Positions 1 through 51,090 of a stretch of 51,090 bases of DNA are shown here, piece by piece. The notes beneath the pieces were generated by a model. That model did not search any database. It was given only the letters and a program-made list of their open reading frames with translations, and was not told the origin of the DNA. Position 1 is the first letter of the stretch, and each line of letters opens with the position of its first letter. The stretch is taken from NCBI GenBank assembly GCA_002922725.1, contig PNEW01000004.1, positions 1 through 51,090 on the forward strand, given 5' to 3'. This DNA is from Verrucomicrobia bacterium Opi.OSU.00C (GTDB lineage: Bacteria > Verrucomicrobiota > Verrucomicrobiia > Opitutales > PNEW01). The position numbers were made by a program, and so were the translations under genes.

Positions 1-94
1 CGGATTGGTCATTTTTTTAGCTTCTGATGCTTCCAGTTATATTACCGGCCAGGACATTTACATAGACGGAGGATTTCTTATGAAAGGTATATAA
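1..94 (+). CDS. Short-chain dehydrogenase/reductase, C-terminal end only
   Basis: Reading from base 2, the last 30 codons run to a TAA at 92-94. The peptide contains ASDASSYITGQDIYIDGG, the usual SDR ending (serine-rich turn, Y-x-T-G-Q, then D-G-G), where the C-terminal strand closes the Rossmann fold. The NAD(P)-binding and YxxxK regions lie off the window, so substrate and cofactor cannot be judged. It lies 83 bases upstream of the E2 gene on the same strand with an AT-rich gap, so it may share that operon; an acetoin- or sugar-type reductase would fit but is a guess. Confidence 0.8.
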   Translation, partial: GLVIFLASDASSYITGQDIYIDGGFLMKGI

Positions 95-177
95 TTATAT
101 ATATATATATTAATAAAAGATAAATATCTTTTTTTATTCACATTTTCACTGATGGATGATAAAACTTTTTTAAGACT

Positions 178-1191
178 ATGCCTATTCCTGTAAAAATGCC
201 TAAACTCGGTTTGACGATGACTGAAGGAACACTCGTCTCCTGGCTTGTTAATGAAGGAGACAAGATTGAAAAAAAACAGGAAATCGCGGAAATCGAAACC
301 GATAAAATCGTTAATCAGTTGAGTTCACCGGCAGACGGTACGCTCGTGCGTATTACCGCTCAGGAAGGTGATGAAATCGATGTCGCCGAAACAATCGCAT
401 GGATCCTCGCGGAGGGTGAGTCGGAAAGCGATATCTCCACTGAAGGCCCTGATCGCTCAGAAATCTCAGTCGCAACGGCTATATCTTCGGAAGCTCTTCC
501 TGTAGAGGAAAAAGTCACGCAACAAAATGAAGGTAGTTTGGAACCCTGGTCGGATATGCGTAAAGCCATTACGCGTACTGTCACCCATTCAGCAGCTGTC
601 CCCCAGATTACTCTTTTCACCCGCGCATCCGCCTCTAGGATGATGGGACTTCGCGAAGTGGATAGAACTATCGCCTATGATGATGTTATAATTTTCTGTG
701 TATCCCGTACCCTGAAAGAACATCCCTGTCTTAATTCCACCTATGAAGAGGCTGGGTTGCGCATCCATTCTCAAGCTAATGTCGGCCTCGCTATAGCCAT
801 GGAAGAAGGATTGATGATTCCTGTAGTTAAAGGGGCCTGTGGCTTATCACTTCCCGAGATTTGTGAGGAGAGGAAGCATCTCGTCGATCTGGTGCGCTCA
901 CGCAGTGCCCTGACGGATGAACTGGAAGGTGGTACCTTTTCCATTACCAACCTGGGAATGTTTCCCGTCGATCGTTTTACCGCTTTGCTCTACCCCTCTC
1001 AAACAGGTATCCTTTCCGTTGGACGCATTCAGCAACTTGCCGTTTCTGGAGACAATGGTCAGATAGCTCTTGCGCCATTTATTGAATTGGGTTTAACTTT
1101 AGATCACCGCGTAGCCGATGGCGCGGCAGGAGCCGCTTTTTTAAAAGACTTAGTTGATAAAATAGAAAATCTGAGATTGGAGGATGGATAA
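178..1191 (+). CDS. Dihydrolipoamide acyltransferase (E2) of a 2-oxo-acid/acetoin dehydrogenase complex
   Basis: E2 carries acyl groups from the thiamine-diphosphate E1 enzyme to CoA on a swinging lipoyl arm. Residues 1-80 are a lipoyl domain with the modified lysine at K43 in EIETDKIV. A linker of about 45 residues rich in acidic and small residues follows. From about residue 120 comes the CoA-dependent acyltransferase domain, ending with the catalytic LDHRVADG. At 337 residues it is short. I see no peripheral subunit-binding domain between the lipoyl and catalytic domains, the part that normally docks E1 or E3. E1-alpha and E1-beta follow immediately; no E3 is in the window. The order E2-E1alpha-E1beta is less common than E1-first. 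Pyruvate, acetoin or branched-chain substrates cannot be told apart by eye. G+C is clearly higher than the rest of the window. Confidence 0.9.
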   Translation: MPIPVKMPKLGLTMTEGTLVSWLVNEGDKIEKKQEIAEIETDKIVNQLSSPADGTLVRITAQEGDEIDVAETIAWILAEGESESDISTEGPDRSEISVATAISSEALPVEEKVTQQNEGSLEPWSDMRKAITRTVTHSAAVPQITLFTRASASRMMGLREVDRTIAYDDVIIFCVSRTLKEHPCLNSTYEEAGLRIHSQANVGLAIAMEEGLMIPVVKGACGLSLPEICEERKHLVDLVRSRSALTDELEGGTFSITNLGMFPVDRFTALLYPSQTGILSVGRIQQLAVSGDNGQIALAPFIELGLTLDHRVADGAAGAAFLKDLVDKIENLRLEDG

Positions 1192-1192
1192 A

Positions 1193-2203
1193 ATGACTGA
1201 GGTAACAACTGAACCCCAAAAAGAGACCACAACATTTGCTGATATTGATCATGCAATGGGGTTAAGAATGTATGAAAACATGCGACGCGTTCGTGACTTT
1301 GATGAAGCCGTTCACGAGCTGAATGCGGCGGGAGAACTCCCCGGTTTCGTCCACGTTTATGTGGGTGAAGAGGGCATCGCCTCTGGTGTAATGACTGCAA
1401 TAAACGATGATGATTATATCACTTCCACACATCGTGGTCATGGACACTGTGTCGCCAAAGGTGTAGAAATGGACGGTATGATGGCTGAGCTCTACGGACG
1501 GGTAACGGGTATTTGCAAAGGAAAGGGTGGATCTATGCATATCGCTGACTTTTCTAAGGGGATGCTCGGCGCTAACGGTATTGTTGCTGGCAGCACGCCG
1601 ATTGCTGTTGGTGCTGCCCTATCCGCCCAAATGAGAAATAGCGGTCAGGTCGCGGTGTGTTTTTTCGGGGACGGCGCTACAAACGAAGGTATTTTTCATG
1701 AATCCCTGAACCTCGCATCGATTTGGGATCTTCCCTGCATTTTCGTCTGTGAAAACAATGGCTATGCACAGACGACAGCGACTTCCTATGCGATGAATGT
1801 TAAGGATCTCGCGGTACGAGCTAAATCCTATAATATTCCCGGTGTTATTGTTGACGGCCAGGACATTATCGCTGTTCACCGCGCGACTAAAAAAGCCGCT
1901 GAACGCGCACGGGAGGGGAAAGGGCCTTCCTTACTTGAGTGTAAAACGACACGCTTCTATGGACACTTTGAAGGAGATAATTTAAAATATCGTGATCCAA
2001 ACGAAGCCATTGAAGCACGAAAACGTGACCCCCTTGTGTTATTCGCTGATAATGTTGCTCCGGCCATTGGTGTCACTACAGATGAAATGAAAGTTATCGA
2101 TGAAAAAGTCGCGGATGTGATCAAAAAAGCAATTGAATTTGGTAGGTCTTCTCCCTTTCCATCTCCCGAAGACTGTCTTAATGATGTTTATGTAAATTAT
2201 TAA
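1193..2203 (+). CDS. Thiamine-diphosphate dehydrogenase E1 component, alpha subunit
   Basis: This is the alpha half of the alpha2beta2 E1 enzyme that decarboxylates a 2-oxo acid (or cleaves acetoin) and passes the product to lipoyl-E2. The thiamine-diphosphate/Mg motif is clear: GDGATNEG followed about 27 residues later by ENNGYA. The conserved THRGHGH loop and KGGSMH segment are present, and the length is normal. Start choice: an ATG at 1184 overlaps the E2 stop but lies directly against the ribosome-binding GGAGG at 1179-1183. The in-frame ATG at 1193 has nine bases of spacing and is preferred (336 residues). Translation is probably coupled to E2. Confidence 0.92.
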   Translation: MTEVTTEPQKETTTFADIDHAMGLRMYENMRRVRDFDEAVHELNAAGELPGFVHVYVGEEGIASGVMTAINDDDYITSTHRGHGHCVAKGVEMDGMMAELYGRVTGICKGKGGSMHIADFSKGMLGANGIVAGSTPIAVGAALSAQMRNSGQVAVCFFGDGATNEGIFHESLNLASIWDLPCIFVCENNGYAQTTATSYAMNVKDLAVRAKSYNIPGVIVDGQDIIAVHRATKKAAERAREGKGPSLLECKTTRFYGHFEGDNLKYRDPNEAIEARKRDPLVLFADNVAPAIGVTTDEMKVIDEKVADVIKKAIEFGRSSPFPSPEDCLNDVYVNY

Positions 2204-2221
2204 ATTTAGGAGTATTAAATC

Positions 2222-3250
2222 ATGGTTGATAGAAAAAAAGTTACTTACCGGCAAGCCCTAAATGAAGCATTACACGAAGAAATGGCGTTCGATGAAAATG
2301 TTTTTATCCTCGGACAGGATATTGCTGGGGGAGCGCAAAATAAAGCCCCCGATGAGTTTGACGCATGGGGTGGTCCATTCGGTGTTACCAAGGGACTGGT
2401 TGGTAAATATGGAAAATCACGGGTCCGTGATACTCCCATAACTGAAGGTGCCATTGTCGGTTGCGCTGCCGGTGCAGCGGCCAGTGGGATGAGGCCAATC
2501 GTAGAATTAATGTTTATCGATTTTCTTGGATTCTGTCTAGATCAGATTATGAACCAGGCCTCACCCATGCGTTATATGTTCGGAGGAAAAGCTAAGGTCC
2601 CCATGGTGATGCGGACAATGATTGGGGGAGGTTTTCAGGCTGCAGCTCAGCATTCACATTCCTGCCATTCACTTCTCGTTCACCTCCCGGGGTTAAAACT
2701 GGTTACACCATCAACTCCCTATGACGCTAAAGGTCTGTTAAAATCAGCGATCCGTGATGACGACCTCGTAATCTTTGTCGAGCACAAGGGTCTTTATGAT
2801 ACGAAAGGGCCGGTTCCCGAGGAAGAGTATCTTCTCCCTTTGGGAAAAGGTGAGATCGTTCGCGAAGGTACAGATATTACAATCGTTGCTTTTTCTAAGA
2901 TGGTCCTCATCGCCTATGAAGCATCCGTAAAACTGGAGCAAGATGATATCAGTGTGGAGGTGATTGATCCTCGTTCGATGTCACCGCTTGACGAGGAATT
3001 GATTCTGAATTCAGTGCGAAAAACAGGACATCTAATAGTTGTCGATGAAGACAATCCAAGGTGCTCCATTGCAACGGATGTTGTCGCTCTTGCCTCCTCA
3101 AAGGCGTTTGACAGTCTTAATGCAGCGCCAAAGATGCTCACACCTCCACATACACCCGTGCCATTCTCACCAGAATTGGAAAAGTTTTATCTCCCTAACG
3201 CGGATAAATTAGTCGAACTCGTTAAGGAGACCGTCCCCGCTCACGCCTAG
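2222..3250 (+). CDS. Thiamine-diphosphate dehydrogenase E1 component, beta subunit
   Basis: The beta subunit of the same E1 completes the active site and binds E2. It has the family features: the N-terminal transketolase-type pyrimidine domain with EGAIVGCAAGAAASGMRP and the RTMIGGG segment, then a C-terminal transketolase domain with VIDPRSMSPLD and an EDN motif near residue 280. The 342-residue length is normal for PdhB/AcoB/BkdB proteins. An AGGAG lies about ten bases before the ATG and only 18 bases separate it from E1-alpha, so the genes are one operon. The next 293 bases contain no gene; the following genes converge from the other strand. Confidence 0.92.
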   Translation: MVDRKKVTYRQALNEALHEEMAFDENVFILGQDIAGGAQNKAPDEFDAWGGPFGVTKGLVGKYGKSRVRDTPITEGAIVGCAAGAAASGMRPIVELMFIDFLGFCLDQIMNQASPMRYMFGGKAKVPMVMRTMIGGGFQAAAQHSHSCHSLLVHLPGLKLVTPSTPYDAKGLLKSAIRDDDLVIFVEHKGLYDTKGPVPEEEYLLPLGKGEIVREGTDITIVAFSKMVLIAYEASVKLEQDDISVEVIDPRSMSPLDEELILNSVRKTGHLIVVDEDNPRCSIATDVVALASSKAFDSLNAAPKMLTPPHTPVPFSPELEKFYLPNADKLVELVKETVPAHA

Positions 3251-3543
3251 GTGGGTGGGATAAGAGGGGGTTACGGTCGCGGAAGAGGTGACAGTAAATC
3301 CTAGCATATCGGCGAGAAGCCAGAGTTGACGCATAGCGAAACCTTTGGATAGCAAATTATAAGATCCCTCCTGAAGAAGCGGGGATATGACATTTTTTAA
3401 AATCTAAATCTAAATAATCTCCATTAAACACCTCTTTATCTGTGCCCCTTTAGGAATTAGATAGTAATCCATATTCTTTCTACCATCTATCGCGGTAGGA
3501 CTAAACCGTATCACCGTAAAGGTGAAGCTTCGCTACTCTCCTC

Positions 3544-4602
3544 TTACAAACTGTAAGTTTCCGGCCAATTACGTGAAGCGGCACCACGCGTGACATACAA
3601 TTTACCCAGGGTTGGCTCTGCTATGACGACGGCTGTCGTAAGTCCGATGTCACCAACATGTCGTTCGATACTGTCGGGAAAGTCGGTGAAATCACAAAAG
3701 CTGCAGTAAGCTAATTGCGCAGTCAATCGACCGTTGTTAGGTTCCAGATTCTTACGTAACATACTTTCACGCATGAGTGAATTTTCACGGGTAAACTGCC
3801 CGAAATTTTCCGTCTTTGCCAAGCGTTTATTTGAGACAACACAATTCGCATGGGTATATATTCCACGCTTGGGTTTAAGAACACCAATTCCATAGGGCGT
3901 GATTTCAATTCCCGCTATCCCACCCTTCTCATCGGCAACTGTACAGTGAGCACACAATTCAATCCGAAATTGTTTTGTAAATTCTATAACCTCTTCCACA
4001 CACGAACAATGCAGGGCAATCAATCCCCAAGCCGCATAAGGCAGGTCACCATTGGGATTATCAACGTAGAGTGCATTGCGAAAAATTGAACAACGACCTT
4101 GAATAAATCCGTGTCCAAAAAGCCACCCCGGGTAGGTAAGCGTTAATGCCGATGGTGCGTTACTCATTTTCATGCGCAGCACTTGGAATTGAAACTGTCG
4201 AAATGCATCGGTGTCTTTAGATTGACCCGAAATCGGGATGCCGTCGAGTGATGCAGTAGGTTGTATCGCAAAAGAAGTGCACGCGTTATCTTCTACGTGA
4301 CCGATTGTTCCTATCTGATTTTCATTTAAGCCCGACCCTTTTGCCATTCCGAGAAATACATCAGGAATGTGAGGTATATATTTATTTATGAATCGGTTGA
4401 ATTTTTTATTCTTCCACCACGGAATTGAATCGGGAACAATCCGACTCGCCCTAAGCTGCAAAGACTCCTGCCAGGCGTAACCGAGCATGACACCGCATTC
4501 GGATGCCGTCCCCTCGACATCAATCAACGGTACTTTACCTTGTGAGTATTCGCGATGATCTTTGATCTTACCCATATCACTATTTGAAAACATCTTCTCC
4601 AT
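3544..4602 (-). CDS. C45-family (acyl-CoA:6-aminopenicillanate acyltransferase-like) Ntn hydrolase
   Basis: The protein resembles peptidase family C45, N-terminal-nucleophile enzymes that cut themselves before a cysteine and then hydrolyse or transfer amide-linked acyl groups. The probable nucleophile is C108 in DNACTSFAI, followed by the G-x-x-I-S-G-Q-S-K-D-T segment that matches the family's G-Q-N-x-D pattern. About 107 residues would be released as the small chain. I see no signal peptide, so it should be cytoplasmic. The longest start overlaps the sialidase stop by 23 bases; ATGs at codons 4 and 10 are alternatives, the latter just past the sialidase stop. It is last in the aldolase-shell-sialidase operon, which suggests deacylation of a sugar or amino-sugar amide (inference). 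G+C is higher than in the sialidase. Confidence 0.75.
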   Translation of the reverse strand: MEKMFSNSDMGKIKDHREYSQGKVPLIDVEGTASECGVMLGYAWQESLQLRASRIVPDSIPWWKNKKFNRFINKYIPHIPDVFLGMAKGSGLNENQIGTIGHVEDNACTSFAIQPTASLDGIPISGQSKDTDAFRQFQFQVLRMKMSNAPSALTLTYPGWLFGHGFIQGRCSIFRNALYVDNPNGDLPYAAWGLIALHCSCVEEVIEFTKQFRIELCAHCTVADEKGGIAGIEITPYGIGVLKPKRGIYTHANCVVSNKRLAKTENFGQFTRENSLMRESMLRKNLEPNNGRLTAQLAYCSFCDFTDFPDSIERHVGDIGLTTAVVIAEPTLGKLYVTRGAASRNWPETYSL

Positions 4603-5656
4603 CCGTCAACCAGGATAAATCAAAACTGGTTAAAGTAATTTTCTCGTAAGGGTGAGCCTTTCCACATTCATGAAAACAGGCAATTTCACCCTCAGGTAAA
4701 ACTGCTAGATCGGAATAGGCAGAAGGGCCTTCATGGATCAATTTTGATATCACCCAAGATTCACCCTCGTCATAGCTGAGCCTGATCGTCATCTTTGCCC
4801 GATCCGTTGTGCTGGCTGGATTACTAAAAAGTATCCTATCTCTATCTTGGTGAGTAGCATTGGTATAACGAATTATACTTCCCTGGCAAATCGGCTCAAT
4901 AAGGGTTAAATCCCTTTTCAAAGGACCCCAAGTTAAACCACCATCATTACTGATAGAAACGACACGTGTATTTTTGCTTCGATCGAAATTACGCATATTG
5001 AGCATGATACTACCGTTCGCAAGTTCCACCGCCTGACATTCATTCACTTGATCAAAAGGTGTCCTTCCGCCCAATTTCCAAGATAGGCCATGATCGTCTG
5101 AATAAATCACATGGGAATAGTATTTCAAAGTATCAGCCTCTATATGGTCGCAGGGTATTATAAGACGATCTTTATATTCTCCCTTATGAATTTGGATTCC
5201 TTTACATGGTCCAGTGGCATACCAAGTCCACTCAGGTTTCTTAACAGTCGTGGTTATCTCTTTTGGCATTTCCCAAGTCAATCCATCATCATGGGATGAG
5301 GTTACAAATACTCGACGAGTATCATCGCTTATTTGGGTTATGATCTCATTCTCATAATCAGTTCCAAGGTTCCAGGTCATTAACAACCAAATTACCCCTG
5401 TCTCTTTATCTAAAACTGGACAAGGATTACCACACACATTCGCAGTATCGTTCCATATTACCTGTTGTTTACCCCAGGATTTACCACCATCTTCAGAACG
5501 TCTAACAAGCATATCAATATCCCCAGTATCACCTCTACCTGTCTTACGTCCCTCACAGAACGCCAAAACTGTTCCTTTTTTAGATAAAACCAACGCGGGG
5601 ATTCGATAGGTATGATAACCTTCACTACCACTTATATATAAATCAATCTGTTTCAT
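4580..5656 (-). CDS. Exo-alpha-sialidase (BNR/Asp-box neuraminidase family)
   Basis: Sialidases remove terminal sialic (nonulosonic) acids from glycans. The sequence has the YRIP arginine motif at the N-terminus and five Asp boxes of the S-x-D-x-G-x-[ST]-W type (SEDGGKSW, SHDDGLTW, SDDHGLSW, SNDGGLTW, SYDEGESW), one per blade of the six-bladed propeller. The acid/base aspartate region (GRGDTGDID), a central glutamate in NECQAVE and the late tyrosine in SAYSDLAVL are where the family's catalytic residues fall. At 358 residues it is a bare catalytic domain. No signal peptide is visible, unlike secreted scavenging sialidases, so an intracellular substrate is likely. It lies 184 bases downstream of the shell-protein gene, same strand. 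Confidence 0.85.
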   Translation of the reverse strand: MKQIDLYISGSEGYHTYRIPALVLSKKGTVLAFCEGRKTGRGDTGDIDMLVRRSEDGGKSWGKQQVIWNDTANVCGNPCPVLDKETGVIWLLMTWNLGTDYENEIITQISDDTRRVFVTSSHDDGLTWEMPKEITTTVKKPEWTWYATGPCKGIQIHKGEYKDRLIIPCDHIEADTLKYYSHVIYSDDHGLSWKLGGRTPFDQVNECQAVELANGSIMLNMRNFDRSKNTRVVSISNDGGLTWGPLKRDLTLIEPICQGSIIRYTNATHQDRDRILFSNPASTTDRAKMTIRLSYDEGESWVISKLIHEGPSAYSDLAVLPEGEIACFHECGKAHPYEKITLTSFDLSWLTDGEDVFK

Positions 5657-5840
5657 TGTTTTGTATCTTTTTAATACGTTATTTTAAATAACCAAAGTAA
5701 AATAAATATTAAGGTAAAATATAATTAATTATAGAAGGTAGATATATCGGTAGCTTAAAGAAAAACCGTAATAACAATAAAGCCAGTAATCCGACCGTAC
5801 TATTCAACTAACAAGAATATATATACTGTGGATAAAGTAA

Positions 5841-6482
5841 TTACGTTGGAAGAAGTGAAACGAGGTCGGTATGGGGTCGAGCAATTACGTGCGATGCAAT
5901 AATTGTACCTAATTCATTAACTGCTTCTTTACCTGCGTCAACTGCCGCTGTGACTGCAGCAACGTCACCTTTAATTACCACGGTGACATAAGCAGCTCCT
6001 ATTTTCTCTTTTCCAACAAGTGTTACATTTGCAGATTTTAACATTGCATCTGTCGCTTCTAAAGCTGCGACAAGTCCTTGCGTTTCCAAGAATCCTAAGG
6101 CATGTTGGTTATTTTTCATATTTTGTTTCTGTGTTATTTTATAATCGCTTGGTAAAAATTGTTCACGTGCTCCATAAATAGGATTAATCGTATTAGGATA
6201 ATCAACCGCCTTATCAAACCCACTTGCCGGTGAAGGAATAACACTGCTAATTACTTCTACACCCAATTCATTGCCAAAATCAACTGCAGTCTGCAGTGAA
6301 GAGTTGACATCTGACACATCACCGGCAACACGTATTAATATATTTTCAAGAGCTGTAGTATCTAGCCCCAGTAGCTTAACTCCAGACTCTTTCACCATCT
6401 TATCTGCCACCACTGCGCCAATACTCCAAAAAGAAACCTCGGCAAAGCCCAAGGCAATTACCTCTTCATATGATTTTACCAT
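5841..6482 (-). CDS. Bacterial microcompartment shell protein with two BMC domains (BMC-T, trimer type)
   Basis: BMC proteins tile the icosahedral protein shell around an enzyme core. This 213-residue protein has two tandem BMC folds. Domain 1 is residues about 6-88, ending in [14 protein letters not shown]. Domain 2 is about 127-210, starting [20 protein letters not shown] and ending in [11 protein letters not shown], the classic VIxRPHxxL edge motif. Tandem BMC proteins form trimers that look like hexamers. The gene sits between the aldolase (22 bases upstream) and the sialidase, in one probable operon. No single-domain hexamer or EutN/CcmL pentamer protein is in the window, so the rest of the shell must be encoded elsewhere if a closed shell forms. 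Domain assignment is secure; the cargo is inferred. Confidence 0.92.
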
Positions 6483-6504
6483 AGTAAAATTACTTTAAAC
6501 CAAA

Positions 6505-7557
6505 TTATATTTTACCAAGATTGCGTAATACTTCATCTACAATTTTATCCACATCAATAACATTACGAGAAGACCCCTGTTTATCAGCTAGTGTTGTCCC
6601 TACAAAAGGCTGAACGAGGTCAGCCCTAGATTTTTGACAATTACTCGCCGCCTCCTCAAATCCACATTCCGTAAGAAGGCAAGCAACTTTTGAACGTATA
6701 TTACCCAATTCTTCTTTTTCACGTGATGAAAGCACATATCTGGAACTACCCATATTGAAACCTCTTAACTCGTATCCTATGCGAAACCCATGGGGAAAAT
6801 CGGGAGCATAAAGCATGGTATTGATGAGATCTAAAAGTTTAAACTGAATTCGTTTTGCTTCATCAAGTTCACCTGAAAGAAAACAATTGTATAGCTTCAT
6901 TACAGCTTCCGGAACAACTCCAGAAGTTGCTATTGTCCCACCATCTCCTCCCATAACAAGTGTTGGATATAGAATTTCCTCACAACCCACGAGAATACTA
7001 AATTCAGGTCGTTGGGGTTTAATTTCATTCAAGGTATTAATAAAACGAGGCATATCACGACTACTATCTTTAATTCCGATAATATTGGGGCAATCCAAAG
7101 CTAAGCGCCTAACCACTGGGACACTTATTTCATTAGAAAACTGAGGGATATTATACATGACGATCCCAATCGGAGATTTAGCAGCAATTTCCCTAAAAAG
7201 TTCCTCAATACTTTCTTGGCTAACATTGTAATAATAAGGACCAGTAACAGAAACAGCCGAACAACCATAATCCGCGTAGGTTTCACAGGCTTCCAGAATC
7301 ATTTCCACATTTGCTTCTGCACCACCTGCGAGAATAGGGACTCGTCCCTTTACCTCACTACTCATTATTGCGATTATTCTCTTACGTTCTTCAAAGCTGA
7401 GGCGAATAAATTCTCCTGAACTCCCATTGGGATAAAGCCCAGAGACTCCTTTATCAATAAGCCAATTAGTCTGTCTACGTAGTTCATTCTCATTTATTTT
7501 CCCTTCTTCGTCAAAAGGAACAATATTAGGAACAAATATACCTTCAATTTTACTCAC
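6505..7557 (-). CDS. NAL/DapA-family class I aldolase with probable microcompartment-targeting tail
   Basis: This is a TIM-barrel Schiff-base aldolase of the N-acetylneuraminate lyase / dihydrodipicolinate synthase family. Pyruvate-binding motif NGSSGEF is at 44-50, the catalytic tyrosine is Y135 in YNIPQFS (YNIP is more like N-acetylneuraminate lyase than DapA) and the Schiff-base lysine is K163 in GIKDSS. Members are usually about 290-300 residues; this one has 350. The extra C-terminus is a polar linker (about 308-332) followed by the amphipathic segment NVIDVDKIVDEVLRNLGKI at 332-350, with hydrophobic residues every three to four positions, as in microcompartment encapsulation peptides. 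The start is GTG at 7557. First gene of the probable operon. Substrate is inferred from the sialidase; keto-deoxy sugar acids are alternatives. Confidence 0.88.
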   Translation of the reverse strand: MSKIEGIFVPNIVPFDEEGKINENELRRQTNWLIDKGVSGLYPNGSSGEFIRLSFEERKRIIAIMSSEVKGRVPILAGGAEANVEMILEACETYADYGCSAVSVTGPYYYNVSQESIEELFREIAAKSPIGIVMYNIPQFSNEISVPVVRRLALDCPNIIGIKDSSRDMPRFINTLNEIKPQRPEFSILVGCEEILYPTLVMGGDGGTIATSGVVPEAVMKLYNCFLSGELDEAKRIQFKLLDLINTMLYAPDFPHGFRIGYELRGFNMGSSRYVLSSREKEELGNIRSKVACLLTECGFEEAASNCQKSRADLVQPFVGTTLADKQGSSRNVIDVDKIVDEVLRNLGKI

Positions 7558-7756
7558 CTTGCCTAAGGTACAAATTGTCGAGACCGCAAGTAAAGCTTTA
7601 TTGTTAAAAATTGTGCAAACTTCAGAAACTTTTCAGTGATAAAAATGACTTTCAATTAACAGTTCACATTCCTGTATGGTAGATTAAATTTCTTCGGAAT
7701 TTATTTCAATGCAAGAAAACTAGATAAGATTGAACCTAGAGAATTACTTAGCTCTA

Positions 7757-7999
7757 CTAATCAGTTAATTCGTAACGATAATCCTCGATAATCGGATTAC
7801 TCAATAAGTCATAGCAGAGCTTATCAATTGAAGCTCGAAAACTAGGACTATCATCACCTTGGATTTCAAATTCTATGGTTTTTCCCACACGAACATTTTT
7901 CGCCTGCACATACCCAAGACTTTTCATTGCCTGCCCGACTGCAGTCCCTTGAGGATCAAGAACATTCTTTTTAGGTATAACGTAAACGATGACTTTCAC
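7757..7999 (-). CDS. purS: Phosphoribosylformylglycinamidine synthase subunit PurS
   Basis: PurS is the small dimeric subunit that bridges PurQ and PurL in the fourth step of purine synthesis. The 80-residue length and the sequence fit the family: KVIVYVIPKKNVLDPQGTAV at the start, then the G-Y..V-x-x-V-R-V-G-K core and the C-x-x-L-L-x-N-P-x-I-E-D-Y ending. It lies 71 bases after ftsZ on the same strand and may be read through from the division cluster. The usual partners purQ, purL and purC are not next to it; the following gene begins the microcompartment locus. Confidence 0.88.
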   Translation of the reverse strand: MKVIVYVIPKKNVLDPQGTAVGQAMKSLGYVQAKNVRVGKTIEFEIQGDDSPSFRASIDKLCYDLLSNPIIEDYRYELTD

Positions 8000-8070
8000 T
8001 CAGTTTAATTTAGATGTGGAAATTAAAAGATTTCAATGAAAATGAGTGAAAAAATGTTAACCATAATATA

Positions 8071-9348
8071 TCATAAATTTATTTTAATTCCACGTCGAAG
8101 ATATGTCGGCACGTCAAGGTCTTCACCTTCATAGAAATTTCGTTCAGTTTTATTGAATTCTCCTCTTTGTTCCTCATCACTAGAAAACATAAATTCAACC
8201 TGATTATCTTTTGTATTATTTAGATCATTAATTTTAGATTTATGAACAGCAGGGGGATAAAGCTCCATTTTCCGTTTTCTTGAGGTTGGGTTCTGGGTAT
8301 GTTTCATGGAGTTGAAAGCAGGTTTTACTGATGGGTAACGTCTTCTTATGCCGTCCAGATTTGTCGTACCCAGTACTGTTATGCTCAACTTTTGTTGCAT
8401 ACTCTCATCAATATAAGCACCCAAAACAATATTATCTTTACTCCCAAATTGTTCACCGACAACCGTCATGATCTCATTTATTTTATTCATAGTAAGATCA
8501 GTCCCACCATAAACATTTACAATTAATGAGTCTGCGCGTTTTGAAAATTCTGGTGTATGTAGTAAAGGACAAAGCCTTAGATCATCAAAAGCTTTATCGA
8601 CATAGTTGTCACCTTCACCATAACCAAGACCAAAAAGAGTCTTTCCTCCTCTATCTTCAAAAGCGTTTCTCAATGTAGAAAAATCGACATTTATAAGACC
8701 AGTCCTTTTTATCATTGACCAAATAGAATGCACACCACGGTAAATCCATTCATCTGCAAGAGTAAATGCATCGAGAACGGTTGCACTATCATCAACTTGC
8801 TGTAGAAGAATATCGTTAGGTAGTGGAATAACCGCATGACACAAATCCCTCAATTGCGCAAGACTCTCCTCTGCTTGGTTATGCCGGCGAATTCCTTCAT
8901 TTGTAAATGGTAATGTAACAAAAGCGATAATTAGGGCTTTCTGATTTGCAGCTATCTCTGCGAGAACAGGTGCTGCCCCACTGCCTGTTCCTCCTCCTAA
9001 TCCAACAATTAAAAAGACTAGATCAATTCCGTTAACGAGCTGAAGTAATTGATCTTTATCAAATTCTGCCGCACGCTTACCTATATCGGCGTCGCCACCA
9101 GCACTTAGACCACGGGTGATCTCACGCCCAATCATAACTTTATCCTCGATAAGCGAGTTACTTAAAACTTTACTGTCAGTATTAACTACCGCTAGGTCAA
9201 CTTCATCGAGATGATCCAGTTTAATCCGGTCAACTGCGTTATTGCCAGCCCCACCAATACCAATGATTTTTATCCGGATCATTTCATCATTTACCTGACC
9301 ACTGAACATTTTATTTGGATTACTAAAATTTTCGCTTTCGCTATGCAT
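8071..9348 (-). CDS. ftsZ: Cell division GTPase FtsZ
   Basis: FtsZ polymerises at mid-cell into the Z ring. The N-terminal nucleotide fold starts IKIIGIGGAGNNAVD, the tubulin signature reads GGGTGSG (most bacteria have GGGTGTG) and the T7 synergy loop is INVDFSTLRN. The C-terminal linker (about residues 335-405) is polar, and the conserved C-terminal peptide DVPTYLRR, the FtsA/ZipA contact site, lies near the end. In the T7 loop the usual N-x-D-x-x-D is N-x-D-x-x-T, so the second aspartate (D212 in E. coli numbering) is missing. It lies seven bases after ftsA and is the last division gene of the cluster. Confidence 0.96.
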   Translation of the reverse strand: MHSESENFSNPNKMFSGQVNDEMIRIKIIGIGGAGNNAVDRIKLDHLDEVDLAVVNTDSKVLSNSLIEDKVMIGREITRGLSAGGDADIGKRAAEFDKDQLLQLVNGIDLVFLIVGLGGGTGSGAAPVLAEIAANQKALIIAFVTLPFTNEGIRRHNQAEESLAQLRDLCHAVIPLPNDILLQQVDDSATVLDAFTLADEWIYRGVHSIWSMIKRTGLINVDFSTLRNAFEDRGGKTLFGLGYGEGDNYVDKAFDDLRLCPLLHTPEFSKRADSLIVNVYGGTDLTMNKINEIMTVVGEQFGSKDNIVLGAYIDESMQQKLSITVLGTTNLDGIRRRYPSVKPAFNSMKHTQNPTSRKRKMELYPPAVHKSKINDLNNTKDNQVEFMFSSDEEQRGEFNKTERNFYEGEDLDVPTYLRRGIKINL

Positions 9349-9355
9349 AATACGA

Positions 9356-10507
9356 TTATAAGTTAAATATATTGGCTACTTTACTAAATATTCCTGATTT
9401 CTTTAAACCCTGATCCTCTTTATTCTGGGCTGTTAGACCATAGTAAAGTAGCCCCAAAACAGTGCTGTATTCTGGTTTACGTAAATCGTTCCTCACCCAG
9501 GAAGGGTTATCACCCACCCGGGTAGACACCCCTAATCGCAGTGATGCTGCATCGGCGATTTTTGGTAAACGTGACACCCCTCCCGTCAAAATCACACCAG
9601 CTGCTAATTCTTCAGGGTTTAGGAATTCGACAAGCTCTTTTTTAACGATTCCAAAGAGCTCATCTATTCTTGCTTTAAGTATTTGATAAATTGCTAAACG
9701 AGATATTGCGCGATCACCAATTGTCAAGTCACCGAAGAGCCAAACTTTATCATCTTTATCTTCATTATCAATAATCGCTTTACCAAATTCTAATTTGAGT
9801 TTCTCTGCCTGTTGTTTATTTACACGCAATCCCAAACTTAAGTCGTTTGTCAGGTGATCACCCCCAACACTTATTACTCCCGTCCGCACAATATGTCCGT
9901 TGTTGTAAAGCAAATAGTCCGTAGTGCTACAACCAATATCTAAGACAAGTACACCATTTTGTTTTTCCTCTTCACTCGTAACCATGCAGCCTGAAGCAAT
10001 ACTTGAAATTATCATATCCTCAACTTTTAAACCAAACCCATTAATTACATGGATATGATCACTAACCTTTCTTTCATCTCCTTCTATATGCCAATAAGTA
10101 ACATTTAATTCGTCACCTTCCATCTGATGTGGGTCTTTAATCGATCTTCCATCTAATTGAAAACCACACTGTACATGATGTATATAAACGCGTCTGGGAG
10201 GTAGCTCCTTACGCTTGGCATTTTCTATTACACTTTGGACATCACTCTGGCGAACAAGATTATCAGGCGAACTAACCATGACAGATCCTTTATTCGAAAA
10301 ACCTTGGAGGTGTCTTCCAGTTTGAGCAAGAAATACTCCTTCAATTATAGCCCCTGCATTTTTTTCCGCTGCGATGATCGCAGCATGAGTACAATCACTC
10401 GCAGCACGAAAATCAATTATTTCACCTTTTCTTACACCCATCGCTGTAGACTGCCCCATCCCAATGATATTGAGACTTCTTCCTTCATCGATAATTTCAC
10501 CAACCAT
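9356..10507 (-). CDS. ftsA: Cell division protein FtsA (main reading frame; true start is upstream, out of frame)
   Basis: FtsA is an actin-fold ATPase that anchors FtsZ filaments to the membrane. The frame has the 1C (SHS2) insertion region, the phosphate-2 segment VLDIGCSTTDYLLY, the adenosine motif GVILTGGVSRLP and a C-terminal amphipathic helix (KKSGIFSKVANIFNL) of the membrane-targeting type. The first ATG of this frame, at 10507, begins MVGEIIDEG, which in other FtsA proteins lies about 20 residues in, after the first strand and phosphate-1 loop. The missing part is encoded directly upstream in another frame (see 10508-10566). As written, the protein lacks part of its ATP site. Confidence 0.93.
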   Translation of the reverse strand: MVGEIIDEGRSLNIIGMGQSTAMGVRKGEIIDFRAASDCTHAAIIAAEKNAGAIIEGVFLAQTGRHLQGFSNKGSVMVSSPDNLVRQSDVQSVIENAKRKELPPRRVYIHHVQCGFQLDGRSIKDPHQMEGDELNVTYWHIEGDERKVSDHIHVINGFGLKVEDMIISSIASGCMVTSEEEKQNGVLVLDIGCSTTDYLLYNNGHIVRTGVISVGGDHLTNDLSLGLRVNKQQAEKLKLEFGKAIIDNEDKDDKVWLFGDLTIGDRAISRLAIYQILKARIDELFGIVKKELVEFLNPEELAAGVILTGGVSRLPKIADAASLRLGVSTRVGDNPSWVRNDLRKPEYSTVLGLLYYGLTAQNKEDQGLKKSGIFSKVANIFNL

Positions 10508-10566
10508 TACGACGACTTTCGCCCCCCCCCTATTTCAACTGCACCAATGATTCTATTCTCGTTCAT
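10508..10566 (-). other. ftsA: Out-of-frame 5' end of ftsA with a run of nine G
   Basis: From the ATG at 10566 the minus strand reads MNENRIIGAVEIGGGRKSS and then TAA. The run of nine G (plus-strand C at 10522-10530) puts it out of frame with the rest of ftsA. With ten G the join reads EIGGGAKVVVMVGEI; with seven it reads EIGGAKVVVMVGEI, which aligns without gaps to the E. coli FtsA start (EIGTAKVAALVGEV, from memory). Both lengths restore a full protein starting 29 bases after ftsQ. The tract lies exactly at the phosphate-1 loop. It is either a homopolymer sequencing error or a real slippage site. Confidence 0.85.
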
Positions 10567-10595
10567 AATTGGGTTGTAAGTTTATTTATTTATAT

Positions 10596-11534
10596 TCAAT
10601 TTCTAAACTTTCTCGGGCCAATATCCCGATATAATTGTACTGCAACTTCGTCTTTTACCGAGAGATCAATACGTTTAATATTATAGATATCGTTGCTTTT
10701 GGAGTATTTTATAACGCGAGCTAATTGAGCTAATTGCCGATCAAAATCAAATGGAGCAAATATTATTTCACGCACAATACTACTTCGTACTTTAATAAAT
10801 TCATCAGACAAGCCATTAAGTTCATCGAATTCTTTACAAGAAACTACCTCCCATGACTTAAATATGTTCGGATAATTCAATTTTGCTAAATCCAATAGTT
10901 GTGAAATTATTTCTATCCCAGAAAGAGAAAAGATGTGATCGCCATTCTGTTTGAATCGAACTCCATCTAAATAAGGTAAATGTTTGTTTTTTGTTATTTT
11001 ATAGCTCTCGTGAAAATATACTGTCCCATCCCTAGCGATGTAAACTTCCTCTATTTTCTTTTTATTCCTTCGGACTCTAGCACGTAATACAGGCTCTCTT
11101 TCTATAACCTCAATATGCAATTCATCTGGAAACTTTCGTGAGACCACTGCAGAATTTATCTGTCCTTTCTTTTCCAACATTTGTTTGATCGCAAAAATAT
11201 CTACCTCCATAATTGTAGCATCCTGTGGCCATGCGATATTTTGTTCGAACCAATGGTGATCTAACTCTCCATTACTTTGAAAGTTAATACGGCGCACAGG
11301 AGCAGAGGTACCAGCAAGAATTATCTGGTTATCATTTGAGCGGAAAAAGTGAACACTATAAGCAATACCTCCAGCCATAAATAAAATTATAATAATGACA
11401 CCACACATTTTAGCACGCCCAAAAATTTTACGTTTGCGAGCTATTGTGCTGACCGCTTGTCGACCAGCTGTTTGCTTAATTCCACGCCAATTTCTAGTCT
11501 CTATACAACTTGATTTAATTTTTGCCATGATCAA
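10596..11534 (-). CDS. ftsQ: Cell division protein FtsQ/DivIB
   Basis: FtsQ is a bitopic membrane protein that links early and late divisome parts through FtsB/FtsL. A basic cytoplasmic tail (about 40 residues) leads to a membrane helix at roughly 43-65 (MCGVIIIILFMAGGIAYSV). The POTRA-like region follows, with SAVVSRKFPDELHIEVIERE, the typical FtsQ strand-turn-strand, and then the beta domain. The start at 11534 overlaps the ddl stop by four bases (ATGA); an ATG two codons on is an alternative. Its position between ddl and ftsA is the classic one. Confidence 0.9.
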   Translation of the reverse strand: MIMAKIKSSCIETRNWRGIKQTAGRQAVSTIARKRKIFGRAKMCGVIIIILFMAGGIAYSVHFFRSNDNQIILAGTSAPVRRINFQSNGELDHHWFEQNIAWPQDATIMEVDIFAIKQMLEKKGQINSAVVSRKFPDELHIEVIEREPVLRARVRRNKKKIEEVYIARDGTVYFHESYKITKNKHLPYLDGVRFKQNGDHIFSLSGIEIISQLLDLAKLNYPNIFKSWEVVSCKEFDELNGLSDEFIKVRSSIVREIIFAPFDFDRQLAQLARVIKYSKSNDIYNIKRIDLSVKDEVAVQLYRDIGPRKFRN

Positions 11535-12457
11535 TTGCTTCGCAAAGCGTAAAACCTATTTATTGCAGGTAAAACTAGACTTTGGGCCAATTGAGGAAAA
11601 TCATATCCCAGACAACAGGCACTTTTACGTAAGAGGCTTGTAGAAGTAAGACCAGGAAGAGTATTTATTTCTAGAAAATAGCTTCCCTCACTATTCGAAG
11701 TCATAAAATCAACACGGATAAAATCACGGCAACCGCAAATGTCAAAGACAGATTCAGCGACTTCACGAATTTCTTTCTCCAATGAATATCCAAGTCTAGC
11801 AGGGTAATGATATTCTGTCATTCCTTCTGTATACTTGTGTCTGTAATCATAAATACCATTTTTGGGGATTATTTCTACCAAACCCATTCCTTTTCCCTCA
11901 AGTACCCCAATTGAAATTTCTCTTCCTTGAATCCTCTGTTCAAAAAGCCAATTTCCTGAAATAAGTTTGGCCATTTTTTTATTGAGAGCTTCCTCATTTT
12001 CAGCAATGAATACATCTATACTACTCCCCTCACACAAAGGTTTAACTACGATATTACTACCAAGTTTAGCTACTACTTCGTTCACAGTTGGTAAATTAGG
12101 GGCTGTCGCTAATAAATCTTTGGCAACACGTATGCCAGAATCTGCTACAAGCGTTTTTGTTTCTTTTTTATTAATACACAAACGACTCGATTCAGAATCA
12201 CAGCCAACATAAGAAAATTTCTCCTTTTCTAACAATTTTTGTATCTCCCCATCTTCACCAAAAGTTCCATGCAAAGTTAAAAAAATAATCTGATTGTCAG
12301 GATCAAGATTTTTTGGAAGAGCCATTTCATTTAATTCAATGAGATCAACAGAATAATTCTTTTTTAATGCAGCTGTAACTGCCTGACCGGATTCTAATGA
12401 GACATTACGTTCTTTTGAAATACCTCCAGCCAAAACAGCGATAGAAAGATTACTCAT
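11531..12457 (-). CDS. ddl: D-alanine--D-alanine ligase
   Basis: Ddl joins two D-alanines for the end of the peptidoglycan stem. The ATP-grasp protein starts with LAGGISKERNVSLESG (the GGxSxExxVSLxSG motif), has the central VVKPLCEGSSIDV ATP-binding lysine region and ends with the Mg-binding FLEINTLPGLTSTS. At 308 residues it is of the short DdlB type. It overlaps murC-murB by four bases upstream and ftsQ by four bases downstream, so translation is probably coupled along this stretch. Confidence 0.95.
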   Translation of the reverse strand: MSNLSIAVLAGGISKERNVSLESGQAVTAALKKNYSVDLIELNEMALPKNLDPDNQIIFLTLHGTFGEDGEIQKLLEKEKFSYVGCDSESSRLCINKKETKTLVADSGIRVAKDLLATAPNLPTVNEVVAKLGSNIVVKPLCEGSSIDVFIAENEEALNKKMAKLISGNWLFEQRIQGREISIGVLEGKGMGLVEIIPKNGIYDYRHKYTEGMTEYHYPARLGYSLEKEIREVAESVFDICGCRDFIRVDFMTSNSEGSYFLEINTLPGLTSTSLLRKSACCLGYDFPQLAQSLVLPAINRFYALRSN

Positions 12458-14775
12458 AGTACTTCATTCCAATTTTTGCCCATAAGAAGGACTTCAGGTT
12501 CGAGATCAAATCCTCGATTAGCCTTTACCTCTCTTCGTATGTCTTTTATTAATGAAATAATATCTTTACTCGTTGCTCCACCACGGTTAATAATAAAATT
12601 ACCGTGAAGCTTTGATATTTGAGCTGCCCCAATCTTCCTCCCCTTGAGGCCTAATTCATCAATAATCTGCCCTGCATAAGACCCCTCAGGATTTTTAAAG
12701 ATACACCCAGCGCTTGGTTCACGAGGTTGGCTACTTTTTCGGATACTTGAAAACGACTTAATTTTATTTTTAATAGTTATTTCTTCCGCACTTGAAGTTG
12801 CATGTAAAGTCGCCCCTATCGCAACTGTATTTTTAAGCTCTTCGCATGCCCGATAGCTAATATGAACATCTTTGCGTTTTATATTTTTTAATTCTCCTTC
12901 CCATGTAACTAATTGAATTTCATCTACGATATCAAATATCCATCCACCCATCGCACCAGCATTCATTCGAAGTGATCCTCCTAAAGTCCCTGGTATCCCT
13001 TCGAGGAATTCAAATCCCGTTAGACCTAATTTTATACCTTCAACACAAATTTTATTCAATCGCACTCCTGCTCCTACCCAAATCCGACCATCACCTAATG
13101 GTCGGATTTGTTTCCAGTAATTATGGTTAAGGCGAACGACTAAACCTTGAAACCCCTCATCAGGAACAATTAGATTAGAACCTCTACCAATAAAATATAC
13201 TTGAATTTTATTTTTATTTGATTCGTTTAAAAGAACTCGTAAATCTTTCTCAGACGCCGGTTCTGCATAATAGCGTGTGTTCCCCCCAACTTTTAAGGTC
13301 GTTTTATTAGCAAGTGATTCAAAATCAGCTATTTTTGTTTGCTTATCCATTTTATGTGATAAATCGATCCACCATTTTCCATCTTTACTCATTCTCTGTT
13401 TACAATTAATCACTTTTGGGGACTTATTTTTTATTATCGCGACAACCGCTTTGGCCCATTCATTTATGTCGCCTGCTCCTACAAAAAGCAAAACCGAAGG
13501 ACCTTTTAATTTACGTTCAAGGTTGTTGCTCAATTCTTCTATCGAATTAACTATTCTACCTCGTGAAACATTTGGGAGAAGTGTGAGCAAATCAATACTT
13601 GTCCCACCTTCACAAGGACTCTCATTAGCCTCGTAGACATTAAGAAGATAAATTACATTCGCTTTTTTCAAGACTTCAGCAAATTCCTTTTTATAGTAAA
13701 GTGTTCGTGAATAGCGATGAGGCTGGAAAACAATAATTATTTGATTGTCTGGGTAGTCCTCACGAATGAACTTTAATAGAGATCCTATCTCTTCAGGGTG
13801 ATGCGCATAATCTTCAAAAATAGTTAATTGAGAACTACTATAAAGGATAGTCTGTCGACGTCTTATACCTGGAAAGAGTTCAAGTGATTGCTTATTAAGA
13901 TGTGTCGTCAAGTAGTGCGTTACGGCTAATGCTCCCAAGGCGTTGATCGCATTAAAATAACCGGGCACAGGTACCGACACTTCACATTTAGAGAAACGAC
14001 CACTTAATTGTAATGATAAATTTTTACGACTCTGTCGTACAATTTTACCAGCATAATCTCCATCTTTACCGAAACTTAACCGTTCAGCCGTAATATTTCT
14101 CTGAGATATTTGTCCTAAATATTTGTAGTCGGTCGGTAAAAACACAGATTTTTCAGTCCGCTGAAAAAGCCGTCCAAAAGTATTTTCTAATTCATCTAGA
14201 TTGCGATATTGATCAGGATGATCCCAATCTAGATTTGTCGTTAGCGTTATTTCAGGTGAAAATTCATTTATTGTTCCATCACTTTCATCGATTTCAGCAA
14301 TAATCCATTCACTTCCACCATCAAACTTGGCAGGCAAGTAGTAATTGCCATTAAATAATGCTCCTAAAATATAACTAAATTTAAATCCCTCTTTTTCCAA
14401 AGCAGCTATAAGCATACCTGAAGTTGTCGTTTTACCGTGGCTACCCACTATTGCGATAAGTTTTTTATCAGCCACCGTATTAGCCAACATAACCCCTCGC
14501 TTCAATATAGGCAGTCCACGTTCAATTGCTACACGATAACAAGGGTGGGCTTCATTAATCGCACTTGAATAAATAACTGTATCAATGTCTTTCGAAATTT
14601 CAGGCTCTGACTCTATACTAATATCATTGTTCATTAGCAGATTTGAAATCGGGTTACTAATATTATCATCGTAACCACTAATTTTATGACCACCACTCTG
14701 CAAATAAAGAGCTAAGGGAGCCATCCCCATACCGCCAATTCCTATCATATAAATATTTTTACTTTGCTCGTTCAT
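12454..14775 (-). CDS. murC-murB: MurC-MurB fusion: UDP-MurNAc--L-alanine ligase and UDP-MurNAc dehydrogenase
   Basis: One 773-residue protein holds two wall enzymes. Residues 1 to about 460 are MurC, adding L-alanine to UDP-MurNAc: IGIGGMGMAPLA at the start, the P-loop GSHGKTTTSG and the DYAHHPEEI ligase motif. From about 480 comes MurB, the FAD enzyme that makes UDP-MurNAc: TTLKVGGNTRYYAEP, GRGSNLIVPD, GIPGTLGGSLRMNAGA and PSAGCIFKNP. In the last motif the proton donor is a cysteine where E. coli has serine; such variants occur in other MurB proteins. MurB acts just before MurC, so the fusion joins consecutive steps. MurC-MurB fusions are known from Verrucomicrobia. Two bases separate it from murG. 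Confidence 0.95.
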   Translation of the reverse strand: MNEQSKNIYMIGIGGMGMAPLALYLQSGGHKISGYDDNISNPISNLLMNNDISIESEPEISKDIDTVIYSSAINEAHPCYRVAIERGLPILKRGVMLANTVADKKLIAIVGSHGKTTTSGMLIAALEKEGFKFSYILGALFNGNYYLPAKFDGGSEWIIAEIDESDGTINEFSPEITLTTNLDWDHPDQYRNLDELENTFGRLFQRTEKSVFLPTDYKYLGQISQRNITAERLSFGKDGDYAGKIVRQSRKNLSLQLSGRFSKCEVSVPVPGYFNAINALGALAVTHYLTTHLNKQSLELFPGIRRRQTILYSSSQLTIFEDYAHHPEEIGSLLKFIREDYPDNQIIIVFQPHRYSRTLYYKKEFAEVLKKANVIYLLNVYEANESPCEGGTSIDLLTLLPNVSRGRIVNSIEELSNNLERKLKGPSVLLFVGAGDINEWAKAVVAIIKNKSPKVINCKQRMSKDGKWWIDLSHKMDKQTKIADFESLANKTTLKVGGNTRYYAEPASEKDLRVLLNESNKNKIQVYFIGRGSNLIVPDEGFQGLVVRLNHNYWKQIRPLGDGRIWVGAGVRLNKICVEGIKLGLTGFEFLEGIPGTLGGSLRMNAGAMGGWIFDIVDEIQLVTWEGELKNIKRKDVHISYRACEELKNTVAIGATLHATSSAEEITIKNKIKSFSSIRKSSQPREPSAGCIFKNPEGSYAGQIIDELGLKGRKIGAAQISKLHGNFIINRGGATSKDIISLIKDIRREVKANRGFDLEPEVLLMGKNWNEVL

Positions 14776-14777
14776 TA

Positions 14778-15905
14778 TTATACAACCTGCAGCCTTTTAC
14801 TATTGCTCTTTTTAGTAAATTTAGATGAAAGATTTTCAAGATCATGTACGATCAATTCAGCACTTTTACTTGGATTTAAGCGCTGAAGGTTTTGTCTAAA
14901 TTTATCTAAAAGCCAATCGTTATAAATTAGTTCAATAACTTCACTCTTCAAACCCTCCATTTGATCCTGCTCAATCGTCAAACTTGCACCCAACTGTTCG
15001 AGAAACCGTGCATTTGCAAGTTGGTGATTATCCGTTGCATTAGGATAAGGCACGAGAATAGAGGGAACTCTACATTGCATTAATTCAGCAATTGTACCCG
15101 CACCAGCCCTTGAGAGGATTAAATCTGCTGCCGACATGAGAACACCCATGTTATCACAAAATGTAGAATAATAAGCTTTTACTACCTCATTAGATGTTGA
15201 CCGATGCTCAAAGACCCCATTATTCCCCTTTCCCAAACCGGTTACACAATAAACACTAATTCCTTCAGTACCCAACTTTTCAAAGTTTGCATTAACCCAT
15301 TCATTAAGTACCTGAGCACCCTGACAACCACCTAAAACCACAAGTAATTTACCATTAACATCGATACGAAGCGTCCTACGCGCCAACTCTTTTGGGGTGC
15401 GTCGTATTCCCTTGCGCAATGGATATCCAAAATATTTTATCGAATCCAAGGGAACCCCAGCTAATTGAACTCCTTCAGGAAGATATAACCGTTTGACTAA
15501 TCCACGTAAGTACCGTGTTGCCTTTCCCGGCTTGCGATTAGCCTCATGAATAGCAATTGGACATCCATGAATGACCCCCGCAATAGTAATTCCAACTGTG
15601 ATAAAACCCCCAAAGGCAACAATTATATCAGGTCGTTTATTCCGTAATAGACTGAAAGCAAATATGAGCAATTGGAACTGTTGAATAAAAAACTTAACAA
15701 ATCTTAATGGACTGAATGAAAATCCTGCCCCTGGCGCGCGCACAAAATCAAGTTGTGGGTACTTTCTGACCAAACGGGAATCAACTTCTTTTTTACTAAT
15801 AATAAGCCAACAATGATGCCCCTCTTCAATAAGCCGTTCAGCAAGGGAAATACCAGGAGCTAAATGTCCTCCCGTTCCGCCACATGATATAACAAAATTA
15901 CTCAT
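14778..15905 (-). CDS. murG: UDP-GlcNAc transferase MurG (lipid I to lipid II)
   Basis: MurG adds GlcNAc to lipid I at the inner face of the membrane. The GT28 signature ISCGGTGGHLAPG begins five residues in, and the C-terminal UDP-GlcNAc site has SRAGAGTIAELMQ and VPYPNATDNHQ. The frame is open to 15986, but the preferred ATG at 15905 begins MSNFVISCGG, overlaps the ftsW stop by four bases (ATGA) and gives a normal 375-residue protein. A longer start would add 27 residues that lie inside ftsW. Confidence 0.95.
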   Translation of the reverse strand: MSNFVISCGGTGGHLAPGISLAERLIEEGHHCWLIISKKEVDSRLVRKYPQLDFVRAPGAGFSFSPLRFVKFFIQQFQLLIFAFSLLRNKRPDIIVAFGGFITVGITIAGVIHGCPIAIHEANRKPGKATRYLRGLVKRLYLPEGVQLAGVPLDSIKYFGYPLRKGIRRTPKELARRTLRIDVNGKLLVVLGGCQGAQVLNEWVNANFEKLGTEGISVYCVTGLGKGNNGVFEHRSTSNEVVKAYYSTFCDNMGVLMSAADLILSRAGAGTIAELMQCRVPSILVPYPNATDNHQLANARFLEQLGASLTIEQDQMEGLKSEVIELIYNDWLLDKFRQNLQRLNPSKSAELIVHDLENLSSKFTKKSNSKRLQVV

Positions 15906-17029
15906 ATTTCCCGTGGTTTTCGAAGTGGTGATCGATTCCATTCCTGGAGAAAATTCAAAATTATTCCTACAAGGAAAAACATACATACAAGATTAGAGCC
16001 TCCATAACTTATAAAGGGCAGTGACATGCCTTTAGTCGGTAGGCACCCCGTAACAATACCGAAATTTAGCAATGCCTGAAGGGTAATAAGCATGAGAGCT
16101 CCACTTGCGAAAAGAAACTGAAAAAGGTTTGATGAGCGACGCAGTTGCCATACGCCAATTAAAAAAATACCCAGAAAAACAAAAACCACTCCAGTCGTAA
16201 AAAAAAACCCTAACTCTTCACCTATAATAGGAAAAATAAAATCGGTATGAGCTTCAGGAAGGAATGCCATTTGCTGTCTACCATTACCGAGACCAACTCC
16301 CTCAACCCCACCAGCTCCAAATGCAAGAATACCTTGCCACAGCTGGTAAGCTCCATCACTCCTGTTTCCTTCTACGTCAAGAAATGCAGTGATGCGTTTA
16401 AGGCGCAAAGGATCAAGAAAAATAGCAATGCAAAAAAGAACCACACTAAGAAATACCGTTGGTATAAGATAAATAAGCCTCACACCAGCAAGAAATAGTA
16501 GGGTGAATCCAATAACTCCGATGAGAAATGCAGTACCAAAATCTGGCTGTGATAGAACTAGTACAACCACTGAACCAATGATCAGAGAGGGAATGAAAAA
16601 TCCTTGTTTAAAACTTTTAAGAGCGCGTTGATTCTTAGCAAGATAATGAGAGAGGACAAAGATCAACCCGATTTTAGCGAAATCAGATACTTGCATATTC
16701 ATCGGTCCTAGATCTAGCCAACGTCGAGCGCCATTGATTTCGAGACCTATACTTGGAATTAGGACAAGGGTGAGCATAATTAATACACTGGCAGTGATAA
16801 CCCAAACAAAGGTCCTAATCTTATCAAAATCACTAAAAAAAGCTGTAGCCGTAGCAACGATCCCAAGACAGAGCCATATCACTTGTCGTTGAACAATAAA
16901 ATATGGATCCACATATTGAGAATGAGTAACACTAAAAAGAATTATTAAACCAAGTCCTGTCAGACTAGCAACCGAAAGGATCAAAGTTAAGGCTGGAAGA
17001 TTTCTCCGAATATTTATCCACCAAGACAT
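15902..17029 (-). CDS. ftsW: SEDS peptidoglycan polymerase FtsW
   Basis: FtsW is the septal glycan polymerase that partners FtsI. The 375-residue sequence is mostly hydrophobic with about ten membrane helices. It contains family motifs GARRWLDLGPMNMQVSDFAK after the fourth helix, FLPEAHTDFIFPIIGEELGF in the large extracellular loop and the C-terminal LPFISYGGSNL. It lies between the LysM lipoprotein and murG. Confidence 0.94.
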   Translation of the reverse strand: MSWWINIRRNLPALTLILSVASLTGLGLIILFSVTHSQYVDPYFIVQRQVIWLCLGIVATATAFFSDFDKIRTFVWVITASVLIMLTLVLIPSIGLEINGARRWLDLGPMNMQVSDFAKIGLIFVLSHYLAKNQRALKSFKQGFFIPSLIIGSVVVLVLSQPDFGTAFLIGVIGFTLLFLAGVRLIYLIPTVFLSVVLFCIAIFLDPLRLKRITAFLDVEGNRSDGAYQLWQGILAFGAGGVEGVGLGNGRQQMAFLPEAHTDFIFPIIGEELGFFFTTGVVFVFLGIFLIGVWQLRRSSNLFQFLFASGALMLITLQALLNFGIVTGCLPTKGMSLPFISYGGSNLVCMFFLVGIILNFLQEWNRSPLRKPREI

Positions 17030-17051
17030 AGTATTAATTTATAAATATAGA

Positions 17052-18134
17052 TTAATTGCTATTTTCGGATTCTATAGGTATAACAGGAATTTTATCTTCT
17101 TCTTCCAGAAGACTACGTTCAAGATCTTCCACACTTAAAGTTTGACGGTCTTCCCTCTCCAATAATTCAAAAGGATCCAATTCTGATTCATTGTGAGTAG
17201 TTATATTTGAACTTTCATCAGTAACTTTAGGCATCATAATAAGTAATGATTGCCCGGGCTGTATTTTGTTAGGATTTATTATCCTATTTATTCGCATTAA
17301 CTCTTGAATTTTTAACCCATACTCTTGGGCAATCAAAATTAGGGTTTCTCCCTCCTGAACAATATGAATATTTTCATTACCTAAAGCTGAGAAATCAATG
17401 AATTCATCTTCAGGTACATTAATTGACTGAGAGATATAATTGCCCTCGCCCGGAATTTTCAAAAATTGTCCTATAAGAATAAAATCACTACTTAGATTAT
17501 TTATCGACTTCAAAGCTTTAATTGTTACATTATAGCGATCGGCAATTTCCGAAAGTGTATCACCAGGTTCTACCATATACTTGTTTTCACTATCCATGAT
17601 TGAGTAATCAACTGATAGGTCATCATTACCTTCAGAAGTCACATCCCCCCCAGGAATTACAATCTCCTGACCAACATAGATAATAGTTTCCCTTGTAAAT
17701 CCATTTACTCTTAATAAGTCGTTAAGAGTCACGCCATAGGCATTGGCTATTGACCACGGACTATCTCCGTTTTGAACTGTGTAGATAGAATGTGAAGTAT
17801 CCCTTAAATCACCAAGAGGCTCAAGTATGGAACCCATCTCTTCTTCTGACGTTGGCCGAGTGGGTGGATACCTCCTTTCCCTTATATTTTGTCGAGTACC
17901 ACTACTATCAAGTTCAGAATTAAAGGCTGGATCTATCTGAGTGACTGATGATTGAACACCAGGTGTTGATTTTATGCTTTCACCTTTAGGTTTTGCAGAT
18001 TCAGTAGCTTGTCGGTATTCTTCTGTTGTCATACAACCAGGCACTATCAGAAGTATGCTGAAAACAAGTAAATGTAGGCCTAGAACTACACTGAAGATTT
18101 TTGATATCTGAATATCGAATTTTGGTTTTTTCAT
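17052..18134 (-). CDS. LysM-repeat lipoprotein inside the division cluster
   Basis: The N-terminus is a basic tail, a hydrophobic helix (about 13-30) and the lipobox VPGC with C34, so it is probably a lipoprotein. Three LysM domains follow after a disordered stretch: YTVQNGDSPWSIANAYGV (about 118), YMVEPGDTLSEIADRYNV (about 190) and HIVQEGETLILIAQEYGL (about 258), each ending in a GQ-x-L-x-I-type strand. LysM binds GlcNAc chains of peptidoglycan. The last 50 residues are acidic and lack a catalytic domain such as M23 or NlpC. It sits between murD and ftsW with 6- and 22-base gaps, so it should be co-expressed with septal synthesis. A role as a wall-binding septal factor is inference. Confidence 0.88.
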   Translation of the reverse strand: MKKPKFDIQISKIFSVVLGLHLLVFSILLIVPGCMTTEEYRQATESAKPKGESIKSTPGVQSSVTQIDPAFNSELDSSGTRQNIRERRYPPTRPTSEEEMGSILEPLGDLRDTSHSIYTVQNGDSPWSIANAYGVTLNDLLRVNGFTRETIIYVGQEIVIPGGDVTSEGNDDLSVDYSIMDSENKYMVEPGDTLSEIADRYNVTIKALKSINNLSSDFILIGQFLKIPGEGNYISQSINVPEDEFIDFSALGNENIHIVQEGETLILIAQEYGLKIQELMRINRIINPNKIQPGQSLLIMMPKVTDESSNITTHNESELDPFELLEREDRQTLSVEDLERSLLEEEDKIPVIPIESENSN

Positions 18135-18140
18135 TATATT

Positions 18141-19430
18141 TTATTTTATATTAAGTGGCATTTTTAATCTCATAACCACATTCTCGAAACTAGTACCTCG
18201 CTGATTATAATTATCATACATGTCCAGACTCGAAAATCCAGGACTGAGCAGGATAATATCGTTTGCTTCAGCTTTATAGAATGCAGAAAATACTGCGTCT
18301 TGCATCGTTTTACATTTATCTACGGGCGTGTTTTTCTCATTAAAACCGGCTGCTATTTCCTCTGCGGTTTCACCAATAAGGTAAGCTGATTTAACTTTAC
18401 CCGCTACTTTTCGGGCAAAATTTTTAATATCGCCACCTTTAGATAGACCACCTCCAATCCAAATGACTGGCTTATCAAATTGTTTAAGCGCAGCATAAGT
18501 CGCAGCAAAATTAGTCGCTTTAGAGTCATTCCAAAAATTAACATCATTGATCACTGCAATTTTTTTGAGACGATGTCTCCGTGAAGGAAAACGGACCACT
18601 GCATCTTTTAAAATAGTTTTGGAATACCCCTCACGTTGCCAGTAACTCAAAGCCAGTTGAAGATTATTACGTTGTGGGTGTGTGGCAAAAGCCGAATCAT
18701 ATGGTAATCTCCAAGCTAGCCTTCCAGATTCAGCGACAATTTCAACAAATTGGGGCATCTGATAATCAAATTTCTCTGCTGCCTTAGCTACCGATTCACC
18801 TGCTACAAAAGATGAATTACGTAAAGATTTCACCAAATTCCATTTAGCAGAAAAATAATTTTGGCAGTTCTCATAGCGATCAAGATGATCTTCTGTAAAA
18901 TTTGTCCATATTAACACGTCTGATTTAAAGTAATGAATAGATTCAGCTTGAAATGAACTCACTTCACAAACAGCCACTTTTTGCTCAGTAGCCTTTAGAT
19001 CGTGAAGTCGTGAAAAAGGGAATCCATTATTACCTACGGCAATGGCATCAGTCCCCTGTCTTTTTAAAGTAAAAGATATCAATTCAGTCAAAGTAGTCTT
19101 ACCATTAGTCCCGGTAATGGCAACTACTTGGCCCTTCCAGAAAAGAGATGCAAAATCAATTTCACCTAAACAAAGGCATCCTTCATTGCGAGCGGTTTTT
19201 AGCCAAATATGATCTTGGGAGAATCCTGGACTATAAATAACAAGTGGATGCTCGTGTGCGTCACTTGAATTAAAAGAATGACGGTCATTCTCCCCACCAC
19301 GCTCATCAAAACTGAGAAATGAAATATTATGATGCCTCAGGAGATCCATCACTGCCCGACCACTTACACCACTGCCAAATACAGCAACAGGATAAGCTAC
19401 AAGACTTTTGATTTCGTATGGAATTCCCAT
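18141..19430 (-). CDS. murD: UDP-MurNAc-L-alanine--D-glutamate ligase
   Basis: MurD adds D-glutamate to the stem peptide. The N-terminal Rossmann domain starts VAVFGSGVSGRAVMDLL, the ATP P-loop is ITGTNGKTTLTE, a conserved WTNFTEDHLDRY follows, and the C-terminal domain has FWNDSKATNFAA and LLSPGFSSLDMYDNY. The length of 429 residues is typical. Only six bases separate it from mraY and from the LysM gene. Confidence 0.95.
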   Translation of the reverse strand: MGIPYEIKSLVAYPVAVFGSGVSGRAVMDLLRHHNISFLSFDERGGENDRHSFNSSDAHEHPLVIYSPGFSQDHIWLKTARNEGCLCLGEIDFASLFWKGQVVAITGTNGKTTLTELISFTLKRQGTDAIAVGNNGFPFSRLHDLKATEQKVAVCEVSSFQAESIHYFKSDVLIWTNFTEDHLDRYENCQNYFSAKWNLVKSLRNSSFVAGESVAKAAEKFDYQMPQFVEIVAESGRLAWRLPYDSAFATHPQRNNLQLALSYWQREGYSKTILKDAVVRFPSRRHRLKKIAVINDVNFWNDSKATNFAATYAALKQFDKPVIWIGGGLSKGGDIKNFARKVAGKVKSAYLIGETAEEIAAGFNEKNTPVDKCKTMQDAVFSAFYKAEANDIILLSPGFSSLDMYDNYNQRGTSFENVVMRLKMPLNIK

Positions 19431-19436
19431 TTCGTT

Positions 19437-20537
19437 TTATCTTAGTTTTAAAGTTATCAAACCACCAATCGCAAAAATTAATGAGAGAATCCAAAAACGA
19501 ACAACAACTTTCGATTCTGCCCATCCCATTAATTCAAAATGGTGATGTATTGGGGCCATTTTCAAAACACGTTTACCTCGCAATTTATAGGAGGCCACCT
19601 GAATAATCACAGAAAGCGCTTCTATAACGAAAATACCACCGACTAAAATGAGTGTGATCGGTTGGTGTACCATGAAAGCAATTACCCCGAGAAGACCACC
19701 GAGTGATAGAGAACCCGTATCTCCCATGAAAACCTCAGCTGGATGCGCGTTATACCAGAGAAATGCCAAACTGGCACCTACCATCGCTGCGCAAATAATG
19801 GCCAACTCTCCTGCACCGTTAATAAAACCTATTAAGAGATAATCTGCAATTATGGCGTGCCCTGTTGAATATGCCATGACAGAATAAACCAAAGCTACAG
19901 TAATACAACAACCTATAGCTAATCCGTCTATCCCATCCGTGAGGTTTATTGCATTACTTGACCCTGAAAGGATTAGGAAAAAAAACATAAATAAAAACCA
20001 GTATGGCATTTTTTGTATCAGCGGTTGCTTAATAAAAGGCACCCAGAGTTCACGCATAAGTTCATGTGTATCTTGATTAAAGATCAATAAACTTAATACA
20101 AAGATAGTTATTAGTGCTTGTGACAACAATTTGTAACCGCTGGCCAATCCTTTACTATTTTTTCTTGATATTTTTAAATAATCATCGATTAAGCCGACTA
20201 GTGTTAGTCCAACATACACCAACAGTGCAGTAATGACATATATATTCGGCTTAGCCCAAAGAAGGGAACTGACTAAAAGAGCAAAAAATACAATCAATCC
20301 GCCCATTGTTGGAGTATTTTCTTTATGTGAATGTAGTTCGGCAAGATTACCAACTTCATCCTCATCACGGATTGATTGTGAAAGTTTGAACCTGCGAAGT
20401 TTTATTAAAATCCAAGGCGCAATTAAAAAACCTAAAAATAGTGATGTAGCTGCCGCTAAAATCCCACGGAAAGTTAAATAATCGAACAAACGAAAAGGTC
20501 CGAATAATTCTTGAAAATATGCAAGATAACTTAACAT
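19437..20537 (-). CDS. mraY: Phospho-MurNAc-pentapeptide transferase MraY
   Basis: MraY transfers phospho-MurNAc-pentapeptide to undecaprenyl phosphate, making lipid I. The polytopic protein (about ten helices, 366 residues) has the family's Mg-binding aspartates: GLIDDYLKI, NLTDGIDGLAIG and MGDTGSLSLGG, and the HHHFELMGWAES motif near the C-terminus. It overlaps murF by seven bases. Confidence 0.96.
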   Translation of the reverse strand: MLSYLAYFQELFGPFRLFDYLTFRGILAAATSLFLGFLIAPWILIKLRRFKLSQSIRDEDEVGNLAELHSHKENTPTMGGLIVFFALLVSSLLWAKPNIYVITALLVYVGLTLVGLIDDYLKISRKNSKGLASGYKLLSQALITIFVLSLLIFNQDTHELMRELWVPFIKQPLIQKMPYWFLFMFFFLILSGSSNAINLTDGIDGLAIGCCITVALVYSVMAYSTGHAIIADYLLIGFINGAGELAIICAAMVGASLAFLWYNAHPAEVFMGDTGSLSLGGLLGVIAFMVHQPITLILVGGIFVIEALSVIIQVASYKLRGKRVLKMAPIHHHFELMGWAESKVVVRFWILSLIFAIGGLITLKLR

Positions 20538-21952
20538 GCTTCCATTTCCCTTATAGATTCCTCCGCTCTTGAGAGGGGAATTAATTTTTCCAACTTATAG
20601 ATACGACTGCCTTTAAGGAATACCGCTCCTTTAAATTCGCTTACGCTATCGCGAATATCTTCTATTGAATCTAATACACTCACATCGCTTGTCTTACCTC
20701 CTGAAAAAAGTATACCATCACGCATTTCACATGCATAATCTCCCAAGATTAAAACTCTATCTTTGGGACGTAATTTCAACAGCTGTCCAACTTCATAATG
20801 AAGATCATGTGCCTTTTCTCCGAGTTCAGCCATACAACCAAGAATATAGAGTCGTCGCAAAGCTGGTTTCATTATAGAATTAAAAGCATAAAGACTATCC
20901 GCCATTGAGGCAGGACTCGCATTATAACAATCAACATAAAAATATTTCTCTTCGCGGTATACAATTTCACCGCGAAGGGAAAGAGGATGCCAACTGGAAA
21001 GTCGATCTTGAATATCCACATCATTCATGCCCAGTCTCCAAGCTATTGCGATCGATAAGCTGGTATTACCAACCATACCTCGACTAAGAGTTGGAAGATC
21101 AAAGTTATGAACTTCACCTGATGAAGCATTTAGTCTAAGTACCGACTTTTCCTCCGGAAATACTGGTTGCTTTACTGACCAATAAAGATACTTATTTTTA
21201 TTTTTTATGAGAGTCTTAGTTCCGTCTTCAGGAAGAAGGATAATAGAAGTAGCTGGAAATTTTTGGAAGTCACTAAATTCGCTGCATTCTTTATTAAAAA
21301 CGACGCAACCGTCCGTACGTGTGTGGTAACCGAGCATAGCTTTTTCATGAGCAATACTTTCAATCGAGCCAAAAGCCTCTAAGTGTGTGTTCGATACCAT
21401 GGTAATAATACTCTCGGTAGGATCGATCATTCGGGAGAGCAATTCAATTTCACCTGGTGCGTTCATTCCGACTTCAATAACCACAAAATCGTGATTTTGT
21501 GGATCAATTTCAAGAAGAGTTAGAGGGACTCCAAGATAGTTATTATAATTTTCGCGATTACGATGGACTTGGGTATCGCCTAAAAGAAGAGCGAGGAGTT
21601 CTTTAGTTGAAGTCTTGCCACAACTGCCAGTTACACCGATAACAGGCCCGTGGAATTCCTGTCGGTGATGAGCGGCCATTGTATGAAGTGCCTCTAGTGG
21701 ATCTTTTACTAGCAGTTGTGGCAGGGGAAAGTTTAACCTTAAACGAGAGACTAATGCGCCACTAGCATTAGCATTTTTAGCTTCAACGAGAAAGTCATGC
21801 CCGTCACGGTTATCAGTTTTTAAAGCAACAAAAAGTTCTCCAGCTTGTAGCGTTCTGGTATCACACGAAAATCCAGATATGGTTAATGGAAATCCTGATT
21901 TCCACTCACCAGAGGTCCACTTCTGTAACTTTTCTGGATCAAAATTAGGCAT
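20531..21952 (-). CDS. murF: UDP-MurNAc-tripeptide--D-alanyl-D-alanine ligase
   Basis: MurF adds D-Ala-D-Ala to complete the pentapeptide. It has the N-terminal S-x-D-T-R segment (FSCDTRTLQAGELFVALK), the P-loop GVTGSCGKTSTKELL, the NYNNYLGVPLTLL motif and a C-terminal LGCMAELG strand. At 473 residues it is a normal size. It overlaps murE by eight bases upstream and mraY by seven downstream. The C-terminal D-Y-N-A-x-P-x-S motif is DCYNASPASM. Confidence 0.94.
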   Translation of the reverse strand: MPNFDPEKLQKWTSGEWKSGFPLTISGFSCDTRTLQAGELFVALKTDNRDGHDFLVEAKNANASGALVSRLRLNFPLPQLLVKDPLEALHTMAAHHRQEFHGPVIGVTGSCGKTSTKELLALLLGDTQVHRNRENYNNYLGVPLTLLEIDPQNHDFVVIEVGMNAPGEIELLSRMIDPTESIITMVSNTHLEAFGSIESIAHEKAMLGYHTRTDGCVVFNKECSEFSDFQKFPATSIILLPEDGTKTLIKNKNKYLYWSVKQPVFPEEKSVLRLNASSGEVHNFDLPTLSRGMVGNTSLSIAIAWRLGMNDVDIQDRLSSWHPLSLRGEIVYREEKYFYVDCYNASPASMADSLYAFNSIMKPALRRLYILGCMAELGEKAHDLHYEVGQLLKLRPKDRVLILGDYACEMRDGILFSGGKTSDVSVLDSIEDIRDSVSEFKGAVFLKGSRIYKLEKLIPLSRAEESIREMEAC

Positions 21953-23441
21953 CCCACTGTCTCTTCTTAATACGTTTAATTTCTAAAAGTTCCTGTGCGA
22001 CTTTACGATCATCAAAAGGCACGACTGTATTTTTTATTACTTGAAAAGCTTCATGTCCTTTTCCTGCAATAAGGACACAATCGCCTGGCTTTGCTGATTC
22101 AATTGCTAAAGCGATAGCTCGTCGTCTATCTTCAATAAACTGAATACGATCGATATCTCTCACTCCACCCTTCATGTCAGTAAAAATTTTGTCCTGTGAT
22201 TCATTTCTTGGATTATCAGCTGTTGCCCAGGTAAAGTCCGCTTGCTCCATAACAGCACGTGTCATCATGGGTCGTTTTTCTCGATCACGGTTACCACCAC
22301 ATCCAAATACTACAAGTAATCTACCCTTGCTAATCATTCGCAGCATGGACAGTGCGTTTTTCAATGCGTCATCCGTATGAGCATAGTCAACGAGTAAGTT
22401 TATATTTTGATCATTTTTAATATATTCCATACGACCTGGAACGCCAGGAAAACTTATTAAATGCTTGATATATATTGAAGGATCACGACCCATTGCATAT
22501 AGGACCGTAAAGGCAGCAAGAGTGTTACTCAAATTATAATGCCCTAGTAATGCAGTTTTAATTATTCCGGATCCACCTGGCCAATGAAGGGTAAATTTAG
22601 AACCTTGGTCATTAAGTTTTATATCTGTTGCGTAAATATCCGCATTATACTTAACCCCGAAACTTAAGACAGACAGGTCCTTCCCTATATCTTTTATTAA
22701 TCGGCGACCATAATGGTCATCGCAATTAACAACAGCTATTGATGGGACGCAACCGATACCACCATTGAATAATTTACACTTTACTTGAAAATATTCCTCC
22801 ATCGAATGATGATAGTCAATATGGTCTCGAGTAAGATTTAAAAATGCAGCGATTTTAAATTTTAATCCACTTACTCGTCCCTGATCGATACCGTGGGTAC
22901 TAACCTCCATCACAGCTTCGCTACATTTAGTATCACGCATTTGTGATAACATTTCATATATACTTACTGCATCAGGTGTCGTTCTATAAGCGGGCAATGT
23001 GCGTTGCCCGAGATAATAATGAACTGTTCCAATCATCCCAACGTTATTACCAGATTTCTCTAAGAGATACTTAAGAAGAAATGCTACTGTTGTTTTGCCA
23101 TTAGTCCCAGTAACTCCGATGAGCTCAATATTACGTTCTGGATTATCGTAAAAACGGCGTGCTACTTCTGCGAGAATATCCTTAATATTCACAACCTGAA
23201 TATAAGTCACTTGTCTTTGGGGCTTACTTTCCTTCTCAGATATTATAGCCGTGGCACCACGGCTTATGGCTTCATCAATGTAAAGATTACCATCAGTTTC
23301 GAGACCGCTAAGCGCAAAAAACAAAGTACCTGGAGTTGTCCTTCGACTATCTGTAGAAATAGCTTGGATAACAATCTCCTTTTTCCCATTGAATTTCTGA
23401 AGAGGCAGATTTTTTAAAAGTGATTTTAATGTGACATTCAT
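21945..23441 (-). CDS. murE: UDP-MurNAc-L-Ala-D-Glu--meso-diaminopimelate ligase
   Basis: MurE adds the third stem residue. It has STDSRRTTPGTLFFAL at the N-terminus, the P-loop GVTGTNGKTTVAFLL and, in the C-terminal domain, DNPRNE, the motif that goes with meso-diaminopimelate rather than lysine. The start is uncertain: ATG at 23441 begins MNVTLKSLL and gives a normal 498 residues but has no clear ribosome-binding site. A TTG at 23540 has AGAGGAG six bases upstream and overlaps the ftsI end, but would add a 33-residue hydrophobic extension that other MurE proteins lack. Confidence 0.94.
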   Translation of the reverse strand: MNVTLKSLLKNLPLQKFNGKKEIVIQAISTDSRRTTPGTLFFALSGLETDGNLYIDEAISRGATAIISEKESKPQRQVTYIQVVNIKDILAEVARRFYDNPERNIELIGVTGTNGKTTVAFLLKYLLEKSGNNVGMIGTVHYYLGQRTLPAYRTTPDAVSIYEMLSQMRDTKCSEAVMEVSTHGIDQGRVSGLKFKIAAFLNLTRDHIDYHHSMEEYFQVKCKLFNGGIGCVPSIAVVNCDDHYGRRLIKDIGKDLSVLSFGVKYNADIYATDIKLNDQGSKFTLHWPGGSGIIKTALLGHYNLSNTLAAFTVLYAMGRDPSIYIKHLISFPGVPGRMEYIKNDQNINLLVDYAHTDDALKNALSMLRMISKGRLLVVFGCGGNRDREKRPMMTRAVMEQADFTWATADNPRNESQDKIFTDMKGGVRDIDRIQFIEDRRRAIALAIESAKPGDCVLIAGKGHEAFQVIKNTVVPFDDRKVAQELLEIKRIKKRQWDA

Positions 23442-23529
23442 CAATGAAATATATGGTCTTTTCTTAATAAGCAAAGATAACCCGATAAGAATTGATAGTT
23501 CTCCCCATAAATTGACTCTTTTTTCAGGG

Positions 23530-25320
23530 TCAAGGATCAATTATTTCTCCTCTCATGGCATAAAATTCACGTCCTTGTGTCACTGGTTGTATATCCAAAT
23601 ACTGAATGAGTCTTTTAGCCACATTTTTGAACACCGGTGCAGCAACATTTCCACCATATACTGGTATTGATGATTGTGGGTCATCGACAATTACAGAAAT
23701 TACAAGACGTGGATTTGACGCTGGGAAAAAACCAACAAATGACGTCACATGGTGTTGACTAGAATAACGACCGTTAATAATTTTTTTAGTAGTTCCTGTT
23801 TTACCTGCAATTTCATAATTAGGAATAGATGCAAGTTGGGCAGTTCCTTCGGGACTTACAGTATTAATTAATAGCTGGGCAACATCTTTTGCCGTTTCAA
23901 CACTCAAAGTCCGATGTCTAGTCCGGGGTCTAAAACTAGCTATCGTAACCCCATTATCATCAAATACCCGGCGCACTAATTGAGGGCTCATCAGAACCCC
24001 TTTATTTGCAATAACCGACATTGCATAATGAATTTGCAATTGTGTTGCACTTACTGCATAACCAATGGGTAAACGACTAATTGTAAGACTATCCCACTCT
24101 CTAACAGGGTGTAAAACTCCTGCTATTTCTCCTTCTAGAGGATAGCCGCTTAACCGGCCAAACCCAAATGCGACACTATAGCTATAAAGACGATTGGGTC
24201 CTAATAACATACCAAGTTGTGCAGCACCTCGATTGCTTGACTTACTGACTACTTCACTAACTGATAGTGAACCAAATTTTTTATGATCACTTGGCAGACT
24301 AATTCGTCTACCCATATACTCGACAGCCGGCTGATTGCAGTCGAAAATAGTTTCAGGAATTACGAGCGAGTCATTAAGTGCTCCACTAACAGGTACGATT
24401 TTAAAAGTAGAACCCGGTTCTACAGCATCTGATACCGCGCGGTTTCGGTGAGTATTAATAGGGTATTTCCAAAACTCATTTAAATCAAAAGTCGGCCAAT
24501 TTGCTAACGCAAGTAGATATCCAGTAGAGGGATCGCTAACGACGATCGCCGCTGACTGTGGCTGAAAGGTTGATGCCAATGAGTTTAACTCGTCTTCAAT
24601 AATGTGTTGAGCTATAAAATCGATCGTCAATTCAATGTTAAGACCGTGAGTTGGGTTGACCTCTCGTTGACGAAATTGTGCCAATTCACGACGAAGTCCA
24701 TCCCGCTCTATCTCACGCCACCCATCTTGTCCTCTCAAATAAAAATCCATGTACCGCTCAACTCCCATTACTGCATTAGCTTCTTTGTTTAAAAAGCCTA
24801 CAAGATGAGCTGCTAATGAATCACCTGGATATAAACGCTCAAACTTACGATTTCCATAGACACCTTTAATTCCCAGCTCAATAACCTTATTATAGTCTGT
24901 CTCATCAATTTTATCAGCTAATTTGGACCAATGATTATTGGTAATTTCCCGTCTAAAATCCCCCATCCTTTCCCGTGTCTTTTTGGCTATCCGAGCTTCC
25001 AACTCTTTAAGTGGTAAACCGATGAGATGAGAAAGATCTGAAAGTTTATTGAAATCTTCTGGTTTAATTACATGAGGATCCACACCTAGCTCAATTATTG
25101 TGTTTGTAGTAGCAAGAAGGTTACCTCTCGTATCGACAACTTTACCCCGACGGGAATGTATAATTTCAATCTTGTTTCGGTTTGTTTTAACAATCTTTGC
25201 CAGCTTTTCCTGATCCCATATATGCAAATAATACAATCGCCCCAGGATTCCACTAAAGCCTAAAGCAATACAAATAGCCAATAAACATAACCGCCAGGTA
25301 GAAATGTAAACATTACTCAT
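23530..25320 (-). CDS. ftsI: Septal penicillin-binding protein FtsI (transpeptidase)
   Basis: This class B PBP cross-links septal peptidoglycan. An N-terminal membrane helix (about 10-30) precedes the dimerisation domain with RRGKVVDTRGNLLATT. The transpeptidase domain has the nucleophile in EPGSTFKI (S304 and K307), the SSN motif in VVSKSSNRG and the KTG motif in AGKTGTTKK. At 596 residues there is no C-terminal PASTA domain. It lies 17 bases after the ftsL-like gene. Confidence 0.95.
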   Translation of the reverse strand: MSNVYISTWRLCLLAICIALGFSGILGRLYYLHIWDQEKLAKIVKTNRNKIEIIHSRRGKVVDTRGNLLATTNTIIELGVDPHVIKPEDFNKLSDLSHLIGLPLKELEARIAKKTRERMGDFRREITNNHWSKLADKIDETDYNKVIELGIKGVYGNRKFERLYPGDSLAAHLVGFLNKEANAVMGVERYMDFYLRGQDGWREIERDGLRRELAQFRQREVNPTHGLNIELTIDFIAQHIIEDELNSLASTFQPQSAAIVVSDPSTGYLLALANWPTFDLNEFWKYPINTHRNRAVSDAVEPGSTFKIVPVSGALNDSLVIPETIFDCNQPAVEYMGRRISLPSDHKKFGSLSVSEVVSKSSNRGAAQLGMLLGPNRLYSYSVAFGFGRLSGYPLEGEIAGVLHPVREWDSLTISRLPIGYAVSATQLQIHYAMSVIANKGVLMSPQLVRRVFDDNGVTIASFRPRTRHRTLSVETAKDVAQLLINTVSPEGTAQLASIPNYEIAGKTGTTKKIINGRYSSQHHVTSFVGFFPASNPRLVISVIVDDPQSSIPVYGGNVAAPVFKNVAKRLIQYLDIQPVTQGREFYAMRGEIIDP

Positions 25321-25337
25321 TAGCTAACTATAAATAT

Positions 25338-25721
25338 TCAAGGAGTTAGTGAAGCGAACTTACCGGGAACTTTTAGTGTTTCAGATTTTGAGATTGGAGA
25401 GATAACATTGCGCTCATCTATACTAAACCGGATAATTTGATCTTCACTAGGAAGTGTGATGTTTAGCCCCAAGACAGTTGAGTGACGTAAAAGGTTATTG
25501 GGGTTGTGCAGCTCACCAATCCTCGCATCGAGATTTCGAGTATTTCTATCAAGGACACCGAGCTCTTGTTCTAACACTTGTAACCGAGTAGCCGTTATTG
25601 AAATTTGCTGACGGAGATAAACGAGACCAAGTCCACCACTAGCCGATACTATTAGGATCAAAATTATTAAACATACAACTTTATGCAGAGAGTTACTATT
25701 TGTGTCTTGTCGGGGTATCAT
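25338..25721 (-). CDS. ftsL: FtsL-like small bitopic division protein
   Basis: With the ATG at 25721 the protein has 127 residues: a short polar tail, one membrane helix (VVCLIILILIVSASGGLGLVYL) and a heptad-like coiled coil (about 45-80). That is the architecture of FtsL, which binds FtsB and FtsQ. FtsL diverges strongly, so the call rests on topology and on its place between rsmH and ftsI. The ATG follows the rsmH stop by one base; an earlier start at 25760 would lie inside rsmH. The last 40 residues form no recognisable domain. Confidence 0.75.
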   Translation of the reverse strand: MIPRQDTNSNSLHKVVCLIILILIVSASGGLGLVYLRQQISITATRLQVLEQELGVLDRNTRNLDARIGELHNPNNLLRHSTVLGLNITLPSEDQIIRFSIDERNVISPISKSETLKVPGKFASLTP

Positions 25722-25722
25722 T

Positions 25723-26664
25723 TTATATTGGAGTTGGAGAATAATCTTTTTGCAGTGCACGAAGTCGTGCGGAACGACTGCGAATATTATTATTTTTTTC
25801 TTTTTGAGACGGCCGTAGAGGTCGAGTGGTTAATAAAGTTGCCTGGGATGTTCTCAACTGTTTAGGAAGTGAGTCACCTCTATGTTCAGGACGACCAGCC
25901 ATACGATTGAAGTAGCGTTTTACGATACGGTCCTCAAGTGAATGAAAGCTGATGACGATAAGAATACCCCGAGAATTTAATTTCTTAAATGCTTGAGGTA
26001 AAGATACTTTCAGTTTATTTAATTCTTTATTAAGTGCGATACGGATACCTTGAAACGTTTTAGTCGCTGGATGAATCTGAGACTTTCTTCCTCTTCCAAA
26101 ACCTGTATTTATCGCTTTGGATACCATCTCCGCCAGCTCGGTTGTTACTTTTATAGCTCCATTTCCACGAGCCTTAAGGATAGCATCGACAACTTTGCGC
26201 CATTGCTTTTCTTCACCAAAGTCACGCACCGCCTCAATTAGTTCTTCACGTGTAGATATTTTAAGGAATTCTGCCGCAGTAACACTTTTACGTGGATCTA
26301 TACGCATATCCAAAGGTGCTTTACGATGAAAAGAGAATCCACGCGCTGCAGTGTCAAGTTGATAAGAAGACACACCGAGATCAAAGATAATTCCGTCAAA
26401 TTTTTGTTCAGGGATTTCTTCCAAGCGATCGAAGTTCAAGTTGTAACATGTTAATCGATTTTCGTATTCTTTACTCATTTCTACCGCTCGTGAGTATGCT
26501 TCTGGGTCACAGTCCAGAACAGTCACTTTGCTGGATGGGTCCCTTTCTAATAGTGCACGCGTGTGTCCTCCTCCCCCGAAAGTAGCATCCAAATAATGGC
26601 AACCTTCATATAATGAAAACATCTCAATCACTTCACGCAGAAGAACTGGCAAGTGCTGAACCAT
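25723..26664 (-). CDS. rsmH: 16S rRNA (cytosine-1402-N4) methyltransferase RsmH
   Basis: RsmH (MraW) methylates C1402 in the 16S rRNA P site. The start at 26664 begins MVQHLPVLLREV, matching the family's H-x-P-V-L-L-x-E-V start. The SAM motif DATFGGGGHTRALL follows, then the conserved FDLGVSSYQLD, RGFSF and PLDMRID strings, and the late ISFHSLEDRIVKRYF. The C-terminus is basic. The frame is open to 26703, but that would overlap the preceding small ORF. Typical second position in the division cluster. Confidence 0.94.
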   Translation of the reverse strand: MVQHLPVLLREVIEMFSLYEGCHYLDATFGGGGHTRALLERDPSSKVTVLDCDPEAYSRAVEMSKEYENRLTCYNLNFDRLEEIPEQKFDGIIFDLGVSSYQLDTAARGFSFHRKAPLDMRIDPRKSVTAAEFLKISTREELIEAVRDFGEEKQWRKVVDAILKARGNGAIKVTTELAEMVSKAINTGFGRGRKSQIHPATKTFQGIRIALNKELNKLKVSLPQAFKKLNSRGILIVISFHSLEDRIVKRYFNRMAGRPEHRGDSLPKQLRTSQATLLTTRPLRPSQKEKNNNIRSRSARLRALQKDYSPTPI

Positions 26665-26683
26665 TCTTTGGCAACCTATTAAA

Positions 26684-26890
26684 TTAACGGTTAAAAATAG
26701 CATGGAGCCACGCTCTTAACCCATGAGGTTTCAGTATTACTCGTTTACGGCGATCTAATAAGGCTGTCAGGATATTAGGATTTGTTAGGTTGACTGCATG
26801 GTTGAGCCCTCGCAATTTCCAGCTACTAAAATGACGTATCTCCTCATTACCTAGTATTTCACTTGTGAATCTGTTTTTACGTAGTTGCAT
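26684..26890 (-). CDS. Small basic protein of unknown function between mraZ and rsmH
   Basis: A 68-codon frame starts 18 bases after mraZ and stops 19 bases before the preferred rsmH start, exactly filling the gap on the operon strand. The product is very basic (many K and R, few acidic residues) with no membrane helix or motif I recognise. No clear ribosome-binding site precedes the ATG. The fit between neighbours supports a real gene; chance remains possible. Confidence 0.45.
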   Translation of the reverse strand: MQLRKNRFTSEILGNEEIRHFSSWKLRGLNHAVNLTNPNILTALLDRRKRVILKPHGLRAWLHAIFNR

Positions 26891-26908
26891 AACTTATTTG
26901 ATTTCAGG

Positions 26909-27358
26909 TTAAATGCCTAAATCCTTCATCGCCGTTTGCAGATCAAATGCCTCTTCATCCTGTTGATCAAATTGTTCAGCGCCCCAAATCGTAAATTTTT
27001 CTACTAGCCCAACGAGCACAACTCCTTTCTTAATTCTCGCAGATTGGACCAGCTTTTCATGGAGCTTTATTCGCCCCTGTGAATCGCATCCAAAATTATG
27101 CGCTTTTCCAAATAGCTTTTGCAAAGTACGTTGTCCGCGAGGATCACTCTCAGGGATCTGTAATAGCTTCTCACGAAATTCTTCAATTTTCCTTGGCGGA
27201 TAGACGACAATATAACCATTGGGGTGAGGCCAAGCGACGTAGACATCTATCTCATCACCTCTAAATCGCCATTTAGACGGTACCGTTACACGGTTTTTTG
27301 CATCAAGATTATGCCTGAACTCCCCCACATATAAAGATTCTGACTTAATTAATACCAT
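26909..27358 (-). CDS. mraZ: Transcriptional regulator MraZ
   Basis: MraZ is a ring-shaped AbrB-like DNA-binding protein that controls the division operon. The core motif FRHNLDAKNRVTVPSKWR is the family's first DNA-binding repeat. The second repeat follows from about residue 75 (NFGCDSQGRIKLHEKLVQSA). An ATG at 27391 is possible, but a promoter-like pair (27390-27419) overlaps it. The ATG at 27358 has GTGGA about seven bases upstream and gives a typical 149 residues. It is the first gene of the cluster. Confidence 0.93.
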   Translation of the reverse strand: MVLIKSESLYVGEFRHNLDAKNRVTVPSKWRFRGDEIDVYVAWPHPNGYIVVYPPRKIEEFREKLLQIPESDPRGQRTLQKLFGKAHNFGCDSQGRIKLHEKLVQSARIKKGVVLVGLVEKFTIWGAEQFDQQDEEAFDLQTAMKDLGI

Positions 27359-27389
27359 AATGAATCCACTAAATTCACCATAATTTGAC

Positions 27390-27419
27390 ATTACATGACA
27401 TTATACTCCACTATGTCAA
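27390..27419 (-). promoter_or_regulatory. Probable sigma-70 promoter of the division cluster
   Basis: On the minus strand TTGACA (27414-27419) is followed after 18 bases by TGTAAT (27390-27395), giving a start near 27383 and a leader of about 25 bases to the mraZ ATG at 27358. A perfect TATAAT at 27400-27405 also lies here but only eight bases from the TTGACA. Called by eye. Confidence 0.4.
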
Positions 27420-27504
27420 CCTCTTTTGGTCATTCATTTAAAAAATTTAACCTTAACTTTTACCATTGTGGGAACAGCCTACGGGAACCATTTAAACATA
27501 TGCA

Positions 27505-27602
27505 TGCTATAATAAATTATTATGTTACAATTAAGCCGTGAGAACGTAGAAGCAGTGCCTAATAACCATCTCGTTGAAATGACAGAATACTTTTGCATAT
27601 AG
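27505..27602 (+). promoter_or_regulatory. Extended -10 promoter with a tiny, possibly leaderless ORF
   Basis: TGCTATAAT at 27505-27513 is a perfect extended -10 element on the plus strand, divergent from the mraZ promoter; no good -35 is visible. Transcription should start about base 27520, next to an ATG at 27522 that opens a 26-codon frame ending at 27602 (MLQLSRENVEAVPNNHLVE...). The promoter probably drives tlyA from 27828, leaving about 300 bases of leader. Whether the small frame is translated is unknown. I recognise no RNA family between 27603 and 27827. Confidence 0.4.
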
Positions 27603-27827
27603 ACGGAGTAACTGATAATATTATACTCATTTCGACAATGGCTACATCACCCGTAAAAATTGGCATAAGACATACAAATTTAGTATTTATACGGGGCAGA
27701 TAATGCGGTGATCGAAATAGGCACCTACAATCAAAGATTAGAAGATTTTTCTAGCCATTACCTAGAGCCAAAAAGCAATTTGAAGATTAATCCGCATCAA
27801 TTTTTATCATGTATTACTTTTTTTAAA

Positions 27828-28592
27828 ATGAAGGCGCCAACTCTAATCAAAATAAGATTAGATGAACTGCTATTAGAACGTGGGTTCTCTAATTCGCGCA
27901 CACAAGCGAGGAATATGATCCTGGAAGGAAAAATTAAAAGTGGATCACGTGTCCTCAGTAAGCCAGGTAAATTTTATCTACGTGATATTGACTTATTGGT
28001 CACCGAACCGCCACGTTATGTTAGCCGCGGTGGTGACAAACTTGCAGGTTTTCTAGAAAACAGCCCCTTAAATATAAAAGGTAATATCGTGCTTGATATA
28101 GGTGCTTCGGTTGGAGGATTTACCGATTACTTACTTCAGCAAAAGGTAAAAACAGTAACTTGTATAGATGTGGGGCATAACCAACTTCATCAAAAGCTGC
28201 TTAATAATCCACGTGTTATCCATCTTGAAAGAGTGAATATCCGAAAATTGTCTCCAGATATATTGCCCTACCCTTTCTATGACTTAATCACAGTTGATCT
28301 CTCCTTCATTTCACTACGTAAGGTATTGCAAGACATATGGCCGCTAGTAAAAATAAATGGTACTCTAATAGTCTTAATAAAACCACAATTCGAAGTAGGG
28401 AAAAAAATTATTAAACAAGCAAAAGGTGTCGTTAAAAACCGAGTTATTGTTGACCGAGTTGTCTTTGAGGTTAAGGAATTCTGTGCTCGGTTTCTAGAGG
28501 GCAGTGAAGAAATAGACCAGATTGAATCTCCCATAAAAGGAGCCGACGGAAACCGCGAGTTCTTTCTTAGTCTACGAAAACATAGAGTTTGA
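27828..28592 (+). CDS. tlyA: TlyA-family rRNA 2'-O-methyltransferase
   Basis: TlyA proteins methylate ribose in 16S/23S rRNA and were once called hemolysins. An S4 RNA-binding domain comes first (RLDELLLERGFSNSRTQARN), then YVSRGGDKLAG, and an FtsJ-like Rossmann domain with the SAM motif VLDIGASVGGFTDYLL, the VDLSFISLRKVL strand and LIKPQFEVG. The ATG at 27828 begins MKAPTLIKIRLDELL and gives 254 residues; the frame is open to 27708 but the added 40 residues do not fit the family. It is followed, at a distance, by nadK, a common pairing. Confidence 0.93.
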   Translation: MKAPTLIKIRLDELLLERGFSNSRTQARNMILEGKIKSGSRVLSKPGKFYLRDIDLLVTEPPRYVSRGGDKLAGFLENSPLNIKGNIVLDIGASVGGFTDYLLQQKVKTVTCIDVGHNQLHQKLLNNPRVIHLERVNIRKLSPDILPYPFYDLITVDLSFISLRKVLQDIWPLVKINGTLIVLIKPQFEVGKKIIKQAKGVVKNRVIVDRVVFEVKEFCARFLEGSEEIDQIESPIKGADGNREFFLSLRKHRV

Positions 28593-29069
28593 AAATTATA
28601 TAATTATCGACCAAGGTAATAGTTTCAAGTATCTTAATCCTAGGCCAAGAGTATCAGGTAATTATAGTAACCCATTACAAAGTTTAAAAAAATTTTCGAA
28701 TCCTCCTTTAAAAGGCAATTTTTTCAAAAATTTAGATTATACCGTATTTGAGAGGGAAAACATCTGACGATGTTATGTTAGATCATTATTCCATTTCTGA
28801 TCATCGCCCTTGGACTATATGGAGCATAAATAATATTTAAAACTATGACCTTAGGGGAGACGTGAGGAAACTAAATGAATCTTTTACACTATGCATCAGG
28901 TTCAATAATGCCCTCTACATCGGTAAAATAAAGATATGCCCCTTATTTCATAGTTTAATCATCATTTTACTTTGTTGCCACATCAAGGGAAAAATGTAAC
29001 CTCAAAATCAAAGTTATATTTCGATCTATATCTTTGATATGCTCACTTTACATTTATCTATCATTCCTA
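28593..29069 (+). other. Intergenic region between tlyA and nadK
   Basis: These 477 bases are AT-rich and hold no reading frame with gene-like properties on either strand. I see no tRNA-like fold, no clear hairpin-plus-T terminator and no repeats. A weak A/T-rich stretch with CTTTAAAAGG near 28703 is too short to call. Confidence 0.6.
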
Positions 29070-29900
29070 ATGAAACCTATAAATAAAATAACATTTGTAA
29101 TTAATAAGAGAAAAGCCGGTGCAGAGGAATTAGCAAATACCTTAATTGCAAAAGCTGAAAAAAGAGCCATTCAAACATTAACGACGAAAGAGTTTCCACT
29201 TCCTCAAGGAATTTTAGCTGACTCTCAATGTTGCGTAGTTATTGGTGGAGATGGGACATTGCTCAGTGTTGTCGAAGAATCAGTGCGACACAAACTTCCA
29301 GTTATTGGAATCAACCTTGGCAAATTAGGTTTCATGTCTACATTTTCTGCACAGGAAGCAGAAGCGGGATTTGATACACTTCTTTCCGGTAACTATCAAA
29401 TTGTCGAAAGATCAATTATTAACTGTGTTACCACTCAGAAAAAAATGTTTTTCGCTTTAAATGATGTGGTGATAAAAAATCATTCTTCACGGCTCGTAAG
29501 ACTGGAAGTTTTTACGAATGGGGAATCGGTAAATGAGTATTTCTGTGACGGCCTTGTGTTTTCGACTCCCACTGGATCAACAGCCTATAACATGTCTGCG
29601 GGTGGACCAATTATTCATCCTGCAGCTAAAGTTTTAGCAATGACACCTATTTGTCCACATACTTTAAGTAATCGAAGTGTGATTTTTGACCACGGAGAAA
29701 TTTTAAATGTTAAACTTCACGCTGATGACTATGATGTAGTTTTAAATATTGACGGAAGAAGTAGTTCTAAAAACAAGGAAGACTTTCCACTTCAAATTTC
29801 AGTCTCAGACAAGAATTTTCTACTAATGCTTCAAAAAGACTATTCACATTTTAAATTGATTCGTAGCAAATTAAATTGGACTGGTGATTCAATTGGTTAG
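29070..29900 (+). CDS. nadK: NAD kinase
   Basis: NadK phosphorylates NAD to NADP. From the ATG at 29070 (MKPINKITFV) the protein has 276 residues. The GGDG ATP/NAD motif is at 59-62 (VVIGGDGTLLS), followed by GINLGKLGFMS, LNDVVIKN, the substrate motif TPTGSTAYNMSAGGPI and a C-terminal beta domain with the HPAAKVLAMTPICPH segment. An ATG at 29034 would add 12 hydrophobic residues and is less likely. Confidence 0.94.
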   Translation: MKPINKITFVINKRKAGAEELANTLIAKAEKRAIQTLTTKEFPLPQGILADSQCCVVIGGDGTLLSVVEESVRHKLPVIGINLGKLGFMSTFSAQEAEAGFDTLLSGNYQIVERSIINCVTTQKKMFFALNDVVIKNHSSRLVRLEVFTNGESVNEYFCDGLVFSTPTGSTAYNMSAGGPIIHPAAKVLAMTPICPHTLSNRSVIFDHGEILNVKLHADDYDVVLNIDGRSSSKNKEDFPLQISVSDKNFLLMLQKDYSHFKLIRSKLNWTGDSIG

Positions 29901-29985
29901 ACTGCTTCAATCACGATCTTCAATGCTAAAATCTTGCATGCGGCATGTATTCAAACTTAAATAATAATAACCGCATAGATTTTTA

Positions 29986-30777
29986 ATGATGGAAGAATAC
30001 TACATACGACAACCTGAAACAGACAATGTCCGCGGTCCCTTTACCCTAACTAAATTGGCTGGAATGGCGGAATCTGATCAGATTGACTTAAATACCTTAA
30101 TTAACGATAGAGATGAAGGGGAATGGCTCGCGATTGGCAGTCGTGAAGAATTAAAACAGATCATTTTTCCTGAAAAGAAGAAACTCAGTTTAAAAATCAA
30201 ATCTGACGAAGACTTAAATCTCTTGAATGTTGATGAGGAAGAAGATGAAGAAGAAACAATCGAAGTAGTTGATATGCTCGCGGCAGCAGAAGGCGACACC
30301 GAGGAGACTAAACACATCAAGAATAAAGTGGTGTGGCAGGGTAAAGCTGCAACTCTTGCTCTACCATTTATGGGGGTGATTTTGATTTTAAGTTCTATTG
30401 CTTATATCTATCCCAGTATTGATATTGTTCAAACTGTTATTGATGAAGGAAACTATATGCTCATACTGCATAAGCCATTAATACTTGTAGGTGCATTAGA
30501 TCTTTTCTTTGCAATATCTTTATTTTTATCTGTCACTGAAATCTATCCTATTTTGCGACTTCGAGCGATGTTTGGTCTAGGGTATTTTGGATTCCTCCAT
30601 TGGGCTACTTGGCAAATGGGTGATCAAATTTCTTTATATCTTATGATTAGTTCTATTGGTGTAAGTATGGCCATCTTTATATGTACCTTAACACTCAACT
30701 TTATACTCATGATAAGTTTCGCTGTTTTAGGCATCCTGAGTGTAGGTAGCTACCTCTATTTAACAGTTGTTCAATAG
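29986..30777 (+). CDS. Membrane protein with N-terminal GYF_2-like domain
   Basis: Residues 1-65 resemble the GYF_2 domain found at the front of many bacterial membrane proteins (EEYYIRQPETDNVRGPFTLTKLAGM...W). The middle (about 66-105) is very acidic. From about residue 115 there are four or five membrane helices (for example LPFMGVILILSSIAYIYPS and a very hydrophobic C-terminus). GYF-like domains often bind proline-rich peptides. The function is unknown; neighbours give no clear hint. It starts 85 bases after nadK on the same strand. Confidence 0.7.
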   Translation: MMEEYYIRQPETDNVRGPFTLTKLAGMAESDQIDLNTLINDRDEGEWLAIGSREELKQIIFPEKKKLSLKIKSDEDLNLLNVDEEEDEEETIEVVDMLAAAEGDTEETKHIKNKVVWQGKAATLALPFMGVILILSSIAYIYPSIDIVQTVIDEGNYMLILHKPLILVGALDLFFAISLFLSVTEIYPILRLRAMFGLGYFGFLHWATWQMGDQISLYLMISSIGVSMAIFICTLTLNFILMISFAVLGILSVGSYLYLTVVQ

Positions 30778-30988
30778 CTGTAAACCTGTGTGAAAAGGTT
30801 TTTACACCTCTAACACACAAAAGTATTAATATTAGATTAGTTAAATCTAGATACTGGTTGGCATTTGATAAACAGTCTACCTACTATTTTATTAGTAATA
30901 TCCTTTTATACATCTTCATTTAATTGAGTGATAATATAACACGAAATAAGTTGTAGTTAAGAAATACATTACTTAAATATTATTTACT

Positions 30989-31366
30989 ATGGCACATGAA
31001 ATATCTATCCAAGCAGGCGGTTTGAATTTTATCATTGAGTACCGAAACTTTGGTAAAGACCGGGGCCCTGCGATTCGCGTTTATGCAGACATTAAGAATC
31101 AAACCACACAGGTGCTGCGGTTTGATTGCTTCGAGAACGATCCACATTATCACTACGACCCCGATGGTAAAAATGAAATGCATCACCTCTCCCTTAAAGA
31201 TACACCCGATACAGTAGCTTGGAGCCTGGAACAAATTCGCTCTAGGACTGTAGAAATGTTACAGAAGGCTGGTTACAATGAAAAAGCTGACCAAATAAAT
31301 TCCGAGGAAATTGCAAATTCGATTAACGCAATGGCACATGCTATAAGCAGCTTGACCCCCCACTAA
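30989..31366 (+). CDS. Conserved-looking small soluble protein of unknown function
   Basis: A 125-residue protein with a mixed beta start (EISIQAGGLNFIIEYRNFG, then IRVYADI and VLRFDCFE), a histidine-rich central loop DPHYHYDPDGKNEMHH and a helical C-terminal half (SLEQIRSRTVEMLQKAGY). The sequence composition is that of a real folded protein. The clustered H, D and Y residues could bind a metal. No signal peptide or membrane helix. I cannot name the family with confidence. Confidence 0.7.
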   Translation: MAHEISIQAGGLNFIIEYRNFGKDRGPAIRVYADIKNQTTQVLRFDCFENDPHYHYDPDGKNEMHHLSLKDTPDTVAWSLEQIRSRTVEMLQKAGYNEKADQINSEEIANSINAMAHAISSLTPH

Positions 31367-31518
31367 AATTTAAAACTTTAAGGGCTTAACTTAAATAGTA
31401 TCAAATAGTAGGTGATGGTGTAAGATTCTGATAAGTTTCCCCAGTATAACCTTGGGTATTTATTAGTATTTTAAAACGGTTCTTGTGCAATTCCACATAA
31501 CCCGTCATGTAAAAATAC

Positions 31519-32853
31519 ATGAGAAATAAACTCAAGGGTTTAACCTCAATATTAGGAACTAAGCTTCCACAGAAGGGAAATGTACGCTATAATTACATTC
31601 TGGGGATTACGAATGGTTCTCTTTTCATGTTTGGCATCGCTTTCATTAATCCACTTACCGTACTCCCTGTATTTATAAAATGTTTTACCACTTCTGATTT
31701 TATTGTAGGAATTGCTGGTTCATTGTGGCGAATGGGTTGGCTGTTACCACAGTTGCTCGTCGCTGGATACGTGGAAAAAATCCCCTACAAGCGGAATATC
31801 TATTTACGTATAAATAGCATACGGTTATTATTAACCTGGCTAACGATACCCTTAGTGGCTACTTTCGCGATTACACAACCTACATTTCTATTAGTCTGTT
31901 TCTTGCTACTTTTTGCATTTGCAACATTTCTTGGGGGTATCGCAGGACTGCCTTTTAATGACATGGTTGCTAAAACTATTCCCGTCGAGTATTTAGGTTC
32001 TTTTTTTGCAACGAGAATGTTTTTTGGCGCAGGAATAATGAGTATAATCGCAGGATTCATCGTGAAATATATCCTCAGTGAAGAAGTAATGTTCCCCTTC
32101 CCTAATAATTTTGTAGTTATTTTTACTTTTGCTGCATTATTTATGACTCTGGGCATTGCTTCTTACTCTTTCGTGCGCGAACCACCGAGTAAAATTAGTT
32201 CCACCCAGAGAACATTTTTCAGTTTAATAAAAGAAATTCCATTAATATTAAAACGAGATGTTAACTATCGTCGGCTGATCATAGTCCAGTTACTCTCATC
32301 AGGAATAAGTTTTTCATTACCATTTTACATCATTATCGCTCAGGAAAATTTCGGTTCAACAGTCAGTACCGCAGGAACATTTATCACGGCACAAACCTTT
32401 GGCGTGTTATTTTTTAACCTCCTATGGAAATTTATTTCTAATCACTATGGAGATCGTCAGGTCATCTTCATCGCCCTTATTTTACAGGCCATAATACCAA
32501 TATATACTTTAATAATTAGTAAAGGGTTTGGTTTTTGGTTATTACAAAGTCAACCATGGGTAGTGACAGCAGCCTTTTCTCCTATTTTTATCTTAATTGG
32601 AGGAACGATGTCAGGATTATGGGTTGGGTACAGCAGCTATATCTTAAGTATATCTCCCGAAGATCGACGTCCCACTTATGTAGGTACCAGTAATACAATC
32701 CTGGGCATCGCGGCAATTTTCCCAGCTCTGGGTGGATATATCGCCGATCGTGCAGGATTACACTCTGTTATCGTTCTTTCTGTTTTAACTGTTTGTGTTG
32801 CTATACCTTATAGTCGAAAACTTAAGGCACCAACTTCACGGTTAAATTACTAG
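31519..32853 (+). CDS. Major facilitator superfamily transporter
   Basis: A 444-residue protein with about twelve membrane helices in two halves separated by a cytoplasmic loop near residue 230. Helix 1 begins YNYILGITNGSLFMFGIAF. An R-rich loop (VEKIPYKRNIYLRINSIR) between helices 2 and 3 is in the usual MFS position. The substrate is unknown. It lies alone between the 125-residue protein and the sulfatase. Confidence 0.85.
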   Translation: MRNKLKGLTSILGTKLPQKGNVRYNYILGITNGSLFMFGIAFINPLTVLPVFIKCFTTSDFIVGIAGSLWRMGWLLPQLLVAGYVEKIPYKRNIYLRINSIRLLLTWLTIPLVATFAITQPTFLLVCFLLLFAFATFLGGIAGLPFNDMVAKTIPVEYLGSFFATRMFFGAGIMSIIAGFIVKYILSEEVMFPFPNNFVVIFTFAALFMTLGIASYSFVREPPSKISSTQRTFFSLIKEIPLILKRDVNYRRLIIVQLLSSGISFSLPFYIIIAQENFGSTVSTAGTFITAQTFGVLFFNLLWKFISNHYGDRQVIFIALILQAIIPIYTLIISKGFGFWLLQSQPWVVTAAFSPIFILIGGTMSGLWVGYSSYILSISPEDRRPTYVGTSNTILGIAAIFPALGGYIADRAGLHSVIVLSVLTVCVAIPYSRKLKAPTSRLNY

Positions 32854-33196
32854 CCACCGACATAACTTTCAAAGAAATGTAAAATAATTGATTTTTTGGA
32901 ATTTGGTTACCGTCAGTGAGGTAATTAACAACCTACCTTCTAGACACCACGTTCCATACTTGTTTGGAGATTAATACCCCAGCCCATCACCCCACCTCTC
33001 ATTAAACACCTCCGCCGTATTCAGATTTTAAATCTATATCATCGCTATGTATATCTCACTTGCTTATTGGTGGCCTTGATAATAAGTAGAACCCTAAGAA
33101 TTATAAGCTATAAAAATAATATCCTTTTTCTTTAGTCAAAAAATTTAAAATAGTCGTATGCGTCCACCTAAACTACAAAGATCACAGGACACAGTC
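32854..33196 (+). other. Intergenic region before the sulfatase
   Basis: No gene-like frame on either strand. The base composition changes from AT-rich to about 50% G+C near the sulfatase start. The pyrimidine-rich stretch at 32975-33015 has no pairing partner that would make a terminator. I see no promoter good enough to call. Confidence 0.5.
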
Positions 33197-34744
<1,548 letters not shown>

Positions 34745-35072
34745 AAATGCAATACTACCTGCACGGAATCCGATATCCGAACAAGATGATTGTTATCTCG
34801 ATGTTTGACAGCGAGCGACCACAGCGTTTTGCCTAAAGAGGTATTTCTTTTTTGCCCTCCGCCGCATACAAGGTAATGGATATATTAGATGGCATTCCAC
34901 TGTTAATGATTACCCCCACTACCTACCTAAATTATCAGAGAAAAGGAATCAGTTTCATCCAGTGTTATACTTGGATATTGGCGGATTTATTGGTAACTTT
35001 GCATAAATTCACAAAGTTAAATATCTATAACGATAGTATCACTTTAGAATTTAATGAAATAGCTCAAAATAA
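34745..35072 (+). other. Sulfatase 3' flank with a 29-codon frame
   Basis: Directly after the sulfatase, 34747-34836 holds an ATG-to-TAA frame of 29 codons (MQYYLHGIRYPNKM...QRFA) with the same high G+C and codon flavour. It may be the remnant of a gene that came with the sulfatase. G+C then falls to background. A 74-codon TTG-started frame at 34852-35076 has poor composition and no ribosome-binding site and is not called. Confidence 0.4.
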
Positions 35073-36002
35073 TTAAATAGTATCCATATTAGAACTGGAT
35101 AGAACACTAAGTTCATTAATGATCTCTGGAGTGATATCACATGCCTCAGCCTCAAAGGCTTGATTGACATGATCAGAATTTCTAGCGCCAATTAGCATGC
35201 TTGTTATACCAGGCTGTTCTAAAACCCACCGCAACGCAAGTTGAACTCTGGAAAAACCTGTTCTTTCTGAGATAACTTCTAAATTTCCATCAAGTTCTAA
35301 AAGTTTTTTCTTAAAATAAATATTTTTGTGGCCAGGTTTTACATCAAAACGTGTCCCTTTAGGCGTTGCTTTTCCCTTTTTGTACTTTCCAGTTAAGAAG
35401 CCAGCTCCGAGAGGACTATAAGAAATGATACCTATATTTTCCTTCTTACAAAAAGGGACCACCTTATCTTCAATTCCTCGAACCGCGAGATTGTAGATTG
35501 CCTCTAGTGATTGGATCGTTGAAAACCCATTATCTTTCTGTATTTTTAAGGCCTCGTCCATTTGATTATCGCTGTAGTTATTACAGCCTACATAACGAAC
35601 TTTTCCTTCTTTCACTAGTTTTTCTAATGCTTCAAGCGTATCCTGAAATGGGGTATTAACATCATAACCAATTTCAAAAAAATCCACGTAGTCTGTTTTC
35701 AAACGCAGAAGGCTTTCCTCAGCGCAGTTAAAAATTGTCTTTGGCGAGAGATCCCCGTGAACCTTTGTCACGATAACAACTTTATCTCGGTTATTACGAA
35801 TAGAAAAATAATTTCCCATTACTTGTTCAGATGAGCCATCTCCATAAGCATAAGCTGTATTTAAGATATTGATCCCTCGATCAATCGCATGATCAAGGAT
35901 GGCAAAAGAAGTTTCTTCGTCGATTTCACGTCCAAAAGTTACACAGCCTAAACCGATAGAACTAACTTTCACTTCAGTGTTTCCATATTTACGATATTCC
36001 AT
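35073..36002 (-). CDS. Aldo/keto reductase-family protein with altered catalytic residues
   Basis: The (beta/alpha)8 fold of the family is clear: YGNTEVKVSSIGLGCVTFGR at the start, VIVTKVHG, YVGCNNYSDNQ, SPLGAGFLTGKY and the C-terminal SMLIGARNSDHV for NADPH. Of the usual D-Y-K-H tetrad only Y53 and K80 are visible: the aspartate position is asparagine (NTAYAYG rather than DTAxxYG) and the histidine position in DFFEIGYD is not histidine. It may be a weak reductase or have another role. It lies 25 bases downstream of a PhyH gene, same strand, with the glycosidase-like gene before that. Confidence 0.87.
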   Translation of the reverse strand: MEYRKYGNTEVKVSSIGLGCVTFGREIDEETSFAILDHAIDRGINILNTAYAYGDGSSEQVMGNYFSIRNNRDKVVIVTKVHGDLSPKTIFNCAEESLLRLKTDYVDFFEIGYDVNTPFQDTLEALEKLVKEGKVRYVGCNNYSDNQMDEALKIQKDNGFSTIQSLEAIYNLAVRGIEDKVVPFCKKENIGIISYSPLGAGFLTGKYKKGKATPKGTRFDVKPGHKNIYFKKKLLELDGNLEVISERTGFSRVQLALRWVLEQPGITSMLIGARNSDHVNQAFEAEACDITPEIINELSVLSSSNMDTI

Positions 36003-36027
36003 TGTATTTTATGATAGTTAAAAATTA

Positions 36028-36810
36028 TTAGCGTGGTTGAATCCAGTGTCGAAAAAGTGGTTTAGCAATATTATCAATTCGACTATAAGAATCTTGCTTC
36101 AATGCTGGGTATGCAGCCCCGAAAATACCCGGTTCGTCAACAATAATTTTTCTTTCCACTGATCCGGGCATTAGTGAATCTAAATTCAACCACCAGGGTG
36201 CATAGCGCACGACCAAGGCAGCGCGTCGTTTGTCCGTATGATTTACTGCGCTGGCATGCCATAACCGGCTATCTAAGATAAGTACGCTTCCTGCGGAACC
36301 TTCACCATGAACCTGATCTGGATAGTCGTCATACCTATACTCGTTGTCATAAGTAGGATTAGTTCCCCATTTATGACTACCAGGCCTCATTAGGGTACCA
36401 CCGCTATCCTGTGTGAAATCAACCAGCATAAAAAGCGCCGTCAGATGCATAACAGTATCAGGCACCGGTTTGGGAATGTGTCCACCGTTAAACGGACAAA
36501 ATGGCCAATCTGAGTGCCAATCACCTCGTTTATTTTGGGGTTCATTGATTTGGGTTGAAGTGGCCGATATCCGTGCATGGGACCCAAATAATGATTCAAT
36601 AATGGTAATTATCCGTGGATCAGCCGCATAAGGAGCAAAAGACTGAGTATAATTAATTGTAGTCGCAAGATAGGTATTATTAGCTCCTTTTTTTCCGTAC
36701 CTATCAGCTGCTTCAACTATGTCGTTCCTTACACTACTCAATTTGTCTTCAGGGATGACATTCTTTAAAATGGTGAAACCTTGCTCACGAATTTCTTCTA
36801 CTGGAATCAT
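36028..36810 (-). CDS. Phytanoyl-CoA dioxygenase-family Fe(II)/2-oxoglutarate oxygenase (first of three)
   Basis: PhyH enzymes hydroxylate unactivated carbons using Fe(II), O2 and 2-oxoglutarate. The facial triad is H99-x-D101 in GDWHSDWPF and H184 in SRLWHASAVNH, with a 2-oxoglutarate-binding arginine ten or so residues on (KRRAALVVRY). The jelly-roll loop TLMRPGSHKWG is present. At 260 residues it is typical. The substrate cannot be read from sequence. It lies between the AKR and the glycosidase-like gene in a minus-strand run of three genes. Confidence 0.88.
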   Translation of the reverse strand: MIPVEEIREQGFTILKNVIPEDKLSSVRNDIVEAADRYGKKGANNTYLATTINYTQSFAPYAADPRIITIIESLFGSHARISATSTQINEPQNKRGDWHSDWPFCPFNGGHIPKPVPDTVMHLTALFMLVDFTQDSGGTLMRPGSHKWGTNPTYDNEYRYDDYPDQVHGEGSAGSVLILDSRLWHASAVNHTDKRRAALVVRYAPWWLNLDSLMPGSVERKIIVDEPGIFGAAYPALKQDSYSRIDNIAKPLFRHWIQPR

Positions 36811-36840
36811 AAGATCTACTTTTTTAAAAAAATTTTAGAT

Positions 36841-38532
36841 TTATTCATGTATCACAAAAACTTCAATTTCATCAATAATAATATCTTCATCAATATTTGG
36901 ATCACTCAATATCAAAGCAACTTGCAACCAGTTGTCGCCGTATATTGCAGGAGGGGAATTTAATTCGAACCAACAAGTTGTTGTGGGGCGATCGATTTCT
37001 TTTTGAATGATAGGGTGTCCTCTACCAGTAGTTTGAGGATCGTGAAGGAATGTATCACCTTTTATTGTATTATCATGAACAGCTACCTTTTCCTCTCCTT
37101 CTTTAAGTTTGCGAATTGCTCTATCTGTTGCAGTCTCAATAGGTGCTGCTTTAATACGTTTTTCATTATTGTTTAGTCTTATTGAATTTTGAGGGATTTC
37201 CTCATCATTAATACATACCCTTATTCGATCTTCAAGACTCATATAACCAGCACGAAATAGTAAAGAAGCTTTACGCACCTTGATAAAATCTTCACAAACA
37301 CGAAAACGGTAAGATGCACTTTTCCCAGTTTCCCTTCGCTTTAGAACGATCTTGTCCGCTTTTACGATACCTGTTGGGGAACAATCCAAACCATGAAAGG
37401 TACACCCACCCCATAAGGGTTCAAATACATAATGTTTTCTTCTTGTGGTAACTCGAATAGGATCTCTCAATTCAACCATATCATATAGCTGCATAGGATA
37501 AAAGGGCGCCCAATCATTTGAAACAAAGTGGTTATAAATCGATATACCATCTGCACCAGCACCGTAGTAGTTTTGCGTCACAGCCCGCATTTGTTCTATT
37601 GTTAATGGCTTACGGTTTAATCTGCGTTCCGATCGATTGCTCATCCAAGGAAGGATCGCTGGATAAAGATAACAGGGCTTATCCTGAGCACGAGTAATAG
37701 TTGTAAATTCATCATATGGGGCATTAATATCTGTATTCATTTGATCACTTGGAGAGACATAGTCGAGGTAACCCTTAGTAATCCAGGTAGTAACATCCAA
37801 CCCCATATCACGACAGTCATTAATAGTCTGGAAAACTCTTGCCCCTAACTTGAGTTTCACTCCTTTAGCCTGATTTTCGTTATATAACATCTCATGAACC
37901 TTCTTGACCATATCTGTCATCAACGATTCTCGATCACGGCTTTTACCAGCAGGAAAATATATACGATCCCTGAAGCAAAGCTCCAGACCGTCCACATCAA
38001 AGTTTCTCACTAGTTCTTCCGCAATGGAAATAATATAATCTCTGACTTCAGAAAATGTAAAATCAAGAAATGAACTTAATTGATAGGCTTCACCAGAAGG
38101 TAAATCATTTATTTTCCACTGAGGATTATTCGTTAGAAATGTAGACCCGGCGCCGACACCTTGCTCAAGAGATATGTGTCCATGATCATCATTTATGCGT
38201 AAGCCGGCTATAAACTTCATACCACGTTTATGGCTCTGGTCAATAAGCACCGATAGTGGCTGAATCCCTGCATCTAAAAGAGGAAGTAAACATTGATGCT
38301 GTGGCCGTTGATCGTACTCAAATCGCTCACAGCGCCAATAGGTGGTCCACCCTTGAGTATAAACTTCCTGAATAAAAGTGTCCACTTGGGCATCAGCTAA
38401 ATCGTCAACCCAATTTCTTAAATCCTCTTCTCTCGGTCTTTCTGGAAGATAACTACGTAAACTTGAGGAAGGATCGCTTATATATATAACGCGTTGATTA
38501 CCACGTGGATAATAAGAACCGAGAGACCCCAT
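36841..38532 (-). CDS. TIM-barrel glycoside-hydrolase-like protein
   Basis: The first 350 residues resemble the hypothetical family-10-like glycosyl hydrolases: YISDPSSSLRSY, VDDLADAQVDTFIQEVYTQG, HKRGMKFIAGLRINDDHGH, VDGLELCFRDRIYFPAGK and YYGAGADGISIYNHF. E174 or D171 in the V-D-G-L-E-L-C-F strand is a likely acid. The last 200 residues are a beta-rich domain with no obvious carbohydrate-binding motif. No signal peptide is seen, so it is probably cytoplasmic. It is divergent from the PhyH gene at 38680 across 147 bases. Confidence 0.65.
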   Translation of the reverse strand: MGSLGSYYPRGNQRVIYISDPSSSLRSYLPERPREEDLRNWVDDLADAQVDTFIQEVYTQGWTTYWRCERFEYDQRPQHQCLLPLLDAGIQPLSVLIDQSHKRGMKFIAGLRINDDHGHISLEQGVGAGSTFLTNNPQWKINDLPSGEAYQLSSFLDFTFSEVRDYIISIAEELVRNFDVDGLELCFRDRIYFPAGKSRDRESLMTDMVKKVHEMLYNENQAKGVKLKLGARVFQTINDCRDMGLDVTTWITKGYLDYVSPSDQMNTDINAPYDEFTTITRAQDKPCYLYPAILPWMSNRSERRLNRKPLTIEQMRAVTQNYYGAGADGISIYNHFVSNDWAPFYPMQLYDMVELRDPIRVTTRRKHYVFEPLWGGCTFHGLDCSPTGIVKADKIVLKRRETGKSASYRFRVCEDFIKVRKASLLFRAGYMSLEDRIRVCINDEEIPQNSIRLNNNEKRIKAAPIETATDRAIRKLKEGEEKVAVHDNTIKGDTFLHDPQTTGRGHPIIQKEIDRPTTTCWFELNSPPAIYGDNWLQVALILSDPNIDEDIIIDEIEVFVIHE

Positions 38533-38679
38533 AAAGTCGGATCTTTTTTAGCATTATGGATCATTGTCAAGAAATATTGGATTTTTTAGTTTACATCTCA
38601 CATTCCATATTATTACCAATCAAGTCATAAATTTTATTTTTCCACATACCACAAGTAGTTTTAATTCTGTTAAAGAAAA

Positions 38680-39471
38680 ATGCTTACATCACATCAAATT
38701 ACTTATTATAAGACTTTTGGATTTTTGATTCTTCGTGATCTACTTAATCCTGATGAAATCGGTGAAATTAATTTTGAGTTTGAATCTAAATTAAAGAACA
38801 CTCTTCGCTCAACAACAACACCAGGTCACCATAAATATGTGAGTTGGCCAAATCTTGGACCAGATACACCCTTCACAGGTTCCTTATTGGAAGATAATAG
38901 AATATGCATAATTGCAAAGCAACTTCTAGGTAGTGAGTTTTTTGGAATTTCTTGTAATTCTGGTAGTTTTGTAAACGACACGCAATGGCACCCCGACTGT
39001 GAAGATATAAATTTACATGCCCTCAAATTTGCTTTCTATCTTCAATCATTAAATGCTGACAATGGCGCTATAAGGTTCATTCCCGGTTCACATCATAACC
39101 CCTTCCATGAAATACTTCTGAGAAATAACTTGAGAGGTGAAAGACCAGACAATGTCAGTGCCCATATTTGTGGAGTTAACCCAGGTGATGGAATTATATT
39201 TGACGCGCGACTTTGGCATGGAAGTTCAGGAGGGTCAGAAGATCGCCGATTAATTACGCTTATTTACAATCGCGTTCCAGAAACTATTGCTGAAAAAGAA
39301 GCGACATTCTATGATGCCAAAGGATCTTGCCGCACCAGAGAGAATCTTGCAAAAAATACATATAAATCACCGAGCCTCGAGTACCATCCTAAATGGATTT
39401 CAAATGAACACAAAGATGATCGTCGTCAGAAGTGGATTGACTGGATAAAGACATTTAAATATTTAAGATAA
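38680..39471 (+). CDS. Phytanoyl-CoA dioxygenase-family Fe(II)/2-oxoglutarate oxygenase (second)
   Basis: This 263-residue protein has the PhyH triad H104-x-D106 in TQWHPDCED and H180 in DARLWHGSSGG, followed by the arginines of EDRRLITLIYNR that hold 2-oxoglutarate. The loop IRFIPGSHHNPF is the usual one before the distal histidine. It is a paralogue of its neighbour at 39522 (50 bases downstream), though diverged. Divergent from the glycosidase-like gene, so the 147 bases between should carry promoters for both directions. Confidence 0.88.
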   Translation: MLTSHQITYYKTFGFLILRDLLNPDEIGEINFEFESKLKNTLRSTTTPGHHKYVSWPNLGPDTPFTGSLLEDNRICIIAKQLLGSEFFGISCNSGSFVNDTQWHPDCEDINLHALKFAFYLQSLNADNGAIRFIPGSHHNPFHEILLRNNLRGERPDNVSAHICGVNPGDGIIFDARLWHGSSGGSEDRRLITLIYNRVPETIAEKEATFYDAKGSCRTRENLAKNTYKSPSLEYHPKWISNEHKDDRRQKWIDWIKTFKYLR

Positions 39472-39521
39472 TAACTTTTTTTTCTTAAAATCCTACTCTG
39501 CTCAACCTTTGATCACTTGAA

Positions 39522-40361
39522 ATGGATAAACATCATATTTCAAAATTTCATACTGAAGGTTATTTAATCATACCTCAATTCTTTCCTCAAGAGTTGATGG
39601 AATTACTTAAAAAAAAATGTCAGCATGACAGCGCAATACAGGATTCTCCTCTTACCCAAGCAGATAGTAAAGGCCGGGTAACCAAAGGTATTTCATGGAA
39701 AGAGAAGCGTGATGATCTCTATGGTGCGATCTCGTGTAGTGAAAACTTAGTTAATATCGCGGAAGCATTACTTGGAGGAGAAGTCTATAATTGGCACAGC
39801 AAAATTAGATATAAAGAACCTGAAGTAGGAGGAGAGGTTGAATGGCATCAAGACTACCCTTACTGGTATAAGTCTGGCCTATTACGGCCAGACGCACTCA
39901 GTTGCATGATTGCAATTGAGCGTACCAATAAGGAAAATGCATGTTTAGAGGTTTTAAAAGGCTCACACAAAATGGGTCGGATTGACCTAACAATGAGAGG
40001 GGCTGAAAACTTTAGTAAAGATAAATTATTAAAGGCCCTCACCACCTTTTCAAGAGGTGGTCACAACCCTGATGTACAGACCGGGACTGACCCTGAACGC
40101 GTTGAAGAAGCAATTAAACGTTACGAACACGTTTATTGCGAATTAGAACAAGGAGACATATTATTTTTTCATTCTAATATCTTACATGCCTCTTCAGCTA
40201 ACAAATCAAAATTCCATCGCTGGTTGCTTATTTGTACATATAATAGATTTGATAATGAGCCTTATAAAAAGGATTGTGATGGCACGCCTTATTCTACTCT
40301 GCATAAAATAGCCCCTAATGATATTTTAAAAATCGCTCGTTCAGAAATGCCTACAGTATAG
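39522..40361 (+). CDS. Phytanoyl-CoA dioxygenase-family Fe(II)/2-oxoglutarate oxygenase (third)
   Basis: The third PhyH enzyme, 279 residues, has H109-x-D111 in VEWHQDYPYW, H222 in HSNILHASSANKS and R233 in FHRWLLICTYNR. The LEVLKGSHKMGR loop is more like the ectoine-hydroxylase/PhyH subset. A lid of about 40 residues between 155 and 205 is longer than in the second enzyme. An SDR and a Gfo/Idh gene follow on the same strand. Confidence 0.88.
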   Translation: MDKHHISKFHTEGYLIIPQFFPQELMELLKKKCQHDSAIQDSPLTQADSKGRVTKGISWKEKRDDLYGAISCSENLVNIAEALLGGEVYNWHSKIRYKEPEVGGEVEWHQDYPYWYKSGLLRPDALSCMIAIERTNKENACLEVLKGSHKMGRIDLTMRGAENFSKDKLLKALTTFSRGGHNPDVQTGTDPERVEEAIKRYEHVYCELEQGDILFFHSNILHASSANKSKFHRWLLICTYNRFDNEPYKKDCDGTPYSTLHKIAPNDILKIARSEMPTV

Positions 40362-40447
40362 TTTACAACCACGGGTTTGGCTTTATAGATCCTTTTGACA
40401 CTACTTTATGATTGCGTGATAATGGTGTTTTATAGGTAATTATTGGC

Positions 40448-41263
40448 ATGAATGTTATGGATATGTTTAAGCTCAACGGCAAGGTTGCTCTTATAACAGG
40501 AGGAGCCAGGCACCTTGGAAGAGATATGGCAAATGCTCTAGCAGAAGCGGGTTCAGACTTGGTAATTACTTCAAGGACGCTTTCTAATGCCGAAATATCG
40601 GCTGAGGAAATAAAGAAAATGTATGGGATCGAAGTCCTTCCACTCGAACTCGATCAAAGTAATCACGCAAATGTTAGTCAGACAGTTAAAAAAGCTTATG
40701 AATGGAAAGGTCATATTGATATTCTAATTAATAACGCGGGAGGAGGAGGGGGATCGACCTCGGGCCCTGCTCACTTATTTAAACGCAATCCCAAAGATGC
40801 AGAGAATCTCATTGCTGTTAATTTAATAGGTGCACTCCATTGTTGTCAGGAAGTTGCCAAATTAATGGCAGAACAAAAATCAGGAAAAATAATTAATATT
40901 GCTTCGATCGCTGGGATTGTAGGTCGTGATCGGCGCATGTATGAACGTCTTAATATGAATGGGCAACCTGTAGATTATGCAGCAGCAAAAGGTGGTGTAA
41001 TTGGGATGACACTTGATCTGGCAGGATTACTTTCACCTATGGGTATATGTGTGAATGCAATCTCTCCTGGGGGATTTACAGGTCCAACACGTGGAATGAA
41101 TGATGCTTTTAGGGAAGCTTACAGTGATCGAACACCAACTGGCCATATGGGTAGAGACGAGGTTGATATCAAGGGTGCTGCGTTATTCTTAGCATCTCCG
41201 GCCTCTGATTATGTAACAGGGCAAAATTTGATTGTCGATGGTGGTTTCAGTATATGGCAATAA
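40448..41263 (+). CDS. Short-chain dehydrogenase/reductase (gluconate-5-dehydrogenase-like)
   Basis: A classical SDR of 271 residues: ALITGGARHLGRDMANALA (the TGxxxxxG cofactor loop), NNAGGGGGS, INIASIAGI (catalytic serine region), YAAAKGG (Y-x-x-x-K), NAISPGGFTGPTRG and the C-terminal YVTGQNLIVDGGFSIW. It resembles gluconate 5-dehydrogenases and 2-deoxy-gluconate dehydrogenases, so it probably acts on a polyol or sugar acid; this is by general likeness only. Its stop overlaps the next gene by ten bases. Confidence 0.92.
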   Translation: MNVMDMFKLNGKVALITGGARHLGRDMANALAEAGSDLVITSRTLSNAEISAEEIKKMYGIEVLPLELDQSNHANVSQTVKKAYEWKGHIDILINNAGGGGGSTSGPAHLFKRNPKDAENLIAVNLIGALHCCQEVAKLMAEQKSGKIINIASIAGIVGRDRRMYERLNMNGQPVDYAAAKGGVIGMTLDLAGLLSPMGICVNAISPGGFTGPTRGMNDAFREAYSDRTPTGHMGRDEVDIKGAALFLASPASDYVTGQNLIVDGGFSIWQ

Positions 41264-42246
41264 AGCGTCAAATAACTGTTGTTGGCCTCGGTTCCATCGG
41301 TCGCCGCCATGCACGTTTACTTAGTGAAAGAAATGACATTGAACTAAATATTTGCGAACCAAACAAATCCTCTTTAAAAATTGCACGAAAAGAATTAGGC
41401 GAACTGCGCAACTATATATCGTTTGAGTCAGTGTTAGAAAAGTCACCGGATATGGTGGTCATTGCTACCCCACACTCATTACATAAAGAACAGACAATCG
41501 CAGCATTACAAGCAGGGTGTCATGTACTTTGCGAAAAACCCATGAGTGGTAATCTTGAAGACGCCCAAGCAATGCATACGGCCGCTTTATCTGCTAAAAC
41601 AATTCTTAATATCGGTTTTCAAAATCATTTTCATCCCGCATTTATTCGAATTAAGTCGATAATTAAAGCGGGGTTATTAGGCACTATCCTTCATGCTTAC
41701 TTTCATGTTGGTACCTATGTAACTCTCCTCAATTCACTATCTCGCTATCAACGGAATATTGAAGGTGCCCTATTTCTTGATTATGCACATCAACCAGACC
41801 TGTTTTATTGGTTCTTTGGAAAACGTCCTAGAGGAATTTATGTATCAGGTATCCAGGGAGGAGATTTAGAACACACATCCAACCCAAACATCATGAACAT
41901 ACTCTGCGATTATGAAGATGCCTTTCTGACCTCTATTCACTTAAATTACTTACAGCATCCGGGTAAATCGTCGTGTGAAATAATCGGTGATCAAAAGTAT
42001 TTGCATTACGACGCAGATTCTGAATCTATTCGTCTAGTCGATCGTATTAACGGATCTGAATCAGTGGAAACATATCCCTTTGAAAGGGACAATATGTATC
42101 GTCTCGAACACCAAGCTTTTTTTGATGCTGTTAAAGGCAACCGAAAACCAGAAAGCCCATCAAATGAAGCGATCGTATCGATGGAAATTATTGACGCCGG
42201 TCTACGTTCATGGAAAGAACGTCAGCGTGTTGAGCTATCTAATTAG
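41254..42246 (+). CDS. Gfo/Idh/MocA-family NAD(P) oxidoreductase (first)
   Basis: The family oxidises or reduces sugars and inositols with tightly bound NAD(P). The Rossmann start is TVVGLGSIGRRHARLL and the family lysine is in HVLCEKPMSGN (E-K-P). The middle beta-sheet domain includes FLDYAHQPDLFYWFFG, with H-x-x-D-x-x-x-W matching the substrate-binding pattern. 330 residues. Overlaps the SDR by ten bases, so the pair is probably translationally coupled and may act in series on one sugar-like substrate. Confidence 0.92.
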   Translation: MAIKRQITVVGLGSIGRRHARLLSERNDIELNICEPNKSSLKIARKELGELRNYISFESVLEKSPDMVVIATPHSLHKEQTIAALQAGCHVLCEKPMSGNLEDAQAMHTAALSAKTILNIGFQNHFHPAFIRIKSIIKAGLLGTILHAYFHVGTYVTLLNSLSRYQRNIEGALFLDYAHQPDLFYWFFGKRPRGIYVSGIQGGDLEHTSNPNIMNILCDYEDAFLTSIHLNYLQHPGKSSCEIIGDQKYLHYDADSESIRLVDRINGSESVETYPFERDNMYRLEHQAFFDAVKGNRKPESPSNEAIVSMEIIDAGLRSWKERQRVELSN

Positions 42247-42254
42247 AAATCTAG

Positions 42255-43250
42255 TCAGAGACTTTCCAAACTAACCCAGGTATTACTCGTTGCACTTTGG
42301 ACAATCGCTTCCAAAACTTTCATGTTGGCAATTGCGTCTTCAATTGGAGTGAATACTTCAGTGTCTTTAATGATAGAGAGAGAGAATAAATCACTTTGGA
42401 TCTCATAATGATCACATTTTGGCATCAATAATTCTGTAATGTCATTATCCTTTTGAAGCCAAAGTCTTGAATCTTCATCTACAGGATAGTTGATATTTTC
42501 AAGCTCTACCCTACCCTCAGTGCCAAAAATATTAACCCTTTGGTAACGAGATAACTGCGTTGAACAAGTAAAAAGGGATGTGCCACATCCAAAATCCAAT
42601 ATTGCAGAAACGATTCTATCAGTTTTAAATTGCGGATCAATTTCCATAACTCCACAAACCCTATTTGGCTCACGGCCAAAAATAAATCTCGATAATGAAA
42701 CATTATAACAACCGATATCCATCAGCCCTCCACCTCCTATTTCGGCTTTGTTTCTTATATCGTCTGGATTAACGTTAAAGTAAGAAAAAATAGAATGAAC
42801 CAGCCGCAGTTCACCAATTTTTCCTTCTGTAATCAATTGATATGCTTTTTGCCATTGGGGGTGATGTCGGTACATGAACGCTTCCATCACTTTTAAATGA
42901 GGTCGCTTTTTCGATTCATCGACCATTTCCTGTCCCTCCACCGATGATAGCCCAATTGGTTTTTCAAGTAAAACATGCTTTCCCGCCTTCAAAGCTTTTA
43001 TAGCCCAAGAAACATGGAGATGGTTAGGCAAAGGATTATATATCGCATCGATATCTGGATCCTCAATTAACTCTTCATAGGTGCCGTATGCTCTAGCAAT
43101 TCCTAATTCTTTAGCAACATCCTGAGCGTTATTCAGTTGACGGGAAGCAATCGCGTTAACTCTGCAATATTTCCCTTTTTGCATTGCTGGTATTACTCTA
43201 TTAACACCTATTTTTGCGGTACTTAGTATTCCCCAACGAACCTTTTCCAT
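42255..43250 (-). CDS. Gfo/Idh/MocA-family NAD(P) oxidoreductase (second)
   Basis: A second member, convergent with the first across only eight bases. It starts VRWGILSTAKIGVNRVIPAM, closer to the glucose-fructose oxidoreductase and D-xylose dehydrogenase subset, with HVLLEKPIGL, GGGLMDIGCYNVSLSRFIFG and a late FGTEGRVELENINYP. No signal peptide. 331 residues. It is likely from a separate transcript. Confidence 0.92.
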   Translation of the reverse strand: MEKVRWGILSTAKIGVNRVIPAMQKGKYCRVNAIASRQLNNAQDVAKELGIARAYGTYEELIEDPDIDAIYNPLPNHLHVSWAIKALKAGKHVLLEKPIGLSSVEGQEMVDESKKRPHLKVMEAFMYRHHPQWQKAYQLITEGKIGELRLVHSIFSYFNVNPDDIRNKAEIGGGGLMDIGCYNVSLSRFIFGREPNRVCGVMEIDPQFKTDRIVSAILDFGCGTSLFTCSTQLSRYQRVNIFGTEGRVELENINYPVDEDSRLWLQKDNDITELLMPKCDHYEIQSDLFSLSIIKDTEVFTPIEDAIANMKVLEAIVQSATSNTWVSLESL

Positions 43251-43378
43251 AGTAACAATCTGGGTTTTAAAGATGATCGAGTTTGTGACCAGTAATTTCC
43301 ATATTAAATTAAATTATATTTCTTTAAGTTTAAAGACATAATTCAACTATACTTAAATCAATTTTCTAATCAATTAAT

Positions 43379-43822
43379 TTATCGATTGCTGAAATGTGCC
43401 TTCAAAACATTAAATCCACTTTGGAAAACCCCATTACCAATAAACTCAATTAGTTCTGCTTCATCATTTACATCACAATCAAATTGCGCAGTCCATTCTG
43501 CATATGTCTGATTACCATCAGTTATTGGGAGTAAACTAAGGGTTGCGATATAATTTTCAACTTTCATTGGAGATTCCAAAATACAATAGGTGAAATAATA
43601 TTTTTCATCATCCAAAGCCAGAAGCCGCTCACGAATATTACCTCCATTATCGTGTAGATTAAAATTACGGATACACCCGACACAATCACTAGCCTTATCA
43701 TTTTCTATATAACAATCGGCAACAACCGGATGCCAATCTGGTAATACATTAAAATCCCTAATTTTACCCCATACTTTATCCAAGGCTGCTGGGATTATTG
43801 AACTCGTAAACACTTTACTCAT
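43379..43822 (-). CDS. SRPBCC-fold (polyketide cyclase/START-like) protein
   Basis: The 147 residues show the SRPBCC pattern: SIIPAALDKVWGKIRDFNVLPDWHP at the start (the V-W-x-x-x-x-D-F helix), then VGCIRNFNL, ERLLALDDEKYYFTYCI and a long C-terminal helix (NGVFQSGFNVLKAHF). These folds bind hydrophobic ligands. It lies three bases after the next gene and should be co-expressed with it. Substrate unknown. Confidence 0.82.
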   Translation of the reverse strand: MSKVFTSSIIPAALDKVWGKIRDFNVLPDWHPVVADCYIENDKASDCVGCIRNFNLHDNGGNIRERLLALDDEKYYFTYCILESPMKVENYIATLSLLPITDGNQTYAEWTAQFDCDVNDEAELIEFIGNGVFQSGFNVLKAHFSNR

Positions 43823-43825
43823 TTT

Positions 43826-44368
43826 TTATTCCTTTTTTTCTTCTGCATAAACTCGATCAAAAGATTCACTTGCAATACCACCTAAATATTCAGCCATTCT
43901 CTTGAATGATACACGGCGCCATTCCCAATCCATTGAACGACCAACTTGCTCCAGTCGATCACATAGATGAACCCGACACAGATCTTCAAAGTCATTGGGA
44001 GATAGCTTAACCTCTTCATTTTTAAAACGGTCGTAAAGCTTATAATTCATTTCTGTTCCAATAAAATTTTGATCAAAAGACTCATAAGTAAGTGCACAAT
44101 TTAAATAGGCCAGTCTCTCCGCCCACTCACCTATAAATGATTGAATTTCTCTGCGGCGATCTAATGGCAAGGTATAATCTTGAAATGTTTCTGTTCCATA
44201 AATCGAGTGAAAAATGGCCATATGACAAAGATCTTTATCACAGCCCCAGGATTTCAAGTCTCGATATACACCCATCGAATGAGCAAGGTAGGTAATATTA
44301 CTATGGCCAACATCATTAGCTCCCTCATTTCTAAAAAATTCTGTAAACTTTTTTAAATCTGAATTCAT
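43826..44368 (-). CDS. DUF6817-like (HD-fold-resembling) protein
   Basis: This 180-residue protein contains HSNITYLAHSMGVYRDLKSW followed by CHMAIFHSIYGTETFQD, a pattern I associate with the DUF6817 family, whose spaced histidines resemble an HD phosphohydrolase domain. Family assignment is from memory. The C-terminal half is helical. It is immediately upstream of the SRPBCC gene, three bases away, so they form a pair; such domains in other contexts appear near thioredoxin-like or secondary-metabolism genes. Confidence 0.6.
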   Translation of the reverse strand: MNSDLKKFTEFFRNEGANDVGHSNITYLAHSMGVYRDLKSWGCDKDLCHMAIFHSIYGTETFQDYTLPLDRRREIQSFIGEWAERLAYLNCALTYESFDQNFIGTEMNYKLYDRFKNEEVKLSPNDFEDLCRVHLCDRLEQVGRSMDWEWRRVSFKRMAEYLGGIASESFDRVYAEEKKE

Positions 44369-44562
44369 AACTTCATGAATACTATGTGAAATCAGTCTTT
44401 CTAAGTCTAATCAGATTTATCTCTACTCCGCTAGCGTAAAATATTAGTTTCTCCTACCAAACTGAATTAATGGCAAATATGATTACTTAGCGATAATGAC
44501 CTAAAACATCCTTAAAATTTTGAAGAAATACCGATTATCTATTATACAGCAGTGCGACCTGT

Positions 44563-44964
44563 TTATTTTAGAAATCGGTTTAGTTTGGTCTTTGATGGTA
44601 CCATACATACATCTTTTTTCCCGAACCACTGGTAACGATTACGCATAACGATATTATACCCCCAATCACGTAAAGGTTTTGGAACAAGGGAAAATATCCT
44701 AGACAGAGACCATATTCCCGGAAGGTGTCGTGAAATATATAGAGCAGCATCACTCTTCGTTAAACACTTGTCCCCATCAATAAGCACAAAAGTATTCAAT
44801 AGATTAGGGTTAAATCCATGTTTTAAAAGTAAACGCTGTCCAAATGTTGACTGTAATGGAGTAAATTTAAAATACGAATCGAGGTCATACTTAATAATAA
44901 GATTTACTGCCCCATTGCAGAGATTACATATACCATCAAATAAGATTACAGGGGGGTCTTTCAT
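44563..44964 (-). CDS. DCC-family thiol-disulfide oxidoreductase-like protein (DUF393)
   Basis: The first strand ILFDGICNLCNGAVNLIIKYD carries the D-G-x-C-x-x-C motif that names the family. FKFTPLQSTFGQ and the helical end (LRDWGYNIVMRNRYQWFGKK) also fit. 133 residues is typical. It is thought to be a thioredoxin-like thiol exchange protein, but function is not well known. It stands alone, 194 bases upstream of the DUF6817-like gene. Confidence 0.87.
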   Translation of the reverse strand: MKDPPVILFDGICNLCNGAVNLIIKYDLDSYFKFTPLQSTFGQRLLLKHGFNPNLLNTFVLIDGDKCLTKSDAALYISRHLPGIWSLSRIFSLVPKPLRDWGYNIVMRNRYQWFGKKDVCMVPSKTKLNRFLK

Positions 44965-45081
44965 CGATTAGCTAACTATAATTAAAATTATATTTAAGTA
45001 GCTTCAATATAAACTGACTAGTCAACCGGCAATTATAAAATCAGCTGAGATCTTATTTACATATTAATACTCAGACATTTC

Positions 45082-45110
45082 TTTAAATTGATTTTAAACT
45101 CCTTTATAAT
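45082..45110 (+). promoter_or_regulatory. Probable sigma-70 promoter of the RCC1-repeat gene
   Basis: TTTAAA (45082-45087) and a perfect TATAAT (45105-45110) are 17 bases apart, giving a start near 45117 and a leader of about 90 bases to the ATG at 45207. Read by eye; no other strong -10 lies in the 242-base gap. Confidence 0.4.
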
Positions 45111-45206
45111 ATAGTTGAAAACTTGAATGATACTCGGAGTTCGAGTTATGATAAAGTTTTAAATTGTGAAAACATGTAATGTTATATATCTAATTTAAAT
45201 GCGAAA

Positions 45207-48200
45207 ATGTTCTCATTAAAACATACTATTAAATATTTACTTAAGATCCCCGCATTTGCTTTACCTTTTTTCACATGTACATTTATTTGCGCAACCACTT
45301 TGGATATCAACGATTTTTTTCCTCTAGATGTTGATTCTCAATGGAGTTATTCGGGAACAGTCACAGAAAAAAGTAATGATTTACCTATAAACTTTACTTT
45401 AGGAGCGACAATAAATCGCCAGAATATCACTGGTGGAATAATCCATGGCAGAGAGACTACTGCTGTTCTTGATCAATTAGTTTCAACGACATCAGTTGGA
45501 GGAGAATTGGTAGAGGTTAGTAAAGTCACCTACTACAGTACAAATGAATTGGAATTAGGAGTTCACCGTATAGATCTCATCGACCAAAATGATTCAGACA
45601 TTACCTTATATGATGCCCCGCTTTCTGTCATAACTCGACCATTTAATATAGGTGACACGTTTCTTTCGAGTACCAACTATACATACATCGAGGTTGATCT
45701 TGGTGAAATTTACACTGGGCAGGGATCGGAAAGTATGACCGTAACGGTTGAAGGAGTTGAACTCATTGATACACCAACTGGTAATTACGAAACTATTAAG
45801 ATTACTATTATTAGTGACTTTACTGAAACGATTATGGAACAGCATCAAGAAAAAGATCAAAATCAACAAAATTCAGCTGCAGCTCAGCAAAATAATCTTA
45901 ACAATAACAAATTAAATCAAGATCAACAACAAAATCAGAACATTCATAATATTCTTGATTCACAGGAAAGAGACCTTGAGGAGACTAATCAAAAAGAGGT
46001 CGACCAAATAAAAACTGATTCACAGGAAAGAGACCTTGAGGAGACTAATCAAAAAGAGGTCGACCAAATAAAAACTGATTCACAGGAAAGAGACCTTGAG
46101 GAGACTAATCGAAAAGAGGTCGACCAAATAAAAACTGATTCACAGGAAAGAGACCTTGAGGAGACTAATCGAAAAGAGGTCGACCAAATAAAAACTGATT
46201 CACAGGAAAAGAATTCTAAAGAGCTTAATCAAAGAAAATTAAAATTTAATGAGGAACGTAATATTATTGAAACTTACTTGCTTAAACGCAATTTGGAACA
46301 AATAAAACCCATAAGATTAATTGCAGCTGAACAAAAGCAAAGCACCGAGACCAATCAAATAGTCGAAGACAACATCGAATCACTAGAAAAAAGTCCTGAA
46401 GAGGATAATCAAAAACAAGTGATTTTTAATGAGAAGATTAGGATTATTGAAACTTTATGGCTCGCTCGTAATTTAGGCCCTGTAAAAATTACTTACGAGG
46501 AGTTATATCCGATGTCTGATGGGACAGATGAATCCTTTTCTTATATTGGTATTCTCGCTGATAGTAATCGCAGCTTAGAAGCACTACCGGTATATAAGGA
46601 AAATATTATCCCCCTTCCACCGCCATCTAATCTTGAAATATTTACTGATTTTGAAACTATTCTACCGCAAAATTCCAGCCATATTGTCGAAAAATTTACG
46701 ATCGGCGATTCACCTAAAAGCGTTACTTTTAAAGGGGGCAGTGTGGGTGGGTTAAAATCCTTTTCACAATTATATCACTCAAGTGAAAATTTTTGGTTTA
46801 TTAATAATGGTCAAACGGCAACAATTACTTTTGAAACTCCAGCTCGCGATGTTCAATTTTATGCCGCTAATTTGATCCTCAATGATGGTAAAATCAAAAT
46901 CTTTGATACAGAGGGGAACCAACTAACCGTTGTCTCAATGTTACCCGAAAACATTAACCCCGATGAAATTATAAACCCTCCTTTCTTCAGATTTAACTCT
47001 CTTGAACTGGATGCACCTGATGGAATTGGAAAAATAGAATTAACTGATAATGAAAGTATACTATCAGAGTTTGGCAGAAGTCTTACAAGTATTGATGATT
47101 TTAGTTTCAATCCAATTGAAACATCATTTGATGATATGGATCCACTGATTCTTGAAGACCCACTTAATAACAATAAGTCACGCGCTTTTACTGAAAAGAG
47201 GATTGAGGGCAAGAGCTGGGGTAAAAATAATTTTAAACAACAGGAAATACCAAAAGATGTCACCGCGCGAGATAGCCCTGAACTTATTGCGATCTCAGCT
47301 GGACTGGATCATAATTTAGCATTGACGGCTTCCGGTAAGGTTGTTGGTTGGGGAAAGGCTAATGAAGGACAGATCGATGTCCCTGAAAATCTTACTAATG
47401 TAGTTGCCATTGCAGCTGGTGATAACCACAGCCTTGCAGTTCAAGATGATGGAACTGTGGTTGGCTGGGGTAATAGTGAATTTGGTCAATCCCAACCTCC
47501 TGATGGACTTTCTGATGCAATAGCAGTAAGCGCTGGCTCAACGCACAGTCTTGCCTTACTCTCAGATGGGACAGTTATAGGCTGGGGTAAAAATACTTAT
47601 GGCCAAGCATCTGAACCACCTGGTAATCCTTCAGATATTATTGCTATTGATGCAGGAGGCTATCACAACCTTGCAGTCAAAAGTAATGGTACAGTTATCG
47701 CCTGGGGGAGGAATAATTTTGGTCAGTCAAATGTCCCCCCAGGATTAACTGGTGTCATTCAAGTATCAGCAGGAGGCAACCATAGCCTTGCGTTGACTGA
47801 AGATAGCCGGATCGCGGCATGGGGAGATAATCAATTTAATCAATTGGAGTTTGGTGATATCGGTTTAGTAGAAGCTTCCACTTTTAAAACACAAGATCAT
47901 TTATCCATTGCCTTTAATGCAAGTGCTGTAACATCCATTGCTGCCGGATTGAACCACAGCCTTGCCCTAGATAATGAAGGATTAGTTAAGGGCTGGGGGG
48001 ATAATTCATCTGGACAGATCAACATACCTTCAGGGGTTGAAAATGTTTCTATCCTTGCCGCCGGCGGTAACCACAATGTTGCTATTGTCCAATTGGGTCT
48101 CGTCTTAAGTGGAGCGGGTGATGTTGTAGGAGAGGATATCATGCACCCGAGTGGAAATGTTTTCGATCAAGTTCTCCTCACCGGTGAAAGTGTAAATCTA

Positions 48201-48932
48201 CGTGCAAAAGTTGACCAGATCACCCGGGTCTCTTTTCTTGATGAAAATGAAGATATCGTCCAGGTAGAATTCTCTGGTAGTGGGTCTTTTTCCGTAAGTC
48301 TTGATCCGAACACTTACCTTCCTCCTGCATTTCCAACAAAATATAATCAAGAAATATTGTACGTATCTGGACGTCCCAGCGTATTGATTGATGGAGCGGA
48401 TACCTCCACCTACTTTAGTATCTTCACCGTAGGGTCTATCAATGCGATAAATCAGACATTATTCCCTGAGGGAGAAGTGTACAACGCAGAGGCTAACATC
48501 ACTTTGGTAGAAATAATTAATTCTACTGGAATTGGGGGCTTACAATTATCGAATACAACTTTTTCTGCTACCTCTGGAAGAACAGGGGTTGTCGCTGAAG
48601 GAGTGCCAATTGCTGTGCGAATAACTATAGGAAACATTGATGCTAGTGGAGATGCGCTACCCTACCTACTATTTGGCGAGGGTTCCTTTACTGTCCAAGC
48701 TGCTCCTAATCCCGGATTAAGGATTACAGGAGGGAATTTATTACAGAGTAATGGTAATGCCATTATTGTAGCACCCAGTGGTTCGATTTCACCTGGATTT
48801 GATATTTTGATCTCACAAAATAATGTCAAATCTGATGGGACCCTACAACAGACACAAAGTATAAACGCTATTTTTGAAAATGCTGATGGGACAAATATTC
48901 CAATTATGATAGAAGAGATTACAATTGAATAG
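45207..48932 (+). CDS. Large exported RCC1-repeat protein with a repeat-rich insertion
   Basis: A signal peptide (basic start, hydrophobic KIPAFALPFFTCTFICATT) leads the 1241-residue protein outside the cytoplasm. Residues about 30-210 and 411-445 look like one beta domain interrupted by a Q/N-rich and charged insertion (about 212-410) containing four 20-residue repeats (251-330). A middle beta domain runs to about 640. RCC1-type propeller repeats lie at about 670-960, each with a W-G-x-x-x-x-G-Q blade core and A-G-x-x-H-S-L-A strand. The last 280 residues are beta-rich, ending LQQTQSINAIFENADG, with no sorting motif I recognise. It is probably a secreted or surface protein with a protein- or glycan-binding role (inference). 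Confidence 0.85.
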   Translation: MFSLKHTIKYLLKIPAFALPFFTCTFICATTLDINDFFPLDVDSQWSYSGTVTEKSNDLPINFTLGATINRQNITGGIIHGRETTAVLDQLVSTTSVGGELVEVSKVTYYSTNELELGVHRIDLIDQNDSDITLYDAPLSVITRPFNIGDTFLSSTNYTYIEVDLGEIYTGQGSESMTVTVEGVELIDTPTGNYETIKITIISDFTETIMEQHQEKDQNQQNSAAAQQNNLNNNKLNQDQQQNQNIHNILDSQERDLEETNQKEVDQIKTDSQERDLEETNQKEVDQIKTDSQERDLEETNRKEVDQIKTDSQERDLEETNRKEVDQIKTDSQEKNSKELNQRKLKFNEERNIIETYLLKRNLEQIKPIRLIAAEQKQSTETNQIVEDNIESLEKSPEEDNQKQVIFNEKIRIIETLWLARNLGPVKITYEELYPMSDGTDESFSYIGILADSNRSLEALPVYKENIIPLPPPSNLEIFTDFETILPQNSSHIVEKFTIGDSPKSVTFKGGSVGGLKSFSQLYHSSENFWFINNGQTATITFETPARDVQFYAANLILNDGKIKIFDTEGNQLTVVSMLPENINPDEIINPPFFRFNSLELDAPDGIGKIELTDNESILSEFGRSLTSIDDFSFNPIETSFDDMDPLILEDPLNNNKSRAFTEKRIEGKSWGKNNFKQQEIPKDVTARDSPELIAISAGLDHNLALTASGKVVGWGKANEGQIDVPENLTNVVAIAAGDNHSLAVQDDGTVVGWGNSEFGQSQPPDGLSDAIAVSAGSTHSLALLSDGTVIGWGKNTYGQASEPPGNPSDIIAIDAGGYHNLAVKSNGTVIAWGRNNFGQSNVPPGLTGVIQVSAGGNHSLALTEDSRIAAWGDNQFNQLEFGDIGLVEASTFKTQDHLSIAFNASAVTSIAAGLNHSLALDNEGLVKGWGDNSSGQINIPSGVENVSILAAGGNHNVAIVQLGLVLSGAGDVVGEDIMHPSGNVFDQVLLTGESVNLRAKVDQITRVSFLDENEDIVQVEFSGSGSFSVSLDPNTYLPPAFPTKYNQEILYVSGRPSVLIDGADTSTYFSIFTVGSINAINQTLFPEGEVYNAEANITLVEIINSTGIGGLQLSNTTFSATSGRTGVVAEGVPIAVRITIGNIDASGDALPYLLFGEGSFTVQAAPNPGLRITGGNLLQSNGNAIIVAPSGSISPGFDILISQNNVKSDGTLQQTQSINAIFENADGTNIPIMIEEITIE
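45957..46196 (+). repeat. Four tandem 60-base repeats encoding a 20-residue charged unit
   Basis: Four copies of a 60-base unit follow one another without gaps. Each encodes DSQERDLEETNQKEVDQIKT or the same with R for Q at residue 12. Copies 1 and 2 have A, and copies 3 and 4 have G, at that one base (46111 and 46171 are the G positions). A degraded fifth unit begins at 46197. Near-identity points to recent expansion. The unit is highly charged and likely helical. Copy number could be wrong in a short-read assembly. Confidence 0.95.
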
Positions 48933-49072
48933 TACTCTATGAGAATATCCTTTTATATTCTGATTCGGGGAAATAATTATTGCGACTAAAGATTTAGGTT
49001 TGTCCCGTTGCTTCCTTAAAAAAATATTTCATCAAAAGCGACAACACCATCTTTAAGAGGAAGATCATCATT

Positions 49073-50239
49073 TTATATACCCTTAGTTTTTAATTCACTT
49101 TTAGGATCAATCCATTGTGATGCCACCAATGAAAACATGGCGATAATCGCACCACTTAAAAAAATTAGTTTATAGCCATAATAATACCACACCATCCCCC
49201 CTATTAGAGGCACGGTAACTGCGGCTACATGATTCATTGTCACCCCCATTGAAATCGTCGGCTTTAGTTCTTCAGCAGGAGTAATTTTGTTAATATAGGT
49301 CGTCAGTGCTATACCTTCGAAAAAGAGGAGATTATCAATGCAAAAAAGTGTATATAGGATAAACCGAGATTCAATGATCGCATAACCTATAAACACAAAA
49401 ATTAGTCCGAAATAAGTAATACTTAACATCAATCGCTCCCCACGAGTATCAACTAAACGCCCCATGAATGGGGCTACAAGGGTGACAAGTATCTTATTAA
49501 TGAGAACTAAAATCATTGTCGTCGTAATTGGCATACCGTGAACTTTTACAAGAGCGAAAATAGCAAATGTCATAAATATTTGTCTACGACAGCCATCTAG
49601 CACATTAAGAATGTAATAGAGCTGATACCGTTTTTTAAAAACAAACCCTCTCTCAGGTACTAATGGCTGATCTTTCGAGGCAAAAAATATAGCTATCCCT
49701 CCAATAATGGCTACTATTCCACCCATTATAAATAGCCCCTCATAATCAATATAGCGAAAGGTAAAAATACAAATACCAATCGTAATTAACCAGGCAAAAC
49801 TATTTACACTATGAAGTTTTCCCAACCATATCCCCTTATTATTACCGGGGGAAAACTTTAAAGCCATCGCAGATTGAAGTGTTACCCAACCATGAAACCC
49901 AATACTCCATATCACGGAAAACAAAGCAATCGCGACAACGGTGCTTGACCAGGCGTAGCCAATGATTCCCACGCCGAGAATGATCAAAGAAAACCCACCT
50001 AGCACAGGGGCAACTACACGAATCATTAAGGCAATAAAGAGAACGTTCAATAACCCTGGGATCTCTCGCATGGCCTCTATATATCCCAGCTCATGTGCCT
50101 CAATCCCTATGCGCTCGACAATGAAGTTATTAAAGAGGGTCATTTGTACGCCGAAAAATACCCCTAAAGAAAAAACTGCTATAGCTAACAGTGTAAAATC
50201 TCGACCCCAATTAAAAAAATAGTTTTTAACCAGAGTCAT
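49073..50239 (-). CDS. Major facilitator superfamily transporter
   Basis: 388 residues with eleven or twelve membrane helices. It has FTLLAIAVFSLGVFFGVQM at helix 1 and MGRLVDTRGERLMLSITYFG, which is the MFS loop signature before helix 8. The substrate is unknown. It is downstream of the small-peptide unit but a terminator lies between, so it is probably transcribed separately. An inverted repeat sits 14 bases before its start. Confidence 0.87.
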   Translation of the reverse strand: MTLVKNYFFNWGRDFTLLAIAVFSLGVFFGVQMTLFNNFIVERIGIEAHELGYIEAMREIPGLLNVLFIALMIRVVAPVLGGFSLIILGVGIIGYAWSSTVVAIALFSVIWSIGFHGWVTLQSAMALKFSPGNNKGIWLGKLHSVNSFAWLITIGICIFTFRYIDYEGLFIMGGIVAIIGGIAIFFASKDQPLVPERGFVFKKRYQLYYILNVLDGCRRQIFMTFAIFALVKVHGMPITTTMILVLINKILVTLVAPFMGRLVDTRGERLMLSITYFGLIFVFIGYAIIESRFILYTLFCIDNLLFFEGIALTTYINKITPAEELKPTISMGVTMNHVAAVTVPLIGGMVWYYYGYKLIFLSGAIIAMFSLVASQWIDPKSELKTKGI

Positions 50240-50253
50240 ACACTACAGTTTTT

Positions 50254-50278
50254 GATAAAAACAAACAGGCTTTTTATC
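50254..50278. repeat. 8-bp perfect inverted repeat just upstream of the MFS gene
   Basis: GATAAAAA (50254-50261) and TTTTTATC (50271-50278) are separated by nine bases. The centre lies about 27 bases before the transporter start, a plausible operator or RNA hairpin position. No regulator gene is adjacent. Confidence 0.4.
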
Positions 50279-50345
50279 ATATAAGTTATTTATTTTCCGG
50301 GATACCACTTTTCCCTTTATAGGAAATACAATGTATAATTAATAA

Positions 50346-50379
50346 AAAGCCTGCGGTGCATAAATACACCACAGGCTTT
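50346..50379 (-). terminator. Rho-independent terminator of the small-peptide unit
   Basis: A 13-base stem (50346-50358 with 50367-50379) and an eight-base loop are followed on the minus strand by TTTTTATT. On the minus strand every pair forms, counting one G-U; on the plus strand the same position is a C-A mismatch. That asymmetry and the T tract favour a minus-strand terminator. It ends 23 bases beyond the stop at 50402. Confidence 0.85.
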
Positions 50380-50401
50380 ATTTAATTGTTAAAAGTTAAA
50401 T

Positions 50402-50533
50402 TTAATATACTGACTTTACTAGGCCAAACATCCAATAAAGAAAAGTAAAGCTCTCGTTAACGAAAACTTTCTGAATTAAAGATAAACGGTCAAGACCCCC
50501 ACCAGGAATGGTTAATGTGTTACCGTCTTTCAT
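50402..50533 (-). CDS. Small hydrophobic peptide, 43 codons, of unknown function
   Basis: A frame from ATG 50533 to TAA 50402 encodes MKDGNTLTIPGGGLDRLSL and then a hydrophobic segment (FTFLYWMFGLV) ending SVY. It starts 12 bases after the stop of the 27-codon frame and ends just before a strong terminator. No ribosome-binding site of its own; the frame is open back to a TGA near 50552, through an LIAFL stretch. It may be a separately translated peptide or the second half of a frameshifted single protein. I recognise no family. Confidence 0.45.
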   Translation of the reverse strand: MKDGNTLTIPGGGLDRLSLIQKVFVNESFTFLYWMFGLVKSVY

Positions 50534-50544
50534 TAGGAATGCGA

Positions 50545-50628
50545 TCAATCAATCCCAATTTCAAGTAGTTCACGAGGTGTTAAATTCATTTTCGATATTC
50601 CTGGTTTCGCAAATGGTCTATTACTCAT
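50545..50628 (-). CDS. 27-codon peptide with a perfect ribosome-binding site
   Basis: AAGGAGGTGATC (50629-50640), fully complementary to the 3' end of 16S rRNA, directly precedes the ATG at 50628. The frame MSNRPFAKPGISKMNLTPRE, then LLEIGID, ends at TGA 50545-50547. Few genes in the window have so strong a site. The end falls in an ATTG-ATTG direct repeat, a slippage-prone spot. It could be a real short peptide, a leader, or the front of a longer protein. Confidence 0.5.
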   Translation of the reverse strand: MSNRPFAKPGISKMNLTPRELLEIGID

Positions 50629-50705
50629 GATCACCTCCTTGTTAATATTTGCATTTGAAGTTCGGTTACTTACGACCAATAAGTACCGAATCCGTTAATT
50701 AGGTA

Positions 50706-50734
50706 AATTGTGCGAACGTAAAATCGTTTGTCAA
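50706..50734 (-). promoter_or_regulatory. Probable promoter of the small-peptide unit
   Basis: A perfect TTGACA (50729-50734) is followed by weak -10 candidates after 16-17 bases (CACAAT or ACAATT). It lies between the queH stop and the small peptide, about 80-100 bases upstream of it, and would define a compact unit of promoter, peptide frames and terminator of about 360 bases. Confidence 0.4.
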
Positions 50735-50775
50735 GGGGATCAATTACAATTACACACAGGTTTAGCTACCTTACC

Positions 50776-51054
50776 TTACCCGATTTTTTTATCGTGCCCG
50801 TAATATTTTACTCCTCTTTCAATACGCGGTCGATCTTTCTTAACCCTCCAGTTGTTAGTATCACGAAGGCTGTATACACAACCACAATACTCCTGCTGAT
50901 AAAACTCCTCACGTTTTGATAATTCTACCATCCGCTGACTTCCTCCCTGCTTACGCCAATTAAAGGTCCAATAAACCATTGGATAATAGCGACTGGCCGC
51001 ACGTTCGCCACTTTTATTTATTTGATCCATATTTTTCCATCTGGATATCCCCAA
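50776..51054 (-). CDS. queH: Epoxyqueuosine reductase QueH, C-terminal part, cut by the contig end
   Basis: QueH reduces epoxyqueuosine to queuosine in tRNA. The fragment contains [20 protein letters not shown] followed by [12 protein letters not shown], the family's cysteine pair and its C-terminal ending ([10 protein letters not shown]). The listed start is a TTG and not the real start, since about 100 N-terminal residues are missing. Upstream, another frame reads APWGYPDGK, which in QueH joins MDQINKSGE; the run of five A (51032-51036) would need one more. So there is probably a one-base error or frameshift close to the contig end. Confidence 0.85.
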
Positions 51055-51072
51055 GGTGCTAGAGATTAGAGA

Positions 51073-51090
51073 TGTCTCTTATACACATCT
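51073..51090. other. Nextera/Tn5 mosaic-end adapter sequence at the contig end
   Basis: The last 18 bases equal the Tn5 mosaic end (reverse complement of AGATGTGTATAAGAGACAG) except for its first base, which here is A at 51072 instead of C. This is library adapter left by the assembly, not genome. The bases just before it (about 51055-51072) contain a partial repeat and may also be artefactual. Confidence 0.95.

What the first reader, a model, noticed from the sequence alone, without database searches (positions are those of the whole stretch)
3544..7557. Possible microcompartment for sialic-acid-type catabolism
Seen: one minus-strand run codes for a NAL/DapA-family aldolase with an extra C-terminal amphipathic helix (332-350), a tandem-domain BMC shell protein, an exo-sialidase without a signal peptide and a C45 amide hydrolase. 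Known: BMC cargo enzymes often carry such short amphipathic tails after a linker, and NAL cleaves sialic acid to pyruvate and ManNAc. Inference: intracellular nonulosonate breakdown confined in a shell. I know of no characterised microcompartment with an NAL/DapA-family signature enzyme. The locus lacks BMC-H, BMC-P, aldehyde dehydrogenase and phosphotransacylase, so it would be a satellite locus or a simplified shell.
Basis: partly seen in the sequence, partly recalled or inferred. Interest (0 to 1): 0.85.

Follow-up and report, generated by a model that had tools for sequence, protein, structure and literature searches.

The report
Satellite module for fucose-degrading bacterial microcompartment
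A small pair of genes, a sugar-acid-cleaving enzyme with a built-in address tag and a shell protein, appears to plug a second route of fucose-type sugar breakdown into a known bacterial protein organelle; similar pairs occur in many relatives.

Summary
The same genome has, on contig C18, a full PVM-type microcompartment locus (three BMC-H, three BMC-P, AldDH, PduL, AckA, class II aldolase, LDH/MDH), so the window pair is a satellite, not a minimal shell. The aldolase has a barrel core, a disordered linker and a C-terminal helix. Of 74 non-redundant family loci, 62 carry this tail and 33 have a tandem BMC gene directly downstream; 25 DHDPS paralogues have neither. A profile of the tails ranks PVM cargo proteins over other ORFs, by their ends (p = 3e-12). 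[quoted passage not shown] Sialidase and C45 genes stand beside it in 1 of 74 loci, the window. Best reading: an encapsulated 2-keto-3-deoxy-L-fuconate-type aldolase making L-lactaldehyde and pyruvate inside the PVM shell, with its own BMC-T. Against: genome-wide co-occurrence with the dehydratase is not significant (p = 0.15), the window has no pathway neighbours, and the substrate is inferred, not assayed.

The parts
6505..7557 (-). DHDPS/NAL-superfamily class I aldolase (called NALd here), GTG start; proposed 2-keto-3-deoxy-L-fuconate-type aldolase and BMC cargo. K163, Y135, G48 and E49 are invariant in the 57-row alignment
6508..6564 (-). C-terminal encapsulation-peptide-like helix of the aldolase (residues 332-350)
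   Evidence: AlphaFold2 helix 336-348; a profile of 54 relatives' tails, window left out, scores it 27.9 bits against at most 7.6 in 25 paralogues
6565..6636 (-). variable linker (about residues 308-331), low model confidence
5841..6482 (-). tandem-domain shell protein BMC-T (213 aa), about 20 bases after the aldolase stop
4580..5656 (-). BNR/sialidase-fold hydrolase without visible signal peptide; not part of the conserved module
3544..4602 (-). C45-family autoproteolytic hydrolase/acyltransferase, overlaps the sialidase ORF by 23 bases; not part of the conserved module

Best explanation
The aldolase and BMC-T pair is a satellite module of the PVM microcompartment. The aldolase is carried into the shell by its C-terminal amphipathic helix, which resembles the terminal tags of the shell's AldDH, PduL and class II aldolase (shown by sequence comparison; docking itself not shown). 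[quoted passage not shown] L-lactaldehyde is the same toxic aldehyde that the class II aldolase makes from the sugar phosphate, so the encapsulated AldDH, PduL and AckA can process it to lactate and ATP (known or proposed for PVM). BMC-T probably forms the shell tile that lets the acid in and pyruvate out (inference, by analogy with the published EUT-module satellites).
For: Full PVM locus in the same genome. Family: 62 of 74 non-redundant loci have the tail (leave-one-out score 8 or more; the next ones lie at 3.4 and below), 33 of 74 a tandem BMC ORF directly downstream on the same strand, 23 of these 33 with -3 to +26 bases between; 25 paralogue loci from relatives have 0 BMC ORFs and 0 tails. 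Of 23 genomes with the aldolase in a class sample of 384, 20 have BMC-P, against 109 of 361 without it (Fisher p = 7.6e-8, kinship of genomes not corrected for). The tail profile ranks 19 PVM cargo proteins over 675 other ORFs (p = 2.9e-12), best site in the terminal 45 residues in 17 of 19. The aldolase stands beside PduL of a main locus in L091 and beside PduL on a 4.1 kb contig in L092, and downstream of a main locus in L150. Pathway neighbours: L-fucose dehydrogenase over the curated cut-off in L125 (346 of 300 bits) and L133 (324 of 300); amidohydrolases whose best model is L-fucono-1,5-lactonase in 8 of 8 examined; L-fuconate-dehydratase family in L071, L123 and L211 (named L-fuconate dehydratase chains at E 3e-148 to 1e-107, with ENOSF1 4a35 and, for L071, 4ip4 scoring higher still); rhaM mutarotase, RhaT, sulfatases, GH95. 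G000 itself has a split homologue of that dehydratase at the end of contig C88.
Against: No enzyme of the pathway lies beside the window module. Genome-wide, the dehydratase (E <= 1e-70) is in 5 of 23 aldolase genomes and 43 of 361 others (p = 0.145): no significant link; G000's copy is interrupted and below that threshold. The lactonase-like proteins score 103-132 bits where the curated cut-off is 400. G000's best-scoring match to the L-fucose dehydrogenase is 32% identical and to the lactonase 30%. Of 8 SDR dehydrogenases examined in family loci, 2 pass the L-fucose dehydrogenase cut-off, 2 (L106, L140) pass the broad 'glucose 1-dehydrogenase' subfamily cut-off instead, and 4 show no model over its cut-off. 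L140 passes the galactonate dehydratase cut-off (330 of 311 bits); L116 and L118 come nearest to L-rhamnonate dehydratase but below its cut-off, so substrates may differ between clades. 41 of 74 loci have no BMC-T directly downstream, 38 of them with at least 800 bases of contig left; 32 of 74 show none of the five pathway families within 7 kb. The tail is missing in L072, L073, L105, L112 and L161, off-type in L110 and short in L100, L114 and L154; two of three genomes of the class sample that lack it (G038, G248) do have BMC-P.
Confidence: 0.7

Rival explanations
1. One reading: the aldolase is a sialic-acid (nonulosonate) lyase, fed by the neighbouring cytosolic sialidase, confined in a shell.
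For: Sialidase-fold ORF 184 bases downstream of BMC-T, with the YRIP motif and a match to Micromonospora sialidase over nearly its whole length; aldolase fold shared with NAL.
Against: NanA curated cut-offs not met; no NanE in G000 (incomplete draft); sialidase next to the aldolase in 1 of 74 loci. In the class sample the sialidase homologue (E <= 1e-60) is in 7 of 23 aldolase genomes and 52 of 361 others (p = 0.065); in the 6 besides G000 it lies on another contig or, in G286, over 1 Mb away. The product ManNAc is not a small toxic aldehyde (general knowledge).
Confidence: 0.08
2. Encapsulated aldolase for another 2-keto-3-deoxy sugar acid, for example 2-keto-3-deoxy-galactonate or -gluconate, giving pyruvate and glyceraldehyde; or the substrate differs among clades.
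For: Nearest PDB sequences include YagE, named a probable 2-keto-3-deoxy-galactonate aldolase (also first in Foldseek); L140 has a D-galactonate dehydratase over cut-off in the same run of genes and an SDR of the 'glucose 1-dehydrogenase' subfamily; SMP-30 lactonases in 8 of 74 loci.
Against: The only sugar-specific dehydrogenase model passed is L-fucose dehydrogenase, in 2 of 8 examined; L-fuconate-dehydratase family, rhaM, RhaT and GH95 genes stand in several loci; PVM shells handle L-lactaldehyde (PMC8217296, PMC8857213, passages).
Confidence: 0.18
3. Ordinary cytosolic DapA-family enzyme; tail and neighbouring shell gene are unrelated to targeting.
For: 41 of 74 loci lack a directly adjacent BMC-T; DHDPS-fold enzymes are abundant in these genomes.
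Against: Tail conserved after variable linkers, absent in 25 paralogues; strong genome-level link to BMC-P; tail profile finds the terminal sites of PVM cargo.
Confidence: 0.04

Closest known systems
PVM microcompartment (Planctomycetes-Verrucomicrobia type; L-fucose/L-rhamnose)
   Same: Same genome holds a full PVM locus; the proposed product, L-lactaldehyde, is the PVM aldehyde; tag of the same kind.
   Different: The published PVM signature enzyme is a class II aldolase acting on sugar phosphates; here a class I (Schiff-base lysine) aldolase on an unphosphorylated keto acid, with its own BMC-T, which the C18 main locus lacks.
Satellite loci with EUT modules in HO, SPU3 and SPU6 types (PMC8217296, passages)
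   Same: Signature enzyme plus BMC-T in a distal locus, proposed to extend a main shell to another substrate.
   Different: Other enzyme chemistry, other shell type, EutL-type BMC-T there.
[quoted passage not shown]
   Same: Proposed reaction and pathway partners in relatives; the C. jejuni fucose locus also holds a dapA-annotated gene (PMC12566272, passages).
   Different: No shell association is mentioned in the passages seen; no C-terminal tag known to me (recalled).
N-acetylneuraminate lyase (NanA)
   Same: Fold and superfamily.
   Different: Curated NanA score not reached; neighbours in relatives differ.

Membership tests
PVM microcompartment (contig C18 locus) | BMC-H and BMC-P genes together with AldDH, PduL, AckA and a class II aldolase | tested here: met
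   (AldDH and PduL over subfamily cut-offs; AckA read from the sequence; class II aldolase by superfamily only, no single curated aldolase model over its cut-off)
BMC satellite locus | Shell gene(s) with or without enzymes, without BMC-P, distal to a main locus | tested here: inconclusive
   Separate contigs C4 and C18. If the two nearest contig ends adjoined, the distance would still be about 7 kb with unrelated genes between (coordinates); not resolved in this draft.
BMC encapsulation peptide | Terminal amphipathic helix after a variable linker, absent in paralogues | tested here: met
BMC encapsulation peptide | Directs cargo into shells | not testable with these tools
   needs a wet experiment
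BMC-T shell protein | Two PF00936 domains in one chain | tested here: met
   model and Foldseek matches to BMC chains, (relative domain pose uncertain, pTM 0.67)
N-acetylneuraminate lyase (NanA) | Curated NCBIfam score (TIGR00683 382 bits, NF003164 281 bits) | tested here: not met
   123.6 and 144.1 bits
Dihydrodipicolinate synthase (DapA) | Curated NCBIfam score (TIGR00674, 206.15 bits) | tested here: not met
   143.5 bits
L-2-keto-3-deoxyfuconate aldolase (FucH) | DHDPS-superfamily aldolase encoded with L-fucose dehydrogenase, lactonase and L-fuconate dehydratase | tested here: inconclusive
   Partly met in relatives, with different steps present in L123, L125, L133, L138 and L211; not in the window; no curated FucH model came up
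L-2-keto-3-deoxyfuconate aldolase (FucH) | Cleaves 2-keto-3-deoxy-L-fuconate to pyruvate and L-lactaldehyde | not testable with these tools
   enzyme assay needed

The most novel reading that the evidence does not exclude
PVM shells are dual-input organelles. Besides the sugar-phosphate route they take in a keto-deoxy sugar acid, and a tagged class I pyruvate aldolase makes L-lactaldehyde and pyruvate in equal amounts inside the lumen. The pyruvate could then serve as the electron acceptor for the LDH/MDH-family enzyme of the PVM locus, whose role in NAD+ recycling is so far only predicted (PMC4207490, passage), so that AldDH and LDH form a closed redox cycle and the acid is fermented to two lactates with one ATP. 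Against the last step: the three LDH/MDH proteins looked at have no tail-like site, and they carry an arginine at the recalled specificity position, which favours malate dehydrogenases (residue role recalled).
Probability: 0.2. Interest if true: 0.85.

Novelty: new variant of a known kind. Interest (0 to 1): 0.68.

Why it matters
If true, it adds a second signature-enzyme chemistry to a widespread environmental microcompartment and links two fucose pathways that are treated as alternatives. PMC8857213 (passage) asks what a shell offers over cytosolic, lactaldehyde-free fucose routes; here a non-phosphorylating route that does make lactaldehyde would itself be housed in the shell. Fucose- and rhamnose-containing algal polysaccharides are an important carbon pool. 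The claim is directly testable with one enzyme assay and one tail-reporter experiment. The tail is also a natural tag for loading a pyruvate aldolase into engineered shells.

Tried and rejected
Sialic-acid reading: tested by curated models, a NanE search, neighbour counts and a class-wide sialidase search; rejected as the main reading, kept as a rival.

Minimal or simplified shell: rejected, because the genome encodes a full shell.

Genome-wide dehydratase co-occurrence as support for the pathway: tried, not significant; told as evidence against.

A HMMER search with the tail profile gave E-values that were not significant except for the aldolases (best other 2.8); the pooled rank test was used instead. 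That AldDH, PduL and class II aldolases carry terminal tags is general knowledge of BMCs (recalled), apart from a passage in PMC8217296 on a class II aldolase with a C-terminal tag. AldDH was recognised in 6 of the 8 stretches used as targets. Hydrophobic moment: high for the window tail (shuffles reach it in 0.14%) but not distinctive for two AldDH tags and one PduL tag (0.098, 0.13 and 0.51), so it is not used as evidence. C45 protein against PADLOC: nothing.

Structure comparison puts DHDPS, YagE, human HOG aldolase and a NAL chain all at Z 37-39, so the fold does not tell the substrate. BMC-T in Foldseek: best the synthetic H. ochraceum shell 6ner; PduT and other tandem BMC chains superpose poorly over both domains.

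Counts: 85 sequences were scanned (window, L009, L070-L073, L091-L169); 77 had the aldolase at E <= 1e-40; L141, L117 and L131 were dropped as duplicates of L072, L071 and L070, leaving 74. Near-copies remain (L125/L128, L143/L144). Tail count: a first regular expression gave 60 of 74, one of them wrong (L161) and four missed; the count given, 62 of 74, is the leave-one-out profile score, which has no value between 3.4 and 11.3. Of the 12 below, L156, L159 and L160 are broken or at contig ends and cannot be judged. The fetched set came from one scan with core patterns of an alignment in which three of four members have the tail; the tool returns at most 80 loci per call and returned 79, so the list may be cut. 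The tree has 57 of the 74, as has the structure alignment. Titles Omnitrophota, Ignavibacteriota and Hydrogenedentota (L094, L101, L125) sit among Verrucomicrobiota in the tree and may be mis-binned.

Literature: ten searches. In the eleven papers opened (passages found by terms only, none read whole; one, PMC6620236, gave no hits) I saw no DHDPS-family aldolase in a microcompartment. Supplements could not be read, and Erbilgin 2014, Watanabe 2020 and Sizikov 2020 are not held, so prior mention is not excluded. PMC12263773 cites Sizikov 2020, a paper on microcompartment-based sugar use in sponge Verrucomicrobia, as reporting the non-phosphorylating fucose pathway there.
Full report
Observation. 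Pfam gives DHDPS for the aldolase, two BMC domains for the shell protein, BNR_2 for the sialidase-like protein and AAT for the C45 protein. The aldolase reaches none of the cut-offs of the seven NCBIfam models it matches (for example NanA 123.6 of 382, PRK04147 144.1 of 281, DapA 143.5 of 206).

The genome. The window is contig C4 of a 2.05 Mb draft, 82.6% complete. Contig C18 holds PduL, three BMC-H, AckA, three BMC-P (one with a stop in the match), AldDH, a class II aldolase and an LDH/MDH-family gene read in two overlapping frames. This agrees with the published PVM composition (PMC4207490 and PMC8857213, passages).

The tail. In the AlphaFold2 model (57-row alignment, mean pLDDT 92.2) the core ends near residue 306, residues 325-329 have pLDDT under 50, and a helix spans 336-348. 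A profile of 54 tails (window and target loci left out) was run over 697 ORFs from eight stretches with PVM genes: 19 AldDH, PduL and class II aldolase proteins outrank 675 others (Mann-Whitney p = 2.9e-12; 7.5e-8 against the 135 others of 200 aa or more), and their best site lies in the terminal 45 residues in 17 of 19, against 38 of 135. The AldDH sites start at residues 5-11 in 6 of 6 AldDH found. Twenty-five DHDPS paralogues from relatives (L045-L069, the loci outside this family) score at most 7.6 bits at their ends against 27.9 for the window, and none has a BMC ORF in its 2.4-3.9 kb locus.

The family. 33 of 74 have a tandem BMC ORF directly downstream on the same strand; three more have one elsewhere in the locus (L129, L133, L151), and L093 has one cut by the contig end. 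62 of 74 have the tail by leave-one-out score. The pair is seen in records titled Verrucomicrobiota (various names), Planctomycetota and Latescibacterota. The BMC-T label is scattered on the aldolase tree but clustered (13 changes, 19.2 in shuffles), so it was gained or lost repeatedly. In L091 the aldolase is beside PduL of a main locus, in L092 beside PduL on a short contig, and in L150 it follows AckA, BMC-H, BMC-P, AldDH and class II aldolase.

Class sample. In 384 genomes of the class, 23 have the aldolase at E <= 1e-60 and 129 have BMC-P. BMC-P is in 20 of the 23 and in 109 of the other 361 (p = 7.6e-8; genomes are related, so this is not a strict probability). The three without are G021 (no tail), G091 (74% complete; its aldolase contig carries PduL) and G357 (BMC-T adjacent). 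Reading the ends, 19 of the 23 genomes have the tail, one only the short variant (G178) and three none (G021, G038, G248; the last two have BMC-P); 8 of 23 have BMC-T within 1.5 kb.

Pathway. Within 7 kb of the aldolase, of 74 loci: SDR dehydrogenase in 24, mandelate-racemase-type enolase in 17, amidohydrolase in 11, SMP-30 in 8, rhaM-like in 3, GH95-like in 3; 32 of 74 have none of the first five. L125 reads L-fucose dehydrogenase (346 bits, cut-off 300), amidohydrolase (only model: L-fucono-1,5-lactonase, 107 of 400 bits), aldolase, BMC-T, one more ORF, GH95. L133 has a second L-fucose dehydrogenase over cut-off (324 bits). Of the other six SDRs examined, L106 and L140 pass only the broad 'glucose 1-dehydrogenase' subfamily and four show no model over its cut-off. 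L123 has SDR, URO-D, a protein of the L-fuconate-dehydratase family (PDB 2hne, E 2e-108; ENOSF1 4a35 a little higher), aldolase, BMC-T. L211 (G357) holds two rhaM mutarotases, an SDR, such a dehydratase (2hne E 1e-107), RhaT, a lactonase-type amidohydrolase, aldolase, BMC-T and two sulfatases in 16 kb. L071 has aldolase and dehydratase side by side (1yey E 3e-148; 4ip4 and ENOSF1 higher). [quoted passage not shown]). COG0329, the DapA family (recalled), is one of seven gene sets that a SAR202 study places in such pathways; the step is not named in the passages seen (PMC10444878). The fucose-induced locus of C. jejuni holds a dapA-annotated gene (PMC12566272, passages).

Against the pathway. 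The class-wide link with the dehydratase is not significant (5 of 23 against 43 of 361, p = 0.145). G000's own dehydratase homologue is in two frames at a contig end; its best-scoring match to the L125 L-fucose dehydrogenase is 32% identical and to the lactonase 30%. Other loci carry other dehydratases: galactonate dehydratase over cut-off in L140, L-rhamnonate-dehydratase-like below cut-off in L116 and L118. The aldolase family may therefore serve several acids.

Mechanism. Shown: tag-like tail, shell partner, PVM locus in the same genome, pathway genes beside relatives. Inferred: encapsulation, substrate, role of BMC-T in passage of the acid. Proposed in print for PVM: lactaldehyde to lactyl-CoA, lactyl phosphate and lactate (PMC8857213, figure legend among the passages). 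The published analogy is the satellite EUT module, signature enzyme plus BMC-T, thought to extend a shell to another substrate (PMC8217296, passages).

Novelty. The searches named under Tried and rejected showed me no description. PVM and satellite loci are known kinds; this is a new variant of them, with a signature-enzyme class that I did not see reported for shells. Novelty would fall if the unread supplements or papers describe it.

Noticed in passing
L009:3889-4749 (contig C18): A second DHDPS-family gene (286 aa, no tail) lies about 3 kb upstream of PduL of the PVM locus, on the other strand.
   Followed up: partly
L087:1-1153 (contig C88): L-fuconate-dehydratase homologue read in two overlapping frames at a contig end; the LDH/MDH gene and one BMC-P of this draft are also interrupted, so assembly errors are possible.
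   Followed up: partly
window 3544-5656: Sialidase-fold and C45 hydrolase ORFs overlap by 23 bases and look like an operon of their own; the sialidase homologue (E <= 1e-60) is in 59 of 384 class genomes. Function unknown.
   Followed up: partly
window, about 7760-8003, minus strand: Small PurS-like ORF, read by eye from the sequence, between the module and ftsZ.
   Followed up: no
L126, L130, L132, L135, L211: A family III CoA-transferase recurs upstream of the aldolase; it might activate a product acid.
   Followed up: no
L072, L073: Tail-less homologues (60% and 46% identity) share a different conserved cluster with an SMP-30-type lactonase, an SDR and a D-threonine-aldolase-like gene (last name by eye); possibly a non-encapsulated form of a related pathway.
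   Followed up: partly
L100, L114, L154: These three loci have a shorter C-terminal end of the type MLxxxxxRxP in place of the common tail.
   Followed up: no
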